Positions 1 to 64,000 of a DNA stretch of 64,000 nt are shown in pieces. Position 1 is the stretch's first letter; each line of letters opens with the position of its first letter. The stretch covers positions 1,426,001-1,490,000 of the forward strand of contig NZ_CP053835.1 of assembly GCF_013201725.1 (NCBI RefSeq), written 5' to 3'. The notes beneath the pieces are model-generated. The model did not search any database and had not been told where the DNA came from. It saw nothing but the letters and a program-made list of their open reading frames with translations. This DNA is from Arcobacter defluvii (GTDB lineage: Bacteria; Campylobacterota; Campylobacteria; Campylobacterales; Arcobacteraceae). The position numbers and the translations under genes are program-made.

Positions 1-1
1 T

Positions 2-1567
2 GAGTTTAAATCACATGAATCATCTATTAAAGAGATTATAAACAGATGTACAACTGCTGAAAAATTAGATAAAACAAAATATGAAGATTTTATAGAGGAA
101 GTAGCATATACTTGGTTTAATAGACTTGTTGCTTTAAGATTTATGGATGTAAATGATATTACAGATACAAAAGTAATCTCACCTCTTGATGGACATATAA
201 TTCCTGCAATATTCACAGAAGCAAAATCAGGAAATATAAGTGAAGATTTAAACATAGATAGAACTCAATTTTTTAATATTTTAGATAAAAAAGTAGAGAG
301 TAAAGACGGCGACAATGAGTGCTATAAAATGCTATTTATCTCTACTTGTAACTACTACTCTTCTATCATGCCTTTTATGTTTGAGTCAATCTCTGATTAT
401 TCTGAACTACTTTTACCCGATGATTTATTATCAACAAACTCTATTAGAACAAAAGTAATAGAAGGGATGAGTGAAGAAAACTGTGCTGATATTGAAGTTA
501 TTGGATGGTTATATCAGTTTTATATTTCTGAAAAAAAAGATGATGTATTTGAAAAATTAAAGAAAAATGTAAAAATCACACCATCAAATATTCCTGCTGC
601 AACTCAACTTTTTACACCACATTGGATTGTAAAATATATGGTTGAAAATTCACTTGGAAAACTTTGGATGCTAAATCATCCAAACTCATCTTTAAAAGAT
701 AGTATGAAATACTATATTGATGAAGATACTCCAACAGATACATTTTTAAAAATCTCAACACCACAAGAATTAACTTTAATAGATCCTTGTTGTGGAAGTG
801 GGCATGTACTAACTTATGCTTTTGATTTACTAACTTTGATATATGAAGAAGAAGGTTATAGTAAAAGTGAAATTCCAACATTGATTTTAGAAAACAATCT
901 TTTTGGATGTGATATAGACAAAAGAGCAGCAACACTTGCAAATTTTGCACTTACCATGAAAGCAAGATTATATCATAGAAGATTTTTCAAAAAATCTACA
1001 AATCCAAATATCGTAGAACTTCAAGAGTTTGGAACACAAGAGTTTAAAGGAATCAAAAACTTTGGTTCATTATTAGCTCCAAAAGATATACAAAGTTTTG
1101 ATGATGGGATATTTTCACAAAGCAATGCCCAATATGATTTACAACTAAAAATTTTAACTTCAACTTACTCATGTGTAGTTACAAATCCACCATATATGGG
1201 TGGAAAAGGTATGAATGCAGAGTTGGGAGATTTTGTGAAGAAAAACTATCCTGATAGTAAATCTGATTTATTTGCTGTCTTTATGGAAAGAGGATTTGAA
1301 ATAACAAAAGATTTAGGTTATATGGCAATGATTACAATGCAATCTTGGATGTTTTTAAGTTCTTATGAAAAAATGAGAGAAAAATTACTTAAAAATTATT
1401 CTATTTCTACAATGGCACACCTTGATAATATGGTAATGGGAATAGCATTTGGAACATCAGCAACAGTATTTAATAAAAAGAAACCTGATGCAAACACAAA
1501 AGGTGTTTATTTTAAAATAAATCTTGATGATTTAGATGAGAATAGAGAAATCAGAGGTTTAAGATGA
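2..1567 (+). CDS. pglX: BREX PglX, N-terminal methyltransferase half (5' end outside window)
   Basis: This is the catalytic half of the BREX N6-adenine methyltransferase, which marks host DNA so that the defence system spares it. The frame is open from base 2, so the true start lies upstream; 521 residues are visible. SAM-binding motif I (DPCCGSGH, near visible residue 261) and the catalytic NPPY motif (near 395) are intact. The frame ends with TGA at 1565-1567, just after the methyltransferase domain, and the stop overlaps the next start (ATGA). Usual PglX proteins are a single chain of about 1,200 residues; here the target-recognition half restarts at 3805. The family call is firm. That the halves work together in trans is inference. 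Confidence 0.9.
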   Translation, partial: EFKSHESSIKEIINRCTTAEKLDKTKYEDFIEEVAYTWFNRLVALRFMDVNDITDTKVISPLDGHIIPAIFTEAKSGNISEDLNIDRTQFFNILDKKVESKDGDNECYKMLFISTCNYYSSIMPFMFESISDYSELLLPDDLLSTNSIRTKVIEGMSEENCADIEVIGWLYQFYISEKKDDVFEKLKKNVKITPSNIPAATQLFTPHWIVKYMVENSLGKLWMLNHPNSSLKDSMKYYIDEDTPTDTFLKISTPQELTLIDPCCGSGHVLTYAFDLLTLIYEEEGYSKSEIPTLILENNLFGCDIDKRAATLANFALTMKARLYHRRFFKKSTNPNIVELQEFGTQEFKGIKNFGSLLAPKDIQSFDDGIFSQSNAQYDLQLKILTSTYSCVVTNPPYMGGKGMNAELGDFVKKNYPDSKSDLFAVFMERGFEITKDLGYMAMITMQSWMFLSSYEKMREKLLKNYSISTMAHLDNMVMGIAFGTSATVFNKKKPDANTKGVYFKINLDDLDENREIRGLR

Positions 1568-2145
1568 TAGAAAGATTTTTAGAATATCTTATTAAATATC
1601 AAGATGCTTTGTATGTAATAGGAGGTTTTGCTGCAGGTTCAATTGCAACATATTTTAAATTTTATCCAATTTTAAAAGAAAAAGAGAATAAGCAAATAAA
1701 ATTTGATAGTAACATTTTTAAACAATCAGATGCTGTTTTATCAGAAAAACAAATTAATGAACTTATTGGAGATTTAGAATCTAACCATTCATATAGAAGT
1801 AATCAAGATAATAGATTAAACTCATTTTTGTCTTTTTTTGAAGATACAAGTAATATATATGAATACAAAGAATTAAATTGTCATATAACTACTTTAAAAA
1901 AAGATTTAGAAAAACTTCAATATTTCTATTCAACTCATTTTTTTATTTTTCCAGATTATCAAACTTCCGATAATACTAAGTTTTGTATGTACCCAGAAGG
2001 AAATGTTGATAGAAATTGGAATGGTAAACAAGAAAGTAAGTCTAATTATGAAGAAAAGGAAGAAAAGCTTTTAGAATTATGTATTAAAACAAAAGAAAGT
2101 TACAAAAAATATAGATTAGAGATTAGAAAAATATTAAAGGTATAA
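1564..2145 (+). CDS. Hypothetical protein with one N-terminal membrane helix, inserted in split pglX
   Basis: Not recognised. The 193-residue product has a glycine-rich hydrophobic stretch at about residues 17-36 that could be a membrane anchor. It is followed by a charged region likely to form coiled coil in the middle and at the C-terminus. It starts within the stop of the pglX 5' half (4-bp overlap) and ends 1 bp before the next gene, so it is translationally coupled to the BREX operon. With the next two genes it forms a three-gene insert that separates the two halves of pglX. No catalytic motif is visible. Confidence 0.65.
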   Translation: MIERFLEYLIKYQDALYVIGGFAAGSIATYFKFYPILKEKENKQIKFDSNIFKQSDAVLSEKQINELIGDLESNHSYRSNQDNRLNSFLSFFEDTSNIYEYKELNCHITTLKKDLEKLQYFYSTHFFIFPDYQTSDNTKFCMYPEGNVDRNWNGKQESKSNYEEKEEKLLELCIKTKESYKKYRLEIRKILKV

Positions 2146-2146
2146 A

Positions 2147-2803
2147 ATGGAAATTATTACAAAAGTAAAAAATCAACTGGAAGAAATAAAGAAATTAACC
2201 ACAAAAGAAATTTTAAATTATTTAAAAATAGTTGCTTTTAGTATTTTAATAGTGGTATTTTTTACTATTTTATTTCAATTTTTTATAGGTAATGGTGAAA
2301 GAATTATTGGATTAATTAGTGCATTAGGTATTTTAATATCTGCATTATTAGCTTCTTACTCTGTGATGTTGAATATAGAAAATACAAATAATAATGAAGA
2401 AAAGAAGAAAGAGTCTGAAAAAAAATCAAATATTATTTATTTATTTCAAAATTTAAATGACATATTGTCTGTATTAAATAGATATAAAGACACAGACATA
2501 GGAACTTTTAGAATAAATACTCACAATACTTTGCTGTTAATTTTAGAAAAAAAACTTGATAAGATTGACGATAAAGAAATAATAAAAAATCTAACCGATG
2601 ATGAATCAAATTATTTGTTATTTGTTAGGTTAAGGTTATCTGAAAGTATTGGAATACTTTATAATTACACGCAATCAATTATTGTTGATGACCCTCAAAA
2701 GTTTAATGAAAATACAAAATTTATAATTGAAAAACTTAATCTATTAATACCACTATTGGCAACTAATAATAAAATTTATATTCAGAAAGTTGAGAATAAA
2801 TAA
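2147..2803 (+). CDS. Hypothetical membrane protein with two N-terminal helices, inserted in split pglX
   Basis: Not recognised. The 218-residue product has two hydrophobic segments (about residues 27-48 and 53-75), then a lysine- and glutamate-rich stretch and a predicted helical cytoplasmic domain. Its stop overlaps the start of the downstream DUF1016 nuclease gene by 1 bp. Gene order is membrane protein, membrane protein, nuclease, all tightly packed, which suggests one cargo unit. A role as membrane partner of the nuclease is only a guess. Confidence 0.65.
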   Translation: MEIITKVKNQLEEIKKLTTKEILNYLKIVAFSILIVVFFTILFQFFIGNGERIIGLISALGILISALLASYSVMLNIENTNNNEEKKKESEKKSNIIYLFQNLNDILSVLNRYKDTDIGTFRINTHNTLLLILEKKLDKIDDKEIIKNLTDDESNYLLFVRLRLSESIGILYNYTQSIIVDDPQKFNENTKFIIEKLNLLIPLLATNNKIYIQKVENK

Positions 2804-3804
2804 TGGATAAAAATCAAATCATCAATAAAGATTTTCAAACCGTACTAAGCCAAATACAAAATGCTAAACAAAAAGCATATAGCAGTGTTAATACTATTCT
2901 TATCGAGCTTTATTGGGAGATAGGAAAATATATATCTACAAAAACTACACAAGAAAATTGGGGTAAAGGTGTAGTCAAAGAGTTGGCAACTTTCTTAAAA
3001 GAAAAAGACCCAACTTCAAAAGGGTTTGGAGATAAAAACTTATGGCTTATGAAACAGTTTTTTGAAACTTACAAAGAAGATGAAAAACTCTACACACTGT
3101 GTAGAGAAATTTCTTGGAGCAATAATCGAAGGATAATGAGCTTACAAACCATAGAAGAGAGGGAGTTCTATCTTGTTTTATCTATTAAAAATAGATATTC
3201 CTACAGAGAACTTGACAAACAAATCAACACATCAACTTTTGAACGAACGATGATAGCTGATAAAAAACTCTCAACCGTACTAAAAGAATTACCTCAAAAT
3301 GTAAGTGGAGTGTTTAAAGATAGCTATATTGTGGACTTTTTGGATTTACCACATAATCATAAAGAAAAAGATTTACAAAATGGACTTATAGGTTCACTAA
3401 AAGAGTTTATCTTAGAGCTTGGTCTGGGTTTTGCTTTTATAGGACAAGAGTATCGTGTGCAAGTGGGGAATGAAGATTTTTATATTGATTTGCTTTTTTT
3501 CCATAGAACTTTACAGTGTTTGGTGGCATTTGAGCTAAAAGTTGGCAAGTTTAAACCAAGTGATTTGGGACAGTTGGAGTTTTATCTTGAAGCACTTGAT
3601 AGAGATGTAAAACAGCCCCAAGAAAATCCAAGTATTGGAGTGCTTCTTTGTAGAGAAAAAAATGATGAAGTAGTAGAGTACGCACTTAGTCGAACACTAA
3701 GTCCAACGATAATATCGCAATACAAAACAAAACTTATCCCAAAAGAGATACTACAACAAAAAATGAATGAACTTTATGAACAGCTTGAAAATGAGGAAAA
3801 CTAA
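2803..3804 (+). CDS. DUF1016/YhcG-type PD-(D/E)XK nuclease family protein
   Basis: A 333-residue protein of the DUF1016 (YhcG) family: an N-terminal helical domain typical of the family (start MDKNQIINKDF, then a YWEIGKYI segment) and a C-terminal PD-(D/E)XK nuclease fold. The nuclease site is visible as an aspartate in NEDFYIDLLFFH followed by FELKVGKF, giving the D-ExK pattern, and then by a GQLEFYLEAL helix. Members are often found beside or inside restriction-modification operons. Here it is the last gene of the insert in pglX and its stop is directly followed by the restart of pglX. DNA cleavage is inferred from family membership. Confidence 0.85.
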   Translation: MDKNQIINKDFQTVLSQIQNAKQKAYSSVNTILIELYWEIGKYISTKTTQENWGKGVVKELATFLKEKDPTSKGFGDKNLWLMKQFFETYKEDEKLYTLCREISWSNNRRIMSLQTIEEREFYLVLSIKNRYSYRELDKQINTSTFERTMIADKKLSTVLKELPQNVSGVFKDSYIVDFLDLPHNHKEKDLQNGLIGSLKEFILELGLGFAFIGQEYRVQVGNEDFYIDLLFFHRTLQCLVAFELKVGKFKPSDLGQLEFYLEALDRDVKQPQENPSIGVLLCREKNDEVVEYALSRTLSPTIISQYKTKLIPKEILQQKMNELYEQLENEEN

Positions 3805-5556
3805 ATGGCAACATACATAAGACTAACAGACTACAAAGACAGTGACAGCAAAGAACAAGGGTTTTTTAAGAGTGAAAATAGATATGAAGCAAAACAAGAT
3901 GATTTTGCAAAAATCCCTGGAAGTCCTATTGCTTATTGGGTGAGTGATAAAATTTTTGATAATTTTAAAAATATTCCTAAATTACATAAATACGCAACAC
4001 CAAGAGCTGGAATGATTACTGGAAACAATGAATTATTTGTAAAATTATGGCAAGAAATAAATTATAATAAAATTGGTTTTTCTTTTTCTAATCGGCAAGA
4101 TGCACTTGAAAGTGTTTACAAGTGGTTTCCCTATCAAAAAGGTGGGGCAGCAAGAAAATGGTTCGGAAATAATGAATATATTGTAATTTGGGAAAATGAT
4201 GGATTTTTATTAAAGACTACAACAGATAGTAATGGAAAAGTTCCTGCACATGCATTTAATGAAGAATATATTTTCAAACCTAATGCAAATTGGTCAGCAG
4301 TTACATCTGGATTATTTACTGTTAGAATTTCATTTAATGGTTCTTTATTTGATGCTTCAGGTTCTGCCGCTTTTCCAAATAATGAAAGTAACCTTTTAGG
4401 TATTTCTGCATTTTTAAATTCTAAGATAGCAAATTTTTTATTGAATGCAATAAATCCTACAATTAATTATCAAGCTTGGAATATTGGTAATTTACCAATA
4501 AATATAACAAATGGATTTATTAATAATATAGACACCTTAACTCAAGAATGTGTAGATATTTCAAAAGAAGAGTGGGATAGCAGAGAAATATCTTGGGATT
4601 TCACAGAAAATGAACTTCTAAAACACAAATCAGATTCTAAAATAGAAACTGCTTACAATAACTATTGTTCATATTGGAAAGAGAAGTTCTATAAACTTCA
4701 CGCAAATGAAGAAGAGTTAAATAGACTATTTATAGATATTTATGAACTTGGCGATGAGCTAACACCTGATGTAGCTCTAAAAGACATAACTATCTTAAAA
4801 AGTGAATCAATCATCAATGACAATAATGAATTAGAGTTTAAAGCAGATGAGATTATGAAACAGTTTATATCTTATGCTGTTGGGGTTATGTTTGGAAGAT
4901 ACTCAATAGACAGTGATGGTTTAGTTGTGGCAAATCTAAATCAAGATTATCCAAAAGATACCACATTTGAAATAGATGATGATAATGTAATTCCTGTTTT
5001 AGAAGATGACTATTTTAGTGATGATATAGCAAGTAGAATAATCAACTTTGTAAAAACAACATTTGGAAGTGAAAGTTTAAGTGAAAATATCAATTTTATA
5101 GAAAAATGTTTGGGAAAAACTATCAGAGCTTATATGGTAAAAGATTTTTATGAAGACCATATCAAACGATATAAAAAAAGACCTATTTATTGGATGGTTT
5201 CAAGCCCTAAAAAAGGTTTTATGAGTCTCTGTTATATGCACAGATACACAAATGATTTGTTTGCAAGAGTTCAAAACAACTATTTAAGAGAATATATCAC
5301 TAAATTAGAGGGTACAAAAGAGATTCAAAAACAAACAATTCTAAATGAAAATGCAACAAATAAAGATAAAAATGAAGCAGATAAAAGAATAAAAAATATT
5401 GAATTAAAACTAAAAGAACTAATCTCTTTTGATAGAGATAATTTAACTTCTTTTGCACAAAATAGAGTTGATATTGATTTAGATGATGGTGTAAAGGTAA
5501 ATTACAATAAATTTAAAGAAGTTTTATATCCTATAAAAGGGTTGGATAAAGAGTAA
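3805..5556 (+). CDS. pglX: BREX PglX, C-terminal target-recognition half
   Basis: This 583-residue chain is the C-terminal half of PglX. It contains the family segment KIPGSPIAYWVSD near residue 36 and ends in the helical region KGFMSLCYMHRYTNDLFARV seen in PglX. It has its own ATG with GAGGA about 8 bases upstream, immediately after the nuclease stop. Its first 20 or so residues (ATYIRLTDYKDSDSKEQ) resemble by eye the last part of the N-terminal fragment (KGVYFKINLDDLDE). The junction is therefore not a clean cut and may join two alleles. The break separates catalytic and DNA-recognition domains, as in methylase/specificity pairs. Whether it is active is unknown. Confidence 0.88.
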   Translation: MATYIRLTDYKDSDSKEQGFFKSENRYEAKQDDFAKIPGSPIAYWVSDKIFDNFKNIPKLHKYATPRAGMITGNNELFVKLWQEINYNKIGFSFSNRQDALESVYKWFPYQKGGAARKWFGNNEYIVIWENDGFLLKTTTDSNGKVPAHAFNEEYIFKPNANWSAVTSGLFTVRISFNGSLFDASGSAAFPNNESNLLGISAFLNSKIANFLLNAINPTINYQAWNIGNLPINITNGFINNIDTLTQECVDISKEEWDSREISWDFTENELLKHKSDSKIETAYNNYCSYWKEKFYKLHANEEELNRLFIDIYELGDELTPDVALKDITILKSESIINDNNELEFKADEIMKQFISYAVGVMFGRYSIDSDGLVVANLNQDYPKDTTFEIDDDNVIPVLEDDYFSDDIASRIINFVKTTFGSESLSENINFIEKCLGKTIRAYMVKDFYEDHIKRYKKRPIYWMVSSPKKGFMSLCYMHRYTNDLFARVQNNYLREYITKLEGTKEIQKQTILNENATNKDKNEADKRIKNIELKLKELISFDRDNLTSFAQNRVDIDLDDGVKVNYNKFKEVLYPIKGLDKE

Positions 5557-5581
5557 TTAATATTAAATATTACTTAAAATA

Positions 5582-5631
5582 AAATGTTTTTTATTTGAAA
5601 AACATTTCAAAATATTGTATAATTACAATAT
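5582..5631 (+). promoter_or_regulatory. Promoter and palindromic operators of the AbiE-like pair
   Basis: A hairpin with 10-bp perfect arms (AAATGTTTTT at 5582-5591, AAAAACATTT at 5598-5607) is followed by a palindrome with 8-bp arms (ATATTGTA at 5612-5619, TACAATAT at 5624-5631). A good sigma-70 promoter lies across them: TTGAAA at 5595-5600, a 17-bp spacer, then TATAAT at 5618-5623. The -10 box lies inside the second palindrome. AbiEi antitoxins are known to repress their own promoter through inverted repeats, so this is a likely autoregulated promoter. The first hairpin could also terminate pglX transcripts. Confidence 0.65.
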
Positions 5632-5653
5632 CAAAAAAGAAAAGGAGGTTAAG

Positions 5654-6370
5654 ATGTCAGTAGCAAAGATAACAAGAGATTTTGTGACAAATATTGAAGG
5701 TGCAAAACTATTTACTTATGATGATATACCATGTTTAAATAAAACATCGGCTGCTATTGAACTTAGCCGACTTTTTAAAAAAGGTATTATAAAAAAAATT
5801 TCAAAAGGAAAATTTTATAAACCAAAAATTAGAGTGTTTGGAGAAGTTGCTCCAAATACAAATGATAAAATAAAAAGCTATCTAAAATCAGATGAAACAA
5901 ATAGTTATGAAACAGGTGCAAATAGCTTTAGAAAACTAGGACTTACTACTCAAGTTTCAAATGAAACTGTAATAGCAACAAATGGAATATATAGAAAGGT
6001 AAAAATAGATAATATAAATCTAAAATTTATACCAAAAAGAGTTGATGTAAATGATGATGAGATTTATTTAGTTCAGATACTTGATGCTATAAAAGATATA
6101 AATAAAATACCTGCAACAACACCAAATGAAGTAGTTAAATATTTAAAAGAGATTATAAAAAAAGAATCTTTAGAAAATCAAAATAAGCTTACAAAATTTG
6201 CTTTGAAATATACTCCAAGAACAAGAGCAGTTTTAGGTGCGATTTTTAAAGAGATAGGAAATAAAAATTGTGCTTATGAGTTGAAATCAACTCTAAATCC
6301 AATGACAAATTATAAATTAAAAATAGAAGAAGATGTTATTAAAGATAGAAAATACTGGAATTTTATATGA
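5654..6370 (+). CDS. AbiEi-like (DUF6088-type) antitoxin/regulator
   Basis: The product, 238 residues from ATG 5654, has an N-terminal winged-helix segment (residues about 1-55, ending LSRLFKKGIIKKISKGKFYK) of the type seen in AbiEi and DUF6088 antitoxins. The start at 5654 is preferred over an in-frame ATG at 5615 because AAAGGAGG lies just before it. It overlaps the downstream nucleotidyltransferase gene by 4 bp (ATGA), the standard type IV antitoxin-toxin layout. It probably represses its own promoter and neutralises AbiEii. The pair sits between pglX and pglZ of the BREX operon. Confidence 0.8.
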   Translation: MSVAKITRDFVTNIEGAKLFTYDDIPCLNKTSAAIELSRLFKKGIIKKISKGKFYKPKIRVFGEVAPNTNDKIKSYLKSDETNSYETGANSFRKLGLTTQVSNETVIATNGIYRKVKIDNINLKFIPKRVDVNDDEIYLVQILDAIKDINKIPATTPNEVVKYLKEIIKKESLENQNKLTKFALKYTPRTRAVLGAIFKEIGNKNCAYELKSTLNPMTNYKLKIEEDVIKDRKYWNFI

Positions 6371-7332
6371 TATTACATAATGATAAAGAAACTTTTAATG
6401 ATTTGATAGAAACAACAGCGGGAGTGCTTGGCATTCCTGCTGTTTTTATTGAAAAAGATTATTGGGTAACTTATATTTTAAATAGGTTATCAAAAAGCAC
6501 TTATAAAGAAACTGCAATTTTTAAAGGTGGAACATCCTTATCAAAAGCATATAAAATTATAGATAGATTTTCAGAAGATATTGATTTAGCAATAATAACT
6601 GATGGAAAAGACGGAAATGCAGTTAAGAGTTTGATTAAAAATATTGAAAAAGCTTTGCTATATGAAAATTTTGAGGAAACGATTACTCCTCAAACCTCAA
6701 AAGGTTCAAAGTTTAGAAAAACGGTACATCAATATCCAAAGATAATAGAGGGTGATTTTGGACATGCAAATGAGAATTTAATCCTTGAATTAAACTCTTT
6801 TGCTAAGCCACATCCATTTGTTAGTAAAACTATATCTAGTTATATATTTGATTTTTTAAGTACTCAAAGTGATGAAGCAAAAAAATTAATTACTGATTTC
6901 CAGTTAGAGCCATTTGAAATAAATGTTTTGGATTATAAAAGAACATTTTGTGAAAAGATTAGTGCAGTTGCAAGAGCTTCATTTGAAAGTGATGAATTTT
7001 ATAGTCAATTGAAAGAAAAAATAAGACATTTTTACGATATTTACCACTTAATGCAAGAAGATGAAATAAAAGCATTTTTAAATAGTAATGATATGAATAT
7101 TATGATAGAAAATGTAAGAGAAGATGACCAAAAACAGTTTAGTTCTGATTGGGCAATTGTAAAATTACACTCAACAAAGATTTTTGAAAATATCAATATT
7201 TTAGATGAGTTAAATAGTTATTATAATAGTAATTTTAAAACATTGGTTTATTCAGAAACTTTACCAAATATAGAAGATATAAAAGCAAAATTTGAAGAGT
7301 TATCAAAAATACTAAAAGAGAAAGATTTATAG
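6367..7332 (+). CDS. abiEii: AbiEii/AbiGii-family nucleotidyltransferase toxin
   Basis: A 321-residue member of the AbiEii/AbiGii toxin family. The nucleotidyltransferase signature is clear near residues 55-80: FKGGTSLSKAY followed by RFSEDIDLAI, which supplies the GGTSLSK nucleotide-binding loop and the DxD metal ligands. A later conserved segment, RHFYDIYHLM, is typical of the family. Such toxins transfer nucleotides to tRNA or other targets and cause growth arrest upon phage infection. The gene is coupled to the AbiEi-like gene upstream and ends 1 bp before pglZ, so it is also read as part of the BREX operon. Confidence 0.88.
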   Translation: MILHNDKETFNDLIETTAGVLGIPAVFIEKDYWVTYILNRLSKSTYKETAIFKGGTSLSKAYKIIDRFSEDIDLAIITDGKDGNAVKSLIKNIEKALLYENFEETITPQTSKGSKFRKTVHQYPKIIEGDFGHANENLILELNSFAKPHPFVSKTISSYIFDFLSTQSDEAKKLITDFQLEPFEINVLDYKRTFCEKISAVARASFESDEFYSQLKEKIRHFYDIYHLMQEDEIKAFLNSNDMNIMIENVREDDQKQFSSDWAIVKLHSTKIFENINILDELNSYYNSNFKTLVYSETLPNIEDIKAKFEELSKILKEKDL

Positions 7333-7333
7333 A

Positions 7334-9805
7334 ATGAGTAAAATTGAACAAAGATTAAATACACTATTTCAAGAGCATAGAATTATCATTTGGTATGATG
7401 AGGGTGGAAGTTTAAAAGATGAGTTTGATTCAATCAATTTAGATATAAAAAAACTTGAATTAAATAATAATGAGTTTGGAATAAAAGTAAAAATACTTTA
7501 TGAAGATAAAGCTTCTAAATATCTAATTTATTCTGCAAATGCTGAACCAAATATGGAAGATAATTGGCTTTTGGATATTGAACAAAGTTTTCATAAATTC
7601 TCTGCTGACCCAATAAGTATGATTGTTAGTGAACTAGATCTTGATATTACAAAAAAAGCATTTATTAGTGAACATAAAGCATTTTTCAATGCAAAAAGTA
7701 GATTTGATAAATATAAATCAATTATTACAGAAAAAGATAGTGATGAAGAATTAACAAATAAAATGATAGCAATTATTTTAAATTGTGATGAAACACTTGA
7801 AGAGATTTTATTTAAACTAATTGCAAATGAGAGTTTAATAGATGAGTTAGATAAATATGAACTAACAAAAAAATTATTAAAAGAGATTTCTAGTAGGTTT
7901 AAATATAAAAGTGATAAGTTATCAATAACTGATTTAACTTATAAACTTCTTCAAAATCATTTTTATTCAAATGTTGAGCCATCAAAATGTGAGCTAAATA
8001 AAGAAGCAACACTTTTTGTAAAACATTGGATGGATAGTAATAGACATAAAGAACTATTTAAAACTGTATCTTTAAAAGTGCAAAATGATTTAAATATTCA
8101 ATCAATTATTTCAAATTATGAGTTGTCTCAAGTTATTGATTGTGATACTTATGAGGTTTGTGAACAACTTGTTATTGCAAAATTAAGAGATTTGATTGTT
8201 AGCTCAAAAATAAATGAAAAAGAGTTTGAAAACTATTTTAATAAAAGAGAACATAAGTTTTGGTATGAAAAATATGAGAATATTTATAAAGCATTTAATT
8301 ATGCAATAAAACTTTATTTTGGAATAAACAATTTCAAAGTTGATATCTCAAGTTTTGAAGATGGTATAAATAAATATAGTGAATATTGGTATGAAATAGA
8401 TTATAACTATCGAAAATTTGTCTATTTTTATAATCAAAGTAGCCATAAAGAGATACTAAAGTCTTTAAGTATTTTAGAAGATGCTTATTTAAACTCATAT
8501 TTAAGAGTTTTAAATGATAAATGGCAAAATTTTGTAAAAGATTACTCTGTAAAAATAGTAAATCATCAAAGAAGTTTTTACAAATCAAAAGTTCCTCAAA
8601 TAGTAGGAAAAAATCAAAAAGTATTTGTAATTATAAGTGATGCACTAAGATATGAATGTGCAAAAGAGTTATCAAAATTAATATCTTATGAAAATACAGA
8701 AAGTAGAAGTTTTAGTGTAAAAGAAAACTATATGATAAGCTCACTTCCTTCTTATACTCAACTTGGAATGGCTTCACTATTACCAAATAATGAAGTTGAA
8801 ATAAAATCAACAGATGATACAGTTTATGTGGATGGAAAATCCTCAAAAGGGAAAGATGCAAGAACAAAAATTCTTCAAAGTGAAGATATAAACTCTATTG
8901 CAGTAAATGATGAAGAGTTTTTAACTCTAAATAGAGAAAGTGGAAGAGAATTAGTTAAATCAAATAATATAATTTATATTTATCATAACCAAATAGATGC
9001 AATGGGTGATGATGCTATAACCGAAGAAAAAGTATTTGATGCTGTTGAAAGCAGTTTTAGTACAATCACTAAAATTATAAAACAAATCGTAAATCTAAAT
9101 GGAACAAATATATTTGTTACTGCTGATCATGGGTTTATTTATACAAATACACCAACGCAAGATAGTGAATTTTGTAAATTAGATACTACATTTATGGAAA
9201 CTTCAAAAGTAAATAGAAGATTTGTTATTGGTAAAAATTTAGAAGAAAATAGTTGTACACAAAAGTTTAGTTCAGATGAATTAGGAATTAGTGGTGATAA
9301 TGATTTTTATATTACAAAATCAATTAATAAAATCAGGAAACAAGGTGGTGGTAATAGATTTGTTCATGGGGGAGCTAGTCTTCAAGAGTTAGTTATTCCA
9401 CTGCTTGAAATTAAATATCAAAGAAAAAATGTAATTAGTGAAGTTGAAGCTACAATAATGCCAATTTCAACAATTACAACAAATAATATAAATGTATCAA
9501 TTTATCAAGAAGAGCCAATAAGTGATAAAGTAAAACCAATTACTCTTGTTTGTGGTTTTTATAGTGAAGATGGAGTTGAACTTAGTGATAAACATAAAAT
9601 CACTTTAAATAGTAGTGATGAAGAAAATAGAAATAGAGAAAATAAATTAAGATTTACATTTAAAGAGATTTCAAATAAATATAGTGGAAAATTTATTAAA
9701 TTTACTATGAAAAAAGTTATTGAAAATAGTAGTGAACAACCAATATATAAAACTTATGATGTTAAACTACAATTATCGTTCTTTAATGATTTTGATGAGT
9801 TTTAA
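7334..9805 (+). CDS. pglZ: BREX-1 PglZ, alkaline-phosphatase-superfamily protein
   Basis: An 823-residue core BREX protein. The C-terminal half carries the alkaline-phosphatase/PglZ domain: the metal-binding start VIISDALRYE near residue 435 and TADHGFIYT near 596. The N-terminal 400 residues are helical. PglZ is required for BREX defence and contributes a metal-dependent phosphoesterase or nuclease domain; its exact substrate is not settled. The gene begins 1 bp after abiEii and is followed 11 bp later by brxL, so all are probably one transcript. The length matches BREX-1 family members. Confidence 0.93.
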   Translation: MSKIEQRLNTLFQEHRIIIWYDEGGSLKDEFDSINLDIKKLELNNNEFGIKVKILYEDKASKYLIYSANAEPNMEDNWLLDIEQSFHKFSADPISMIVSELDLDITKKAFISEHKAFFNAKSRFDKYKSIITEKDSDEELTNKMIAIILNCDETLEEILFKLIANESLIDELDKYELTKKLLKEISSRFKYKSDKLSITDLTYKLLQNHFYSNVEPSKCELNKEATLFVKHWMDSNRHKELFKTVSLKVQNDLNIQSIISNYELSQVIDCDTYEVCEQLVIAKLRDLIVSSKINEKEFENYFNKREHKFWYEKYENIYKAFNYAIKLYFGINNFKVDISSFEDGINKYSEYWYEIDYNYRKFVYFYNQSSHKEILKSLSILEDAYLNSYLRVLNDKWQNFVKDYSVKIVNHQRSFYKSKVPQIVGKNQKVFVIISDALRYECAKELSKLISYENTESRSFSVKENYMISSLPSYTQLGMASLLPNNEVEIKSTDDTVYVDGKSSKGKDARTKILQSEDINSIAVNDEEFLTLNRESGRELVKSNNIIYIYHNQIDAMGDDAITEEKVFDAVESSFSTITKIIKQIVNLNGTNIFVTADHGFIYTNTPTQDSEFCKLDTTFMETSKVNRRFVIGKNLEENSCTQKFSSDELGISGDNDFYITKSINKIRKQGGGNRFVHGGASLQELVIPLLEIKYQRKNVISEVEATIMPISTITTNNINVSIYQEEPISDKVKPITLVCGFYSEDGVELSDKHKITLNSSDEENRNRENKLRFTFKEISNKYSGKFIKFTMKKVIENSSEQPIYKTYDVKLQLSFFNDFDEF

Positions 9806-9816
9806 AAAGGTTTATT

Positions 9817-11841
9817 ATGGGTTTAAATGAAAAATTAAATGAAGTATATGCAGGACTTGTTGTTAGAAAAGATTTAACAAAATCTATAAAAGATGGTGCA
9901 AATGTTCCTATTTATGTACTTGAATATCTTCTTGGAATGTATTGTGCTACTGATAATGAAGAACAAATAAAAGATGGTGTTCAAAAAGTAAAAGACATCC
10001 TTGCTAAAAACTATGTTAGACCTGATGAAGCTGAAGTTGTAAAATCAAGAATTAAAGAGCAGGGTAGATATAAAATCATTGATAAAGTTAGTGTAAAACT
10101 AAATGAAAATAAAGATATTTATGAAGCTGAATTTTCAAATTTAGGTATCAAAAATATTTTTGTAGAGAGTGATTATGTAAAAAATTACCAAAAACTACTA
10201 GCTGGTGGTATTTGGTGTATTATGACTATTGAATATTTTAGTGATGAAAACTCAAAAAGTAGTCCATTTAGAATAGAAAATTTAAAACCTATTCAAATGC
10301 CTAATATGGATTTTGAAGGGTTTGTTAAAAATAGAAATAGATTCTCAAATGAAGAATGGATTGATATTTTAATTCGTTCAACTGGTATGGAGCCAACTAA
10401 TTTAGATGATAAAACAAGATGGCATTTATTAGCTAGATTAATTCCATTTGTAGAAAACAATTACAATATGTGTGAACTAGGACCAAGAGGAACTGGTAAA
10501 TCGTTTGTATATAAAGAAATTTCACCAAACTCTATATTGGTATCAGGTGGGCAAACTACTGTTGCTAACTTGTTTTACAATATGGGTTCAAGAACAATGG
10601 GATTAGTTGGTCTTTGGGATATAGTTGCATTTGATGAAGTTGCAGGTATTAGATTCAAAGATAAAGATGGTGTTCAAATAATGAAAGACTATATGGAAAG
10701 TGGTTCATTTGCAAGAGGAAAAGAGCAAAAAATAGCAAAAGCATCTATGATATTCGTGGGAAATATTGATGGAAGTATAGAAAATATTGTTAAAACTTCA
10801 CATTTATTAAGTCCATTTCCAAAAGAGATGATTGATACGGCTTTCTTTGATAGATTCCATCACTATTTACCAGGGTGGGAAGTTCCAAAAATGAGACCTG
10901 AATTTTTTACAAATGAGTATGGTTTTATTACAGACTTTATGGCTGAATGGATGAGAGAACTACAAAAATACAATTTCTCAAATGCTATTGATAAGTTTTT
11001 TAAATTAGGAAGAGATTTAAATCAAAGAGATACAAAAGCTGTTAAAAAAACTGTTAGTGGTTTATTAAAACTTTTATTTCCTGATGAAAATTATACAAAA
11101 GAAGATGTGAGAGTTGCACTTGAGTATGCACTTGTTGGTAGAAGAAGAATAAAAGAACAACTAAAAAAAATTGGTGGTATGGAATTTTATGATGTAAATT
11201 TTTCATATATTGATTTGGAAAATAATGATGAAATAAGAGTAAATGTTCCTGAAAGTGGTGGTAAAAGTTTAATTCCTGATGGTGAATTACCAAATGGTTC
11301 TTTATATACTGTTGCAACTAATCCTGATACTTCTCATAAAGGTTTATTTAGATTTGATTTACAAGTTATGTCTGGAAATGGAAAACTAGATAGTGCAGGT
11401 TTTAGTAGTTCAAGTGACGTAAAAGAAGAGATAAAAGAAGCTGTAAATTATATAAATGCAAATTTAAATAGAGTTAGTATCAATGCAAAATACAAAGAAC
11501 ATGATTATTTTTTAAAGGTGCATGATTTAAATGGTATCGGAAAATCAAAAGGTATTTCACTTGCTGTATTTATTTCACTTTGTAGTGGAATATTAGAAAG
11601 ACCTATATTATCTCAAACTGTTATTTTAGGTTCATTTTCTATTGGTGGAACAGTTATTGGAACTGATTCATTGCCTGATGCACTTCAAATTGCAAGTGAT
11701 TCTGGTGCAAAAAAAGTTTTAATTCCAGTTGTTGATATGATTCATATAGGAAAAGTTCCCCCTGAATTATTGAGTAAATTTCAATTACTTATTTATTCAG
11801 ATCCAATAGATGCAGTGTTTAAAAGTATTGGGGTTCAATAA
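9817..11841 (+). CDS. brxL: BREX-1 BrxL, Lon-related AAA+ protein
   Basis: A 674-residue protein with an AAA+ ATPase core (Walker A GPRGTGKS near residue 222; WDIVAFDEVAG near 268) and a C-terminal Lon-like domain (about 500-674, including KSKGISLAVFISL and GAKKVLIPVV). BrxL is the terminal gene of type 1 BREX loci and is thought to act as a DNA-binding ring ATPase in the interference step. By eye, the Ser-Lys protease dyad of true Lon is not obvious: the segment where Lon has its catalytic Lys reads GTDSLPD. Protease activity should not be assumed. This is the 3' end of the BREX operon. Confidence 0.93.
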   Translation: MGLNEKLNEVYAGLVVRKDLTKSIKDGANVPIYVLEYLLGMYCATDNEEQIKDGVQKVKDILAKNYVRPDEAEVVKSRIKEQGRYKIIDKVSVKLNENKDIYEAEFSNLGIKNIFVESDYVKNYQKLLAGGIWCIMTIEYFSDENSKSSPFRIENLKPIQMPNMDFEGFVKNRNRFSNEEWIDILIRSTGMEPTNLDDKTRWHLLARLIPFVENNYNMCELGPRGTGKSFVYKEISPNSILVSGGQTTVANLFYNMGSRTMGLVGLWDIVAFDEVAGIRFKDKDGVQIMKDYMESGSFARGKEQKIAKASMIFVGNIDGSIENIVKTSHLLSPFPKEMIDTAFFDRFHHYLPGWEVPKMRPEFFTNEYGFITDFMAEWMRELQKYNFSNAIDKFFKLGRDLNQRDTKAVKKTVSGLLKLLFPDENYTKEDVRVALEYALVGRRRIKEQLKKIGGMEFYDVNFSYIDLENNDEIRVNVPESGGKSLIPDGELPNGSLYTVATNPDTSHKGLFRFDLQVMSGNGKLDSAGFSSSSDVKEEIKEAVNYINANLNRVSINAKYKEHDYFLKVHDLNGIGKSKGISLAVFISLCSGILERPILSQTVILGSFSIGGTVIGTDSLPDALQIASDSGAKKVLIPVVDMIHIGKVPPELLSKFQLLIYSDPIDAVFKSIGVQ

Positions 11842-11980
11842 GAGTAATAAAATATTAAATTAAAAGATATTACAGGTGCAATTTTAGAATATAAATAAAG
11901 TAAAACTATCACAAATATATTATTAAAAATAAATTATTTGGCTATGCTTTAAATTTAATTTAATTGCACTAGTACAGATT

Positions 11981-12406
11981 CTAATTTTCCATTTCATCTA
12001 ATAAAAATTTTTCAAGTTCATATATACATTTATCATTAATTTCTAATTCTGCTATTTCTTTTTCATCTAAAACTCTATGATTATTTTTTGAAATACCTTT
12101 TATATTATTTTCTGCTATTTTTAAAAGTTCTAAATATTTTTTTGAAGTGGTATATGAAATATTTGCATATTTTCTTAAGTTATATTGAGTTGGTTCTATT
12201 TTTTGTTCTTTTAGTCGTAATAAACTATTTTCAAATTTTCTTCTTGTTGCTTCAATTTTTACAGAAGAAGCTTTTTTCATTGAATCAATTTTTTTTTCTG
12301 AAATTTCAATTTTTTTAAATTTAATTAATAACTCTACATCTAATTTATCTTTGAATTCTTTCAGTTCCTCCGGTGTTAAATCTAATCTATAAATAAATTT
12401 AGTCAT
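11981..12406 (-). CDS. Hypothetical protein with possible HTH, divergent from coupling ATPase
   Basis: Not firmly recognised. The 141-residue basic protein has an alpha-helical, probably coiled-coil first half (residues 10-70) and a segment PTQYNLRKYANISYTTSKKYLE (residues about 83-104, quoted with family-style spacing TQYNLRKYANISYTTSKKYL) that looks like a helix-turn-helix. It is transcribed away from the VirD4-like gene across 130 bp holding a palindrome. The small size, HTH-like region and divergent layout suggest a plasmid transfer regulator. Confidence 0.6.
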   Translation of the reverse strand: MTKFIYRLDLTPEELKEFKDKLDVELLIKFKKIEISEKKIDSMKKASSVKIEATRRKFENSLLRLKEQKIEPTQYNLRKYANISYTTSKKYLELLKIAENNIKGISKNNHRVLDEKEIAELEINDKCIYELEKFLLDEMEN

Positions 12407-12463
12407 ATGTTCTCCTAATAAAATTGTATTTTAGCAAAAACTTTCTTTTAATAAACTAGTTTA

Positions 12464-12478
12464 AATCGTTTAACGATT
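12464..12478. promoter_or_regulatory. 15-bp palindrome in divergent promoter region
   Basis: AATCGTT-T-AACGATT is a perfect inverted repeat with 7-bp arms. It lies between the divergent genes starting at 12406 (minus) and 12543 (plus) and is a likely operator for one or both. The upstream gene may encode the binder. Confidence 0.45.
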
Positions 12479-12542
12479 AATACTATATTAAGAAAACTTT
12501 TTATATTATGCTTTTATGAAAAACTATAATTAGGAGAATATG

Positions 12543-14150
12543 ATGAAAATGGGATTTAATACTCCAAGAGGAAAATATGTAAAAAGCATAGAAGTTCCAA
12601 AAGATTTTACTAATGCCATATTTTTTGGAAGAACAGGAAGTGGAAAAACAACAGGTGCAATATTACCAATAGTAGAAGATAGAATAAAATCTGATTATGG
12701 AATTTTGATATATGATTTTAAAGGAAATTTACATTTACAAGTAAAATATCTTGCAAATAAATATAATAGATTAGATGATGTTATAGAAATTGGAAAACCT
12801 TGGGGAAAAAACATAAATATACTTAAGTATCTAACTACAAAACAATTTTTAGAGATAGTACAATCAAATACTGAAGCAAAAACAGATTTTTGGGATATTG
12901 CTTCAAGAAACTTATTAGAGGGAGTTTATAATATTTTAAAACTTGAAAAATATATATACACTCAAATAAATAAACTATTAGAGAATGAGTATAAAAATGA
13001 GATAAATATAAAGAAGATTCATAAAATAGTAAATAAACCAAGCAATCTAAAAAAATTTCTATTAGATTATAAAAAATCTAAATTAAAATTAATACATTTA
13101 GAATTTGAAAATGTTTTAAATAAGACTGATAATACATACTTAATAGATACTATTTCTAAAAAACTAGAAGAGTTAAAAGAGAATTTAGAACTATTATCAA
13201 ACTATGAATTAGCAGATGATGGTGATGATGCAGGAAGAAATGCAGTTGTTAGTCATTTAGCTTCATATACAGTAAATGCAGCATCATATGATTTTTTGAA
13301 TAAAGATGAGTTTGATATTGTAAATAGTTTAAGAAGTGGAAAGATTATAATAATTGATGTTTCTAATTTAACAGAAAACAGTTTAAATCTAATAAATTTA
13401 GGGATATATTCATCATTACAAAGAATAAATGAGAAAAATTTAAAACCTGTATCAATTATCATAGATGAAGCTCAAAAGATTTTACATAAAGATTATTTAC
13501 CACAAACAGATATTTGTAGAGAATCAAGATTTGAATATATTTTTGCAACTCAATCTGATGTATTACTAAAAAACAAACTTACATCTAATAAATATGATGA
13601 ATTAATTGAAAATATAATAACAAGATGCTCATTTGCAACAAATACAAATGATTTAGAAGAGACATATGAATATATAGATAGTCATTTTAGGTCATACTTT
13701 GCAACACCAATACTTATAAATGATGAAGATTTATTTAATATAGAAATCATTTATCAAAAAAATATAGATGTATATGATTGTATAGATGGATATATAAATG
13801 ATGATTTTTATCTAAAGTTTGATGCAAAACTATTTGAAGAGAATAAAATCTATAAGGTTTTTGAAAATGGAGAAAAAATAGAAGTTGATTTTTATGAAAA
13901 GATGGATGATAGCCCAATATTAGAAGATGAAAAAAGTATTGAAGAATTAATAGCTAACTTTGAATTGAGAAATTTTAAGGTTGAAGATAAAAAGAAAATA
14001 ATTGCATTAGCTTATGCAATAGGAGAAATGAATGAAAGAATCGAAGAGAATAGAAAAATCATAGAACAATTTAAACAAGAGAAAAAAGAGATTGAAGAAG
14101 ATTTCAAAATCGCTTTAAGGGGAATTAATGGGTTTAGGAATGGGGCATAA
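12543..14150 (+). CDS. VirD4/TraD-like DNA-transfer coupling ATPase
   Basis: A 535-residue P-loop ATPase of the type IV coupling protein/HerA-like group. It has Walker A GRTGSGKTT near residue 29, a YDFKGNLH segment typical of TraD/VirD4 proteins, Walker B SIIIDEAQK near residue 305, and ATQSD after it. No N-terminal membrane helices are visible, so it is a soluble form. ATG 12543 fits better than ATG 12540 because AGGAG at 12532-12536 is then 6 bases away. It would pump relaxase-bound plasmid DNA into a secretion channel, but no other channel genes are in the window. It may instead serve a mobilizable element or defence; transfer is the simpler reading. Confidence 0.75.
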   Translation: MKMGFNTPRGKYVKSIEVPKDFTNAIFFGRTGSGKTTGAILPIVEDRIKSDYGILIYDFKGNLHLQVKYLANKYNRLDDVIEIGKPWGKNINILKYLTTKQFLEIVQSNTEAKTDFWDIASRNLLEGVYNILKLEKYIYTQINKLLENEYKNEINIKKIHKIVNKPSNLKKFLLDYKKSKLKLIHLEFENVLNKTDNTYLIDTISKKLEELKENLELLSNYELADDGDDAGRNAVVSHLASYTVNAASYDFLNKDEFDIVNSLRSGKIIIIDVSNLTENSLNLINLGIYSSLQRINEKNLKPVSIIIDEAQKILHKDYLPQTDICRESRFEYIFATQSDVLLKNKLTSNKYDELIENIITRCSFATNTNDLEETYEYIDSHFRSYFATPILINDEDLFNIEIIYQKNIDVYDCIDGYINDDFYLKFDAKLFEENKIYKVFENGEKIEVDFYEKMDDSPILEDEKSIEELIANFELRNFKVEDKKKIIALAYAIGEMNERIEENRKIIEQFKQEKKEIEEDFKIALRGINGFRNGA

Positions 14151-14152
14151 AA

Positions 14153-14977
14153 ATGAAACTAGATATATTAAGTGATACTCACTTTGATTTTTACTTCTAC
14201 CAAAAATATAATGAAGATGATGTAGTTAAATTTTTTAAAAATATTATTAATTTTGAAGATATTGCAGATGTATTAATAATCGCAGGTGATATTGGTCATA
14301 ACAATACTCAAAATATTAAGATATTAAAAATTTTAAAACAGTTCTATAAAAATATAATTTGTGTATTAGGTAATCATGATTACTACTTACTAAATAAAGA
14401 AGATAAATCAATATTTAAAGACTCTTTTGCAAGAGCTGAAAATATGAGAGATTTAATTAATCAAGAAAAAGGAATCTATTGTCTTGATGGATTTGTAGTT
14501 GAAATAGATGGAATTAGATTTGGTGGATGTGATGGTTGGTATAATGGTGGATATTTGTGGAAACAATATCCAACTGAATCTTTTCCAAAAAAATCAACAA
14601 ATATTATGTGGCAAAACTGTATGAATGATGCAAAATGTCTAATTGGTGTAGAAAATTTTGATGATATATTTGAAATAGAAAGACCAAAAATAGAGAGAGT
14701 TTATAAAAATTGTGATGTGATGATTACTCATATAAATCCATCTGCAAAAGATGAACATTTTAGTATTAGATACCAAAAATCTCCATCAAATACTTTTTTT
14801 TCTTTTGATGGTGAAAAGTATCTAAAAGATGGAACTATGAAATATTGGATATTTGGTCATACTCATGAAGAGATGGATTATAAAGAACATAATGTTAGAT
14901 GTATTTGTAATCCTTTAGGTTATCCAAGTGAAAGTGGTAATGGTCAATGGGTAAAAGTTTTAAGAATAGAAATATAA
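14153..14977 (+). CDS. Calcineurin-like metallophosphoesterase
   Basis: The 274-residue protein has the five metallophosphoesterase motifs: DxH in ILSDTHFD at the N-terminus, AGDIGHN near residue 44, GNHDYY near 74, MITHINP near 191, and GHTHEE near 236. It is a metal-dependent phosphoesterase, substrate unknown. It begins 2 bp after the coupling ATPase gene and is followed 23 bp later by another unknown gene, so it belongs to the same plasmid-like operon. Stand-alone members can act on nucleotides or phosphoproteins; nothing here decides. Confidence 0.85.
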   Translation: MKLDILSDTHFDFYFYQKYNEDDVVKFFKNIINFEDIADVLIIAGDIGHNNTQNIKILKILKQFYKNIICVLGNHDYYLLNKEDKSIFKDSFARAENMRDLINQEKGIYCLDGFVVEIDGIRFGGCDGWYNGGYLWKQYPTESFPKKSTNIMWQNCMNDAKCLIGVENFDDIFEIERPKIERVYKNCDVMITHINPSAKDEHFSIRYQKSPSNTFFSFDGEKYLKDGTMKYWIFGHTHEEMDYKEHNVRCICNPLGYPSESGNGQWVKVLRIEI

Positions 14978-15000
14978 TATATTAAATAAAAGGTGTGGTT

Positions 15001-15570
15001 ATGAAAAGAAATATTGAAAATAAAATTACAAGTGAAGTTTTTGCAAAAATTGTTGAATTAGAAAAAGAAAGAAATCAAGAAAAACAAAAAGTTATCGCAA
15101 AAGAAATAATTAATGCCCTTGATATTGAAGATTTTACGCCGTATATGGCTTATGATAATGAAGGAGATATTTTTATTGCATTGAATTATGATTACAGTTC
15201 TAATGAAATTAACAACTCATTAATAACTCAAAAACACGATATTTATATTACATCAGATGGTGTATATATTAATGATGAATTAGATTTAAAACAATTAAAA
15301 GAAGAATATAATGAAACGATAAAAGAACAATATAATGAAAGTTTGGAAGAAGCAAAAAATATATGTAAAGAGCAAAAAGAATTTGATGATATAAATGAAA
15401 AATTAGAATTTTTCAATAATCAATTAATGAATTTGGTAAATTTCCAAAGACCTAAATATGTTGGCAATTATGAAAAAATAATTAAAATTGATGAAGAAAT
15501 TGGAAAAGTAGAAGAAATAATAAAAATTTATGAAAATAAATTAAAGATAAAAAACAAAGAGAAGATTTAG
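15001..15570 (+). CDS. Hypothetical coiled-coil protein, possibly frameshifted at 3' end
   Basis: Not recognised. From ATG 15001 (AAAGG 7 bases upstream; a GTG at 14995 is less likely) it encodes 189 residues, acidic and helical, with a coiled coil from about residue 95 to the end. The stop TAG at 15568 lies in A-rich sequence. In the other frame an open stretch continues without break to 15758, which suggests that a one-base slip has cut the real C-terminus off. It is the third gene of the coupling-ATPase operon. Confidence 0.55.
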   Translation: MKRNIENKITSEVFAKIVELEKERNQEKQKVIAKEIINALDIEDFTPYMAYDNEGDIFIALNYDYSSNEINNSLITQKHDIYITSDGVYINDELDLKQLKEEYNETIKEQYNESLEEAKNICKEQKEFDDINEKLEFFNNQLMNLVNFQRPKYVGNYEKIIKIDEEIGKVEEIIKIYENKLKIKNKEKI

Positions 15571-15758
15571 AAAATGGGAAGATTAATAAAAATCCGTATA
15601 AACATTTGAAATTTGAAGATATTAAATCACCGATTTTAAAAAGAAAGATTATGGAAAAAGTTGCTTGTTTTGAAGCGGTTTGTTGGGATTATGGGGTAAA
15701 AGAAGGAACTAGCTATATTTATCTTGCTGATTGGGAAAGTTTTTGTAGTTTTTTATAA
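15540..15758 (+). pseudogene. Out-of-frame C-terminal remnant of the preceding gene or of a lost gene
   Basis: A second frame is open from 15540 to TAA at 15756-15758 and reads as protein-like sequence (PYKHLKFEDIKSPILKRK, then VCWDYGVKEGTSYIYLADW) with normal codon use but no start codon of its own near a ribosome site. It overlaps the tail of the gene ending at 15570. The simplest reading is a frameshift in an A-run. Alternatively it could be the tail of a separate decayed gene. Confidence 0.45.
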
Positions 15759-15849
15759 ATACAGGTAAACATAGATTTTCAAATATTGACTAATGAGCTA
15801 CAAAACTAATAAATTAAAAAATTGTACTTTAAGCTAGTTAATTTTATCA

Positions 15850-15857
15850 ACTAGCTT
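15850..15857. repeat. Target-site duplication, left copy (ACTAGCTT)
   Basis: Direct repeat of 18068-18075, flanking the IS256-family element. It is also the right arm of an inverted repeat (AAGCTAGTT at 15831-15839, AACTAGCTT at 15849-15857), so the element inserted next to or into a hairpin. Confidence 0.85.
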
Positions 15858-15892
15858 GAGACTGTTTAGAGTTTTGTGTCAAATCCTGATAG
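15858..15892 (+). repeat. IS256-family terminal inverted repeat (transposase-distal end)
   Basis: Matches the complement of 18033-18067. The core TTTTGTGTCA (15872-15881) is identical in both ends and the CTGATAG box follows. It lies about 65 bp before the arsR promoter. Confidence 0.8.
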
Positions 15893-15956
15893 TTGAATAA
15901 AACTATATCATATTCATAATTATTTGTAAATTTAATTCCACTAATAATAAATCAAC

Positions 15957-16000
15957 TTGACAAACATATTTTATTATATTAGAATATTCAAATATAATTA
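15957..16000 (+). promoter_or_regulatory. ArsR-family promoter with overlapping 30-bp palindromic operator
   Basis: TTGACA at 15957-15962, a 17-bp spacer and TAGAAT at 15980-15985 form a near-consensus promoter. A near-perfect 30-bp inverted repeat covers 15971-16000, centred between 15985 and 15986 (GAATATTC core; 13 of 15 positions pair). The -10 box lies inside it, so a bound ArsR dimer would block RNA polymerase; metal binding would release it. This places the passenger genes under their own metal-inducible control. Confidence 0.8.
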
Positions 16001-16013
16001 TATTGGAGTTTAT

Positions 16014-16373
16014 ATGAGTGAAGAATGTTATAGAGAATCAAGTAATATCAGTGAAGTTGAAAAAGCTAAGAGTTTTATTTCTAATAATCATTTAGAGATA
16101 GAAAAAGAATCAGAAAAATTAGCACTACTGTCAAATAGTGTTAGACTAAAAATTGTATTACTACTTAAAAACTTCAATAAACTTTGTGTATGTGACATTG
16201 GTGAAATATTAGAAGTTAATCAATCTGCAATTTCACAACACCTTAGAAAATTAAAAGATGGTGGAATATTGAATAAATCAAGAGAAGGTTTAACTATTTA
16301 CTATTTTATTGATGAAGGGAATAACCCTGATTTAATAGGTTTATTAGAAAAAATATTTTTATTCAAGGAATAA
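16014..16373 (+). CDS. ArsR/SmtB-family metalloregulator
   Basis: From ATG 16014 (GGAG upstream; an upstream in-frame start at 15957 would lie in the promoter) it encodes 119 residues. The winged-helix segment VNQSAISQHLRKLKDGGIL is typical of ArsR repressors, and LCVCDIGEIL matches the ELCVCDL metal site in helix alpha-3, which binds thiophilic metals in ArsR/CadC proteins. It probably represses itself and the permease gene 2 bp downstream through the palindrome at 15971-16000. It is carried inside an IS256-family element. Confidence 0.9.
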   Translation: MSEECYRESSNISEVEKAKSFISNNHLEIEKESEKLALLSNSVRLKIVLLLKNFNKLCVCDIGEILEVNQSAISQHLRKLKDGGILNKSREGLTIYYFIDEGNNPDLIGLLEKIFLFKE

Positions 16374-16375
16374 GT

Positions 16376-17419
16376 ATGGAATTTATATTAAATTTTTTGC
16401 AAAGCTTTTGGGAACTATCAGTAATGATAGGTCTATATGTTTTAATTGGATTAATTTTTGTAGGAATAATCCACCTATATATTTCAGAAGATTGGATTAA
16501 AAAACATTTAGGTGAAGATAATAAATATAGTGCTTTAAAAGGGGCATTATATGGTATTCCTCTTCCTCTTTGTTCTTGTGGTGTAATACCTTTGGCTACA
16601 AGTTTAAGACAAAAAGGTGCTTCTAAAAAAGCTGTGACAAGTTTTTATATTACTACTCCAATGACTGGAATTGATTCAATTATAGCTACATATGGAGTAT
16701 TTGGTCTTCCAATGGCAATAATTAGAGTTATTTCAAGTTTCATTAGTGGAGTTGTTGCTGGTAGTTTTGTAAAAGAATCATATGATGACATTCAAGAAGA
16801 AGAGAAAAAGTCTTGTTGTAGTTCTTCTTGTTGTGGTTCTTCTTCTAATGAAGTAGTAAAAGAGAGTCAATTTAAAAAAGCATATGATTATGCAATGAAT
16901 GAAGTTTTTAGTGATTTAGCCAAACCAATGTTTTATGGGCTAATATTAGCAACTTTATTTTTACTTTTAATTCCAAATAATGGGGTTGAATTTTTAAATG
17001 ATAATTTGTTTATCGCTTATGCATTAGTTTTTTTAGTTGCATTACCTTTATATGTATGCTCTATTTCAGCCATTCCTATTGCTTTATCAATGTTAGCAGT
17101 TGGAGTAAGTCCTGGAGTAGCTTTTATTTTTTTAGCAGCAGCTCCTGCTACAAATATCATTACAGCATGGATTATAAAGAAAATTCTTGGAAATGATGTC
17201 TTAATAATATATCTTATCTCAATTATTGTAGTCACTTTTTCATTTGCATTAATGATTGATTTTGCATTTCCAAAAGAATGGTTTGTTTATACATTAGATA
17301 GTTTAGAAAGTGAATCAAAATCAATACTTGATATAGGTGGTGCTATTATATTTTTAGTCACTATGTTTTATTTTGTTGGTAAGCAATGGATTAAGACTAT
17401 ATCTTCAAAAAAAAATTAA
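16376..17419 (+). CDS. SO_0444-family Cu/Zn-efflux-type permease
   Basis: A 347-residue polytopic membrane protein with about eight helices. It carries the hallmark PLPLCSCGVIPLA near residue 62, a second conserved loop LPLYVCSISAIPIA near 224, and a central soluble linker with the cysteine cluster CCSSSCCGSS near residue 142. These features fit the SO_0444 family of heavy-metal exporters, related to the two-TM permease/ArsP group. The substrate (copper, zinc, or an arsenic species) cannot be decided from sequence. It is cotranscribed with the ArsR-like gene. As an element passenger it could spread metal tolerance. Confidence 0.85.
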   Translation: MEFILNFLQSFWELSVMIGLYVLIGLIFVGIIHLYISEDWIKKHLGEDNKYSALKGALYGIPLPLCSCGVIPLATSLRQKGASKKAVTSFYITTPMTGIDSIIATYGVFGLPMAIIRVISSFISGVVAGSFVKESYDDIQEEEKKSCCSSSCCGSSSNEVVKESQFKKAYDYAMNEVFSDLAKPMFYGLILATLFLLLIPNNGVEFLNDNLFIAYALVFLVALPLYVCSISAIPIALSMLAVGVSPGVAFIFLAAAPATNIITAWIIKKILGNDVLIIYLISIIVVTFSFALMIDFAFPKEWFVYTLDSLESESKSILDIGGAIIFLVTMFYFVGKQWIKTISSKKN

Positions 17420-17421
17420 AG

Positions 17422-17444
17422 TAGCCATCTAAAAAAGATGGCTA
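17422..17444. terminator. Hairpin between permease and transposase relic
   Basis: TAGCCATCT (17422-17430) and AGATGGCTA (17436-17444) pair perfectly around AAAAA. It lies between the convergent permease gene and transposase relic and could end transcription from both sides, though the T-runs are short. Confidence 0.6.
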
Positions 17445-17458
17445 TTATACTTATAGTT

Positions 17459-18008
17459 TTAAATACTCAATTGATTATCTAACCTACCTTCAAAAAATAT
17501 TGTAAGTTGAGAGATTGTAAGAGACCAATTCCTAACTGGCATAGACTGATTCAAGTGGTCTTTGTTGCCACTCTTTTAATAATGGTATAACTTTATCAGT
17601 AACAGCACTTATTGTAGCTTTAGAAAAACTCATTCCATACATTTCTTCAATATGTTCAGATATTTGACTATAACTATTTCCTAAAGCATACAAAGATAGA
17701 ATTTTTTGTTCTATATTATCTGACATATGAGTTTGATGTTTTTTAACTATTTGAGGCTCATAAGAACCATTTCTATCTCTTGGAACATCAAGTTCAAATT
17801 CACCAACACTACTTTTCATAGTTTTAATAGATTTACCATTTTTTCTGTTTTTATTTATCTCAGAAGTTAAATGAGACTCAAGTTCAGCTTGTAATACAGC
17901 TTCTGTAAGTTGTTTAATAAGAGGAACTAAGACTCCATCTTTACCATCTATTTTTGAACCTGCTTTTATTTGTTCAAGTGCTTCATTTAAATCAAATGTT
18001 TGATTCAT
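17459..18008 (-). pseudogene. IS256-family transposase, internally deleted
   Basis: The minus strand encodes the first 155 or so residues of a mutator-type (IS256) transposase, from MNQTFDLNEALEQ to RPLESVY, then shifts frame and stops at about 17532. Immediately after, in another frame, comes the family's C-terminal tail (RNWSLTISQLTIFFEGRLDN), ending at TAA 17459-17461. Full transposases have about 400 residues, so some 220 residues of the catalytic core are missing by a single internal deletion. The start and tail still lie in the expected place relative to the inverted repeat at 18033-18067. Confidence 0.88.
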
Positions 18009-18032
18009 TGTTCAATCCTTTAGAATTATAAA

Positions 18033-18067
18033 TTCTATCAGACTGACACAAAATTTCTAACACTCCC
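18033..18067 (-). repeat. IS256-family terminal inverted repeat (transposase-proximal end)
   Basis: On the minus strand this is the upstream end of the element, about 25 bp before the transposase ATG at 18008. It carries the same TTTTGTGTCA core and CTGATAG box as the other end. Confidence 0.8.
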
Positions 18068-18075
18068 ACTAGCTT
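18068..18075. repeat. Target-site duplication, right copy (ACTAGCTT)
   Basis: Perfect 8-bp match to 15850-15857, directly outside the right inverted repeat of the IS256-family element. Confidence 0.85.
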
Positions 18076-18199
18076 ATTTTACAGACTCAAACTAGCAATT
18101 TTTTTGTGGATTTTTTTGACTAATTTTTAACTTAAAAATTAAATTCATGCTCGATACTGGCATAGAATTCTACTATGATAATTTCTTAACACGGAATAT

Positions 18200-19939
18200 T
18201 TAACGATCATTATTTCTCTTTTTTCTATGTTCACTATTTTCCTCAATTTTACTAGAATAAACAACACTATTTTCATAAATTTCCATACAAACCTCAATAG
18301 CTTCTTTAGTACTTAAATTCAATTCCTTTTGTAAAAAATCTATCACATTTTTTGGTTTTTGTTTATTTTTTAAGTTATCTATTTTATTATCATCAGTTAT
18401 TGAAAAATTTGAAATATCAAGTTTATAATTCTCTTTTACATATTCTAGGAGAAAATTTACATCAAGTTTTTCTTTTAGTTCTTGTAAGTTTATTTTAGGG
18501 TTTAAATCTTCATTTTGTAGATTTACTTTTTGCTGTTGAAGTGGTGATTTTACTCTTTTGATTTCTACATTACTATTTTTAATTTGATTTTTTTTCAAAA
18601 TTAAATCTGCTATTTGTCTATTTGCTTCATTTATAAAATCTTCATCTCCATATGGTTCTATATTTTCAAGTTTCCAATCTTTTGCAAGTGCTATTTGTAT
18701 CATTATTTTTACTTGTTCTTCTATATTTGTTCTATTTTTAACAGATACAATTTCTTCACCTTTATCTATTATTTGAATATTTTTGGAAAAATTACTAACA
18801 ATTACTTCATTATTCTCTTTTTTTACATAATATCCCTCTAATTTATCTTTTATTAGATAATCGTAGTGTTCAATAAATAGTTTTTGTTGATAGCTTAGGT
18901 ATTTAAAACTATTTTGAATATTTTTATTTGACTTTATTTTATAATTTTCAGATTCATAGATATTATTTAATTTTTCTTTTGATTTTTTGCTTTTTCTTTC
19001 ATAGATATTTTCTATTCTAGTTTCATAATAGCTTAGTAAAATATCTTCAAGTTCTTTTTTTGATTTATGTCTTGGAAAGGTTCTATTTTTATCATCTTTT
19101 AAAATAAATCTTGAAAAATCTTTACCATTTAGATTTAAAGAGTTTGATTTTTTATTTCTTTCTTGTAGATTTAATATTTTTATATATTTATATGTTTTAC
19201 TTCCAGCTATTTTAAAATCTCTGTTTTCTTCAAATTTTAGGTCATTTTGTAAAAAGTATAAAAGTTCATCTGCTGTTTTTATATCTTTTAAAAGTTCTAT
19301 CCAATTAGCTCTTGTAATTGCTATTTTACTTCTAATTTTATCTTCTAAAATATTCTTATTTTGAATTTTTTCCTTAGTATCAGTTTCATCATTCTCATCT
19401 TCATCTTTTCTAGGTATTTCAAATCCATATTTTTTACAAACATAACTTTGTAAAACATCATCTAAAAAAGAGTTATTAAAAAAAGTAGTTCTTAATTGTG
19501 TATCATCCAAAGGATTATATTTTGCAATTGCAATATGAATATGGGGAAATCTTTGTCTGTTTTTTTCATTTATTTGAATTTTTGGCATATGGGCTTCAGA
19601 GTAAGCGATAACTTCATTTTCCAAGTTATATCCACTTGTATGATGTTTAATATATATAAGAGCTAACTCTTTAAATAGTTCATCTCTTTTTTGCTCATCA
19701 TCTATTTCATTTAATTTTTTCACATCTTCTTGTGAGAAAGATAGAGTGATATGAATATAATTGCTTTCATAGTTTTTATATTTATTTAAATATTTTTCAG
19801 TTTGTTTAAAAGTTTGAAGATTTCCATATAGAGTAATAGTTTTATCTTTTTGGTCTCTTGTGTAAATACTATCTTTTCTAGCACCACTTATTAAATAATC
19901 TGCAAATCCCTCTTTTGCTCTTGAAATCCTTGCTAACAA
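18200..19939 (-). CDS. Plasmid mobilization relaxase
   Basis: A 579-residue protein with a relaxase-type N-terminal domain. The metal-binding histidine motif appears as RFPHIHIAIAKYN near residue 130, and the tyrosine-rich segment near residues 55-65 (KYKNYESNYIHITL) precedes it. The C-terminal 300 residues are charged and helical. It follows the MobC-like gene at once (stop and start adjoin), the standard mobilization layout. It would nick oriT, likely the hairpin region at 20449-20518 upstream of mobC. The exact MOB class is unclear by eye. Confidence 0.75.
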   Translation of the reverse strand: MLARISRAKEGFADYLISGARKDSIYTRDQKDKTITLYGNLQTFKQTEKYLNKYKNYESNYIHITLSFSQEDVKKLNEIDDEQKRDELFKELALIYIKHHTSGYNLENEVIAYSEAHMPKIQINEKNRQRFPHIHIAIAKYNPLDDTQLRTTFFNNSFLDDVLQSYVCKKYGFEIPRKDEDENDETDTKEKIQNKNILEDKIRSKIAITRANWIELLKDIKTADELLYFLQNDLKFEENRDFKIAGSKTYKYIKILNLQERNKKSNSLNLNGKDFSRFILKDDKNRTFPRHKSKKELEDILLSYYETRIENIYERKSKKSKEKLNNIYESENYKIKSNKNIQNSFKYLSYQQKLFIEHYDYLIKDKLEGYYVKKENNEVIVSNFSKNIQIIDKGEEIVSVKNRTNIEEQVKIMIQIALAKDWKLENIEPYGDEDFINEANRQIADLILKKNQIKNSNVEIKRVKSPLQQQKVNLQNEDLNPKINLQELKEKLDVNFLLEYVKENYKLDISNFSITDDNKIDNLKNKQKPKNVIDFLQKELNLSTKEAIEVCMEIYENSVVYSSKIEENSEHRKKRNNDR

Positions 19940-20272
19940 TTAAAACTCCTTTTCAAGGATTGAATCTAATTGGTTTTCAATGATAATTAATTTATTGATT
20001 AGATTTTTATAGTTATAAGAATCAAGTTTTTCCATTTGGATTGAATAATTTAAACTATGAGCTAATTGATTAATATTAACTCCAATTTTATTTATATTCC
20101 AGATCAACTCTTTTAAATCTTTTTTATTGTTTATTTTTACATTAATATTTGAAGATGAAATAAATTGTCTTAAAAACTCACTTGCACTCATATTGACATA
20201 TTGAGATTTTGATTCTAGTAGATCTTTTAATTCTTTTGAGATTCTAAATTTAAATAATTCTTCTTTTTTCAT
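19940..20272 (-). CDS. mobC: MobC-like relaxosome accessory protein
   Basis: The 110-residue protein starts with a ribbon-helix-helix segment (LFKFRISKELKDLLESKS... ASEFLRQFI) and continues with the MobC signature INKIGVNINQLAHSLN near residue 70. MobC binds oriT and helps the relaxase open the strands. It is directly upstream of the relaxase gene on the same strand, and its promoter region contains the oriT-like hairpins and iterons. Confidence 0.85.
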   Translation of the reverse strand: MKKEELFKFRISKELKDLLESKSQYVNMSASEFLRQFISSSNINVKINNKKDLKELIWNINKIGVNINQLAHSLNYSIQMEKLDSYNYKNLINKLIIIENQLDSILEKEF

Positions 20273-20448
20273 AACAATCCTTCGTAAAAATATTTCTTAT
20301 ATATCTATTCACAATTTCCAAGATTTATTTTAATTTTTAGATTTGTTAAAAAATATTGATAAAATATTTATAGATTAAAGGGTTTATTTATTTTTTGGAT
20401 TAAAAATATTTGGATTAATATTTATGTGTAGATTAAAATTTTGGGATT

Positions 20449-20518
20449 TTTAAGGGGAAACCCTTAAAGAACGATGTCATGTGGAGAAACGTAGTGTACC
20501 CACAATGGCTGTCGTTCC
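20449..20518. other. Putative oriT: two adjacent hairpins upstream of mobC
   Basis: Hairpin one: TTTAAGGG (20449-20456), loop GAAA, CCCTTAAA (20461-20468). Hairpin two starts at once: GAACGATGTCATGTGG pairs, with two bulges, with CCACAATGGCTGTCGTTC, ending near 20517. The segment is clearly richer in G+C than its surroundings and noncoding. Its position upstream of mobC and the relaxase gene makes it the best oriT candidate. A structured RNA is an alternative. Confidence 0.55.
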
Positions 20519-20552
20519 TATTTTGGTTTTATCTAAAAACCTAGATTTTTAC

Positions 20553-20644
20553 TTTATTTGAACATTTTGGAAAAACTTTTCATTTTATTTGAATAAATTG
20601 GAATGTTTTTCACTTTTATTTGAATTAATTTCACTTATTTGGAA
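20553..20644. repeat. Iteron-like 31-bp direct repeats
   Basis: TTTATTTGAA begins at 20553, 20584 and 20615, exactly 31 bp apart, and a partial fourth copy (TTATTTGGAA) lies at 20635-20644. Further shared bases (TTGGAA, then TTTTCA) extend the first two repeats over the full period. The 31-bp spacing is close to three helical turns. These are probably protein-binding iterons for replication, partition or transfer control. The last copy overlaps the 3' end of the gene at 20631-21116. Confidence 0.6.
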
Positions 20645-21116
20645 TAACTATAATAAAGGAATATCTCTCTTTTAAATCTAAAACTTTAATTTGAACATTT
20701 GGAATTATATATTCAATTTTTATATTACCTAAAATATCGCCTTCTTTAAATATTTGACCTTTATATATAAAGCTTTTAGAATTAAATTGAAATTCATTAA
20801 ACTTACTCTTAAACTCTTTAATATTTTCAAATCTGATTGAATTATTCTGTGATTTAGATTTTATCTCTTTTACAATTGGTGGAGTTAGACCTAAATAAAA
20901 ACTTGAACAACTAATCCAACCTATAAAAAAAAATATAAGACCAGATAAAATTAATTTAATGAAGTCATTTCTTTTTTTATTTACATTATACATTTCCATT
21001 TCATTTTTTATTAAACCTAATTCAAAGAGTAATCCACTCTCATGTGGATTACCTTTTAAAAGTTTAATTGTTTTAACTAAGTCCTTACTTATTATATCTA
21101 GTTGTTCTTGTGTCAT
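20631..21116 (-). CDS. Hypothetical single-pass membrane protein of the plasmid module
   Basis: Not recognised. The product is 161 residues, with a cytoplasmic helical N-terminus (1-48), one strong membrane helix (about 52-74) and a C-terminal beta-rich domain containing YKGQIFKEGDILGNIKIEYI. That pattern resembles the small periplasmic HR-type domains of secretion-system proteins such as GspC/PilP, but the match is weak. It starts 4 bp after the parA stop, so it is cotranscribed with parA. Confidence 0.6.
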   Translation of the reverse strand: MTQEQLDIISKDLVKTIKLLKGNPHESGLLFELGLIKNEMEMYNVNKKRNDFIKLILSGLIFFFIGWISCSSFYLGLTPPIVKEIKSKSQNNSIRFENIKEFKSKFNEFQFNSKSFIYKGQIFKEGDILGNIKIEYIIPNVQIKVLDLKERYSFIIVIPNK

Positions 21117-21120
21117 TTTT

Positions 21121-21903
21121 TTACTTTAATTTATTAATGATTTTTTCAATACCAGGAAGAATATAATTCTTTTGCAAAAGTAAAGCACTTTTAACGATAT
21201 TTCGCTTTTTAATTAGTTGCATTAATTCTTCATCTTGTTCATTTGTAATTTCATCAATTTTCTGATTAATTGAATCAAGATTAGCATCACATAGTGCTTT
21301 AATTGTAATTGCATTACGTCTTGCGTATTTAACAGGAAGTGAATCTTTAATTGCAAAGTAATTAGATTCATTATTCAAATCAACTTTATATTTTTTTTGA
21401 ATAATTTTTGCATTATCAAAAAATTGATCAAATTGATTTTGAACACTTGAATATTCATATTCATTAAATCTATTAAAAACAAATATTACTTTATTTTCCA
21501 AATCAACATGATCTTTAATTGATTCTAGAAAGTCCATAGCAACACTAAAATCATCAGATCCATCCATGCAAGGGATTAAAAACAGATCAATATATTGATA
21601 TAAATCATTAGTTACCATAGATTTATGAAAAGTTGATAACTTATTAGCACCCACATCAATAATGATATTTTTATCAGATTTTCTTAAAATTCTTTCAAAT
21701 TTAAAAAACTCATCATCAAGTTCTGTTAAAAAATCCATCTGTATTGATTCATAATAATCTTTTGAACTAATTCTTTTATCACTTTGATTGATTGTATCCA
21801 TCTCAATTAACATAGAATTATTCAAATAAGATGCAGTTGTTGAAGATAGTGTTGTTTTTCCAGAACCACCTTTAAAATTTAAAGAAAGTATATTTTTTGC
21901 CAT
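21121..21903 (-). CDS. parA: ParA-family partition ATPase
   Basis: The 260-residue protein begins with the deviant Walker A box KGGSGKTT (residues 11-18) of ParA/MinD ATPases. A motif A' segment (NIIIDVGANK near residue 75) and FLIPCMDGSDD follow. ParA proteins position plasmid DNA with a ParB-type partner. No obvious ParB is adjacent; the upstream gene at 21934-22338 may supply a DNA-binding partner. Together with mobC, relaxase and repeats this marks the block as plasmid-derived. Confidence 0.85.
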   Translation of the reverse strand: MAKNILSLNFKGGSGKTTLSSTTASYLNNSMLIEMDTINQSDKRISSKDYYESIQMDFLTELDDEFFKFERILRKSDKNIIIDVGANKLSTFHKSMVTNDLYQYIDLFLIPCMDGSDDFSVAMDFLESIKDHVDLENKVIFVFNRFNEYEYSSVQNQFDQFFDNAKIIQKKYKVDLNNESNYFAIKDSLPVKYARRNAITIKALCDANLDSINQKIDEITNEQDEELMQLIKKRNIVKSALLLQKNYILPGIEKIINKLK

Positions 21904-21933
21904 TTTGTTATCCTTTTTAATTTATTTTTATAA

Positions 21934-22338
21934 CTATTTAAAATCTGATTTATCAGCTATTTTTAGCTCTCCATCATCTTTTAACTCTTTAACTTGTGCC
22001 AATTGAACTTGACTATTTGCAAAATCATTTTTTACTTCACTTTTATCTATTTGATTTTTTGAAGTAATATCTTCTTTTTTAGTATTGTTTTTTGGAACTA
22101 TTATTTCATTTTTTATAATATTTTTTACATACCACTTATAAAAATTACTGTATTTTACTTTTGTTTCAAAGACAGAATTTACAAGTTCTAAAATCTCTAC
22201 TTTTGTAAAAAAATCATTTAAGTAAACTAACTCATTTCTAATGAGTTTTAAAAACTTTGTTGATTTTTTTATCTCTTTTAACTCTTTTCCTAAAAGAGTT
22301 TCTAACTCTTTTTTACGTTTAAAAAGTAATTCTTCCAT
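21934..22338 (-). CDS. Hypothetical protein with HTH-like segment, upstream of parA
   Basis: Not recognised. The 134 residues begin with a basic helical region. Then comes DFFTKVEILELVNSVFETKV and KYSNFYKWYVKN, which resembles the recognition region of small plasmid transfer or partition proteins that sense DNA (TraK-like or ParG-like). The last 50 residues are polar and probably disordered. It precedes parA by 30 bp on the same strand, the usual place of a partition or transfer partner. Confidence 0.55.
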   Translation of the reverse strand: MEELLFKRKKELETLLGKELKEIKKSTKFLKLIRNELVYLNDFFTKVEILELVNSVFETKVKYSNFYKWYVKNIIKNEIIVPKNNTKKEDITSKNQIDKSEVKNDFANSQVQLAQVKELKDDGELKIADKSDFK

Positions 22339-22395
22339 TTATAACATCCTACTTCTCCTAGAATTTTTTTAAAGATTTTTAAATCTCATAAAGGT

Positions 22396-22440
22396 ATTCA
22401 CAAAAATTGAAAAAAAGTAAAAATTGGTGAAATTGTGAAT
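22396..22440. promoter_or_regulatory. Inverted ATTCACAA boxes in divergent promoter
   Basis: ATTCACAA (22396-22403) and TTGTGAAT (22433-22440) are inverted copies between the divergent genes starting at 22338 and 22472. The same ATTCACAA occurs at 20307-20314, upstream of mobC. It may be a shared control site for the plasmid module. Confidence 0.4.
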
Positions 22441-22471
22441 AGAGTAAATACAAATTAATAAAGGACAAAAG

Positions 22472-22714
22472 ATGGAAAACCAAGAAATACAAAAAGCAAA
22501 CAATAAGATAGAAAGAGCAATTAATCAATTAGAACTTATTCTTTTAGACATAAAAATCGCCCATTCAAAGATTAAAATAGAGATGTTCGATGATTGTTAT
22601 CAATTTTTAATTCAGGAAATGGAATATGAAAAAAGAATTGAAGAACTTGAAAAAGAACTAAAATATATTAAAAATGAAAGAAATAAATACACTATTGATG
22701 TGGAGGTTGAATAA
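22472..22714 (+). CDS. Small coiled-coil hypothetical protein
   Basis: Not recognised. It encodes 80 residues, almost entirely helical with heptad-like leucine and isoleucine spacing (NKIERAINQLELILLDIKI and RIEELEKELKYIKNERNK). AAAGGA precedes the ATG by 8 bases. It is followed 1 bp later by another small gene. It lies divergent from the parA operon in the plasmid-like block. Confidence 0.6.
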   Translation: MENQEIQKANNKIERAINQLELILLDIKIAHSKIKIEMFDDCYQFLIQEMEYEKRIEELEKELKYIKNERNKYTIDVEVE

Positions 22715-22715
22715 A

Positions 22716-22898
22716 ATGAAAAAAATAGAAGCAATATTAAAATGTTATGGAGAAAAAGCATTAAAACAAGATATTAAAATTATAAGAAAAGGTATAGATT
22801 ACAATACTTGGATGATAGAAAAAATAAAAACAGCTAAAAAATTAAAAAAGATGTATACAAAAAAACAAATAATTACAATATATGAAAGTGGAATTTAA
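22716..22898 (+). CDS. Small basic hypothetical protein
   Basis: Not recognised. The ATG at 22716 is chosen because GGAGG lies at 22702-22706; an upstream in-frame ATG at 22674 lacks a site. The 60-residue product is strongly basic (KKLKKMYTKKQIITIYESG) and helical, so nucleic-acid binding is possible. It is probably cotranscribed with the coiled-coil gene upstream. Confidence 0.5.
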   Translation: MKKIEAILKCYGEKALKQDIKIIRKGIDYNTWMIEKIKTAKKLKKMYTKKQIITIYESGI

Positions 22899-22907
22899 TT
22901 TGTAAGA

Positions 22908-22941
22908 AATTTGTATCAAAAGATTCATTTTGATACAAATT
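22908..22941. terminator. Perfect 14-bp hairpin after the small-gene pair
   Basis: AATTTGTATCAAAA (22908-22921) pairs perfectly with TTTTGATACAAATT (22928-22941) around GATTCA. It lies 10 bp after the stop at 22898. It lacks a strong T-run, so it may be a terminator, an mRNA-stabilising stem or an operator. The rest of 22942-23120 shows nothing recognisable. Confidence 0.5.
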
Positions 22942-23120
22942 GTAACATATTGAAAATTTTATACTTATTTTTAAATCATAAAATTTAATGAAAAATTGAT
23001 ATTTTTTAGGAAATCTAAATATTAAATTAAACTTAAATCAATATAACTTAATACTGAATTTATTTTTAATTAAGCTGTTAAAACTACTAAAACAAGCCTG
23101 TTGTAGAGATATTTTTACAT

Positions 23121-23227
23121 TTGACAAGCATTTGTTATTTTTATAGAATGATTTCGTGATTAAATAATCATACAGAAGATTCTTTTTCAAAATCTGATAG
23201 TTGGCGCTTAAGAATGAAAAAGAATCT
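23121..23227 (+). promoter_or_regulatory. Strong promoter and hairpin leader upstream of the putative replication genes
   Basis: TTGACA at 23121-23126, a 17-bp spacer and TAGAAT at 23144-23149 form a promoter. About 28 bp further, AGATTCTTTTTCA (23177-23189) pairs perfectly with TGAAAAAGAATCT (23215-23227), leaving a 25-nt loop. The stem would lie in the 5' leader just before the ATG at 23250. It could be a copy-control leader, an antisense-RNA target, or a Rep-binding inverted repeat. Confidence 0.55.
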
Positions 23228-23249
23228 ATATTAATAAACAGGAGATAGC

Positions 23250-23936
23250 ATGTATAAAAAAATATTAATCCCTTACTTATCATCGGATTATAACAATATT
23301 TTGGAAAATTTCCAAATTGAAAAAATTAGATCTATGGGAAAAGATGAATTAATAGTTTGTATTAAAAATCCAGAATCTTGGATTTATGATTTTTATTTGA
23401 GAGAAAAATGTATTAACTTGTTTGTAAGAACAGGTGGATTTACAGGAATTGGTTTGTGTGATGATGATCTATATAGAATTGGTGTTGATATTACGATAAA
23501 TCAAATAAATAAGCGATATTTTTTTGAGTTAGTTGATGATAATCTTTTAATTTTAAACAAAGTTAAAAGTAGAATAGTTAATAATATAAAAAATTACTTT
23601 AGTCCAACTAGAAAGGTAAATTATCAACAATTTCAAAATTTTATATTTCAAATAGACGATTTGTATGACAATTCTGAAGAAATTATTTTTGAAATAGATC
23701 TAGAAAAAATCGATAATAAAACATTAAAAGAAGGGCTTAAAAAAGTCTGGGAAGATGCTGTTGGTGATATGGATTTTGATTTGCAGGATTTTGAAGAACT
23801 GTGTAAAAAATTTGGTTTTAGACCTTTAGATGTGTTGATTTATAATCCTTATATTCTACCACAAATGTCAAAAGAAGGATGTAATAATAGTAATTATCAG
23901 TTAGTTTTATTTTTTGATAAAAAAGAGGTGATGTAA
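23250..23936 (+). CDS. Hypothetical protein upstream of putative replication gene
   Basis: Not recognised. The 228-residue acidic protein has mixed alpha/beta character, no membrane segments and no motif I can name; its C-terminal third includes EGLKKVWEDAVGDMDFDLQD and ends at a stop that overlaps the next start by 1 bp. CAGGAG before the ATG makes the start secure. Because it follows a strong promoter with a structured leader and is coupled to an HTH/repeat-bearing gene, a role in plasmid replication or its control is likely but unproven. Confidence 0.6.
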   Translation: MYKKILIPYLSSDYNNILENFQIEKIRSMGKDELIVCIKNPESWIYDFYLREKCINLFVRTGGFTGIGLCDDDLYRIGVDITINQINKRYFFELVDDNLLILNKVKSRIVNNIKNYFSPTRKVNYQQFQNFIFQIDDLYDNSEEIIFEIDLEKIDNKTLKEGLKKVWEDAVGDMDFDLQDFEELCKKFGFRPLDVLIYNPYILPQMSKEGCNNSNYQLVLFFDKKEVM

Positions 23937-24478
23937 TGGAAAAAAAGATTAAATTCACTCAAATTAGTAATACTTGCCTCTATGATACAAACTTAAGTTT
24001 AGATGCAAAAGGTTTAATGTGTTTAATCAAATCATATCCTAATGATTGGCAATTTTACAATACTCATATTATAAAGGTTTCAAATGTAGGAAAAGAAAAA
24101 TTGAATAAATTATTTAAACAACTTGAGAGTAATGGATATATAACAAGAACTAAAAAAAGAGATAGTAAAGGTAAATTTAGAGGTTTTGAGTTTAAAATTT
24201 GTGATCAAGGAAGCTATAAAATGATACCAGAATCCATAACGAAAAAAACACCATTACGGCAAAAATCCATTGCGGCTAAATCGGTAGCTACTAATACTAA
24301 TCTAACTAATACTAATCTAACTAATACTAATAATTCATATGATGTTATAGACAATGATTATCAAGAAAAAATGTATGAGTTAAACCAAAAGCTTTTACAT
24401 AAACAGTTAAATAAAGATATTTTAATGCAAAAATTAGAAAATCTTGCAGTATCGACTCAAAATCAAATAGATTTTTAA
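23936..24478 (+). CDS. Putative replication initiator, HTH domain with embedded repeats
   Basis: The 180-residue protein opens with a winged-helix segment: LSLDAKGLMCLIKSYPNDW, then KVSNVGKEKLNKLFKQLESN and a beta wing GYITRTKKRDSKG. This layout is typical of helix-turn-helix replication proteins of phages and plasmids. It continues into an Asn/Thr repeat linker (TNTNLTNTNLTNTN, residues about 121-135) and an acidic helical tail. The linker is encoded by 15-bp tandem repeats that may serve as origin iterons, as in lambda O-type initiators. The function is inferred. Confidence 0.6.
   Translation: MEKKIKFTQISNTCLYDTNLSLDAKGLMCLIKSYPNDWQFYNTHIIKVSNVGKEKLNKLFKQLESNGYITRTKKRDSKGKFRGFEFKICDQGSYKMIPESITKKTPLRQKSIAAKSVATNTNLTNTNLTNTNNSYDVIDNDYQEKMYELNQKLLHKQLNKDILMQKLENLAVSTQNQIDF
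24291..24332. repeat. 15-bp tandem repeats inside the putative rep gene
   Basis: CTAATACTAATCTAA occurs at 24291-24305 and 24306-24320, with a partial third copy to about 24332. It encodes the TNTNL repeats of the product. In-gene iterons mark replication origins in several phage and plasmid initiator genes, so this is an origin candidate. Confidence 0.6.
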
Positions 24479-24488
24479 GGATAAAATA

Positions 24489-24737
24489 ATGGAAAATTTT
24501 AATGAACAATTATTTAATACAATGCTTGTTACACTTATTCAAAAATATGGACTTTTTATCAACACAAAAAATTGTGCAACAATTCTTGGTATTAGTGGTA
24601 GGACACTCGACGAAAGAAGGAAAGCTGCTATAGATTGCCCAGAGTACATCGAAGAAAAAAAATGCATAATGTATCCTGTTCAAAAAATAGTTGAGTATCA
24701 AATCAATAAAACTAAAAATTCAATTAAAACTAAATAA
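24489..24737 (+). CDS. Small HTH DNA-binding protein
   Basis: The 82-residue protein contains NTKNCATILGISGRTLDERRKA (residues about 25-46; shown here by its conserved pattern ATILGISGRTLDERR), a MerR/excisionase-like helix-turn-helix, followed by a short wing. It may act as an excisionase-like or copy-control factor. It starts 11 bp after the putative rep gene and ends in a terminator, so it is the last gene of that operon. Confidence 0.6.
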   Translation: MENFNEQLFNTMLVTLIQKYGLFINTKNCATILGISGRTLDERRKAAIDCPEYIEEKKCIMYPVQKIVEYQINKTKNSIKTK

Positions 24738-24760
24738 AACCACATTTATGTGGTTTTATT
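24733..24760 (+). terminator. Intrinsic terminator of the rep-like operon
   Basis: AATAAAACCACAT (24733-24745) and ATGTGGTTTTATT (24748-24760) pair over 13 bp around a TT loop and are followed by TTCTAATTATTC. The stem overlaps the stop codon of the HTH gene. Confidence 0.8.
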
Positions 24761-24835
24761 TTCTAATTATTCTCTTTTATATCTTTTAATGTTTTTTTGC
24801 ATATCTTTAAATTCAAACCTATAGTTTTTTTCTTA

Positions 24836-24975
24836 ATATAAAGCTAAAAATAGGCTATAAAATATCTCCTTATAATCCTTTTTCATTGTTTATAATACGC
24901 TATTACAGGCTTTTGTATTGATAAAAGGGTCAAATGCTAGTAAGCCTTGATACAAAAACATATCCGTTTTAGATG
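24836..24975 (-). pseudogene. Decayed copy of the aroE 3' end and its downstream flank
   Basis: The minus strand from about 24967 reads MFLYQGLLAFDPFINTKACN..., matching the intact AroE C-terminus at 34780-34900 (MLLHQGVLAFEYFTNTKADN...), and then hits a stop where AroE reads on. DNA similarity continues past the end of aroE into its flank (ATATAAAGCTAAAAA here, ATATAAGCTAGAAAAA near 34763). Identity is roughly 70% by eye, so the copy is old or foreign. It lies in the same orientation as intact aroE and marks the left edge of the 9.8-kb gene cluster. Confidence 0.7.
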
Positions 24976-25010
24976 ATTATATTTTTTTATAATAAATATT
25001 AAAAAATGAT

Positions 25011-25045
25011 GTGCCTAATTAGTTTTAAAATTAGGTACTTTTTTT
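25011..25045 (+). terminator. Orphan intrinsic terminator
   Basis: GTGCCTAATT (25011-25020) pairs with AATTAGGTAC (25029-25038) and is followed by a run of seven or eight Ts. No intact plus-strand gene ends here, so it is a leftover of lost sequence or a barrier at the cluster edge. Confidence 0.6.
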
Positions 25046-25057
25046 AAACTTTTGTAT

Positions 25058-25240
25058 TTAACCTAATTCTTGTAATTTTTTGTAGATAGTTTCTTCATAA
25101 CCTTCTTTAAATTCAGAAAATGTATTTTTAGTATATGATAATGCAAGATTTAAATATTCTCCTGATTATTTTTGATTATCATTTTTTAATGGCATCAGCC
25201 ATAGTTGCATAAGTTTATGATATTCAAAATATAAGACAAA
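25058..25240 (-). pseudogene. C-terminal gene remnant with in-frame stop
   Basis: One minus-strand frame encodes protein-like sequence (KLMQLWLMPLKNDNQK, a TAA, then SGEYLNLALSYTKNTFSEFK and EGYEETIYKKLQELG, ending at TAA 25058-25060). A single base change would restore a 60-residue C-terminus. The parent gene is not recognised. With the aroE relic beside it, this shows that 24.84-25.24 kb is a scar of past insertions or deletions. Confidence 0.55.
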
Positions 25241-25249
25241 TATATGTCC
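25234..25249. promoter_or_regulatory. Cluster operator 1 (AGACA-N6-TGTCC)
   Basis: AGACA AATATA TGTCC, 44 bp before the ATG at 25294. It is one of five matching palindromes in the cluster, probably bound by the WYL regulator encoded at 33646. Confidence 0.75.
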
Positions 25250-25293
25250 AAAAAAGTTAATAGAATTTCTTAAATAATAAAAGGAAAATATAG

Positions 25294-25548
25294 ATGCTTG
25301 TTAATATATTAGAGGATGCTTGTACTGGATTAAGAAAAGAAGAGAAAAATTATGAAATTATCAATACATTAAAAAAATTGGGATTAGATGGATATTGGTT
25401 TGAAAATATTGAAGAAGAATTAGAAGTTTATTGTTTATATGAAAATAAATTAAATCTATCTAATGAACATTTTGAAACTTTATGTTTTTTAACAAAAGAT
25501 TGTGCTTTAGAAATTGGAATCAGAAATGGAATAATTAATGTTGGATAA
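25294..25548 (+). CDS. Small protein homologous to the C-terminus of the 32719 gene product
   Basis: No named family recognised. The 84 residues match by eye the last 85 or so residues of the 299-residue protein at 32719-33618: EKNYEIINTLKKLGLDGYW here, EQNYKIIDTLTTLGLKGYW there, followed by a shared YCLYENKL/YYLYEKEL segment. It is thus a stand-alone copy of a domain used twice in this cluster. It is preceded by operator 1 and AAAGGA. A competing or regulatory partner of the longer protein is one possible role. Confidence 0.6.
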   Translation: MLVNILEDACTGLRKEEKNYEIINTLKKLGLDGYWFENIEEELEVYCLYENKLNLSNEHFETLCFLTKDCALEIGIRNGIINVG

Positions 25549-25628
25549 TTTTATTTAAAGCTTTATAAATAGCTTTATTTAGTAATATTATGAGTAGAAT
25601 TAAAGAAACAATTATAAATAGGAATGAG

Positions 25629-26102
25629 ATGAAAATAGCATTAGTTGTAACAGATAAATTTAAAGATTATAAACTATTAGAAATGAAATTAGATGAATTG
25701 AAAGTAAAAGAAGTTATTTCAGGTACTTCTAATGGCTATGTTATGCTTGAAGAATATATTAAAACAAGACCTAATGTAAAAATAAGTTTGGCAAAAGGAG
25801 AAAATCGTCCAATTATAAGAGCATATAATGCAATAAATGAAGCTGATAATGTAGTTATTTTCGCAAATGGAGATGGAATTAGAACAGAACATTCAATAGC
25901 AAATGCTCTCAATGAAAATAAGAGACTTAAAATTTATCCTTATAAATCAAAAGCTTTTAATATAGAACAACAAAATGAATATATAAAAATTTCTATGTGT
26001 GGCAACTTGCAAAAAGCTTCAAAAATAGAAAGTGTGTGTTTGAATAAAAAAGAGGTTGAAAAACTGATTGATAGATTAACTGAAATGAAAAATAAATTAT
26101 AA
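25629..26102 (+). CDS. SLOG-superfamily (YpsA-like) nucleotide-sensing protein
   Basis: The protein has a Rossmann-like core: first strand MKIALVVTDKF, a GTSNGYVMLEEYI helix, then EADNVVIFANGDGIRTEHSIANA, where the acidic/glycine loop would bind a nucleotide ligand. The pattern fits YpsA/DUF2493-type SLOG proteins, which sense or process nucleotide derivatives in stress and conflict systems. ATG 25629 (AGGA 5 bases upstream) starts exactly at the first strand; an in-frame ATG at 25590 would add 13 residues and has a weaker site. It is probably in the transcription unit of operator 1. Confidence 0.65.
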   Translation: MKIALVVTDKFKDYKLLEMKLDELKVKEVISGTSNGYVMLEEYIKTRPNVKISLAKGENRPIIRAYNAINEADNVVIFANGDGIRTEHSIANALNENKRLKIYPYKSKAFNIEQQNEYIKISMCGNLQKASKIESVCLNKKEVEKLIDRLTEMKNKL

Positions 26103-26158
26103 AATAAAGCTAATGAAAATACTTATTTATTTTAATTAAGCCTAGAATTTCCAAAATT

Positions 26159-26174
26159 AGACAAATAATTGTCC
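26159..26174. promoter_or_regulatory. Cluster operator 2 (AGACA-N6-TGTCC)
   Basis: AGACA AATAAT TGTCC, 41 bp before the ATG at 26216. TATAAAAACAATAAACTTCT follows, closely like the sequence after operator 3, so the promoter elements are conserved as well. Confidence 0.8.
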
Positions 26175-26215
26175 TATAAAAACAATAAACTTCTTTTTTA
26201 TAAAAGGAGTTTATT

Positions 26216-26809
26216 ATGTCAACAAGAATATTTTTTCAAACTTTTCCAAAACTTTTTTTACCAGAGTTTCAAAAAAGAAATAGCTGGATTGTAACTGTTT
26301 ATTCAAATGAAAATGAAGAAAAAGCAGAATTTTATAATGCTTATTTTATTTATAAACACTATTATTGTTCTAAATGTGGAACAGTTGAAATAACTAAAAA
26401 AAGAGCAAAAAGAAGAGATAACTTTTATTGTGGTTATACTTGTAAAGTTTGTAAAAATAGTGATTTCCTAAATTTACTTTCAAATAATGAATTTTTTAAA
26501 GCAAAAAATATAAGTTTTGAGCTTTTTGAAAATCAAGATTTTTATCATATTCAACCATATATTCATATTCCATCTGTAAATTATGAAAATAAAGTTGTAG
26601 ATAAAAGAATAGAACTAAGAGGTTATAAATGTGATAAAAAAATTTATAACCCAAACTACTTCAAAGATGATTTTTTTAAAGAGGAAAATATCAAATATAG
26701 ATTTACTGATATTTCTATAAATGAGATAAATAATTTCTTTTTGGAGAGTTTGAGTGATGAATTTATAGTGAAAAAAGAAGAAATAAAAAATGTGTTGTTT
26801 AATAACTAA
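26216..26809 (+). CDS. Hypothetical zinc-ribbon protein
   Basis: Not recognised. The 197-residue protein has a probable four-cysteine zinc ribbon in its first half: CSKCG near residue 52, then CGYTCKVCKN near 76. The C-terminal half has no known motif and is aromatic- and asparagine-rich. It has AAAGGAG before the ATG and operator 2 upstream. It is likely cotranscribed with the UDG-like gene 70 bp downstream. Confidence 0.6.
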   Translation: MSTRIFFQTFPKLFLPEFQKRNSWIVTVYSNENEEKAEFYNAYFIYKHYYCSKCGTVEITKKRAKRRDNFYCGYTCKVCKNSDFLNLLSNNEFFKAKNISFELFENQDFYHIQPYIHIPSVNYENKVVDKRIELRGYKCDKKIYNPNYFKDDFFKEENIKYRFTDISINEINNFFLESLSDEFIVKKEEIKNVLFNN

Positions 26810-26879
26810 ATTAAAAATGATTTAATATATAATAAATAGCTAATAAACTGTAAAACTTGTAAAAAAGGAATAGAATTTA

Positions 26880-27542
26880 ATGATTAATAATATAAATAAT
26901 ATAATAAAAATAGTTGAAAATGATCAAAAATTGATGAATATGAGAGGTTGTATTTTTTATAGCGATAAAAAAACTTTACAAAAAGGAAAATTTTATTTTC
27001 TTGGAGTAAATCCAGGTGGAGAGAATTCTGAAACTTTAATTGAAGATTTGAAAAAGTTAGAAGGAGAAAAAATTAATCATTATTTAGTATCTTGGGAAAA
27101 TGATATTAAAGAATATGCTAAAGGAGAAGCACCCTTACAAAAAAGAGTTAAAAAATTATTTTGTAGATTAAATATTTCTATTGAAGAAGTTTGTTCTTCT
27201 AATCTAATTTTTAAACAATCAAAAGATTTAAAAAATTATGATGGTAATCTATTTGAGGATGCTGATGCTTGTTGGAAAATTCATGAACTTATAATAAATG
27301 ATATAGTTCAACCAGAATATATAATTACACATGGTAAATATGTATATGAGTATTTAATAACTAATCAAGAATTTAAAGAAGATATTGCATTTAATTCTGG
27401 ACATGGAAATTGGTCTATTAAAATAGCAAAAAGAAATAATATTACTTTAATAAATTTACCTCATTTAAGTTATTATAGTCCTTTTACTAAAAACATTAAG
27501 AAAAAAGAAGCAATAGAAAAATTATTAAAATATATTAAATAA
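26880..27542 (+). CDS. Possible uracil-DNA-glycosylase-fold protein
   Basis: The 220-residue protein has FYFLGVNPGGENSET near residue 38, similar to the GxNPG motif of UDG-superfamily enzymes. A segment SNLIFKQS comes near residue 101 and NLPHLSYYSP near the end sits where the family has its HPS motif. The catalytic residues do not match a known UDG subfamily well, so it may be a non-catalytic or altered member. Related folds recognise odd bases in DNA. It follows the zinc-ribbon gene in the operator 2 unit. The fold call is tentative. Confidence 0.45.
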   Translation: MINNINNIIKIVENDQKLMNMRGCIFYSDKKTLQKGKFYFLGVNPGGENSETLIEDLKKLEGEKINHYLVSWENDIKEYAKGEAPLQKRVKKLFCRLNISIEEVCSSNLIFKQSKDLKNYDGNLFEDADACWKIHELIINDIVQPEYIITHGKYVYEYLITNQEFKEDIAFNSGHGNWSIKIAKRNNITLINLPHLSYYSPFTKNIKKKEAIEKLLKYIK

Positions 27543-27544
27543 TT

Positions 27545-27560
27545 AGACAAAATATTGTCC
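27545..27560. promoter_or_regulatory. Cluster operator 3 (AGACA-N6-TGTCC)
   Basis: AGACA AAATAT TGTCC, 43 bp before the ATG at 27604, followed by a TATAAACTTCT promoter segment like that of operator 2. Confidence 0.8.
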
Positions 27561-27603
27561 ACATAAAATTATAAACTTCTCTTATAAAATATGAGAGGTT
27601 TAT

Positions 27604-28047
27604 ATGAAAATAGCTACAAAAAAACTACAAAATATCAAACTTAAAATCACTTTTCCATTTGCAAATAAAAATGATGAAAATGAACTAATTATTTATCAAA
27701 AAACTATACAAGAAGTTATGAAACTTTTTAATCAAGAGAGATTTTATATATCTTTTAATCGTAATAATAAAGGAATAGTTTGTGTTAAATCTATTGTTGA
27801 TTTTATTTATAGTTTGGATGAAGAGATTAAAAAATCATTAGATTATCCAACTGTTGAGATTTTTTCAAGGGATGAAACTTTTGAGAATAATTTTATTTGT
27901 ATTACTTCTTGTGAAAACTTATCAGTTAATCTAAAGGATAAAGAGAATAGTGATTTCCAGTTAGATGAATATTTACGAACTACTACAGTTGATTTAAAAA
28001 ATTTAAAAATTTGTATCTCTTGTGATATTGAATATATTTTAATTTAA
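27604..28047 (+). CDS. Hypothetical protein upstream of FtsA-like gene
   Basis: Not recognised. The 147-residue soluble alpha/beta protein has no cysteine cluster or membrane helix; a GIVCVKSIVDFIYSL segment lies near its middle. It is 13 bp upstream of the FtsA-like gene and shares operator 3, so the two probably act together. The start follows GAGAGG. Confidence 0.6.
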   Translation: MKIATKKLQNIKLKITFPFANKNDENELIIYQKTIQEVMKLFNQERFYISFNRNNKGIVCVKSIVDFIYSLDEEIKKSLDYPTVEIFSRDETFENNFICITSCENLSVNLKDKENSDFQLDEYLRTTTVDLKNLKICISCDIEYILI

Positions 28048-28060
28048 AAGGAAAATCTAA

Positions 28061-28780
28061 ATGAAAAAAACATCTTTTGTAATAGATTTGAGTAAAGAAG
28101 ATTATATTAAATCATATATAGAAAAAACTAATTTTAATAAAACTAAAATTTATAATAAAAATGAAGTTGAAAAAATTGGTTTAGATGGATGTAACAGTAT
28201 AGATACTTTTAAAGCAATAAAATCTATTTCAGAAGCATATATAAAAGCTGTAAAAAATATAAATGAAAAGATTGATGAAACTGTGATTATAATTGGACAA
28301 GATTATGTAAAAATGCCACTTGTTGATATAGAAATCAATATGGAAAATAAAATCATTACTAAAAATGATATTACAAAAATCTTACAAGATATGGTTAAAA
28401 ATCATAAATACCATAATGATTATATTGCTATTCAAGTTCAATCTGTATGGTTCGTTTTAGATAATGATAGACATGTACTTGACGTAGTAAATCATAAAAC
28501 TTCAATACTTAGATGTTATGCTTCTATATATTTTGTAGATAAAAATATATTTTCAAATTTTCAAGAGATATTTAGTAAATGTGGAATTATAAATCCAAGA
28601 TTTAAAGCCATGTTTTTTGAAAGAAAGCATAAATATGAACTAGACATAAAGGGAAATCTTATTGAATTAGAAATTTTGAGTGCTTTTGAAAAAAAGTCAT
28701 CTTTTGGTAAATGGCTACATGAAAGAAAATTTGTTTTAAGAGAGATTTTTAAAATTTTTTGTAAAAAATTAAATCAATAA
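28061..28780 (+). CDS. Short FtsA-like protein (1A/1C regions and C-terminal amphipathic helix)
   Basis: The 239-residue protein resembles FtsA in three places by eye. Residues about 44-80 match the region before the SHS2 domain (helix, then ETVIIIGQDYVKM where FtsA reads VxxGIxG). Residues 98-178 match the 1C/SHS2 domain (ITKNDITKILQD..., VWFVLDNDRHVLD, a beta strand and FSKCGI). Residues 213-237 form a basic amphipathic helix (FGKWLHERKFVLREIFKIF) like FtsA's membrane-targeting tail. The ATPase half (2A/2B) and the nucleotide-binding loops are absent. It may bind the membrane and division proteins without ATP-driven polymerisation. It shares an operator motif with an FtsZ-like gene 3.3 kb away. 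Confidence 0.5.
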   Translation: MKKTSFVIDLSKEDYIKSYIEKTNFNKTKIYNKNEVEKIGLDGCNSIDTFKAIKSISEAYIKAVKNINEKIDETVIIIGQDYVKMPLVDIEINMENKIITKNDITKILQDMVKNHKYHNDYIAIQVQSVWFVLDNDRHVLDVVNHKTSILRCYASIYFVDKNIFSNFQEIFSKCGIINPRFKAMFFERKHKYELDIKGNLIELEILSAFEKKSSFGKWLHERKFVLREIFKIFCKKLNQ

Positions 28781-28813
28781 AAAAATAGAAACCCTTATAA
28801 AAGATTGAGTTTT

Positions 28814-28829
28814 AGACAAAAGAGTGTCC
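28814..28829. promoter_or_regulatory. Cluster operator 4 (AGACA-N6-TGTCC)
   Basis: AGACA AAAGAG TGTCC, 42 bp before the ATG at 28872. Confidence 0.78.
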
Positions 28830-28871
28830 AAAATTTTGTATATGATGTTTTAAATAAATTAGGAGAAAAAG

Positions 28872-29333
28872 ATGCCAATAGCACTTTATACAATAGAAGA
28901 ATATATAGTAAAAGAGAGAAAAAGAGATACTTATTGGTTGGTTTTTAATACAGTTTACAATGACATCCATGCTTTTAAAAAAGAGCCAACCGTAAATGAA
29001 GATGGTTCAAGAAATTATTTAAAAAAAGAGTTTACAGATTATAAAGCAAGAGAAGAATTTTTAGACTTTATGAAAACAAATTTTCCACAAACTAAGCTGA
29101 TTGAAGTTTTTGATTTTGTGAGTACTTGTTATTTGTTATATCCATATTTAGGTAGTATTGCTATTGATTGTGAAAAAGATGATGAAGTTTTTATGGCTTT
29201 GAGTGAAAAATATGGAAATCCTTACGAAGATGGTATCAAAAATAATGCTGTTTTTTGGGCAATGACTTATGAACTTGCATTAGAGTCTCATAACGAAAGA
29301 ATGGAAGTAATTGAGGGTGAGTTTGGGGATTGA
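28872..29333 (+). CDS. Hypothetical protein of the WYL-linked cluster
   Basis: Not recognised. The 153-residue acidic soluble protein has clear coding character and a strong start (AGGAG). Near the middle, STCYLLYPYLGSIAIDCEKDD is hydrophobic but too polar for a membrane helix. It is the first gene after operator 4 and lies 81 bp before the PD-(D/E)XK gene. Confidence 0.6.
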   Translation: MPIALYTIEEYIVKERKRDTYWLVFNTVYNDIHAFKKEPTVNEDGSRNYLKKEFTDYKAREEFLDFMKTNFPQTKLIEVFDFVSTCYLLYPYLGSIAIDCEKDDEVFMALSEKYGNPYEDGIKNNAVFWAMTYELALESHNERMEVIEGEFGD

Positions 29334-29370
29334 AAGTTAAAATATAGATTAAAAATAATTTATAAAAGGC

Positions 29371-29376
29371 TATAAT
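29371..29376 (+). promoter_or_regulatory. Possible internal -10 box before the nuclease gene
   Basis: TATAAT in GGCTATAATAATT lies 39 bp before the TTG start at 29415. It may give the two nuclease genes basal expression independent of operator 4. No clear -35 is seen, which is common in this group. Confidence 0.35.
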
Positions 29377-29414
29377 AATTCAATTTTGTTACAGTAAGAA
29401 TACAGGAGTAAAAT

Positions 29415-30515
29415 TTGTTGGATGAAAAATATATAAATTTTTTTGAGAAAATTAGGCTTTTTAAAGAAGAGCAAAAAAAACAAAAACAGCGTGGTCTAAA
29501 TGATTATAATATGGTAAATGTTGTAAGAAAAGAAAACGCTGAAGTTGGAATGCATTCAAATGTAATCTACTCATTAATTGACCCAGATGGATTGCATTAT
29601 CAAGATGATTTATTTTTGCAAATATTTATCAAAGATGTTTTAGAGATAAATGATTTTGGAAATATTTTAAGTGTTCAAGCTGAAGAATCAACAAATGAAA
29701 ATAGAAGAGTTGATTTTACTATAAAAAGTAGTAATTACTATATTGGAATAGAAATGAAAGTTGATGCAAGTGACCTTGAAAATCAGATTTCACACTATTA
29801 TGATGATTTAAAAGAAAAAGCATCAAAAGATTCAAATCAAGAAGTTATAATATATTATCTTACAAAAAATGGAAAAGATGCTTCATCTCATAGTCATAGG
29901 GAAATTGAATATAAAAAAATCTCTTTTGAAAAACATATTTTACAATGGATAGAAAATTGTCAAAAAGAGGTTCGAAATATTACAAATTTAAATGAAGCTT
30001 TTGAGAATTATAAAGATATTGTAAAAAAAATTACAAATAAATATGAAGGAAGAGTAATGTCCTTAAAAAATGAATTATTGAAAAATGAAGAATATTTTGA
30101 ATTAGCTAAAGAAATTAGTGAAGCATTTCAAGAAGCAAAAAATGAAAAAATAAATGAATTTAAAAATAAACAAATAAATTTAATTATTGAAATTGTAAAA
30201 GAAAAAAATTTACAATATGTTAGTTATTTACCAAAAAATTGGACTGCTATTGATATTTTGTCAGAATTATCACTGAGAATCATAGCTAATGAAAATGATT
30301 ATCTAATTCAAATTTTTGATAAAGAAGGTTATGGACAAGATGTTGATAAATTAAAAAAAGAAGTTATATTAGAAAAATTAATTAATATTGATAATAAATT
30401 TAAAAGTGCTTATTCAAAAGTATATGGTCAAATGCAAATCAACTATCAAGATACAGATAAAGAAAAATTGGATGTTTTACTTTCTAAACTGATAAATTTA
30501 AAAGACGAAATTTAA
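29415..30515 (+). CDS. PD-(D/E)XK nuclease-superfamily protein
   Basis: The product is 366 residues from a TTG start, supported by AGGAG at 29404-29408 and the absence of an in-frame ATG nearby. The nuclease core is visible: an early glutamate (NAEVGMHSNVIYSLI), RRVDFTIKSSNYYIGIEMKVDASDLENQ with the D and E-x-K residues near 97-112, and ISHYYDDL after it, as in PD-(D/E)XK family 4 proteins. The C-terminal half is helical. It is probably a DNA endonuclease or a decayed relative. It ends 1 bp before the DUF2779 gene, so they form a pair. Confidence 0.8.
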   Translation: MLDEKYINFFEKIRLFKEEQKKQKQRGLNDYNMVNVVRKENAEVGMHSNVIYSLIDPDGLHYQDDLFLQIFIKDVLEINDFGNILSVQAEESTNENRRVDFTIKSSNYYIGIEMKVDASDLENQISHYYDDLKEKASKDSNQEVIIYYLTKNGKDASSHSHREIEYKKISFEKHILQWIENCQKEVRNITNLNEAFENYKDIVKKITNKYEGRVMSLKNELLKNEEYFELAKEISEAFQEAKNEKINEFKNKQINLIIEIVKEKNLQYVSYLPKNWTAIDILSELSLRIIANENDYLIQIFDKEGYGQDVDKLKKEVILEKLINIDNKFKSAYSKVYGQMQINYQDTDKEKLDVLLSKLINLKDEI

Positions 30516-30516
30516 T

Positions 30517-31992
30517 ATGCCACTATCTAAATCCCAATACATCAGAGGACTTCAATGCCACAAGTCTCTTTGGCTTTATAAAAATAAACCTGAACTTAGA
30601 GATACTCCAAATCAAGCTCAAGAATCATTATTTAACACAGGTTTTGATGTAGGAGATTTAGCAAAACAACTATTTCCAAATGGTATTGAAATAGAGTTTG
30701 ATTCATCAAATTTCGATGGAATGATTACTAAAACAAAAGAGCTAATTAATAATGGTTGTGAAGTGATATATGAAGCAACATTTAAAGAAAATGGTATTTT
30801 TGCAATGGCAGATATACTTGTAAAAAATGCTGATAGTTGGGATATATATGAAGTAAAAGCAAGTACCAATGTAAAAGAATATCATCTAAATGATGCTTCT
30901 GTTCAATGGTATTGTTTAAGTAAATCAATTAAACTAAATAAAGTATATATAGTTCATATAAACAATAGCTATGAAAGAAATGGAACTTTAGATATTAAAA
31001 ATCTTTTTTCAATTGTTGATATAACAGAAGAAGTACAAAATAGACAATATCAAATACCATTTAATATTGAACAAATGGATTTAATGCTTAAGGATGATAT
31101 ACCAAATATAGATATAGGAACTCATTGTAGTAATCCATATTCTTGTGATTTTGAAAGCCATTGTTGGAAACATATTTCATATCCATCAGTTTTTAATCTT
31201 TATTGGATGAATAGTTCTAAAAAATTTGAGATGTATTACAAAGGAATAATAAATTATGAAGATATTCCTTTTGATTTTGCACTAAATACAACTCAAAAAC
31301 TTCAAGTTGAAACTTCTAAATCAAATGAACCATATATAGACAAATCTATAATAAAAGATTTTATAGAAACTGTTAAATTTCCTATTAATTTTTTTGATTT
31401 TGAAACATTTCAAAATGCAATTCCAAGATTTGATGGTCAGCGACCATATATGCAAATACCTTTTCAATATTCGCTTCATATTTTGCACGAAGATGGAACA
31501 TTAGAACATAAAGAATTTTTAGGTGATGAAAATAGTGACCCAAGAGATGCTTTGATAAATCAAATGTTAAATGATATAACTCCAAATGGAAGTATTATGG
31601 CTTATAATCAAGCTTTTGAAATAACTAGGATTAAAGAATTAGCTAATTATAATATTGAAAAAAAAGATGAACTTTTAACTTTAGTTGATAGATTTGTAGA
31701 TTTAATAGTTCCATTTAGAGGAAGAGGATATTATCATCCAAATTTTAATGGAAGTTTTTCTATAAAATCAGTTCTTCCTGCAATGTTTCCAAATAATGAT
31801 GAATTGAATTATAAAAAATTAGGCTCAATTCAAAATGGTGGAGATGCTATGGATACTTTTGCAAATCTTTATTTACTAAAAGATAAATCAAAAAGAGACG
31901 AAATTAGAAAAGATTTATTAGCTTATTGTCATTTGGATACATTGGCAATGGTTAAGATTTTTGAGAAATTAAAAGAAATTATTAAAAACTAG
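30517..31992 (+). CDS. DUF2779 protein: Cas4-like Fe-S nuclease plus DEDD-type exonuclease domain
   Basis: The 491-residue protein has a PD-(D/E)XK N-terminal domain related to Cas4/RecB: a first cysteine in RGLQCHKSLWL, YEVKAST near residue 111, and a three-cysteine cluster CSNPYSCDFESHCW near 205, together the four ligands of an Fe-S cluster. After it comes a DUF2779/RNase-H-like part beginning FFDFET near residue 293 and ending CHLDTLAMVKIFEKL, consistent with a 3'-5' DEDD exonuclease. It is coupled to the upstream PD-(D/E)XK gene. This is a two-nuclease protein of unknown process, common near mobile DNA. Confidence 0.82.
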   Translation: MPLSKSQYIRGLQCHKSLWLYKNKPELRDTPNQAQESLFNTGFDVGDLAKQLFPNGIEIEFDSSNFDGMITKTKELINNGCEVIYEATFKENGIFAMADILVKNADSWDIYEVKASTNVKEYHLNDASVQWYCLSKSIKLNKVYIVHINNSYERNGTLDIKNLFSIVDITEEVQNRQYQIPFNIEQMDLMLKDDIPNIDIGTHCSNPYSCDFESHCWKHISYPSVFNLYWMNSSKKFEMYYKGIINYEDIPFDFALNTTQKLQVETSKSNEPYIDKSIIKDFIETVKFPINFFDFETFQNAIPRFDGQRPYMQIPFQYSLHILHEDGTLEHKEFLGDENSDPRDALINQMLNDITPNGSIMAYNQAFEITRIKELANYNIEKKDELLTLVDRFVDLIVPFRGRGYYHPNFNGSFSIKSVLPAMFPNNDELNYKKLGSIQNGGDAMDTFANLYLLKDKSKRDEIRKDLLAYCHLDTLAMVKIFEKLKEIIKN

Positions 31993-32010
31993 ACATAATA
32001 TTGTCTAGTT
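31987..32010. promoter_or_regulatory. Cluster operator 5 (extended perfect palindrome)
   Basis: AACTAGACA TAATAT TGTCTAGTT has perfect 9-bp arms; its core AGACA-N6-TGTCT is at 31991-32006. It lies 50-54 bp before the GTG start at 32061 and overlaps the stop region of the DUF2779 gene, so it could also act as a terminator stem. It is the most symmetrical of the five sites and controls the unit that encodes the WYL regulator. Confidence 0.8.
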
Positions 32011-32060
32011 AATAACTTATTATTCTTTTATATGTTAGTTGACAAATAAAGGAGTAGTTT

Positions 32061-32729
32061 GTGAATAATATTTGCTGTATGACATTAATAATGATTTTTA
32101 TAATAATTTTTTTTATAGGTCTTAGAAAATATTATAAGAAAAATGAAGAAATAAACCAAAAAGTTAAAATTATTGGAATAGGTGGAGGAGGTTCTAATAT
32201 TGTCGAATATTTATCAACAACATATTCTGATAATTATGATGCACTTATTATAAATAGTGATAAAAAAGCTTTAGAATCAAAAAAAGTTGATAAAAAGATT
32301 TTATTACAAAAAGATAATAATTATGGCTGTGGTTCTAATATAGTTTGTGGATATACTCTTATAACTTCTGATGTAATTTCTAAAATTAAATATTTTATAG
32401 TAAGAAATAAAGAAATTTATATTTTTGTAACTTTAGGTGGTGGTTGTGGTACAGGCTCATTAAAAGCTATTGCTCAAGAATTTAAAAATACTAATTATCA
32501 ATTAAATTTTATTTTAACTACACCATTTAAATGGGAAGGTACTAAAAAAAATGAAAGAGCAAATGAAGTAGTTAAAGTACTTAAAAATGATTTCAAGAAT
32601 GTTTATATTTATTCAAATGATGATTTATTAACTTACGGTAATTTGGGAATTAATGACTGTTTCAGAATTCAAAATGAAAATTTTAATAAATTAGTTTTAG
32701 AATCAGAAGAGAGAAATTATGATTTATAA
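32061..32729 (+). CDS. Membrane-anchored, truncated FtsZ-like GTPase-domain protein
   Basis: The product is 222 residues from a GTG start (AAAGGAG 6 bases upstream). Residues about 7-22 form one membrane helix, followed by the basic segment LRKYYKK, so the rest faces the cytoplasm. Residues 35-175 match the FtsZ nucleotide-binding domain: KIIGIGGGGSN (36-46), ALIINSDKKAL (61-71), the tubulin signature as GGGCGTGS (126-133; FtsZ has GGGTGTGS), and TTPFKWEG (153-160). It ends before the T7 loop and the C-terminal domain, so ordinary GTP-driven filaments seem impossible. It may cap or block FtsZ or sense nucleotide. Confidence 0.65.
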   Translation: MNNICCMTLIMIFIIIFFIGLRKYYKKNEEINQKVKIIGIGGGGSNIVEYLSTTYSDNYDALIINSDKKALESKKVDKKILLQKDNNYGCGSNIVCGYTLITSDVISKIKYFIVRNKEIYIFVTLGGGCGTGSLKAIAQEFKNTNYQLNFILTTPFKWEGTKKNERANEVVKVLKNDFKNVYIYSNDDLLTYGNLGINDCFRIQNENFNKLVLESEERNYDL

Positions 32730-33618
32730 AATAATAGAAGATGATTATACATTTGAACAAATAGAATCAATTCAAGATATTGAGGAGTTAGAAAAAAAGT
32801 ATAACTTAAATATAAGTATTGAAGATAAAACATATCCAGAGCTTTATCCTGAAATAGGTTTGAATACAAGTTATAAAGTGTATAAAAATGATAAATTAAT
32901 AGCTTTTTCTGGTTTCCAATTTTATTATTATAGTATTGCAGCTTTAACACCTTTTGATATTGTAAAAATTTGTAAATTTAAAATAAAACATTTTCCAAAA
33001 CAATATGAATCTGATTTAGATTTGTTGAAATTTGGAGATATAGGAAGTATTTGGTATCTTACTGAAATTAAGTGGCGTTCATCTCTTACAATTGGAAATA
33101 AATGTCATTATTTAGAAGAAGAAAAATTTAAAGAGATATTTTTATCTCAAGATTTTAATAAAAAGAATTACAAAGATTTAATAAAACTTTTAAAATATAG
33201 TGAAAAAATTAGAACACCTATTGCTGAATGTATGTATGAATATGTTCGGCTTAATAATTTTCCTATATCATCATATAAAAGATGTGAAAAGTTATTATCA
33301 AAATATGCAGATTATTTTGAAGAATTATTCATTTTATTTGTCACAAAAGATGCTTGTATTAGTTTATCAAAAAAAGAACAAAATTATAAAATAATAGATA
33401 CATTAACAACTTTAGGTTTAAAAGGATATTGGGAGCAAAAAGAAGAAGATAATTATGAAACATATTATTTGTATGAAAAAGAATTAAAAATATCTAAAGA
33501 AAATTTCTTGATTTTATGCTCTTTAACTGAAAAATGTACATTGACTATAGAAATTAAATATAAAGTTATAACTATTAATTCTTTTAAACATTATAGTTTA
33601 ACTAGAAAAAATTTATAA
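32719..33618 (+). CDS. Hypothetical protein coupled to the FtsZ-like gene
   Basis: Not recognised. The 299-residue soluble protein overlaps the FtsZ-like gene by 11 bp, so translation is coupled. Its last 85 residues are homologous to the stand-alone protein at 25294-25548. Around residues 55-75 the segment SYKVYKNDKLIAFSGFQFYYY looks like beta sheet; the middle (about 150-205) is helical. No catalytic motif is evident. The tight coupling suggests a partner or target-recognition subunit for the FtsZ-like protein. Confidence 0.6.
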   Translation: MIYKIIEDDYTFEQIESIQDIEELEKKYNLNISIEDKTYPELYPEIGLNTSYKVYKNDKLIAFSGFQFYYYSIAALTPFDIVKICKFKIKHFPKQYESDLDLLKFGDIGSIWYLTEIKWRSSLTIGNKCHYLEEEKFKEIFLSQDFNKKNYKDLIKLLKYSEKIRTPIAECMYEYVRLNNFPISSYKRCEKLLSKYADYFEELFILFVTKDACISLSKKEQNYKIIDTLTTLGLKGYWEQKEEDNYETYYLYEKELKISKENFLILCSLTEKCTLTIEIKYKVITINSFKHYSLTRKNL

Positions 33619-33645
33619 TACTAAATATTTATAAAAAGGGTTTAG

Positions 33646-34569
33646 ATGCCAAAAGTTGTTCAAAAACAAAATGATAATACCAAATATAATAGAATAAATC
33701 AAATCTATGAAATGTTAAAAAATAATACTAATGGTATGACTATAAAAGAACTATCAGAAGAATTAGATGTTAGTACAAAAACAATACAAAGAGATTTATA
33801 TGAAGTATTAAGTGATTTTGGAGCTATAAAAGAGGGAAGAACTTGGAAAATAGACCCAAAATTAAAAGAAGATAATTTAGCATCAAATGAAAAAATGATT
33901 TTAGGTATCTTAGATGAAATGGCAAAAGGTGCAGGGGGAATATTTTATTCTAAAGCTCACTCTTTACTATCACAAGTTACTCAACAACTTGAACACCCAA
34001 TTTTTGCAAATATTAATGGTGAATATCTAGAAGAAAAAAATATTGCTTTGTTTGAAGAAATTGAGAAATCTATTAAACAAAAAGTTGAAATACAATTTGA
34101 TTATGAAAATTATAACTTTCATGTAAAACCTCTTAAATTAGCCTTCTTTGATGGATTTTGGTATCTTCTTGCACTTCATATTAAAAAAGATAAAGAAACA
34201 TTTAAAAAATATCATCTAAAAACAATTAAAAATATCCAAACCTTAGATAAAAATTTTGAAATTCCCCAAATTGTAGAAGATAGATTAAGATATGCAAACT
34301 CTGTTTGGTTTAACCTTGATGAGCAATTTGTAATTAGATTGTTTATAGATAAAAGCATTAGAAAATACTTTGAAAGAAAACCATTAAGAGGACAAACAAT
34401 AATTGGTGAAGATAGAGATGGCTCAATAGAAATAGAAATAAAGCTCACACATGAAATGGAAATAATACCTTTGATTCTTTGGTATATACCATATATAAAA
34501 GTACTTGAACCACAATGGTTAGCTAATGATGTGAAAGAAAGAGTTCAAGAGTATTTAAAAGAGATTTGA
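33646..34569 (+). CDS. WYL-domain transcriptional regulator
   Basis: The 307-residue protein has an N-terminal helix-turn-helix (MTIKELSEELDVSTKTIQRD, about residues 26-45) and a WYL ligand-sensing domain (YNFHVKPLKLAFFDGFWYLLAL near residue 160, shown by its core PLKLAFFDGFWYLLAL), with the C-terminal extension typical of these regulators. WYL proteins such as BrxR and CapW repress phage-defence genes by binding inverted repeats and are released by a nucleic-acid or other signal. It lies 27 bp after the previous gene in the operator 5 unit and is the likely binder of all five palindromes. Confidence 0.88.
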   Translation: MPKVVQKQNDNTKYNRINQIYEMLKNNTNGMTIKELSEELDVSTKTIQRDLYEVLSDFGAIKEGRTWKIDPKLKEDNLASNEKMILGILDEMAKGAGGIFYSKAHSLLSQVTQQLEHPIFANINGEYLEEKNIALFEEIEKSIKQKVEIQFDYENYNFHVKPLKLAFFDGFWYLLALHIKKDKETFKKYHLKTIKNIQTLDKNFEIPQIVEDRLRYANSVWFNLDEQFVIRLFIDKSIRKYFERKPLRGQTIIGEDRDGSIEIEIKLTHEMEIIPLILWYIPYIKVLEPQWLANDVKERVQEYLKEI

Positions 34570-34779
34570 AAAATACTTTTATATAAATTTTTTTGATGAC
34601 ATTATCAGGTGTAGCAAGTATAATCATTATAGACTATCATGGAAAATTTAAGAATAAATCCAAGATAGTTTAGTATTAATTTTAGCTATATTTGTTCTTT
34701 GTTTTTAGATATCAAAATATTTAGAATTAATTTTTTAATATATAAATATCTATACATAGCTAGATATAAGCTAGAAAAA

Positions 34780-35583
34780 TTATAAAATTTTTTCTCCCCT
34801 TAAACCTTTTCTCATAGCTTCAATTACCTTATTATCGGCTTTTGTATTTGTAAAATATTCAAATGCTAAAACCCCTTGATGGAGTAGCATATCTTCCCCA
34901 TCTTTAATTTCACAATTATTTTCACGTGCAAGAGCTAAAAAAGGAGTGATTTTTCCATAAACACAATCAAAAGCAAAAGAGGCATTTTTTAGTATTGGTT
35001 CAAGAAGCTCTTTAGGTGCAGGTAAATAATCATCTTTTAGTCCAGCACTTGTAGAGTTTACAACTAAATCATAAATATCAGGTTTGAAGTTTTCCCATGA
35101 AAAAGAAGGGATATTATGATTTTTAAAAAATTCTAGTTTTCCTTCACTTCTATTTAACACTGTTACTCTTATACCTTTTTCTTTTAGAGCTAAACTTATA
35201 GCTTTTGCAGTTCCACCAGCTCCTAATAAAAGTACATTTTTTACTTTACCAAAACTCTCTATTGCTTTTAAAAAACCAGGAGCATCAGTGTTATAAGCTA
35301 CAACTTTTCCATCTTTCAAAATATATGTATTAACTGCTTTTATCTCTTTTGCAATTCCTTCTACAATATCTGCATTTTCATAGGCAAACTCTTTATGTGG
35401 TACAGTTATATTTGCACCACTGTAATTATTTTCTAAAAAAATATTTTTTATGATATTTCCATCAATCAAGTGATGTTTTTCATAAATTCCATCAAAATTG
35501 ATATATTTCAATCCTGCATTTTGCATTTGAGGTGATTTTGAGTGTTCAACAGGATTTCCAAAGATTACAAATTTTTTTGTCAT
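34780..35583 (-). CDS. aroE: Shikimate 5-dehydrogenase
   Basis: The 267-residue enzyme reduces 3-dehydroshikimate to shikimate with NADPH in aromatic amino-acid synthesis. The substrate site NPVEHSKSPQ is at the N-terminus, ITVPHKE near residue 60, the nucleotide-binding GAGGTAKA near 122, NSTSAGL near 171, and the C-terminal HQGVLAFEYFT motif is intact. It is the first chromosomal gene to the right of the accessory cluster; a decayed copy of its 3' end lies at 24836-24975. Its start overlaps the stop of the upstream methyltransferase gene. Confidence 0.95.
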   Translation of the reverse strand: MTKKFVIFGNPVEHSKSPQMQNAGLKYINFDGIYEKHHLIDGNIIKNIFLENNYSGANITVPHKEFAYENADIVEGIAKEIKAVNTYILKDGKVVAYNTDAPGFLKAIESFGKVKNVLLLGAGGTAKAISLALKEKGIRVTVLNRSEGKLEFFKNHNIPSFSWENFKPDIYDLVVNSTSAGLKDDYLPAPKELLEPILKNASFAFDCVYGKITPFLALARENNCEIKDGEDMLLHQGVLAFEYFTNTKADNKVIEAMRKGLRGEKIL

Positions 35584-36191
35584 TATTTTTTCCCTATTAA
35601 ATTAAAAAGTGGATATTCTTTATCGTTTCTTTCATGTACAAATACTGTGTCACATGAAATTATTTCAAATCCAACATCTTCAAAAATTTTACATACTTTT
35701 TCTATATCATATCCAAAGTGTTCAACTCCATCGTTATTATGTCGAGAATGAAAAGTTCCATCTTCTTCTTCTAAATCATTTATACAAATTATTCCACCAT
35801 CAACTAAACTTTCATAAGCTTTTTTTGCAAACATTTTAGTATCTTTGATATGATGCATAGTCATTGAAGAGATAAATAAATTAAATTCATTTTTTGGTAA
35901 ATCTTCTTCATTGATATTATGTTGTATTGCTTGTATGTTTGAAAAATTTAATTCTTTTGCTTTTTCATTAAATTTGTTAATCATTCCTATAGAATAATCC
36001 ATCCCTACAACATTATTTTGTTCTGTACTTAAAGCAAAAGCTATAAATCCAGTTCCACAACCATAATCTAAAATTTTAGAGTTTTCATTTAAAGTTATAT
36101 ATTTTTTGAAATTTTCTACACAGGCATTTGAACTTTCAATACTTGTTTGTTTATTTTCCCAAGTTTTAGCTGCTTCATCAAATCTATTCAA
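35583..36191 (-). CDS. Class I SAM-dependent methyltransferase
   Basis: The 202-residue protein has motif I ILDYGCGTGFIAFAL near residue 41, the acidic end of strand 2 in VGMDYSIGMI, and the motif IV-like LFISSMTMHHIKD near residue 109, all typical of UbiE/Methyltransf_11 enzymes. The substrate cannot be named. It is coupled to aroE (1-bp overlap), though a functional link is not evident. Confidence 0.85.
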   Translation of the reverse strand: MNRFDEAAKTWENKQTSIESSNACVENFKKYITLNENSKILDYGCGTGFIAFALSTEQNNVVGMDYSIGMINKFNEKAKELNFSNIQAIQHNINEEDLPKNEFNLFISSMTMHHIKDTKMFAKKAYESLVDGGIICINDLEEEDGTFHSRHNNDGVEHFGYDIEKVCKIFEDVGFEIISCDTVFVHERNDKEYPLFNLIGKK

Positions 36192-36251
36192 ATCTTGTCC
36201 TTAAACATTTTTTTGATAAATTATATCAAAAGCAAATAAAAAGAAGAAAAA

Positions 36252-36932
36252 ATGAGCCAAAAAATTTTAATAAATTTTACAACAACACAAGATGGTAATT
36301 TAGCTTATCATGTTGGTGATATAAAAGAAAATGTAGATAAGAATAGAGAAAACTTAGCAATAAAACTAAATTTTAAAAATGAAAATCTTGTTTATATGAA
36401 CCAAGTTCATGGAAATAATGTACAAATTGTAGATGAAAAATCACTTAAATTGATAGATAATTGTGATGGATTGATTACAAATTCTAAAAATCTACCTTTG
36501 ATGGTAATGGTAGCAGATTGTATTCCAATACTGTTTTATGATGAAATTCAAGGTGTAATTGCAGCTGTTCATGCAGGAAGAAATTCTACTTTTCTAAGAA
36601 TTGCAGAGATTACAGCAAAAAAAATGATAGAAAATTTTTCTTGTAAAGTAGAAGATATAAAAGTAATTATGGGACCATCAATTCAAAAATGTTGTTATGA
36701 AGTAAGTGATGAACTTTTAAAAATTGTAAAAACTTCATTTGGAGAAGAGTTTTGTATAGATAAAAACATTGATTTACAAGGAATCAATAAAATGTTATTA
36801 GAAAATTTAGGAATAAAAAATATAGAAATCTCGAATATTTGTACAAAATGTTCAAATAAACCATATTTTTCTTTTAGAAAAAATCCCAAAACAGGAAGAT
36901 TTGCAGGAATTATAAGTATTACTAATGTATAA
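36252..36932 (+). CDS. pgeF: Multicopper-oxidase-like laccase-domain protein (PgeF/YfiH)
   Basis: A 226-residue member of the YfiH family, which edits peptidoglycan precursors or acts on purine nucleosides. Metal ligands and motifs are visible: NQVHGNNV near residue 52, MVMVADCIPIL near 84, AAVHAGRNST near 107 and GPSIQKCCYEV near 141. The gene is divergent from the aroE/methyltransferase pair. Length and motifs are normal for the family. Confidence 0.9.
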   Translation: MSQKILINFTTTQDGNLAYHVGDIKENVDKNRENLAIKLNFKNENLVYMNQVHGNNVQIVDEKSLKLIDNCDGLITNSKNLPLMVMVADCIPILFYDEIQGVIAAVHAGRNSTFLRIAEITAKKMIENFSCKVEDIKVIMGPSIQKCCYEVSDELLKIVKTSFGEEFCIDKNIDLQGINKMLLENLGIKNIEISNICTKCSNKPYFSFRKNPKTGRFAGIISITNV

Positions 36933-37117
36933 AGCTTAAAAGATAATTATAAATTATAATTAAATAAAAAAACTTACATAAATTTTACATAACTGATAAA
37001 TATTTACTTAAATGAATACATATTCATAAAAAATCAACAAAATTCTTTTTATTTAAGTTTCATTTTGTTACTATTTTGCGATTTTATAATAAATCAGTTT
37101 ATAAAAAGGGAAACAAA

Positions 37118-38377
37118 ATGAGTACGAAAGTTACAAAAGAAGAGGCATTAGAGTATCACAGAGTTCCAAATCCAGGGAAAGTTGCAATTTCAACAACTAC
37201 AAGATTGGAAACTCAAAGAGATTTATCCTTGGCATATTCTCCTGGTGTTGCTTATCCTTGTGAAGAGATTCAAAAAAATCCAGAATTAGCTTTTGAATAT
37301 ACATCTAAGAGAAATCTTGTTGCAGTTATTTCAAATGGTACAGCAGTTCTTGGACTTGGTGATATTGGAGCAATTGCTTCAAAACCAGTTATGGAAGGTA
37401 AATCTGTATTATTTAAAAAATTTGCTGCTGTTGATTCTTTTGATATAGAAGTTGATGAAACGGATATTGATAAATTTTGTGAAGTTGTAAAAGCTATTTC
37501 TCCTACTTTTGGTGGAATTAATCTTGAAGATATAAAAGCACCGGAATGTTTTGAAATTGAAAAAAGATTAGTTGAAGAGTTAAATATTCCTGTTATGCAT
37601 GATGACCAACATGGTACTGCTATTATTACAAGTGCTGCACTTATTAATGCAAGTGAAATGATGGGAGAAAAATTAGAAGATATGAAAGTAGTTGTTGTAG
37701 GGGCGGGGGCTTCGGCAATTGCTTGTTCAACAATGTATAAAGAACTTGGAGTAAAAAACTTAATTATGTGTGATTCAAAAGGTGTAATTCACAAAGGAAG
37801 AACTGATTTAAACAAATATAAAAAAGAGTTTATTACACAAACTGATATAACGACAATGGAAGAGGCGTTTAAAAATGCCGATATGGTTTTAGGATTATCA
37901 AGACCAGGAACATTTACAGTAGAACATATAAAACTTATGAATGATGAACCAATTATCTTTACTTTAGCAAATCCAACTCCAGAACTTTTCCCAGAAGAGG
38001 TAAAAGCTGTAAAACCAAAAGCTATAATAGGAACAGGACGTTCAGATTATCCTAATCAAGTAAATAATGTTTTAGGTTTCCCTTTTATTTTCAGAGGTGC
38101 ACTTGATGTTCAAGCAAGAAAAATAAATATGCATATGAAAAAAGCAGCTGCTTATGCTATTGCAAATCTTGCAAAAGAACCAATAACAGACCAATTAAAA
38201 GCTTCATTTGGTGATTTAACTTATGGAAGAGAGTATATTATTCCTATTCCATTTGATAAAAGACTGATGGTTGAAGTATCAAGTGCTGTTGCTTTAGGTG
38301 CTGTTGAATCAGGAGTAGCTAGAATAAAAAATTTTGATTTAGAAAAATATAGAGAAAAACTAGCTTCTATGCTATAA
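37118..38377 (+). CDS. NAD(P)-dependent malic enzyme
   Basis: The 419-residue enzyme decarboxylates malate to pyruvate. It has RDLSLAYSPGVAYPC near the N-terminus, GDIGAIASKPVMEGKS near residue 85, HDDQHGTAI near 155, the nucleotide-binding VVVGAGASAIA near 185 and NPTPELFPEE with GTGRSDYPNQVNN further on. It lacks the phosphotransacetylase domain of MaeB, so it is the short form. ATG 37118 is chosen because AAAAGGG precedes it; an upstream in-frame start at 37076 would lie in the promoter region. Confidence 0.93.
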   Translation: MSTKVTKEEALEYHRVPNPGKVAISTTTRLETQRDLSLAYSPGVAYPCEEIQKNPELAFEYTSKRNLVAVISNGTAVLGLGDIGAIASKPVMEGKSVLFKKFAAVDSFDIEVDETDIDKFCEVVKAISPTFGGINLEDIKAPECFEIEKRLVEELNIPVMHDDQHGTAIITSAALINASEMMGEKLEDMKVVVVGAGASAIACSTMYKELGVKNLIMCDSKGVIHKGRTDLNKYKKEFITQTDITTMEEAFKNADMVLGLSRPGTFTVEHIKLMNDEPIIFTLANPTPELFPEEVKAVKPKAIIGTGRSDYPNQVNNVLGFPFIFRGALDVQARKINMHMKKAAAYAIANLAKEPITDQLKASFGDLTYGREYIIPIPFDKRLMVEVSSAVALGAVESGVARIKNFDLEKYREKLASML

Positions 38378-38411
38378 CTTAAAATTATCTATTAATTTAT
38401 AAAATGGTATT

Positions 38412-38440
38412 ATTCAAGCTTTAAAAATTTAAGCTTGAAT
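38412..38440. terminator. Hairpin between malic enzyme gene and purU
   Basis: ATTCAAGCTT (38412-38421) pairs perfectly with AAGCTTGAAT (38431-38440). It lies after the malic enzyme stop and just before the purU start, and probably terminates the first transcript or lies in the purU leader. There is no T-run. Confidence 0.5.
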
Positions 38441-38455
38441 AGTCATAGGATAAAT

Positions 38456-39289
38456 ATGGAAGAGTATATACTGTTAATTGATACAGAAGATGCAAAAGGA
38501 TTAGTTTATAATATCTCAAAAGTTCTTTTTGCAAACCACTTAAATATAGAGCAAAATGCTGAATATGTTGACCCTGAAACAAAAAAGTTTTTTATGAGAA
38601 GTATAATATCAGGGAAAGTTTTAAAAAATATTTTATTAAAAGAGTTACAAGAAGTTTTACCAAAAGGTGCTTCAATTAAATTAAATAAAAAAGAGAAAAA
38701 AGATGTTGTTATTTTAGCAACAAAAGAGTCTCATGTTTTAGGTGATTTATTGATTCGTTATATTGCAGGAGAATTAAATGCAAATATCAAAGCAGTTATT
38801 GCAAATCATGAATATTTAAAAGATTTAGTAGAAAAGTTTAATATTCCTTTTACATGTATTAGCGCTGAAGGTCTTAGTAGAGAAGAACACGAAGATAAAA
38901 TGATTGCAAAAATTTCTGAATATGAACCAGAACTTATCGTTCTTGCAAAATATATGAGAATTTTAACTCCAAAATTTGTAGAAGCATTCCCTAAAAAAGT
39001 TTTAAATATTCATCACTCATTTTTACCAGCATTTATTGGAGCAAATCCATATAAACAAGCTCATGAAAGAGGAGTTAAAATCATAGGAGCAACTGCACAT
39101 TATGTAACTGATGATTTAGATGAAGGTCCGATTATTTTCCAAGATGTAGTAAGAGTTGATCATAGTTATTCTTGGGAAGATATGCGAAATGCAGGAAGAA
39201 ATGTAGAAAAAATCGTATTATCAAATGCTTTTGAATTACTTTTAAATGATAGAGTATTTGTTCATGGAAACAAAACGGTAATTTTATAA
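38456..39289 (+). CDS. purU: Formyltetrahydrofolate deformylase
   Basis: The 277-residue enzyme hydrolyses 10-formyl-THF to formate for purine synthesis and one-carbon balance. It has an N-terminal ACT domain (YILLIDTEDAKGLVYNIS) and a C-terminal formyltransferase-type domain with LNIHHSFLPAFIGANPY near residue 183 and GATAHYVTDDLDEGPII near 210. ATG 38456, with AGGA upstream, is preferred to an in-frame ATG at 38435 that lies in the hairpin. It overlaps trmL by 1 bp. Confidence 0.93.
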   Translation: MEEYILLIDTEDAKGLVYNISKVLFANHLNIEQNAEYVDPETKKFFMRSIISGKVLKNILLKELQEVLPKGASIKLNKKEKKDVVILATKESHVLGDLLIRYIAGELNANIKAVIANHEYLKDLVEKFNIPFTCISAEGLSREEHEDKMIAKISEYEPELIVLAKYMRILTPKFVEAFPKKVLNIHHSFLPAFIGANPYKQAHERGVKIIGATAHYVTDDLDEGPIIFQDVVRVDHSYSWEDMRNAGRNVEKIVLSNAFELLLNDRVFVHGNKTVIL

Positions 39290-39753
39290 TGTTTAATATA
39301 GTTTTATTAGAACCACGAATACCTGGAAATGTTGGAACAATTGGAAGACTTTGTTTTGCTATGAATTGTACTTTACATCTTATTAAACCTTATGGTTTTG
39401 GTGAGATTACTGAAAAAGAGGTACGTCGCGCAGGACTTGATTATTGGTATGATTTAGATGTTAGAGAATATGAAAATATTGAAGATTTTTGGTCGAAAAA
39501 TCCTTTTAATGATAGACATTTTTTAGCAACTACTAAAACAAAACAAGTATATTTTGATGCCGAATATAAAGTTGGTGATTATATATATTTTGGTAGAGAA
39601 GATGCTGGACTTCCTGTTTCTTTATTAGAAAAAAGTCCTAAAACTTGTATTACAATTCCCATGACAAATGAAGCAAGAAGTTTGAATATTGCAAATTCAG
39701 TATCAATCGTAGCTTACGAAGCTTTAAGACAAAACTTTAAAGATTTTAAATAA
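39289..39753 (+). CDS. trmL: tRNA (cytidine(34)-2'-O)-methyltransferase
   Basis: The 154-residue SPOUT-family enzyme methylates the wobble ribose of tRNA-Leu. It shows the N-terminal PRIPGNVGTIGRLC, the knot motifs YFGREDAGLP near residue 102 and IPMTNEARSLNIANSVSIV at the C-terminus. Length is standard. It overlaps purU by 1 bp, forming a two-gene operon. Confidence 0.93.
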   Translation: MFNIVLLEPRIPGNVGTIGRLCFAMNCTLHLIKPYGFGEITEKEVRRAGLDYWYDLDVREYENIEDFWSKNPFNDRHFLATTKTKQVYFDAEYKVGDYIYFGREDAGLPVSLLEKSPKTCITIPMTNEARSLNIANSVSIVAYEALRQNFKDFK

Positions 39754-39973
39754 GTTTATTACTTTTTTCAATAAGTTTTATTACTGCTTCAAGCTCTTTT
39801 TGAAGTTTTTCTTTTTCTGAATCTTTTTTAGCTTCTTTAATCTCTTTTTTTATTTTTGCTTTTTTTAGAGATAATTTTTCAATTATCTCTTTAACTTTTT
39901 CTTGTTTAGATTCATCTAAACTCTCTTCTTTTAGATATTTTTTGATTTTATTGATAATTTTATCTAGGTTCAT
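39746..39973 (-). CDS. Small coiled-coil protein downstream of Na/Pi cotransporter
   Basis: Not recognised. The 75-residue Lys/Glu-rich protein is almost certainly a coiled coil (KIKKEIKEAKKDSEKEKL with leucine and isoleucine heptads). It starts inside the 3' end of the cotransporter gene (14-bp overlap) and runs 8 bp into the converging trmL gene. Coupling to the transporter supports a real gene, but low complexity makes it uncertain. Confidence 0.5.
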   Translation of the reverse strand: MNLDKIINKIKKYLKEESLDESKQEKVKEIIEKLSLKKAKIKKEIKEAKKDSEKEKLQKELEAVIKLIEKSNKLI

Positions 39974-41726
39974 TTTGTGTATCTCCTATTTCTTTTAAAA
40001 GATTATTATTTATAAATAATATGCTTGCCATTTCAACAAGTTTTTTCTGAATAGAATAAACAGTCGCACTATCATTTATAAGAGAAGTTGCCATTGTTGC
40101 TTTTATTTTATCTTCTCTAATTAAAGCATCAATCTTTCCTGTGTTTGAAAAATCATTTGCTTGAAGTGTTGATTTTATCACTTCTAATTGAGTAAGCTTT
40201 TCTAAGTCTGTTTCATTACTATCAAGCATATTAATATCTATTAAAATTGTTGCTAACTCTTTTCTTAATATATTATACTCTTCTTTAATATATTCATTTC
40301 GGCTTTTTAAATAAAAATTAACATTTTTTTGAATATCTCTTGTATCTTTTAGAACTTCAATAATCAATTTTGCACTTCTTTTTATATTTGCAACTTCTCT
40401 TTGTTGTGAACTTGACATATTTTCTTGAGCAAAAGAAGAATATTTTATGATTTCACTATATAAGTTTTTTAAATTTGAATGATAAATTTCATCAATATTT
40501 GTATCGATTTTTGTAACTTCTTTAGAAATTTGTAAATCTAAATCTTCTTTTGTTTTTAGATTACTTGTATGAAGATTTAAAGCATGAAGCATAGCTTTTT
40601 GACAATTTTCATAAAGATTTATACTCTCTTTTCTAATAGAAACTATAGCTGTATCTGGAACATTTAAATTTGAATCTAAAAGATATTTTGGTTTTGATAA
40701 AGCTGATACTTTTTTCTTAATAAGTTTTTCTGATAATTTTACTATTTGATTCACAAATGGTGAAAGTATGATAATTCCAAGTAAACTAAAAATAGTATGA
40801 AATAGTGATAATTTCATTCCATAATTATTTTCACTAATTCCTAAATATGGAGCTAAGAAATCAACTAAATCTTTAAATTGATAAATAAATAGGGTAATTA
40901 TTGTGGCTGTTATTATATTAAAAAGGAAATGTGCAAATGCAACTCTTTTACCATTTTCATTTGAAGCCAATGAAGCTAAAATAGCTGTAAAAGTTGTTCC
41001 TACATTAGCACCAATGGCTAAAGATAAAGCATTTATATAAATAATACTTCCAGCACTTAAAGCTGTGATAATAATAGCCAATGTTGCTGCACTTGATTGA
41101 ATAATTACCGTTGCAACAGCTCCAATTAAAATGTAGATTATTATTCCAAGAGGTCCTTCCATAGCAAAAGAAGCTAAATCAATAGAATTTTTTAAAGTAT
41201 CAAAACCATCTTTCATATATGAAATTCCAAGAAAAATAAATCCTAATCCTAAAAGAACATTTCCAATTCCTTTATATGTATTACTTTTTAAAAATCTTAA
41301 AACAACACCAAAAACTATCATAGGAAAAGCATAAGCTGAAATTTTTACATCAAATCCTAAACTTGAAACAATCCAAGCAGTAGTTGTACTTCCCAAATTT
41401 GAACCAAAGATTATTCCAATTCCTTGAACTAAAGTTAATAACTCAACAGATAAAAATGAGATAACAACTAAAGAGATAATAGAAGAACTTTGAACAATAG
41501 ATGTTGATAAAAATCCAGTCAAAATAGAATAAAACAAATTACTTGTGAATTTTTGAAGTAATTTTTCTAAAATACCACCAGAAAGTTGTTTGAATCCTTC
41601 TTGCATAAAAAACATTCCAATCAAAAATATTGCGATTCCACTCAAGATTACAGTGAAGTTTTCTTGTGAAATTACAAAATATGCAAGAATAAGAAATCCA
41701 AAAGGTAAAAGTAAGTTTTTTGCCAT
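39960..41726 (-). CDS. Na/Pi-cotransporter family protein with PhoU-like C-terminus
   Basis: The 588-residue protein has about eight to ten membrane helices in two inverted repeats, each with the QSS signature (TSIVQSSSIISLVV near residue 76; TVIIQSSAATLAII near 207). After about residue 340 comes a long helical cytoplasmic domain of PhoU type. It probably moves phosphate with sodium. The gene runs away from the two-component system starting at 41911. Confidence 0.9.
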   Translation of the reverse strand: MAKNLLLPFGFLILAYFVISQENFTVILSGIAIFLIGMFFMQEGFKQLSGGILEKLLQKFTSNLFYSILTGFLSTSIVQSSSIISLVVISFLSVELLTLVQGIGIIFGSNLGSTTTAWIVSSLGFDVKISAYAFPMIVFGVVLRFLKSNTYKGIGNVLLGLGFIFLGISYMKDGFDTLKNSIDLASFAMEGPLGIIIYILIGAVATVIIQSSAATLAIIITALSAGSIIYINALSLAIGANVGTTFTAILASLASNENGKRVAFAHFLFNIITATIITLFIYQFKDLVDFLAPYLGISENNYGMKLSLFHTIFSLLGIIILSPFVNQIVKLSEKLIKKKVSALSKPKYLLDSNLNVPDTAIVSIRKESINLYENCQKAMLHALNLHTSNLKTKEDLDLQISKEVTKIDTNIDEIYHSNLKNLYSEIIKYSSFAQENMSSSQQREVANIKRSAKLIIEVLKDTRDIQKNVNFYLKSRNEYIKEEYNILRKELATILIDINMLDSNETDLEKLTQLEVIKSTLQANDFSNTGKIDALIREDKIKATMATSLINDSATVYSIQKKLVEMASILFINNNLLKEIGDTQNEPR

Positions 41727-41910
41727 TAAACATCCTAAAAATTATTTTTAAAACCTTTATTGTAGCAAATTAATATTAATATCTTTAGATTTACTATAAT
41801 TTATAGATAATATAATATTTTGAACTCTTTTTTTCCCTTGTTTGTAAAAATTATCAACTATTTAACAAAAAATAAATATAATAAATATAGCTGTTAAGTA
41901 AGGATTATTT

Positions 41911-42573
41911 TTGTATAAAATTTTAGTTTTAGAAGATGATGAACTTTTTTCCTCAACACTTGAAGATTTTTTAAGTGATGAAGGTTTTATTGTTGATATT
42001 GCAAGTGATGGTGAAGAGTGTTTAAGTCTAAATTATGAAAAAAACTATGATTTATATATTTTTGATATAAATGTTCCAAAAATAAATGGTCTTGATTTAT
42101 TATTAAATTTACGAAAAAGTGAAGATAACACCCCAACTATATTTTTAACTTCATATAAAGATAAAGATACTTTACATGATGCTTTTTTAAAAGGTTGCGA
42201 TGATTATTTGAAAAAGCCAGCTGATTTAGATGAGTTACTTTTGCGAATAAAAGCTTTATTGAAAAGAAATAAAAAACAATTTGATATTATAAAGTTATCA
42301 GATAATTTAACTTTTAATCCTTTGAATAAAAGAGTTTATGAAAATGGAATTGATTTAAATCTTCCAGTAAAAGTTTTAGAATTATTTGAATTATTCATAG
42401 AAAATAGAGGAGAAATAGTTACAAAAGAGATGATTATTTCAAAACTTTGGGCTACAAGTGAAGGTTATAGTGAAGGTTCAATTAGAGTTTATATAAATCA
42501 AATCAAAAAACTTTTTGAAAATAAAGATTCAATTTCAAATATCAAAGGTATAGGATATAAAATTGAATTCTAA
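41911..42573 (+). CDS. OmpR/PhoB-family response regulator
   Basis: The product is 220 residues from a TTG start (AAGGA 7 bases upstream). The receiver domain has the acidic pair EDDE at the N-terminus, the phospho-acceptor aspartate in LYIFDINVPK near residue 51 and the lysine in YLKKPAD near 103. The C-terminal winged helix (about 125-220) is of OmpR type. It overlaps the sensor kinase gene by 11 bp. The divergent Na/Pi gene and the 11-bp repeats before the TonB receptor gene are conceivable targets, but no link is shown. Confidence 0.9.
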   Translation: MYKILVLEDDELFSSTLEDFLSDEGFIVDIASDGEECLSLNYEKNYDLYIFDINVPKINGLDLLLNLRKSEDNTPTIFLTSYKDKDTLHDAFLKGCDDYLKKPADLDELLLRIKALLKRNKKQFDIIKLSDNLTFNPLNKRVYENGIDLNLPVKVLELFELFIENRGEIVTKEMIISKLWATSEGYSEGSIRVYINQIKKLFENKDSISNIKGIGYKIEF

Positions 42574-43414
42574 AAAAAGAGATTTTTTAATCTCAATATC
42601 TATAATTTTTACTTTTTGTTTAGTAATTATTTTGTATTTAAACTATTTTTTTATCTCTAAATTTGGTCTAAATCAAGATAATTTTATATATATAATTGTT
42701 CCTTTAATAATTTTAGGTTTATCTATATTTCTAAGTTTTTCAATCTCTATTTTAAAACCATTGTTTAAAAGTGATGAGAAATTAGAACTTAGTATAAAAG
42801 AGACTATTCATGAACTAAATATTCCAGTTTCAACTATAAAAATGAATACTCAACTTTTAGAAAAAACAATTACAGATGAAAAGAGTTTAAAAAGATTAGA
42901 ACGAATAAAACAAGCTAGTAATAATCTTTTGAAATTATATGAGAATATGGAATATAATATAAAAAAAGAGATTGATAAAATAGATAAACAAGAGTTTTTT
43001 TTAGATGAGATTATAAATACTTCTATTGAAAAATTTGATGATATAAAAAATGATACAAAAATTTTTGTAAATATACCAAATATAAAAGTTAAAAGCGATA
43101 TGAATGGTTTTTTAAAAACTATTGATAATCTTATTTCAAATGCAATAAAATACAATATTAAAGAAAATCCAATAGTAGAAATTAGCTATAAAAACTCAAT
43201 TTTATCAATTTATAATTCTGGTGAAAAAATTGACACTAAAAATCTTTTTATAGTTTTTGATAAATATTTCCAAGAAAATCCTTCTCATGATGGTTTTGGT
43301 TTAGGACTTGCTATGGTAAAAGAATTTTGTGATAAAAATAAAATTTTGATAAATATCGAAACTTTAGAGTCTGGAAATAAGTTCAATCTAAATTTGAAAA
43401 ATATAATTATTTAA
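42563..43414 (+). CDS. Sensor histidine kinase
   Basis: The product is 283 residues from a TTG start overlapping the response regulator gene. Two membrane helices (about 9-30 and 40-60) flank a very short loop, so no large periplasmic sensor is present. The H-box is TIHELNIPVST near residue 77, the N-box NLISNAIKYN near 188, and G-boxes IYNSGEKID and GFGLGLAMVKEF near 245. It partners the upstream regulator. Confidence 0.9.
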   Translation: MNSKKRDFLISISIIFTFCLVIILYLNYFFISKFGLNQDNFIYIIVPLIILGLSIFLSFSISILKPLFKSDEKLELSIKETIHELNIPVSTIKMNTQLLEKTITDEKSLKRLERIKQASNNLLKLYENMEYNIKKEIDKIDKQEFFLDEIINTSIEKFDDIKNDTKIFVNIPNIKVKSDMNGFLKTIDNLISNAIKYNIKENPIVEISYKNSILSIYNSGEKIDTKNLFIVFDKYFQENPSHDGFGLGLAMVKEFCDKNKILINIETLESGNKFNLNLKNIII

Positions 43415-43479
43415 AAGCTTTGCTTTAAAATAAATTATTATATTATAGATGTAATTTTAAATTAAAAAAAGGAAATTCA

Positions 43480-44409
43480 ATGGAACCAAGTATTGTATTT
43501 GCTATTGCAATAATATTTTTTGTTTTGATTATTATTGTAAAAGGTGTAAAAATTGTTCCACAATCAGATTTATACTTAATTGAAAGATTAGGAAAGTTTC
43601 ATAAAGTTCTGCATGGTGGTTTTCATATTATTATTCCAATTATTGATAGAGTAAGAGCAGTTCTTACTTCAAGAGAACAATTAGTTGATATAGAAAAACA
43701 ATCAGTTATTACACGAGATAATGTAAATATTTCTATTGATGGAATAGTTTTTTGTAAAGTTGATGATGCAATGCAAGCAACTTATAATGTAGTTGATTTT
43801 AAAAATGCAATTGCAAATCTTGCAATGACAACTTTAAGAGCTGAAATTGGTGGAATGGATTTAGATGATACTTTATCAAATAGAGAAACACTTAATGCAA
43901 AATTACAAAATGAATTAGGAAGTGCTGCAACAAACTGGGGAATCAAAGTAACTAGAGTTGAAATTTCTGATATTTCAGTTCCTGCTGAAATTGAAAGAGC
44001 TATGAATATGCAAATGGAAGCAGAAAGAGAAAAAAGAGCCATTGAAACAAAAGCACGAGCAGATAAAGAAGCAGTGATTAGAAAAGCAGAAGCATTTAAA
44101 CAAGAAGAAGTTTTAAAAGCAGAAGCAATTGAAAGAATGGCAGATGCAAAAAGATATGAACAAGAACAAATGGCAGCAGGGCAACAAGAAGCTATGAGAT
44201 TGATTAATATTTCAATGGTCGAAAATGAAAAAGCAGCAGAATTTTTACTTGCAAAAGATAGAATTGCAGCTTTTAGAGCATTGGCTGAAAGTAACTCAAC
44301 TGATAAAATGATTTTACCTTATGAAGTTTCTCAAATGATAGGTTCAACATCTGTTTTAGGAGATGCTTTTTTCAAAGGTGTAAGTAATGGAGCTACAAAT
44401 AATGCTTAG
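43480..44409 (+). CDS. SPFH/band-7 (stomatin-like) membrane protein
   Basis: The 309-residue protein has one N-terminal membrane helix (about 4-22), an SPFH domain starting IVPQSDLYLIERLGKFHK, and a long coiled coil rich in Ala/Glu/Lys (about 175-240). This is the QmcA/stomatin pattern; such proteins form membrane rings and cooperate with NfeD partners. The NfeD gene follows with an 8-bp overlap. Confidence 0.9.
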   Translation: MEPSIVFAIAIIFFVLIIIVKGVKIVPQSDLYLIERLGKFHKVLHGGFHIIIPIIDRVRAVLTSREQLVDIEKQSVITRDNVNISIDGIVFCKVDDAMQATYNVVDFKNAIANLAMTTLRAEIGGMDLDDTLSNRETLNAKLQNELGSAATNWGIKVTRVEISDISVPAEIERAMNMQMEAEREKRAIETKARADKEAVIRKAEAFKQEEVLKAEAIERMADAKRYEQEQMAAGQQEAMRLINISMVENEKAAEFLLAKDRIAAFRALAESNSTDKMILPYEVSQMIGSTSVLGDAFFKGVSNGATNNA

Positions 44410-44827
44410 TGCGGTTGATCCATATATATTATTAGCAATAGGTGTAGCTTTGATAGCTTTAGAAGCTTTAATAGTTTCATTTATTCTTATTTGGTTTGGA
44501 ATAGGTTTTATTATAGTTGCTTTAATTAGTTATTTTTTTATATTTTCAGGAGCTGTTTGGCAATTAGCTATTGTTTCCTTGATTTCATTATTTTTAATAT
44601 TGATTTTAAGAAAAAAAGTTTTAGAAAAATTTTTAAAATCAAAAATGGAAATATCAGATGATTTTTTTAATGAAAAAGGAATAGGTGAGATAAAAAATTC
44701 AAAAGTTTTTTATAAAGGGACTTATTGGGAAATAGATTCAAAACTTGATGAGAAAGAGTTTAAAGAAGGTGAAAAAGTTGTAGTTCTAAAAACTTCTAGA
44801 AATAGTGCAACTATTGAAAAAAAGTAG
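44402..44827 (+). CDS. NfeD-like membrane protein
   Basis: The product, 141 residues from ATG 44402 (GGAG 9 bases upstream; the in-frame ATG at 44387 is less supported), has three or so membrane helices in the first 75 residues and a C-terminal OB-fold domain (about 90-141) with GIGEIKNSKVFYKGTYWEI. NfeD proteins partner SPFH proteins such as the upstream gene product, probably in membrane quality control. Confidence 0.88.
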   Translation: MLSAVDPYILLAIGVALIALEALIVSFILIWFGIGFIIVALISYFFIFSGAVWQLAIVSLISLFLILILRKKVLEKFLKSKMEISDDFFNEKGIGEIKNSKVFYKGTYWEIDSKLDEKEFKEGEKVVVLKTSRNSATIEKK

Positions 44828-44853
44828 AGAGATATTCTCTACTTTCCTCTAGA

Positions 44854-45195
44854 TTATACGACATGACATAAAAAACTTAATTTATTCAAAATTGGTAACT
44901 CTCCATCTGCATATTTTAATAATACTTCATCTATTTTAATTTTATTTGTACCAGAAAAATATACTTTTATACCATTATCTTTTAAATTTTGAAAAGTTTT
45001 TTCTCCTACATGAAAAGCAATAAGAATATTTACATTTTTATCTTTTAACCAACTTACTACTGCTTTTTTATCTTCTTGTTCATTTTTTAAAATCTCAATT
45101 TTATTATTATTTATAAAAGCAAAATATTTCGCTTTTCCAAATTTTTTTGATAAACCACTATTTTCTTCTTCATTATTTAACGGTATTGCAATCAT
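44854..45195 (-). CDS. NifX/NifB-type iron-molybdenum cofactor-binding domain protein
   Basis: The 113-residue protein has the fold of dinitrogenase FeMo-cofactor biosynthesis proteins: MIAIPLNNEEENSGLSKKFGKAKYF at the start (core IAIPLNNEEENSGLSKKFG), then LKDKNVNILIAFHVGEKTFQNL. No nitrogenase genes are nearby, so it is likely a generic metal-cofactor or redox accessory protein. Its start overlaps the stop of a tiny CydX-like ORF, which links it to the cytochrome bd operon. Confidence 0.8.
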   Translation of the reverse strand: MIAIPLNNEEENSGLSKKFGKAKYFAFINNNKIEILKNEQEDKKAVVSWLKDKNVNILIAFHVGEKTFQNLKDNGIKVYFSGTNKIKIDEVLLKYADGELPILNKLSFLCHVV

Positions 45196-45293
45196 TTAAT
45201 CTCCTTTGTTGCATTTTTCATAGAAAACTTATATCCAAGATATATAACAATGGGCCAAAGACTTAACCAGATTAATTCACTAATATATTCCAT
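45192..45293 (-). CDS. Tiny CydX-like membrane peptide of cytochrome bd oxidase
   Basis: A 33-residue ORF begins with ATG at 45293 and ends at TGA 45192-45194, overlapping the NifX-like start (ATGA). The product has one membrane helix (LIWLSLWPIVIYLGYKF) with short charged ends, as in CydX/CbdX subunits that stabilise cytochrome bd. It lies 15 bp after cydB on the same strand. Its length, topology and position fit; sequence similarity to CydX is weak by nature. The ribosome site is poor. Confidence 0.6.
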   Translation of the reverse strand: MEYISELIWLSLWPIVIYLGYKFSMKNATKEIK

Positions 45294-45308
45294 AATTCAT
45301 ACTCATTT

Positions 45309-46442
45309 TTAATAATTGTGAGAATCAGAAGATTCTATTTCATCTTTTGTAATTTTTACTCTATCCATACTGTACCAAGCATAAGCTATATAAGCTAATA
45401 CAAAAGGTACCATTAAAGAAACATAACTCATAGTCATAAGTGTATAATGACTTCCTGAACTGTTCATAATAGTTAAACTACTTTGCAAATCGGATATTGA
45501 TGGATAGTATGATGTGTTATTAAAACCAACATTTAAAAGCACAGCCATAACAGTTAGAACTATTCCAATTCCACCTGTTTTTATGCAACACGTTTTTTTA
45601 AATGTAATTGTCACAAAAACTGCAACTATAACCATAATAACACCAATTAAAAACATACTTAAAACAATAGGCATTTCTATAAAATTTTGAAGATATTTGT
45701 ATTCTTGTAAGAAAATAATACCATCGTTTTGCACTGCAAATCCATCTTTTGTAAGAATCCAAAATATAAATCCTAAAAAGAAAACTAAGAAAAAAATCAT
45801 ATTTATTTTTATAGAATAAACAGCTTTTTCTCTAATTTTTTCATAATTTATATTATTTATAAAATATAAAGCTCCACTTATTTTTGCTAAAAAAACAAGC
45901 GAAAAGCCAAGTAAGTAATTATAAGGATTAAGTAGTGCTTCTAAACCTCTTAATGAATTTTGCCAATCTACAAAGTTATTACTATCAACTATAAATTCAC
46001 TTCCGCTAAAAAATGTACTAATTGCAACACCTAATAAAAATGTTCCAATATTTCCATTTATTTTTAAAAAATTTTCATAGGTTTTTTGTCCAAGAAAATT
46101 GTTTGGTTTTGTTCTATATTCATAACTAACAGCTTGAATAATAAAACAAAAAAGTATTGCTAACCACACCCAGTAAGCTCCACCAAAACTTGTTGAATAA
46201 AATAGTGGGAAAGCAGCAAATAATGCTCCACCAAATAGAACTAAAGTTGTAAAACCAAGTTCCCATTTTCTTCCTATACTATTTATTAACATAGTTTTCT
46301 CAGTTTCATTTTCACTTAATTTATCTATTAAGGTTTGTCCTCCTTGAACAAACATTATAAATACAAAAAGACCTCCTAATAAAGATATTATTATCCACCA
46401 ATATTGTTGGAGTGTTAAAAGTTCAAGCGATCCAAAGCCCAT
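45309..46442 (-). CDS. cydB: Cytochrome bd ubiquinol oxidase subunit II
   Basis: The product, 377 residues with about nine membrane helices, opens with LELLTLQQYWWIIISLL. Subunit II supports haem insertion and quinol oxidation by CydA. ATG 46442 is chosen over an upstream in-frame start at 46466 because AAGGAG lies before it, at the end of cydA; the two genes are 1 bp apart. The motif set (FFSGSEF, FGGAYWVWLA) fits CydB/AppB proteins. Confidence 0.9.
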   Translation of the reverse strand: MGFGSLELLTLQQYWWIIISLLGGLFVFIMFVQGGQTLIDKLSENETEKTMLINSIGRKWELGFTTLVLFGGALFAAFPLFYSTSFGGAYWVWLAILFCFIIQAVSYEYRTKPNNFLGQKTYENFLKINGNIGTFLLGVAISTFFSGSEFIVDSNNFVDWQNSLRGLEALLNPYNYLLGFSLVFLAKISGALYFINNINYEKIREKAVYSIKINMIFFLVFFLGFIFWILTKDGFAVQNDGIIFLQEYKYLQNFIEMPIVLSMFLIGVIMVIVAVFVTITFKKTCCIKTGGIGIVLTVMAVLLNVGFNNTSYYPSISDLQSSLTIMNSSGSHYTLMTMSYVSLMVPFVLAYIAYAWYSMDRVKITKDEIESSDSHNY

Positions 46443-46443
46443 A

Positions 46444-47970
46444 TTAATGCTCCTTGTCTGGACCAATTTTGATTTGTTTGGTCATTATTTTGATTTCGGC
46501 TATAAGTAACAATGTAAAAAGTATTGCAAATATAAAAAAACTTATCATTACATTTGTAGTTGCAATTTTTGTAGCAGCAATTCCCACAGGCATTAAATCT
46601 TGTATAGCCCAAGGTTGTCTTCCAACTTCTGCAACAATCCATCCTGCTTCACTTGCAATATATCCTAAAGGTATAGTAAATAAAGTAGCTTTTAAAATAA
46701 TTGGGTAATTCATAATATCTCTTTTAGTAGATAAGAATAGAACAATAATAAAAAGTAGGGTAAACCAACTTCCTAAAATTACCATTATATGAAATGAATA
46801 AAAATTTATTGAGATGGGAGGAATCACATCTTGTGGATTTTTTATATGTCCATAACCAAAATATTGCATATTTTCGTCCAAGATTTTTCTAGCTTCAATC
46901 ATTTTTGATTCATCACTTGATTTTTTTGCCTCTTTATAGGTTTCTAAAGCCTCAACGGCCAACTTTCCCTTTAGCATTTTTTCTTGTGTACTTATAATTC
47001 CTTGATCTTCATTACCATAAATTAAATCTTTAATTCCAGGAACAAAAGCATTAATGTTATGATACCCCAAAAAAGATAAAGCGTAAGGTATTGTAAACTC
47101 AAAAATAAAAGTTTTTTCATCATTTTCTAAAGTTTTATTTGGATTTAAAATTCCAATTGCAACAATACCAGCATCTTTTTCACCCTCATAAAGTCCTTCC
47201 ATAGCCGCTAACTTCATTGGTTGTTTAAGTGCAACTTGATGAGCTGATTCATCTCCACTTAAAATTAAAAATAAAGATGTAATCAATCCAAATGTAGCTC
47301 CAATAATCATAGATTTTTTTGCAAATAATATGTCTCTTTTTTTTAGTAAATACCAAGCACTAACACCTATTACAAAAAGTGAAGCTAAAACATAACCACT
47401 TGCAATAGTATGTAAAAATTTGCTTATGGCAACTGGTGAAAGTAGTACATCCCAAAAATTATTCATCTCATTTCTTACAGTATTTGGATTAAAAGTCATT
47501 CCAGTTGGATATTGCATCCATCCATTTGCCACAAGAATCCATAATGCAGATAGATTTGAACCAATTGCAACTAACCAAGTAGATATTAGGTGAAATTTCT
47601 TACTAACTTTATTCCAACCAAAAAACATAACTGCAAAAAATGTACTTTCCATAAAAAATGCTAAAATACCTTCAACAGCAAGAGGAGCTCCAAAAATATC
47701 TCCTACAAACCAAGAATAATTTGCCCAGTTTGTACCAAATTCAAATTCCATTATTATTCCTGTTGCAACTCCAATTGCAAAATTTATGGCAAATAATGTC
47801 ATCCAAAATTTTGTAGTTTTTTTCCAAAACTCATCATTTGTTTTTACATAAATTGTTTCCATAATAGCAACAATAAAACCAAGACCAAGTGTCAAAGGAA
47901 CAAAAATCCAATGATACATAGCAGTCAGTGCAAATTGAGCTCTAGACCAGTCAACTAAATGTTCTTCCAT
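46444..47970 (-). CDS. cydA: Cytochrome bd ubiquinol oxidase subunit I
   Basis: The 508-residue haem-bearing subunit of a high-affinity terminal oxidase. It has RAQFALTAMYHWIFVPLTLG near the N-terminus with the haem-ligand histidine, a quinol-binding loop region near residues 250-310, the methionine/histidine region in the centre and GRQPWAIQDLMPVG near residue 450. It supports microaerobic respiration typical of Campylobacterota. The operon order on the minus strand is DUF4492, cydA, cydB, CydX-like, NifX-like. Confidence 0.95.
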   Translation of the reverse strand: MEEHLVDWSRAQFALTAMYHWIFVPLTLGLGFIVAIMETIYVKTNDEFWKKTTKFWMTLFAINFAIGVATGIIMEFEFGTNWANYSWFVGDIFGAPLAVEGILAFFMESTFFAVMFFGWNKVSKKFHLISTWLVAIGSNLSALWILVANGWMQYPTGMTFNPNTVRNEMNNFWDVLLSPVAISKFLHTIASGYVLASLFVIGVSAWYLLKKRDILFAKKSMIIGATFGLITSLFLILSGDESAHQVALKQPMKLAAMEGLYEGEKDAGIVAIGILNPNKTLENDEKTFIFEFTIPYALSFLGYHNINAFVPGIKDLIYGNEDQGIISTQEKMLKGKLAVEALETYKEAKKSSDESKMIEARKILDENMQYFGYGHIKNPQDVIPPISINFYSFHIMVILGSWFTLLFIIVLFLSTKRDIMNYPIILKATLFTIPLGYIASEAGWIVAEVGRQPWAIQDLMPVGIAATKIATTNVMISFFIFAILFTLLLIAEIKIMTKQIKIGPDKEH

Positions 47971-47983
47971 TTTGATTTCCTAT

Positions 47984-48196
47984 TTAATTCTTTTTTGTTA
48001 GATTTTTATAAACAAAATCAACTTTTTCATCGTATGTTTTATATTCTGTATTTAATGATTTATCATGGATAAAATAATTAAGGAAAATAAGAATTACAAA
48101 TAATTTTATAATTATAATTTTCCATAAAGTCTTTCCAATTGTCATATTTCTAAAACCATTTAAATAAAAATAATAAATATTTCTTATTGTATTCAT
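47984..48196 (-). CDS. DUF4492 small membrane protein upstream of cydA
   Basis: The 70-residue protein (MNTIRNIYYFYLNGFRNM..., one membrane helix about 30-45) belongs to DUF4492, which occurs next to cydA in Bacteroidota and Campylobacterota. ATG at 48196 is chosen because GAGG precedes it on the minus strand; a longer frame to 48277 lacks a site. It is 13 bp before cydA, so it is probably an assembly factor or small subunit. Confidence 0.75.
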   Translation of the reverse strand: MNTIRNIYYFYLNGFRNMTIGKTLWKIIIIKLFVILIFLNYFIHDKSLNTEYKTYDEKVDFVYKNLTKKN

Positions 48197-48341
48197 ATAA
48201 GTTCCTCTTATTATAATTATCATAAAATGATAACACTTTGAGATATTTATGTCAATAAAAACTAAGAGTAATTTCAATAAATAATCTTTTTATGTAAGAA
48301 ATAATAAAATTACGAAATAATATTTATATGGTGAAGAGATA

Positions 48342-48692
48342 ATGGAATACGTTAGAGATGTTTTTTTTGCTACTTCAATATTTGTAGTAGGATATATGAT
48401 TTTTAAATTTGATATATTTAAAAAATTATCTAGAAAAGGAGTAATTGAAAAGGATTTTAAAGGTTGTTATATTTTAAAGTATCCCAAACAAACTGAATTA
48501 CATAATAAAGATAATGTTTATAAAATAGATTTAGAAGAATTTTTTAAATTAAATCCAAAACTAAAAGGGAAAATTCCAGTTATAGACAGACCTGAAATTG
48601 ATTTTACAAAACCAAATGCAAAAAAAGAAGAACTTGAAGAGAGAAGAAAGATTAGAGAAAAATATGGTATTAAAGATTTAGAAATAGAGTAA
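48342..48692 (+). CDS. Hypothetical single-pass membrane protein
   Basis: Not recognised. The 116 residues begin with one membrane helix (about 6-24), then a basic stretch and a soluble domain with LKYPKQTEL and a charged C-terminus (KKEELEERRKIREKYGI). It is divergent from the cyd operon and ends in a clear terminator. There is no functional clue. Confidence 0.6.
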   Translation: MEYVRDVFFATSIFVVGYMIFKFDIFKKLSRKGVIEKDFKGCYILKYPKQTELHNKDNVYKIDLEEFFKLNPKLKGKIPVIDRPEIDFTKPNAKKEELEERRKIREKYGIKDLEIE

Positions 48693-48720
48693 TAAAAAGG
48701 AGAAAAATCCCCTTTTTATT
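48691..48720. terminator. Bidirectional terminator
   Basis: AATAAAAAGG (48691-48700) pairs perfectly with CCTTTTTATT (48711-48720). It lies between the converging genes ending at 48692 and 48719. Confidence 0.75.
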
Positions 48721-49147
48721 AATAACTTAAATTTTGATAGTCTTTATCTAATAATTTTTTAGCAACTTCAGCTGGTTTTGCAACACTTATACCTTCTAAT
48801 AAAACTGATTCATCTTTTGAAGTATTTGGTAAATAAAGAGGGCAAACTTCAACTTTAGCACCTTGTTTGATTAGAGCTTGTAACATCATTTTTGGTGATT
48901 TATCTTGAGGTTTTAAAATAGGACTTTCAATTCCTTTTACAGCTAAATCTCCTGCATCAGAACAAAGAGTCATATTTACTTCTTTTTTTTGTTTTAAAGT
49001 CATCATAGATAGAACCATTCCCATCATTTGAGTTTGTGCATCTTTTGATGTGATAACTACATTTAATCCTTTTGCTAAATTATCATTTGCAAAAAGAGAA
49101 GTTGATAAAACTAACGAAGATAATAAAATAGGTAAAGTTTTTTTCAT
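48719..49147 (-). CDS. Exported DsrE-family-like protein
   Basis: The 142-residue protein has a signal peptide (residues 1-20: basic start, LPILLSSLVLSTSLFA, cleavage before ND). The mature part resembles DsrE/YchN-like folds: LNVVITSKDAQTQMMGMVLS, then MTLCSDAGDLAVKG and GAKVEVCPLYLPN, where cysteines may carry sulfur or bind metal. A periplasmic redox or sulfur-related role is inferred. Confidence 0.65.
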   Translation of the reverse strand: MKKTLPILLSSLVLSTSLFANDNLAKGLNVVITSKDAQTQMMGMVLSMMTLKQKKEVNMTLCSDAGDLAVKGIESPILKPQDKSPKMMLQALIKQGAKVEVCPLYLPNTSKDESVLLEGISVAKPAEVAKKLLDKDYQNLSY

Positions 49148-49252
49148 ATTATAAATCCTTATATAAAATTGTTTTAATATTATAATTAAAACTTATTTAT
49201 TCTAAATAGTTTTAACTTATAATAAGATAAAAAAAAGAATTATTTTCCTCTT

Positions 49253-50413
49253 TTAAAAAGAAAACTTTTTGTAAAGTTTAAAGAAATAGATAATAGTTTT
49301 TATTTGAATGTAAATAAAAGGAATCATTAAAATAAAATAAGCCATAGAATATTTTGAAATAATTTCATTATATGTTAATCCAAAATTTATAAAAAACATA
49401 CCAAACACAAAAAAAGCAACTCCAGGACAAATCAAAGCAAATGAAATTGCAGATTTTTCACCTGATTCTATATATTTTTCAAAGTATCCTATTTGTTTCA
49501 TAACCATATATCCTAAAATACCAAATATAATTTGTAAAGATAAGATAACAGAAGTTAAAATAAATAAAGAAGTTATTTCTACGGGTGAAGAATAGTGATG
49601 CTCTAATCCAAATGAGATTCTTATAAAAGCAATACCTAAAAGTGTTAAAATAGGAATAATTATCCAAATAGAAGGAGCTGCTTCAAGATTTAGCCCTTTT
49701 TCAAACATATTTTTGAAACCCAATGTTATTTTTATTAATATTAATAAAATTGATAAAGAGGCAAAAAATATTGAAAAGAATAATCCAATAGAATTTATAA
49801 CTATATTATGGCTCATTGCTCCTGGTGCTGCAAATCCAACAGCAACCATTGCAAGGGCAAATATTGAAATCATTTGAGATAGGTTATTGTTTTTTGAAAA
49901 ATCAAAATCACCTTTTGTTAAAAGTCTTGAAAAATACTCAAAAAATATTTTTAAAGCAAAATAACCAGTTGTTATAAAACCAAGTAGTGCAAAAGGAAAT
50001 AAATATTCAACAAAACTCCAAAGACCAGGAACAAAAACTGCACCTAAAACAAAACAAACATTTATAGTCATTGTGTAAGTTAAAGGAAGAGTCATAAGAG
50101 TAATTTGTGCATTTGAATTTTTTAAATCTTCATAAGCTTTTGTTTTTTTATATAAATTATATTGTTTTGTATTCCAAAGCAATAATTTGAAATGAAAAAA
50201 AGCAAATGCAATAATAAATACTAATGAAAATGAGATTACAAAAGATAACCAATCTCCTTTTAATAAAGCTGGCATTATAAAATCATAAGTTGCCATTGGT
50301 GTGTTTGGATGTGGAACTAAAAACATTAGATACATAAAAAATGATACACTTAATCCACCTGCACCTAAAGCAGATAAAAAACAAGTCGGAGAGAATTTTT
50401 CTCTTAAAGTCAT
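49253..50413 (-). CDS. Polytopic membrane protein, TsoY- or TehA/SLAC1-like
   Basis: The 386-residue protein has about ten membrane helices. The N-terminus FSPTCFLSALGAGGLSVSFF and later helices (VGFAAPGAMSHN) recall the TsoY/SLAC1-like transporters annotated in Campylobacterota, but I cannot fix the family from memory. It may carry anions or sulfur species. It stands alone between the DsrE-like gene and the divergent peroxiredoxin gene. Confidence 0.6.
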   Translation of the reverse strand: MTLREKFSPTCFLSALGAGGLSVSFFMYLMFLVPHPNTPMATYDFIMPALLKGDWLSFVISFSLVFIIAFAFFHFKLLLWNTKQYNLYKKTKAYEDLKNSNAQITLMTLPLTYTMTINVCFVLGAVFVPGLWSFVEYLFPFALLGFITTGYFALKIFFEYFSRLLTKGDFDFSKNNNLSQMISIFALAMVAVGFAAPGAMSHNIVINSIGLFFSIFFASLSILLILIKITLGFKNMFEKGLNLEAAPSIWIIIPILTLLGIAFIRISFGLEHHYSSPVEITSLFILTSVILSLQIIFGILGYMVMKQIGYFEKYIESGEKSAISFALICPGVAFFVFGMFFINFGLTYNEIISKYSMAYFILMIPFIYIQIKTIIYFFKLYKKFSF

Positions 50414-50646
50414 AAATAATCCTTAATAATTTTTTTTGTTATCTTACTTATTAATATATTAAAATATTATAAATAATATATAAGAAAAATTAATATATTT
50501 GAATTTAATTTATTCTTAGTATTATAATTATATATTATGATAAATTTATAAATTTATTTTATTTTTAAGGTCTAATTTATTTTAAATCATATACAATTCT
50601 TTTTATCAAAGGAAAAATATTATCCTTTGTTTAAAAGGAGAAACTT

Positions 50647-51351
50647 ATGGCTTGCGATACAGGTGCAAAACCAATAGAAGAAAAAGAAACAGTTTTAGAA
50701 AATGAAAATAATAATGAAATAAAAAAGGAAAAAAATATGAGTTCAAGTTTAGTTTTAAGAAGAGTTCCAGAGTTCAAAATGGATGCTTATGATTCAAAAA
50801 CAGGTCATTATACAACAGTTAGTAGTGAAGATTATAAAGGTAAATGGCACGTTGTTTGTTTTTATCCAGCAGATTTTACATTTGTTTGTCCAACTGAGAT
50901 TGCAGCTATGAATGCAAAATATGATGAATTTCAAGAATTAGGAGTTGAAATTTTAGCTGTTTCAACTGATACAAAATTTTCTCATAAAAGATTTGTTGAA
51001 ACTGAACCTTTATTAAAAGGATTAAAACTTACAATTGGAGCTGATTCAACAGGAAATGTAAGTAGGGCATTTGGTGTAATGATTGAAGAAGAGGGACAAG
51101 CTTTAAGAGGAAGATTTTTAATCAATCCTGATGGTGTTGTTGTAGCTCAAGAAGTTCAAGCTCCAATGGTTGGAAGAAATGTAAATGAATTTTTAAGACA
51201 AGTAAAAGCTTGGCAACATGCATCTAAAACAGGTGAAGTTTGTCCAGCTGGTTGGGTTCCTGGTAAAAAAACACTTCCAGTTAATACTGATGTTGAACAA
51301 ATGACAGGAAGAGTTGGTGATTATATTACTATTGAAGAAATTTTAGCCTAG
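50647..51351 (+). CDS. 2-Cys peroxiredoxin (AhpC/Tsa family) with N-terminal extension
   Basis: The thiol peroxidase has the peroxidatic cysteine in DFTFVCPTE near residue 81 and the resolving cysteine in GEVCPAGW near 200. Two starts look good: ATG 50647 with AAAAGGAG gives 234 residues including a 30-residue acidic extension beginning MACDTGAK; ATG 50737 with AAAAAAGGAAAA gives the usual 204-residue length. Both forms may be made. It removes peroxides in the cytoplasm. Confidence 0.92.
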   Translation: MACDTGAKPIEEKETVLENENNNEIKKEKNMSSSLVLRRVPEFKMDAYDSKTGHYTTVSSEDYKGKWHVVCFYPADFTFVCPTEIAAMNAKYDEFQELGVEILAVSTDTKFSHKRFVETEPLLKGLKLTIGADSTGNVSRAFGVMIEEEGQALRGRFLINPDGVVVAQEVQAPMVGRNVNEFLRQVKAWQHASKTGEVCPAGWVPGKKTLPVNTDVEQMTGRVGDYITIEEILA

Positions 51352-51359
51352 TTTTTTTC

Positions 51360-51385
51360 TTATCCCAAGATTTTTCTTGGGATAA
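51360..51385 (+). terminator. Terminator after peroxiredoxin gene
   Basis: TTATCCCAAGA (51360-51370) pairs with TCTTGGGATAA (51375-51385) around TTTT, over 11 bp. A T-rich stretch follows at 51390. Confidence 0.8.
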
Positions 51386-51404
51386 TCACCTTTTTATTAC
51401 AAAT

Positions 51405-51437
51405 CTAACAAAAAATTAACAGAAAGTTAACAGAGTA
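51405..51437 (+). promoter_or_regulatory. Three 11-bp direct repeats upstream of the TonB receptor gene
   Basis: CTAACAAAAAA, TTAACAGAAAG and TTAACAGAGTA follow each other at 51405, 51416 and 51427 with an exact 11-bp period. This spacing is typical of binding sites for OmpR/PhoB-family regulators. They end 36 bp before the ATG at 51473 and probably activate the uptake operon. Confidence 0.6.
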
Positions 51438-51472
51438 GTTCTATCATTTCAAAAACTTATTTAAGGACTGAA

Positions 51473-53587
51473 ATGAGACTAAAATACTCTATATTTGCAC
51501 TAATTGCATTAAATGCAAATCTTTTATCAAATGAAACAATAAAACTAGAACAGATGTCAGTAACTGCTACAAAAGTTGAAAAAGCAACAAAAGAAGTAAG
51601 CGAAAGTATTGCTGTTGTAGATGAAAAAACAATCAAAGATAAAAATATCTTAAATATTCAAGATGCTTTACAAAATATTCCAGGTGTGATTGCTGAATCT
51701 TCATCAAATTCTCCTAGTCCAAGACTAATTATAAGAGGTGCTGGATTAAAAGCTAGATATGGGGTAAGAGAAATCATGGTTATGAAAGATGGTGTTCCTA
51801 TGACAGATCCAGATTCTTTTACTAGATTTGATTTTATTGATATGCAAGATGTTTCAAGTATTGAAGTTCAAAAAGGACCAGGGTCTATAAATGCTGTTAA
51901 TTCAACAGGTGGAGTTATTCAGTTAATTACAAAATCAGTTTTTGATGAAGATAAAAATAGTTTCAAAGTTGGAGTTGGTGACGAAAATCAAAGAAATGTT
52001 AATCTTAAATTAAGAGGTGTAATAGATGAAAATGATTTTGCTTCATTTACATTTAGTTCAAGAAAAATCGATAACTCTTGGAGAGATAACAATGAGTTTG
52101 ATACTACACAAGCAACTTTAAAATATGGTCATATTTTTGATGATGACTCAACAATCGAAAATGAACTTTCATATACAGAATCAAATTTAGAACTTCCAGC
52201 TTCTATGACAAAAGAAGAGTTTGAGATTTTTAAACAAACAGGAAAACAACATGATACTTCAAGTCAATGGCAAAATAGTGCAAGGGATTCGAAAATCTTT
52301 TCATTAAATAGTAAATATGAAAAAGAAGTAGGAAATATTACATATAAGCCAAGATTTTATTTTAACTCTTGGGAACATTTCCATCCTGTAACTGGTCTTA
52401 TAAATGATGCTGATGACAATAAAGTATTTGGTACAGATTTAGAGTTTAATGCAGCTCATAAACTATTTGAAAAAGATGCAATGCTTGTTGGTGGATTGAC
52501 ATTTAAAATGGACAAAACAAATGATGCTAAAAAATATGAATATGCAGATGTTATAACTAATACTGTAACAACAGGTTGGGGTGCAAATAAAACAACAGTT
52601 GATCAAATAGTAAAAACTTTATCAAATAATAAAGGAGCCTTAGCTTCAACTGAAGATTCTCAAACTTTACTTTATGGTGCTTATTTAATGGAGAGTTTTA
52701 AAGCAACAGATAAATTGGGTTTTGATATTAGTACAAGAATTGATAAATTAAAATTTGATATAGATGGAAATGAAATTTCAACTTATGATTATTCAACAAA
52801 AAGTTATAAAGCTGGTATTGGTGAGTATTCAATAGATAATTCATTTACTCTATTTTCTGCAAAATTTGGTTCAAGTTATGCAATAACAGATAATACAAAT
52901 ATTTATGCATCAATTGCAACTGCAAATCAAGCTCCAACAACAAGTGAATTAGGAGAAAATGAAGATTTAGATAAATCTCAAAGTACAAACTATGAAATTG
53001 GATTAAAAACAAGAACTGATAAATTAGCTTATGATTTAGCACTTTTCCAGAATTTTGTAGATGATGAGATTATACAAATCAAAGATGCAAATGGAAATTC
53101 TATCTATGACAATGCAGGAAAAACAGATAAAAAAGGTTTAGAGTTTAATTTAGCTTATGATTTAACTTCTTTTATTCAAGTTGGTGGAGCTTATGCTTAT
53201 AGTAATTTTAAATTTGATACTTTTAATGAATCAGTTAGAGGAAGTTTAGTTTCAAGAGATGGAAACTATATGCCATATATTCCAAAAAATCAATACTCGC
53301 TATTTGCAGCTTATAATCTAGCAAATGGATTTAAAACAAGAGTAACTGCAAGAACTTATGGAAGTTATTATATGGATAATGCAAATACACAAAAGTATGA
53401 AGGTTATGATTTAATCACTGATTTTATGATTGGATATGAAAAAAGTAATCACAATATTCAGTTAAATATCAATAACTTATTTGATAAATATTACGCTTCA
53501 GAAGCTTCAAAAGATGTTTATGGGATTGAGTCATATAAAGCTGCAAGTCCTAGAATGACAATGCTTACATATACATATAAATTTTAG
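51473..53587 (+). CDS. TonB-dependent outer-membrane receptor
   Basis: The 704-residue protein has a signal peptide (1-18), a TonB-box-like IKLEQMSVTATK, a plug domain (about 40-160, with RLIIRGAGLKARYGVREIMV shown by its core IIRGAGLKARYGVRE) and a beta-barrel ending in the aromatic TYTYKF typical of outer-membrane proteins. The substrate is not evident. Genes for a polyferredoxin, ExbB, ExbD and TonB follow in one operon, so it has a dedicated energy supply. Confidence 0.93.
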   Translation: MRLKYSIFALIALNANLLSNETIKLEQMSVTATKVEKATKEVSESIAVVDEKTIKDKNILNIQDALQNIPGVIAESSSNSPSPRLIIRGAGLKARYGVREIMVMKDGVPMTDPDSFTRFDFIDMQDVSSIEVQKGPGSINAVNSTGGVIQLITKSVFDEDKNSFKVGVGDENQRNVNLKLRGVIDENDFASFTFSSRKIDNSWRDNNEFDTTQATLKYGHIFDDDSTIENELSYTESNLELPASMTKEEFEIFKQTGKQHDTSSQWQNSARDSKIFSLNSKYEKEVGNITYKPRFYFNSWEHFHPVTGLINDADDNKVFGTDLEFNAAHKLFEKDAMLVGGLTFKMDKTNDAKKYEYADVITNTVTTGWGANKTTVDQIVKTLSNNKGALASTEDSQTLLYGAYLMESFKATDKLGFDISTRIDKLKFDIDGNEISTYDYSTKSYKAGIGEYSIDNSFTLFSAKFGSSYAITDNTNIYASIATANQAPTTSELGENEDLDKSQSTNYEIGLKTRTDKLAYDLALFQNFVDDEIIQIKDANGNSIYDNAGKTDKKGLEFNLAYDLTSFIQVGGAYAYSNFKFDTFNESVRGSLVSRDGNYMPYIPKNQYSLFAAYNLANGFKTRVTARTYGSYYMDNANTQKYEGYDLITDFMIGYEKSNHNIQLNINNLFDKYYASEASKDVYGIESYKAASPRMTMLTYTYKF

Positions 53588-53596
53588 GAAATAATT

Positions 53597-55027
53597 ATGG
53601 TAAATTTTGTAAAAAGAGATAAAAATGATATTTTTGGAATGCCTATTTTAAATATCATTTTTAAAAATAGAGTTTTTCAAAGAACAGTTCAGATTTTAGT
53701 CTTATTTTTATTTGTATATGCAATTTATATGGGATTTATTAATCCAACAAAAGAGGAAAATCTATTTACAACAGCACTCTTTTGGGGATTGTTTTGGCCA
53801 TTTTTTATGGTTACAACATTATCAACATTTGGAAGAATTTTTTGTGGAATTTGTCCTCATGGATTTATAGGAAAATATATCACTAAAATTGGATTAAAGA
53901 AAAAAATTCCTCAAAGTTTAGCAAATCCTTTTATTGGAGTTTTTTTACTTTTTATTGGTTGGTGGGCTACATATTATATGTATCCGGAGTTTTTCAAAAC
54001 ACCTTATTCAACTGCACTTTTATTTTTTATTATGACTTTAGTTGCTGTAGTTTTTTATTATATTTATGATGAAATGGCATATTGTAAATATATTTGTCCT
54101 ATTGGAACTATGACAAAAGCTTTCTCAAAAGTAGGATTTACAAAACTTGAAACTTACAAAGAACACTGTTCATCTTGTAAAACATTTGATTGTGCAACTG
54201 CTTGTAGTTATAACTTAAAACCATTTACTTTTGCAAAGAAAAATTCTATGGAAGATTGTACTTTATGTATGGATTGTAGTAGTGTCTGTGAAAGTGTAGC
54301 TTTTAAATTTAAAAAACCTTCAAGCACATTATTTGATAAGTTTAAAACATCAAAAGCAGAAGTTTGGGCATTGATTTTTATAACCGCAGCTATTAGTATA
54401 ACTATGGGATTTCATCACGCACTTGGAAGAAGTGCGATAGTTGAAGAGTTTTTTTGGACTAAAACAGCAAGATATTTTGAATCATTTATAAATTTTGGAA
54501 CTATTGATGTTATTGGACTTTTTGCATTTTTATATGCAGTTTTAATCTCAATAGTTTTAAGTGTTGGAGGAATGTTTATAGCTTCAAAGATTTTAAAAGT
54601 TAATTTTCAAACTACATTTTACACTTTAGGATATGCTTTTGCTCCACTATTTATAATAGGTGGATTATCACATATTGGAGAATTTTTCTTTTATTCTTAT
54701 GCTTCAAATATCGTAAATGGGTTTAATCAAGCTTTTTATTTAGGATTTGAAACTATGCAACCACTTGCAAGTAGAAAAGATGACTGGGTTCATATTTTTA
54801 AAGTTTTTAATCACATTGGTTATATTTGGGCTTTTGTGTTGATGATAAATAGATTTAAACTAATAGAGAGTAAAACTATTTTAAAAGTTTTTGCTTTTCC
54901 TTTTGCATCTGCACTTATAATCTTTTATATGAGTCTAAATTTTTATACGGGTTATGTATTTAAAACTTATGGTGCAAATATGGGACACAATCATAAAAAT
55001 CATCAAATGAGCATGGAGAATAAATGA
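53597..55027 (+). CDS. Membrane polyferredoxin (NapH/CcoG/NosR-like 4Fe-4S protein)
   Basis: The 476-residue protein has about nine membrane helices and four cysteine clusters: CGICPHGF near residue 93, CKYICPIGT near 164, CSSCKTFDCATAC near 193 and CTLCMDCSSVC near 222. It resembles the polyferredoxin parts of NapH and NosR. It could pass electrons across the membrane to reduce an imported metal or cofactor. It is located between the TonB receptor and ExbB genes, which supports reductive uptake. It overlaps exbB by 4 bp. Confidence 0.82.
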   Translation: MVNFVKRDKNDIFGMPILNIIFKNRVFQRTVQILVLFLFVYAIYMGFINPTKEENLFTTALFWGLFWPFFMVTTLSTFGRIFCGICPHGFIGKYITKIGLKKKIPQSLANPFIGVFLLFIGWWATYYMYPEFFKTPYSTALLFFIMTLVAVVFYYIYDEMAYCKYICPIGTMTKAFSKVGFTKLETYKEHCSSCKTFDCATACSYNLKPFTFAKKNSMEDCTLCMDCSSVCESVAFKFKKPSSTLFDKFKTSKAEVWALIFITAAISITMGFHHALGRSAIVEEFFWTKTARYFESFINFGTIDVIGLFAFLYAVLISIVLSVGGMFIASKILKVNFQTTFYTLGYAFAPLFIIGGLSHIGEFFFYSYASNIVNGFNQAFYLGFETMQPLASRKDDWVHIFKVFNHIGYIWAFVLMINRFKLIESKTILKVFAFPFASALIIFYMSLNFYTGYVFKTYGANMGHNHKNHQMSMENK

Positions 55028-55449
55028 ATATCGAAGTTTTAAAAAATCTTATAGATTATGGAGTTATTGCTCTTTTACTTTTTATGAGTTTTATCTCATT
55101 TTGGTTTTTTGTTGAAAGAATAATTTTTTATAAAAAGTTAGATGTAAAAAGTTTTAAAAACAAAAAACAACTTGATGTTGCATTAACAAAACATCTAACA
55201 ATCATAGGAACAATAGCTTCAAATTCGCCTTATATTGGATTGCTTGGAACGGTGTTGGCTATTATGCTTACTTTTATGACTATGGGAAGTGGAGATATTG
55301 ATGCAGCAAAAATCATGAGTTCATTAGCGCTTGCTTTAAAAGCAACTGCTATTGGACTTGTAGTTGCTATTAGTTCTCAGATTTTTTATAATATTTTGGG
55401 ACGTTATGCTGAAGTTTTGGAGAGTCATTATGAAACTGAAGAAATATGA
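55024..55449 (+). CDS. exbB: ExbB-family proton-channel protein
   Basis: The 141-residue MotA/TolQ/ExbB-type protein has three membrane helices; the conserved channel segments are SPYIGLLGTVLAIMLTF near residue 68 and ALKATAIGLVVAI near 107. It is a short form, common in this phylum. It powers TonB with ExbD. It overlaps the polyferredoxin gene and exbD. Confidence 0.92.
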   Translation: MNIEVLKNLIDYGVIALLLFMSFISFWFFVERIIFYKKLDVKSFKNKKQLDVALTKHLTIIGTIASNSPYIGLLGTVLAIMLTFMTMGSGDIDAAKIMSSLALALKATAIGLVVAISSQIFYNILGRYAEVLESHYETEEI

Positions 55450-55807
55450 TTCAATAAATGTAATTCCATTTATTGATGTATTACTTGTTTTATTAACTAT
55501 TGTTTTGATGACATCAACTTTTATTACAAAAGGAATAATTCCGATATCTCTTCCCAAAGCATCAAATGCTGAAAATTTAAAAGTAAATAAAGAGATAATT
55601 ATAGTAATAAAAGAGGATGGAACTCTATTTTGTAATAATAATATAGAGGGTTTAAAGAATATAGAAGAACATATTTTACAATTTTCTAAAGATACACCAA
55701 TTCATATAAATAGTGATAAAAATTCAAAATTTGAAATTTTTGTATCTGTTTTAAATATGTTAAAAAGATACGAATATTCAAATATTTCAATTGTGACTAA
55801 AAAATGA
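55430..55807 (+). CDS. exbD: ExbD-family proton-channel protein
   Basis: The product, 125 residues from ATG 55430 (GGAG 7 bases upstream, inside the end of exbB), has one N-terminal membrane helix with the essential aspartate in NVIPFIDVLLVLLTIV. The rest is the periplasmic domain. It overlaps exbB by 20 bp and tonB by 4 bp. Confidence 0.92.
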   Translation: MKLKKYDSINVIPFIDVLLVLLTIVLMTSTFITKGIIPISLPKASNAENLKVNKEIIIVIKEDGTLFCNNNIEGLKNIEEHILQFSKDTPIHINSDKNSKFEIFVSVLNMLKRYEYSNISIVTKK

Positions 55808-56532
55808 AAAGATATTTTAATTCTTTTATTATTGCATTAGTTTTTTATAGTTCTTTTGCTTTTGGAATTTTCTATTTTTTTATAGATAAAAAGATAATTA
55901 CAAAAGATTCTCAAGTAGTTCAAAAAATATCTTTAAATCATATTGAGTTAAAACCTGAGCCAGTTGTTAATCAAATAAAAGAAAAAAAGATTATACAAGA
56001 AGAAATAAAAGAGCAAATTAAAGAAGAAATAAAACCAGAACCAATAGAAAAAGTAATTAAAAAAGAAGAAAAGAAAAAGGTTCAAAAAAAGCCAAAAGAG
56101 AAAAAAATAGAAAAAGAAAAAGTAGTTAAAAAACAGGAAATAAAAGAGCAGAAAAATTCTACAAAAGAAGAAGTTGTAAAAGAAAATATAGTAAATAATA
56201 ATATACAAAAAGAAACTAAAGAATTATCAGCTACAAAACCAGTAGTTGATGAAAAAAAAGAGTATTTAGAAAAACATTTAGCACTTATTAGAAATTTGAT
56301 AAATCAAAATGTAAAATATCCTTTGAAAGCTAGAAAATTATCTATTCAAGGAGTTGTAACAGTAAGATTTAAAATCAATGAAAATGGAACTGTTGAAAAT
56401 ATTATTATAGTTGATGGTCATAAATTTTTACAAAATGCAACAATTGAAGCTATACAAGAGGCTTCAAGAAATTTTCCTAAAACAAATAAAAGTATAGAAA
56501 TTCAAATTCCAATAGAGTATAAGTTAATCTAA
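55804..56532 (+). CDS. tonB: TonB energy-transducer protein
   Basis: The 242-residue protein has an N-terminal membrane helix (about 8-28), a long Lys/Glu/Pro-rich periplasm-spanning region (about 55-145) and a C-terminal TonB domain with GVVTVRFKINENGTVENI and ATIEAIQEASRNFP. It links ExbBD to the receptor encoded upstream. It is the last gene of the operon. Confidence 0.92.
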   Translation: MKRYFNSFIIALVFYSSFAFGIFYFFIDKKIITKDSQVVQKISLNHIELKPEPVVNQIKEKKIIQEEIKEQIKEEIKPEPIEKVIKKEEKKKVQKKPKEKKIEKEKVVKKQEIKEQKNSTKEEVVKENIVNNNIQKETKELSATKPVVDEKKEYLEKHLALIRNLINQNVKYPLKARKLSIQGVVTVRFKINENGTVENIIIVDGHKFLQNATIEAIQEASRNFPKTNKSIEIQIPIEYKLI

Positions 56533-56600
56533 AAAAGTCATTTGTGAGTAATTTGTTTGTTATAATCTTTTAATAATTTTTAAAAAAGAAAGAACAAACT

Positions 56601-57719
56601 TTGAAAATACTACATTTTAGCGATACACATCTAGGTTTTAATGACCTAGATATTATAAATGAAAACAATATAAACCAAAGAGAAGCAGACTTTTATGATG
56701 CTTTTTCTCAAGTAGTTGAACAAATAAAACTAATAAAACCTGATTACATAATCCATACGGGAGATTTATTTCATAGAGCAAGTCCAAGTAATAGAGCAAT
56801 TACCTTTGCACTTGAAAAATTCAATGAGATAAATGATTTAAATATTCCATTTATTTTAATAGCTGGAAATCACTCAACTCCTCGAACAAATCTAAGTTCT
56901 CCTATTTTAAAGATATTTGAAAACTTTAAAAATATCTATGTTTCATATAATCAAGAGTATAAAAAAATAGAGTTTGAAGATGTAGTATTTCATACCTTAC
57001 CTCATATGAATGATGAAAATATTGCAATAGAGCAAATAAACTTTTGTGAAGCAAATATAGACGAAAACAAAAAAAATGTCATGATGATGCACTGTTCAGT
57101 TGGTGCTTGGTATTTGATGAGTGAGTTTGGAGAATGGGTATATCCATCAAACAAAGAGTATATATTTGAAAAGATGGATTATGTGGCTCTTGGTCATTGG
57201 CATGGTTTTGGAAAAGTTGGAAAGTACGAAAATGTTTATTATAGTGGAAGCGTTGAGCGAACAAGTCTAAATGATAAACGAAACTCAAAAGGTTTTATAA
57301 TTGCAAATATTGAAGATACACTTACTATAGACTATAAAGAGATAAACATAAGAGCTATTAGACAAAAAGAGATAGATTGTGAAGATTATGAAGTTTCAAT
57401 ACAAGCTTTAGATACAAGTGATTGTCAAAATGCTATAGTAGAAGTAAAACTAACAAATCTTACACCACTTTCTTCAATAGATATTCAAAACAAACAAATC
57501 AAAGAGTTATTCCCAACTGCTTTAAGTGTTAGTATAAAAAGAGAGTTTAAAAAAGATACTACCTCATCAAATATTGATAATCTTGAAGCTATATCACTTG
57601 AAGAGTATTTTTTAGAGCATATAAAAGAGAGTTGTAATGATATAGAGTATGAAAGACTAAAACAAAAGACACAAGAATTATTTTCTAAGTATGAAGAGGT
57701 AAGTTATGATACTAACTAA
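56601..57719 (+). CDS. SbcD/Mre11-like DNA repair exonuclease
   Basis: The product, 372 residues from a TTG start, has the phosphoesterase motifs FSDTHLG near the N-terminus, HTGDLFH near residue 52, AGNHSTPR near 93, MMHCSVG near 154 and LGHWHGFG near 197. SbcD forms a nuclease with the SbcC ATPase, opening hairpins and processing DNA ends. It overlaps the next gene by 14 bp. Confidence 0.88.
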   Translation: MKILHFSDTHLGFNDLDIINENNINQREADFYDAFSQVVEQIKLIKPDYIIHTGDLFHRASPSNRAITFALEKFNEINDLNIPFILIAGNHSTPRTNLSSPILKIFENFKNIYVSYNQEYKKIEFEDVVFHTLPHMNDENIAIEQINFCEANIDENKKNVMMMHCSVGAWYLMSEFGEWVYPSNKEYIFEKMDYVALGHWHGFGKVGKYENVYYSGSVERTSLNDKRNSKGFIIANIEDTLTIDYKEINIRAIRQKEIDCEDYEVSIQALDTSDCQNAIVEVKLTNLTPLSSIDIQNKQIKELFPTALSVSIKREFKKDTTSSNIDNLEAISLEEYFLEHIKESCNDIEYERLKQKTQELFSKYEEVSYDTN

Positions 57720-60075
57720 ACTAAAACTAGAAAACTTTAAAAAGTATAACTCTTTTGAAATCTCTTTTGATTTAGGACTTATAGGAATCATAGGGAAAAA
57801 TGGTAGTGGAAAATCTACTATTTTTGAAGCTATCTTATTTGCCTTATATGGAGAACTAAGAAACAAAGGTGATAAAGAAGTGGTAAGAAATGCAAATGCA
57901 ACTTCAAAAGATATTGTAAGTGTTGAACTTGATTTTGAAATAGGTGAGAGTATATATAAAATCATCAGAGAGTTTAGAGGAAAGACATTAAGTGCAAATG
58001 CAAAACTATATAAAAACGAAGAACTTATAACAACAGGTGCAAAAGAAGTAACTACAACTATCTCAAATCTAACAAAGATGAGTAAAGATGCTTTTATGCA
58101 TACACTATTTGCTAGTCAAAAAGAACTTACAAGTTTAAGTAATAGTAAACCAGAAGATAGAAAAAAGATGATTAGAAAACTTCTTGGTCTTGAAAAGATA
58201 GATTTTGTAGAAAAAGAGTTAATAGAAAAAAGTAGGGAATTAAAAAGAGAGATAGATGCTTTTAAAGAAGTATTACTAAGTAGTGAAGATATAACTATAA
58301 AAAAAGAAAACATAGTTGAACAAACATCTCAAAAAGAAGAGTTTTTAAAAGAGATAGATAAACAAAGTTTAGTTTTAGAAGAGTTAAATAAAAAAGCTTC
58401 TACTATAAAACAAGAGTTAGAACAACTTACAAAAACAAAAGAACAAAAACAAAGCCTAAAAGCTAGATGTGAACTTTTAACAAATACAATCAACTCTCAC
58501 CAAAAAGCACAAGAGAAACTACAAACGGAATTAAATACTCTATATACAAAACAAGAAGAGTTAAAAGGTTTACAAACTATAAAGCAAGAGTATATAACTT
58601 TACATGAAACTCTAAAAGAGCAAGATAAACTAAAAGAGTATAGTCTAAGAAAAGATGGATTACTTTTAGAGCAAAAAGAGTTAAGAGAACAATACACAAA
58701 AGCAAAGGATAGTATAAAAGTATTAGAGTTTGAAACAAAAGAGCATTTAGAGTTAGTAGAAAAAGAAAAAGAGTTAGATAAGAGTATAGAAAAGTATAAA
58801 CAACTACTAACAAATAAAGAGTTAGATGAAAAAAGAGTAATACAAGAAATAGCAGGTGAAGAGAAGCTAATAGCTGATATAAAAAAGAAAATAGAAAATA
58901 TCACAACACTTGGACGTGAATCAAACTGTCCAACTTGTACAAGACCTCTTTTAGATGAGTATGATAGTGTTATATTCTCACTAGAGCAAATAGTAACAAA
59001 TACACAAAATACAAAGATAGATACTGCAAAAGAACAACTAGCAAATATAAAAGATGAAAAAGAAAAACTAGAAGAACAACAAAAAGCATATATAAAAGAG
59101 CATTTTGAAATCTCTAAAAAGATAAATCTAATAGAAAATAAAAAAAGAGATTTATTAGCCCTAAAAGAACACTTTGAAAAAGTGACACAAAAGGGAGTGA
59201 AAAATAAAGAGGAGTTAAGTAAACTTGAAATCTATAGTTATGATAAGAACTTACATGAAGAACTGCTTTTAAAACAAAAAGAGTTAAAAACTAAGTATGA
59301 GTATATACTCTCTCTTGAAACAATGCTAAAAAGAGTTGATACTATAAAAGAGGAGTTACAAACTTCTATAAATAATCAAGATAAATACAATCTAGAACTT
59401 CTTCAAAAAGATTTAGAGTATAAAGCTATAGACTATGATGAGGTAAAACATCAAGAAAAATCAAAAGAGTTTGATGAGGTACAAAAACAAAAAGATAGTC
59501 TAATAAGTCTAATAAATGATTTAAAAGTAAAAATAGCAACTATACAAGGACAAATCAAAACTATACAAGAGAGTTTATCAAACAATGAAACTCAACTAAA
59601 AAAAGTACAAACAAAAAAAGATGACCTAAACGACTATGAAAAAATCAAAATAAATCTAGCAGAGTTTAAAACAAAACTAAACTCAAAAGTAGCTCCAAGA
59701 ATCTCTGATATTGCTTCAACTATGTTTGCTCAAATCACAAAAGGAAAATATCAACATATAGAGGTTTCAAATGAGTTTGACTTTTATATCTATGATGAAG
59801 GTAAAAGATATCCAATAGAGCGATTTAGTGGTGGTGAAATCGACCTTGCAAACTTGGTTTTAAGAATCGCCATTTCTAAAACTTTGAGTGAATTAAGTGG
59901 TGCAAATAGTGTAGAGTTTTTAGCTTTTGATGAAGTTTTTGGAAGTCAAGATGATACAAGACGAATGGAAATCCTTGAAGCCTTTCATACAATCAAAGAA
60001 CAATATAGACAAATATTTTTGATCAGCCATGAAATGGAGATAAAAGAGATGTTTGAACGGGTTGTAGAGGTTTAG
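57706..60075 (+). CDS. SbcC/Rad50-like ATPase
   Basis: The 789-residue SMC-like protein has Walker A GKNGSGKSTIFE near residue 31, a long coiled coil with the zinc hook CPTC near residue 408, the ABC signature RFSGGEIDLANLVLR near 705 and Walker B FLAFDEVFGSQD near 742. It works with the upstream SbcD in double-strand break and hairpin processing. The gene pair forms a compact operon. Confidence 0.92.
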   Translation: MILTKLKLENFKKYNSFEISFDLGLIGIIGKNGSGKSTIFEAILFALYGELRNKGDKEVVRNANATSKDIVSVELDFEIGESIYKIIREFRGKTLSANAKLYKNEELITTGAKEVTTTISNLTKMSKDAFMHTLFASQKELTSLSNSKPEDRKKMIRKLLGLEKIDFVEKELIEKSRELKREIDAFKEVLLSSEDITIKKENIVEQTSQKEEFLKEIDKQSLVLEELNKKASTIKQELEQLTKTKEQKQSLKARCELLTNTINSHQKAQEKLQTELNTLYTKQEELKGLQTIKQEYITLHETLKEQDKLKEYSLRKDGLLLEQKELREQYTKAKDSIKVLEFETKEHLELVEKEKELDKSIEKYKQLLTNKELDEKRVIQEIAGEEKLIADIKKKIENITTLGRESNCPTCTRPLLDEYDSVIFSLEQIVTNTQNTKIDTAKEQLANIKDEKEKLEEQQKAYIKEHFEISKKINLIENKKRDLLALKEHFEKVTQKGVKNKEELSKLEIYSYDKNLHEELLLKQKELKTKYEYILSLETMLKRVDTIKEELQTSINNQDKYNLELLQKDLEYKAIDYDEVKHQEKSKEFDEVQKQKDSLISLINDLKVKIATIQGQIKTIQESLSNNETQLKKVQTKKDDLNDYEKIKINLAEFKTKLNSKVAPRISDIASTMFAQITKGKYQHIEVSNEFDFYIYDEGKRYPIERFSGGEIDLANLVLRIAISKTLSELSGANSVEFLAFDEVFGSQDDTRRMEILEAFHTIKEQYRQIFLISHEMEIKEMFERVVEV

Positions 60076-60146
60076 AAATAAAAAAGAGTTATTTGTGAGT
60101 ATTTTATATAATATACTTGATTTTTAAAATTAGACAAGGAAAAAAA

Positions 60147-60551
60147 TTGAGTGAAGAAATAAAAAATACGCTAGATATAGAATGTCCACATTGTTTAGAA
60201 GAAAATAAAATAAATTTATCTAAAGAAATAAGATGCAAGAAATGCGAGAAACCTTTAATTGGTGAAAAATATAGAAAACCTATATTATCTGCAATGACTA
60301 CAATTCTTATTGGAAGTGGATTGGGTATTACTGCTGATGCTTATTTGAATATAAATAGAGCATCTGTGAAAACTGAATATAAAATGATGAAAACTTGCAT
60401 TGGATTATTTGGCTCATATACTTTTGTTAGAGATAGATGTGCTTGTGCTGTTGAGTCTATGTCAGGTGTAATTGATGCACAAAGAGCTAGAATATTAGGT
60501 ATAGAAAAACTTGAAAAAATTTTGAGAAACCGTTACAATGAATGTGACTAA
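60147..60551 (+). CDS. Hypothetical zinc-ribbon membrane-associated protein
   Basis: Not recognised. From TTG 60147 (AAGGA 6 bases upstream; a farther in-frame TTG at 60117 has no site) it encodes 134 residues. A zinc ribbon (CPHC near residue 13, CKKC near 29) is followed by a weak membrane helix (AMTTILIGSGLGITADAY) and a helical C-terminus with two close cysteines (RDRCACAVES). The function is unknown. Confidence 0.6.
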   Translation: MSEEIKNTLDIECPHCLEENKINLSKEIRCKKCEKPLIGEKYRKPILSAMTTILIGSGLGITADAYLNINRASVKTEYKMMKTCIGLFGSYTFVRDRCACAVESMSGVIDAQRARILGIEKLEKILRNRYNECD

Positions 60552-60561
60552 ATTTTTTAAT

Positions 60562-60891
60562 TTAATCAAACCAATGTTCAGGTGTTTCATCTTCTAATAG
60601 CTCTTGAATAAAGTAACCATTATTTAAAAATTTACAATATTCTTGTAGCTGCAAAAAAGTAACTTCTCTGATGCTTTTTTGTTTTTGTATTATTATTCTT
60701 TTATGCCACTTTTCTAATTTATCTAAAACTCTTTTTTTATCATTTTCTTCATTTGTATCACTATGTTTTTCATAATATTTTGCAAAACCTTTTAAGTCGT
60801 TTGTCTCAAGTCTTGTAGATATTTTTATTTCTTTTTCAAAAATAATCCATAATTTTTTGAATTTTTCTAAATTAGTTTCTTTTGTCCCCAT
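60562..60891 (-). CDS. Hypothetical protein
   Basis: Not recognised. The 109-residue charged, helical protein contains a LEKWHKRIIIQKQKSIREVTFLQ segment (core KWHKRIIIQKQKSIREV) and a C-terminal FIQELLEDETPEHWFD. It converges with the zinc-ribbon gene. Coding character is good, with AGGACAAAT before the ATG on the minus strand. Confidence 0.55.
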   Translation of the reverse strand: MGTKETNLEKFKKLWIIFEKEIKISTRLETNDLKGFAKYYEKHSDTNEENDKKRVLDKLEKWHKRIIIQKQKSIREVTFLQLQEYCKFLNNGYFIQELLEDETPEHWFD

Positions 60892-60968
60892 ATTTGTCCT
60901 TAATGGTTATTGCATAATTCTTTAATTGATAATAACTTTATCAAAAAATAATAAAAAAGGAATAAAAA

Positions 60969-61121
60969 ATGGCAAATGATAATCATAAAGCTAATCAAGG
61001 AAATAAAAATAAAGGAACATCTGGTAATAATGTTGCAAATGCAAAAGTTAATGGTAATAGAGGTGCACAGTTAAATCCTAATAATAAAAGAGGGAATAAC
61101 TACTCAAATAAAGGTAAATAA
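60969..61121 (+). CDS. Small Asn/Gly/Lys-rich protein
   Basis: A 50-residue ORF (MANDNHKANQGNKNKG start, RGNNYSNKGK end) has AAAAAGGA 6 bases upstream and a strong terminator directly after its stop. It is hydrophilic, basic and almost free of hydrophobic residues, so it is disordered. It may bind RNA or act in stress tolerance like other small Asn/Gly/Lys-rich bacterial proteins; nothing specific is known. Confidence 0.6.
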   Translation: MANDNHKANQGNKNKGTSGNNVANAKVNGNRGAQLNPNNKRGNNYSNKGK

Positions 61122-61122
61122 T

Positions 61123-61153
61123 AAAAAAGAGATATTCTTATATCTCTTTTTTT
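61123..61153 (+). terminator. Strong intrinsic terminator
   Basis: AAAAAAGAGATA (61123-61134) pairs with TATCTCTTTTTT (61141-61152), ending in a T-run. It closes the small gene at 60969-61121. The following 61154-61337 holds only A/T-rich sequence with no supported gene. Confidence 0.8.
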
Positions 61154-61337
61154 AGGATATTAGTATTTTATATTAATATAAGAGAAAATATAGCAATTAT
61201 TAAAATTTGAACAGAGGTAATAATTAAAAAAAATTTTCTTTTATATGTTATATTATGAATGGATTATTTTAAATTTTTAAATAATTTTTATAATATTAAA
61301 TAAAGAGTTAAATAGTAAGTATAATAAATTAAAAACA

Positions 61338-61715
61338 ATGAACAAAATAAAACTAGAATACCACCAAGAAATAGATAACAAAATAGTAAAAAAAGAGTTA
61401 GAGTTTGAAGAGGATTTGATTAAAGTTCCATACTCTAAGACTTCACTTTTTGTCTCAAAAATAGAAGGTAAATCTATGCAACCAGTTATTTCTGATAACT
61501 CTTTGGTTGTTGCTGATTTATCTCAAAAAGAGTTTGAAGATGAAGCAATATTTTTGATTTATAAAGATGATAATATGTGGATAAAAAAAGCTAGTCTTAT
61601 AGAGCAAAAAGAGTTTTTTGTATCTATAAATCCTGATTTTTCTCATCTTGTTTATAAAAAAGAGGATTGTAGAATCATCGCAAAAGTTTTGATATATTTT
61701 GAAAATGAAAACTAA
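61338..61715 (+). CDS. S24-family (LexA-like) peptidase domain protein without HTH
   Basis: The 125-residue protein has the Ser-Lys protease core of LexA/UmuD/CI-type proteins: catalytic serine in EGKSMQPVI near residue 41 and lysine in MWIKKASL near 76. No DNA-binding domain is present, so it resembles UmuD or stand-alone S24 proteins. Its role is unclear. It ends 11 bp inside the next gene. Confidence 0.85.
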   Translation: MNKIKLEYHQEIDNKIVKKELEFEEDLIKVPYSKTSLFVSKIEGKSMQPVISDNSLVVADLSQKEFEDEAIFLIYKDDNMWIKKASLIEQKEFFVSINPDFSHLVYKKEDCRIIAKVLIYFENEN

Positions 61716-62076
61716 TCAAATAATCATATTTTACGATGAAGAGTGCCCTTTTTGTAAAAACTATACAAACTTTTTGAAGCTAAAAAAGAGTTTTGATTTA
61801 AAACTAATAGATGCAAGAAAAAATAAAATAGAACTAGAAAATATTTGTAAAAACCTAGATATAAACGATGGTTTTATAGTTGTTTATGAAAATCATTGTT
61901 TTCAAGGAGCTAAAGCTTTAGAGTTTTTAAATAGTGCAGTTGATAAAACTACGATTTTGGGAAAATTGCACTTTTTCTTTGCTTACGATAATACTTTTTC
62001 AAAATTTTTATACAAAATTCTTTTTATTTTGAGAAAATTTATACTTTTTATTTTAAGAAAAGATAGCAAAATCTAA
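61705..62076 (+). CDS. DCC1-like thiol-disulfide oxidoreductase-family protein
   Basis: The product, 123 residues from ATG 61705 (a TTG at 61699 is also in frame), has the family's FYDEECPFCKNY near residue 8 with a thioredoxin-like CxxC, and a hydrophobic C-terminus (about 90-120). Members are thought to be redox proteins. It overlaps the S24 gene. Confidence 0.85.
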   Translation: MKTNQIIIFYDEECPFCKNYTNFLKLKKSFDLKLIDARKNKIELENICKNLDINDGFIVVYENHCFQGAKALEFLNSAVDKTTILGKLHFFFAYDNTFSKFLYKILFILRKFILFILRKDSKI

Positions 62077-62098
62077 TCTTTTCTTAATATCTTAAAAA

Positions 62099-62701
62099 TC
62101 ACTCATAAAATGAGTCTATATTTTTTTTGTGTCTATTTGCCCACTCTTCAAAACTCAAAGCAGACTCTTTTTTAACTTTTTCTTTACACTCTTGATATAT
62201 CTCTTCGGCTCTATCTTTTGGAATAACTGCAATTCCTTCTTCATCAGCAACTATTATATCACCTGGATTTACATTTATTCCACCAGCAATTATTGGTGTA
62301 TTTACTGGAACAGCTTGTTTTTTTGTTCCTGGCATTGCTAAAACACCACGTCCAAACATTGGAATTCTTTTTTCTCTAATCTCTGCGATATCCCTTACAA
62401 CACCATCAATCACAAAACCTACAATTCCTCTGTTATACGCAATAGTGGCTACATTTCCACCAATCACTGCATAATCCATTGTATTTGATTGGGCTACTAT
62501 TATAGAACCAACTGGCGCTTCATAAATAGCTCTATGAAGTGCTAAATTTTCTCCTGCAACCATATTTACAGTAAATGCAGGACCTGAGATTCTAGGAATA
62601 TTTGACCAAAGCTCTTTTATTCCAGCATCCATAAAACTTTCTCTTTTTAAAGTTCCTGCATAATCACAAGGTGAAATTTCACTAAATTTTTTATAATCCA
62701 C
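62099..62701 (-). CDS. RraA-family protein
   Basis: The 200-residue protein matches the RraA/HMG-aldolase-like fold: GPAFTVNMVAGENLALHRAI near residue 40, AQSNTMDYAVIGGNVATIAY near 69, GFVIDGVVRDIAEI near 94 and PGDIIVADEEGIAVIP near 146. Members are class II aldolases/decarboxylases or RNase E regulators; RNase E is not typical in this phylum, so an aldolase role is more likely. Confidence 0.88.
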   Translation of the reverse strand: MDYKKFSEISPCDYAGTLKRESFMDAGIKELWSNIPRISGPAFTVNMVAGENLALHRAIYEAPVGSIIVAQSNTMDYAVIGGNVATIAYNRGIVGFVIDGVVRDIAEIREKRIPMFGRGVLAMPGTKKQAVPVNTPIIAGGINVNPGDIIVADEEGIAVIPKDRAEEIYQECKEKVKKESALSFEEWANRHKKNIDSFYE

Positions 62702-62809
62702 ATATTCTCCTTATTATTGGTAAGAAATATTACACTATTAAAATAAAAAGTTGCAAATACTTAGAAAATCAATAATACAATTTTCATTATCAATAGGATA
62801 AAATAAGAT

Positions 62810-63751
62810 ATGTCAAATACAAAAACACTACATCCCAGAAATTTTCATAACAATAGATATGATTTTACTACTTTAATAAAATCTCAAGATAGTCTAAAAG
62901 AGTTTGTAAAACCAAATAAATATGGTGATTTATCAATAGATTTTGCAAATCCTGAGGCTGTTATTACTTTAAATAAAGCCTTATTATCGCATTTTTATGG
63001 GATTAAAAATTGGGAAATCCCAAAAGGATATTTATGTCCTCCAATTCCTGGACGAGCTGATTATATACATCATATTGCGGATTTATTAGCTTTAAGTAAC
63101 AATGGAAAAATTCCTAAAGGAAAAGCTATAAAAGGTTTAGATGTTGGAGTTGGAGCAAATTGTATTTATCCTATTATTGGTGTTAGCGTTTATGGTTGGC
63201 AGTTTTTAGGAAGTGATATAGAAAAAAGTTCTATTGAATCAGTTTTAAATATCATAAATTCAAATGAAATTTTAAAAGAAAATATCAAAGTATTACAGCA
63301 AGAAAATCCTTCTAATATTTTTGTAAATATTATCAATAAAGATGAAAAATATGATTTTACTTTATGCAATCCTCCTTTTCATAAATCATTAGATGAAGCA
63401 TTAGCAGGAAATAAAAGAAAAGTTCAAAATCTTACAAAACAAAAAAGTACAAAAAGTGCTCTAAATTTTGGTGGGAAAAACAACGAACTTTGGTGCGAAG
63501 GTGGAGAAATAGTATTTATTAAAAATATGATAAAAGAGAGTTTAGCGTTTTCAAAAAACTGTCTTTGGTTTACAACTCTTGTATCAAAAAAAGAGAATCT
63601 TCCTTTTATTTATAAAGCATTAAAAGATCTAAAAGCAGTAGAAGTAAAAACAATAGAAATGGCTCACGGTCAAAAGATAAGTAGAATAGTAGCTTGGACT
63701 TTTTTACCAAAAGATGAGCAAAAAACTTGGGCTAAAAATAGAGTAAATTAA
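62810..63751 (+). CDS. rlmF: 23S rRNA (adenine(1618)-N6)-methyltransferase
   Basis: The 313-residue protein matches RlmF: LHPRNFHNNRYDF at the N-terminus, the SAM motif GLDVGVGANCIYPIIG near residue 108, GSDIEKSSIE near 137 and the catalytic CNPPFHKS near 187. It methylates A1618 of 23S rRNA. It converges with aat and overlaps its end by 4 bp. Confidence 0.93.
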   Translation: MSNTKTLHPRNFHNNRYDFTTLIKSQDSLKEFVKPNKYGDLSIDFANPEAVITLNKALLSHFYGIKNWEIPKGYLCPPIPGRADYIHHIADLLALSNNGKIPKGKAIKGLDVGVGANCIYPIIGVSVYGWQFLGSDIEKSSIESVLNIINSNEILKENIKVLQQENPSNIFVNIINKDEKYDFTLCNPPFHKSLDEALAGNKRKVQNLTKQKSTKSALNFGGKNNELWCEGGEIVFIKNMIKESLAFSKNCLWFTTLVSKKENLPFIYKALKDLKAVEVKTIEMAHGQKISRIVAWTFLPKDEQKTWAKNRVN

Positions 63752-64000
63752 TCTACGCCCAATATTTTAAAATACTCATCTCTGCTTATTTCACTAGCTC
63801 CCAAACTAGCTAAATGGTCATTGTAAACTTGACAATCTATGATTTTGATTTCATTTTCTTTTGCCCATTGGCAAAGATGATAAAAAGCAACTTTTGAAGC
63901 ATCAGTTACCTTTGCAAACATACTTTCACCACAAAAAACATCACCAATAACAAGTCCATAAAGTCCACCAACTAACTCATCATCCAAATATGTTTCAATA
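63748..64000 (-). CDS. aat: Leucyl/phenylalanyl-tRNA-protein transferase (5' end outside window)
   Basis: The minus-strand frame is open to the window edge (ETYLDDELVGGLYGLVIG at the border), so the N-terminal part lies beyond base 64000. The visible 84 residues contain GGLYGLVIGDVFCGESMFAK and IIDCQVYNDHLASLGA, typical of Aat C-termini (GESMF and Q..N.HL.S.GA). The enzyme adds Leu or Phe to N-degron proteins for ClpAP. Confidence 0.92.
   Translation of the reverse strand, partial: IETYLDDELVGGLYGLVIGDVFCGESMFAKVTDASKVAFYHLCQWAKENEIKIIDCQVYNDHLASLGASEISRDEYFKILGVD

Follow-up and report, generated by a model that had tools for sequence, protein, structure and literature searches.

A probable two-subunit, M/S-like PglX encoded by two genes of a type 1 BREX operon

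In the BREX operon described here PglX is encoded by two genes, which likely (probability about 0.75) specify a working two-subunit enzyme of M/S-like design, with the gap between them used as a slot for cargo. It is shown that the halves are intact, recurrent, permutable in order, accompanied by varied cargo and, in the pairs tested, under purifying selection. Methylation, assembly of the halves and phage restriction are inferred. The BREX methyltransferase is regarded as a single-piece protein with a built-in recognition domain. If the present reading is true, a natural two-subunit form marks the hinge between the methyltransferase (MTase) and the target recognition domain (TRD) as a real modular boundary, and supplies specificity subunits that are already separate, for use in structural work and in re-targeting BREX.

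Results

The window contains a type 1 BREX operon with pglX in two genes

The window, i.e. the whole stretch of 64,000 nucleotides of Arcobacter defluvii that was analysed, starts within a complete type 1 BREX operon consisting of brxA, brxB, brxC, pglX, pglZ and brxL (Table 1). Pfam identified BrxA and BrxB, both Pfam and NCBIfam identified BrxC, and NCBIfam identified the PglX halves, PglZ and BrxL. All six core genes are in one cluster, as required for membership of type 1 BREX. The further criterion of a one-polypeptide PglX with an integral TRD is not met, pglX being two genes; this was treated as a variant feature of the type, not as a defining one.

An earlier note, made from sequence alone, had claimed that pglX is split by a three-gene insert between an N-half stop at 1567 and a C-half start at 3805, that the C-half has its own ribosome site, and that the inserted genes are coupled to both halves. 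These claims held. The frames are as described (the N-half stop is TGA), a GAGG sequence precedes the C-half, and neighbouring genes overlap or abut: the N-half and cargo gene 1 overlap by ATGA (1564-1567), cargo genes 1 and 2 are 1 base apart (2146), cargo genes 2 and 3 share 1 base (2803), and no base separates cargo gene 3 from the C-half (3804/3805). The first 112 bases of the N-half lie upstream of the window (L002 13888), so that coordinate 2, from which the note had described the locus, is only the window edge. The top promoter-like match of a scan was found at 5595-5623, directly upstream of the AbiEi-like gene.

Table 1. Features at the split pglX locus, in window coordinates
Feature	Position	Strand	Description
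pglX N-half	1..1567	+	N-terminal domain and N6-adenine methyltransferase; GSGH and NPPY motifs; full gene 559 aa
Cargo gene 1	1564..2145	+	193 aa; ATG overlaps N-half stop (ATGA); no family found
Cargo gene 2	2147..2803	+	218 aa; contains two strongly hydrophobic stretches; no family match above cut-off
Cargo gene 3	2803..3804	+	333 aa; DUF1016_N and YhcG_C PDDEXK nuclease; PADLOC candidate PDC-S02
GAGG ribosome-site-like sequence	3793..3796	+	8 bases 5' of C-half ATG, within cargo gene 3
pglX C-half	3805..5556	+	Target recognition domain and C-terminal domain; 583 aa; start ATG 3805
AbiEi-like (DUF6088) gene	5654..6370	+	In the pglX/pglZ gap
AbiEii-like nucleotidyltransferase gene	6367..7332	+	In the pglX/pglZ gap
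pglZ (BREX-1 type A)	7334..9805	+	
brxL	9817..11841	+	

The two halves together span PglX and meet near its hinge

When the window halves were scored separately against the NCBIfam BREX-1 PglX model (NF033452, cut-off 500 bits), both exceeded the cut-off, the N-half (scored from base 143) with 574 bits and the C-half with 629 bits. The MTase motifs NPPY and GSGH are retained in the alignment of N-halves. Compared with solved PglX/BrxX structures (E-values 2.5e-92 to 2.5e-111), the C-half aligned from its residue 4 with residues 619-620 onward, and the N-half alignment extended as far as residue 630. This indicates that the two genes jointly span the whole enzyme. In BrxX numbering the C-half starts near residue 616, and roughly a dozen residues around a single strand occur in both halves.

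The other Campylobacterota C-halves start at the same alignment column, the N-halves of a second group extend about 24 residues further than the window-type ones, and the halves of G929 join between positions 658 and 665 of a full-length model. The published hinge loops are 638-675. A chance origin of the split frames is ruled out, because they are homologous open frames of 559 and 583 codons and the same junction is present in other genomes. Among the PADLOC models, PDLC02516 (593 positions) fits the window C-half from residue 1 and PDLC02526 (640 positions) spans residues 1-655 of the G929 N-half. No interface could be read from AlphaFold models of the window C-half (8 sequences, pLDDT 58.0, good in the C-terminal domain only) and N-half (6 sequences, pLDDT 40.6), whose quality was too low.

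The split recurs in two phyla

One rival explanation is plain inactivation, in which pglX was disrupted by foreign genes and its two fragments now drift; the earlier note had held that occurrence in this strain only, together with a lack of BREX methylation, would point to it. In 398 genomes of the source order, all six with a full-length C-half match carried it as a stand-alone frame. The corresponding figures were 7/17 in a second phylum, that of G460 (247 genomes searched), and 0/16 in a third (249 genomes searched). Overall, stand-alone C-halves were found in 16 genomes of two phyla, split at or near the MTase/TRD junction, with identities from 23% (G929 versus the window) to 94% (the closest pair). 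Fused pglX genes occur in the same phylum as well, in L003 and, as far as its contig extends, in L008.

The arrangement of the halves also varies. The order in G1050 is brxC, cargo, C-half, a 213-aa gene, N-half, pglZ; this reversal implies that each half is a gene in its own right (the 19 kb examined showed neither brxA nor brxB). G929 has no cargo between its halves, which overlap directly by ATGA, and elsewhere the C-halves have their own start codons adjoining the cargo stop codons. As a refinement of the earlier note, the split is not defined by the insert, because each half behaves as a separate gene and the cargo differs between loci. In favour of inactivation, pglX genes are broken by lesions in L009 (an IS605/TnpB-type element) and L089 (a frameshift), and G036 keeps a C-half alongside pglZ and brxL with no N-half found in the genome and with brxA, brxB and brxC not found in the 18 kb examined. 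This orphan C-half suggests that split systems can decay.

A second rival is repurposing: the N-half would act by itself or pair with a different specificity protein, or else the C-half would bind DNA together with the cargo, and classical BREX methylation would be lost or changed. For this speaks that the window-type N-halves (window, L017 and L116) end in a C-terminal strand and tail of their own, so that the MTase domain may need nothing from the C-half to be complete, and again that G036 retains a C-half without an N-half. Against it, of the 16 genomes whose stand-alone C-half is full-length, 15 also carry an N-half (G978, whose C-half is partial, was outside this search and count), the MTase motifs are retained, and the remaining five core genes are all present in L004, in L020, in the window genome and, when two contigs are combined, in G356. 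Most other split-locus stretches were cut too short for their core-gene content to be judged. Repurposing is considered unlikely.

Three plasmid records of 285 matching were examined, and none was counted as a split: that of Rhodovulum is a frameshift, that of Hymenobacter is annotated as three pieces and broken elsewhere, and that of Fusobacterium is a single fused frame of 1209 aa. A phage collection gave 8 records with a match, and no relative was found in viral contigs scanned with two short patterns.

Both halves of the tested pairs are under purifying selection, and fused and split forms are interleaved

Among the compared split rows dN/dS was 0.10-0.32 for the C-halves and 0.045-0.20 for the N-halves (L018, L020, L088 and L116 were outside this comparison). 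The values are rough, because several dS values exceeded 1; in the pairs tested, both halves are under purifying selection.

A tree of 38 rows was obtained from 42 C-regions passing the coverage limits. L033, L054, L045 and L048 were omitted (partial or odd length), the window row stands in for L002, with which it is identical, and later-fetched loci are absent. Fused and split forms are interleaved, the fused L003 and L063 being nested inside split clades, and the fused/split label requires 5 changes, of which at least 4 are forced by starred branches. Recurrence over a wide range of identity, purifying selection, C-half starts adjoining cargo stops, the reversed order, the coupled cargo-free split and this mixing on the tree argue against plain inactivation, which is regarded as very unlikely.

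In six split C-halves the mean identity was 39% in the TRD versus 68% in the C-terminal domain, and one pair showed 29% versus 87%. This is the expectation for an exchangeable specificity part. Over its initial 30 bases the C-half is 90-97% shared among the window, L004, L005 and L020; for L004 versus L020, of 251 other windows a single one equalled the codon identity at the C-half start. A recombination patch at this position is possible and no more than a hint, since the other pairs are less striking.

The closeness of fused to split relatives (L003 beside L004) could also fit a reversible or programmed switch, in which excision or inversion of the cargo restores the fused gene. Against this, the last 100 bases of the N-half and the first 100 of the C-half share no exact match longer than 7 bases, so no long direct repeat exists at the junction; a family scan detected no recombinase family among the three proteins encoded between the window halves; the window N-half tail and C-half start overlap in alignment instead of abutting; and the order is reversed in G1050. 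A switch is regarded as extremely unlikely.

Discussion

Relation to known systems and proposed mechanism

The nearest relative is the fused PglX/BrxX of type 1 BREX (PDB 8c45, 8q56, 9ewz, 9ex7, 9exh, 8zek), which has the same domains, domain order and operon partners and differs in being one polypeptide instead of two. Separate modification and specificity genes are likewise found in type I restriction-modification systems (HsdM/HsdS), a likeness of layout only, and the PglX C-terminal domain structurally resembles type I specificity subunits (PMC11341690). The N-half does have a secondary match to N6_Mtase (PF02384, 39.7 bits, cut-off 20.4) versus the 574 bits of the PglX model. Unlike HsdM/HsdS, both window halves match PglX best and their partners are BREX genes; the C-half has no Pfam family, HsdS included, and no HsdR family was met among the scanned operon proteins. 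PADLOC contains half-length models (PDLC02516, PDLC02525, PDLC02526 and PDLC02532) that fit N- or C-halves, so such proteins are already in databases; these are named merely PglX, and the tool output describes no split system. No description of a two-gene PglX was found in the sections examined of the BREX literature searched.

The suggestion in the earlier note that the split is M/S-like and may be functional is supported by recurrence, selection, reversed order and the cargo-free case; methylation and association of the halves remain inferred. In the two-subunit reading, the N-half would be subunit M, a SAM-dependent N6-adenine methyltransferase, and the C-half subunit S, carrying the TRD and the C-terminal domain. 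As inferred from the gene spacing, both would be translated from a single polycistronic message via start and stop codons that overlap or adjoin. The halves are predicted to come together in trans, at the hinge between MTase and TRD. Attempts to express the C-terminal domain of Salmonella PglX by itself failed (PMC11341690); a C-half lacking its partner may therefore be unstable. By inference from known fused systems, split PglX, acting with BrxB, BrxC and PglZ, would methylate BREX sites, which are non-palindromic, and would license restriction. In type 1 BREX the mark is m6A, placed at the fifth base of a 6-bp motif.

A bolder reading is possible: the MTase/TRD hinge may be a recurrent breakpoint at which BREX turned into a two-subunit M/S machine several times independently, the freed S subunit diversifying and being exchanged like HsdS, and the gap may have become a dedicated slot inside the enzyme for guard effectors of the PrrC type, tied to the integrity of BREX.

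Cargo between the halves

The gap would be a slot that gathers other defence genes and expresses them with the operon; its content in the window is a DUF1016 nuclease and two uncharacterised proteins. Across ten loci the cargo varies, and much of it belongs to known or candidate defence families (DUF1016, RhuM, DUF3644, SIR2-HerA and UG5 reverse transcriptase). Embedded defence cargo is thereby present both in the window, with DUF1016/PDC-S02 and, in the pglX/pglZ gap, AbiEi/AbiEii, and in relatives. Defence genes expressed within a host operon are likewise known from PrrC in EcoprrI, from BrxU and PARIS in BREX islands and from the nucleases of a 2026 BREX survey (PMC12707154, PMC11341690, PMC12839542). 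Unlike these effectors, embedded between two ordinary genes, the window slot lies between the halves of one enzyme. A parallel with cargo between hsdM and hsdS is unsupported, since by annotation none of six plasmid loci with DUF1016 relatives (of 468 matching records) was so placed. The gap in pglX is an unusual place in which to search for new defence genes. A protein family of 345-349 aa recurs as cargo in relatives and, like the two uncharacterised window proteins, adjoins recognised or candidate defence families there.

Recurrence of the split pglX

The separation of pglX into an N-half (methyltransferase part) and a C-half (target recognition domain, TRD, and C-terminal domain) is a real and recurrent variant of type 1 BREX. 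A C-half was counted as full-length when a single match spanned 540 or more of the 581 positions in the model. Over all searches, full-length stand-alone C-halves were found in 16 genomes (G000, G036, G252, G356, G362, G459, G1050, G804, G851, G887, G907, G923, G929, G954, G971 and G977). When the order of the window was searched, 13 of 398 genomes matched, and the six full-length matches were all stand-alone frames of 567-610 aa; in G1107 and G1006 the C-half was truncated by contig ends, which left split or fused undetermined. An earlier phylum draw with the C-half protein as query, which overlaps the order draw, gave seven matches among 397 genomes, five of them full-length and all five split. 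The family search (2/104) returned only the window genome and G356.

The phylum of G460 (recorded as 'bacterium BRH_c32', which we take to be Bacteroidota-related) yielded 23 matches in 247 genomes, with ten fused and seven split among 17 full-length. That this phylum is not that of the window is inferred from the draw alone: none of 43 of the 247 genomes recurred from the earlier Campylobacterota draw, whereas the order search re-used many. Within the family of G804, whose genomes are partly common to the G460 search, 16 of 86 matched (ten full-length, eight split and two fused). A scan of public contigs gave seven loci: L004 and L005 were split, L003, L006 and L008 fused (L008 being continuous across the junction up to the contig end), L007 began within the C-half, and in L009 of Clostridium tarantellae pglX was interrupted by an IS605-type element, an ordinary lesion in contrast to the split pglX. 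In the phylum of the latter genome (G462) 24 of 249 matched, and all 16 full-length C-halves were parts of fused frames (1137-1244 aa), of which two had in-frame stops.

Organization of the loci and their cargo

The window (bases 1426001-1490000) belongs to a single-contig genome of 3.02 Mb. Together with its upstream sequence it reads brxA, brxB, brxC, pglX N-half (559 aa), 193 aa, 218 aa, DUF1016 nuclease (333 aa), pglX C-half (583 aa), AbiEi-like, AbiEii-like, pglZ, brxL; the identity of brxA, brxB and brxC was confirmed by family. From N-half to C-half the junctions are overlaps of 4 or 1 bases or gaps of 0 to 1 base, and GAGG lies 8 bases 5' of the C-half ATG. Sequence scans of bases 1-7400 gave 5 terminator-like sites versus 1.4 expected and 34 promoter-like sites versus 48.4 expected, the top one preceding abiEi. 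The sole stem between the halves, within the DUF1016 gene, scored on both strands, and its T tail on the + strand is weak. Such scans are no proof of operon structure.

In 12 loci a single contig carried both halves, and ten of these loci had the order N-half, cargo, C-half. No two of these ten cargo sets were alike, though certain families were common to several; several families are PADLOC candidates (PDC) only, and some genes had no family match.

Genes between the pglX halves
Locus	Cargo
Window	193 aa, 218 aa, DUF1016 nuclease
L004	RhuM, 345 aa
L017	DUF3644, 348 aa
L020	107 aa, DUF6161/AbiZ-like, HEPN, KAP-like
L083	Schlafen AlbA_2 + HATPase (N-half 5' end lost at contig end)
L084	KilA-N
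L086	HATPase/Fic-like
L087	Fic-like remnant, SIR2, HerA
L117	DUF1016, UG5-nitrilase reverse transcriptase
L118	Schlafen AlbA_2, KilA-N

L116 (G1050) had the reversed order C-half, 213-aa gene, N-half, and L088 (G929) was cargo-free, its halves overlapping by ATGA. The halves of G356, G923 and G851 were stand-alone frames on different contigs; the contig of G978 carried only cargo and part of the C-half. In G036 the C-half was present without an N-half match anywhere in the genome; its locus (L018) is a decayed BREX in which the stand-alone C-half, pglZ and brxL are left beside transposase genes.

The pglX-pglZ gap of L004 held a YobI-like P-loop NTPase (1223 aa) and a DUF1016 gene, the latter 63% identical to that of the window. 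A family without known domains, found near split C-halves in three genomes, might be an accessory or effector gene. The gene of the window with a weak TraG/TraD-like match could belong to a mobile island.

Coordinates of features in the window and in compared loci
Locus	Position	Strand	Feature
Window	1-1567		pglX N-half (NPPY)
Window	3088-3106	both	stem
Window	3805-5556		pglX C-half
Window	5654-7332		AbiEi/AbiEii-like pair in pglX-pglZ gap, second cargo slot
Window	12540-14150		weak TraG/TraD-like match, below cut-off, shortly 3' of brxL
L004	7963-9000		345-349 aa family
L017	6033-7079		345-349 aa family
L116	10117-11166		345-349 aa family
L117	7430-10450	-	UG5-nitrilase type defence reverse transcriptase between pglX halves
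L009	7633-8793		IS605/TnpB-type element inside pglX target recognition region

Position of the break

Residue 4 of the C-half aligned to residue 619-620 of solved PglX/BrxX and the alignment extended almost to the end, while that of the N-half reached residue 630. Set against the published limits (E. coli BrxX MTD 211-650, TRD 651-837, hinge loops 638-675, PMC11842806; Salmonella PglX hinge 654-659, PMC11341690), this places the break near the MTase/TRD boundary. The boundary strand (TYIRLTDY in fused L003) was treated in three ways: it was in the C-half only in L004 and L020 (L122 has the corresponding N-half end, and G929 was judged by eye), in both halves in the window, L017 and L116, and in the N-half only in the second-phylum (G460) group.

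Function of the two halves

It is likely (about 0.75) that the split PglX is functional, with methylation, association of the halves and defence being inferred. Fused BrxX is a monomer of two lobes connected by flexible loops; by itself it has no methylating activity, and a BrxBCXZ complex is required for methylation and defence (PMC11842806). The two halves would associate within this complex, with the boundary strand as a plausible docking element and the gene spacing maintaining their stoichiometry. Since the N-terminal domain of Salmonella PglX could be expressed separately but the C-terminal domain could not (PMC11341690), the natural C-half is expected to need its partner. Family membership makes a defensive role of the cargo probable. 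PrrC responds when EcoprrI is inhibited (PMC12707154), and by analogy one may speculate that the cargo monitors BREX in this manner.

A two-gene PglX was not found described in the literature searched, including parts of PMC12839542, PMC11341690, PMC11842806, PMC9240713, PMC12707154 and PMC13326643, which does not show its absence from print. The word 'split' is absent from the main text of the 2026 BREX survey; its figures and supplements, outside that check, could contain such loci. Defence genes that lie inside immune systems are reportedly the subject of a preprint. Half-PglX proteins are already known to databases, as PADLOC includes half-length PglX models.

Selection and history

Compared within groups, dN/dS (NG86) between split rows was 0.10-0.32 for C-halves (six of the second group; window, L004, L017, L005) and 0.045-0.20 for N-halves (L083, L084, L086, L087; window, L004, L017), with several dS above 1. 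On a tree of the C-terminal domain (38 rows) the split label took five changes, at least four being forced by starred branches. Split L004 had the fused L003 as its sister, and L063, also fused, lay among split rows; the placement of G929 is unsure because of its very long branch. In the alignment the two breakpoints are separated by about 24 residues, which adds to the tree in suggesting more than one origin of the split.

For six split C-halves, one of them from the decayed L018, mean identity was 39% in the TRD versus 68% in the C-terminal domain; L004 and L017 were 87% identical in the C-terminal domain and 29% in the TRD. The N-halves of L083 (G887) and L086 (G907) were identical at 432/447 positions until just past NPPY and then at 52/119, their C-halves being 93% identical, a pattern that we read as allele replacement inside the methyltransferase half.
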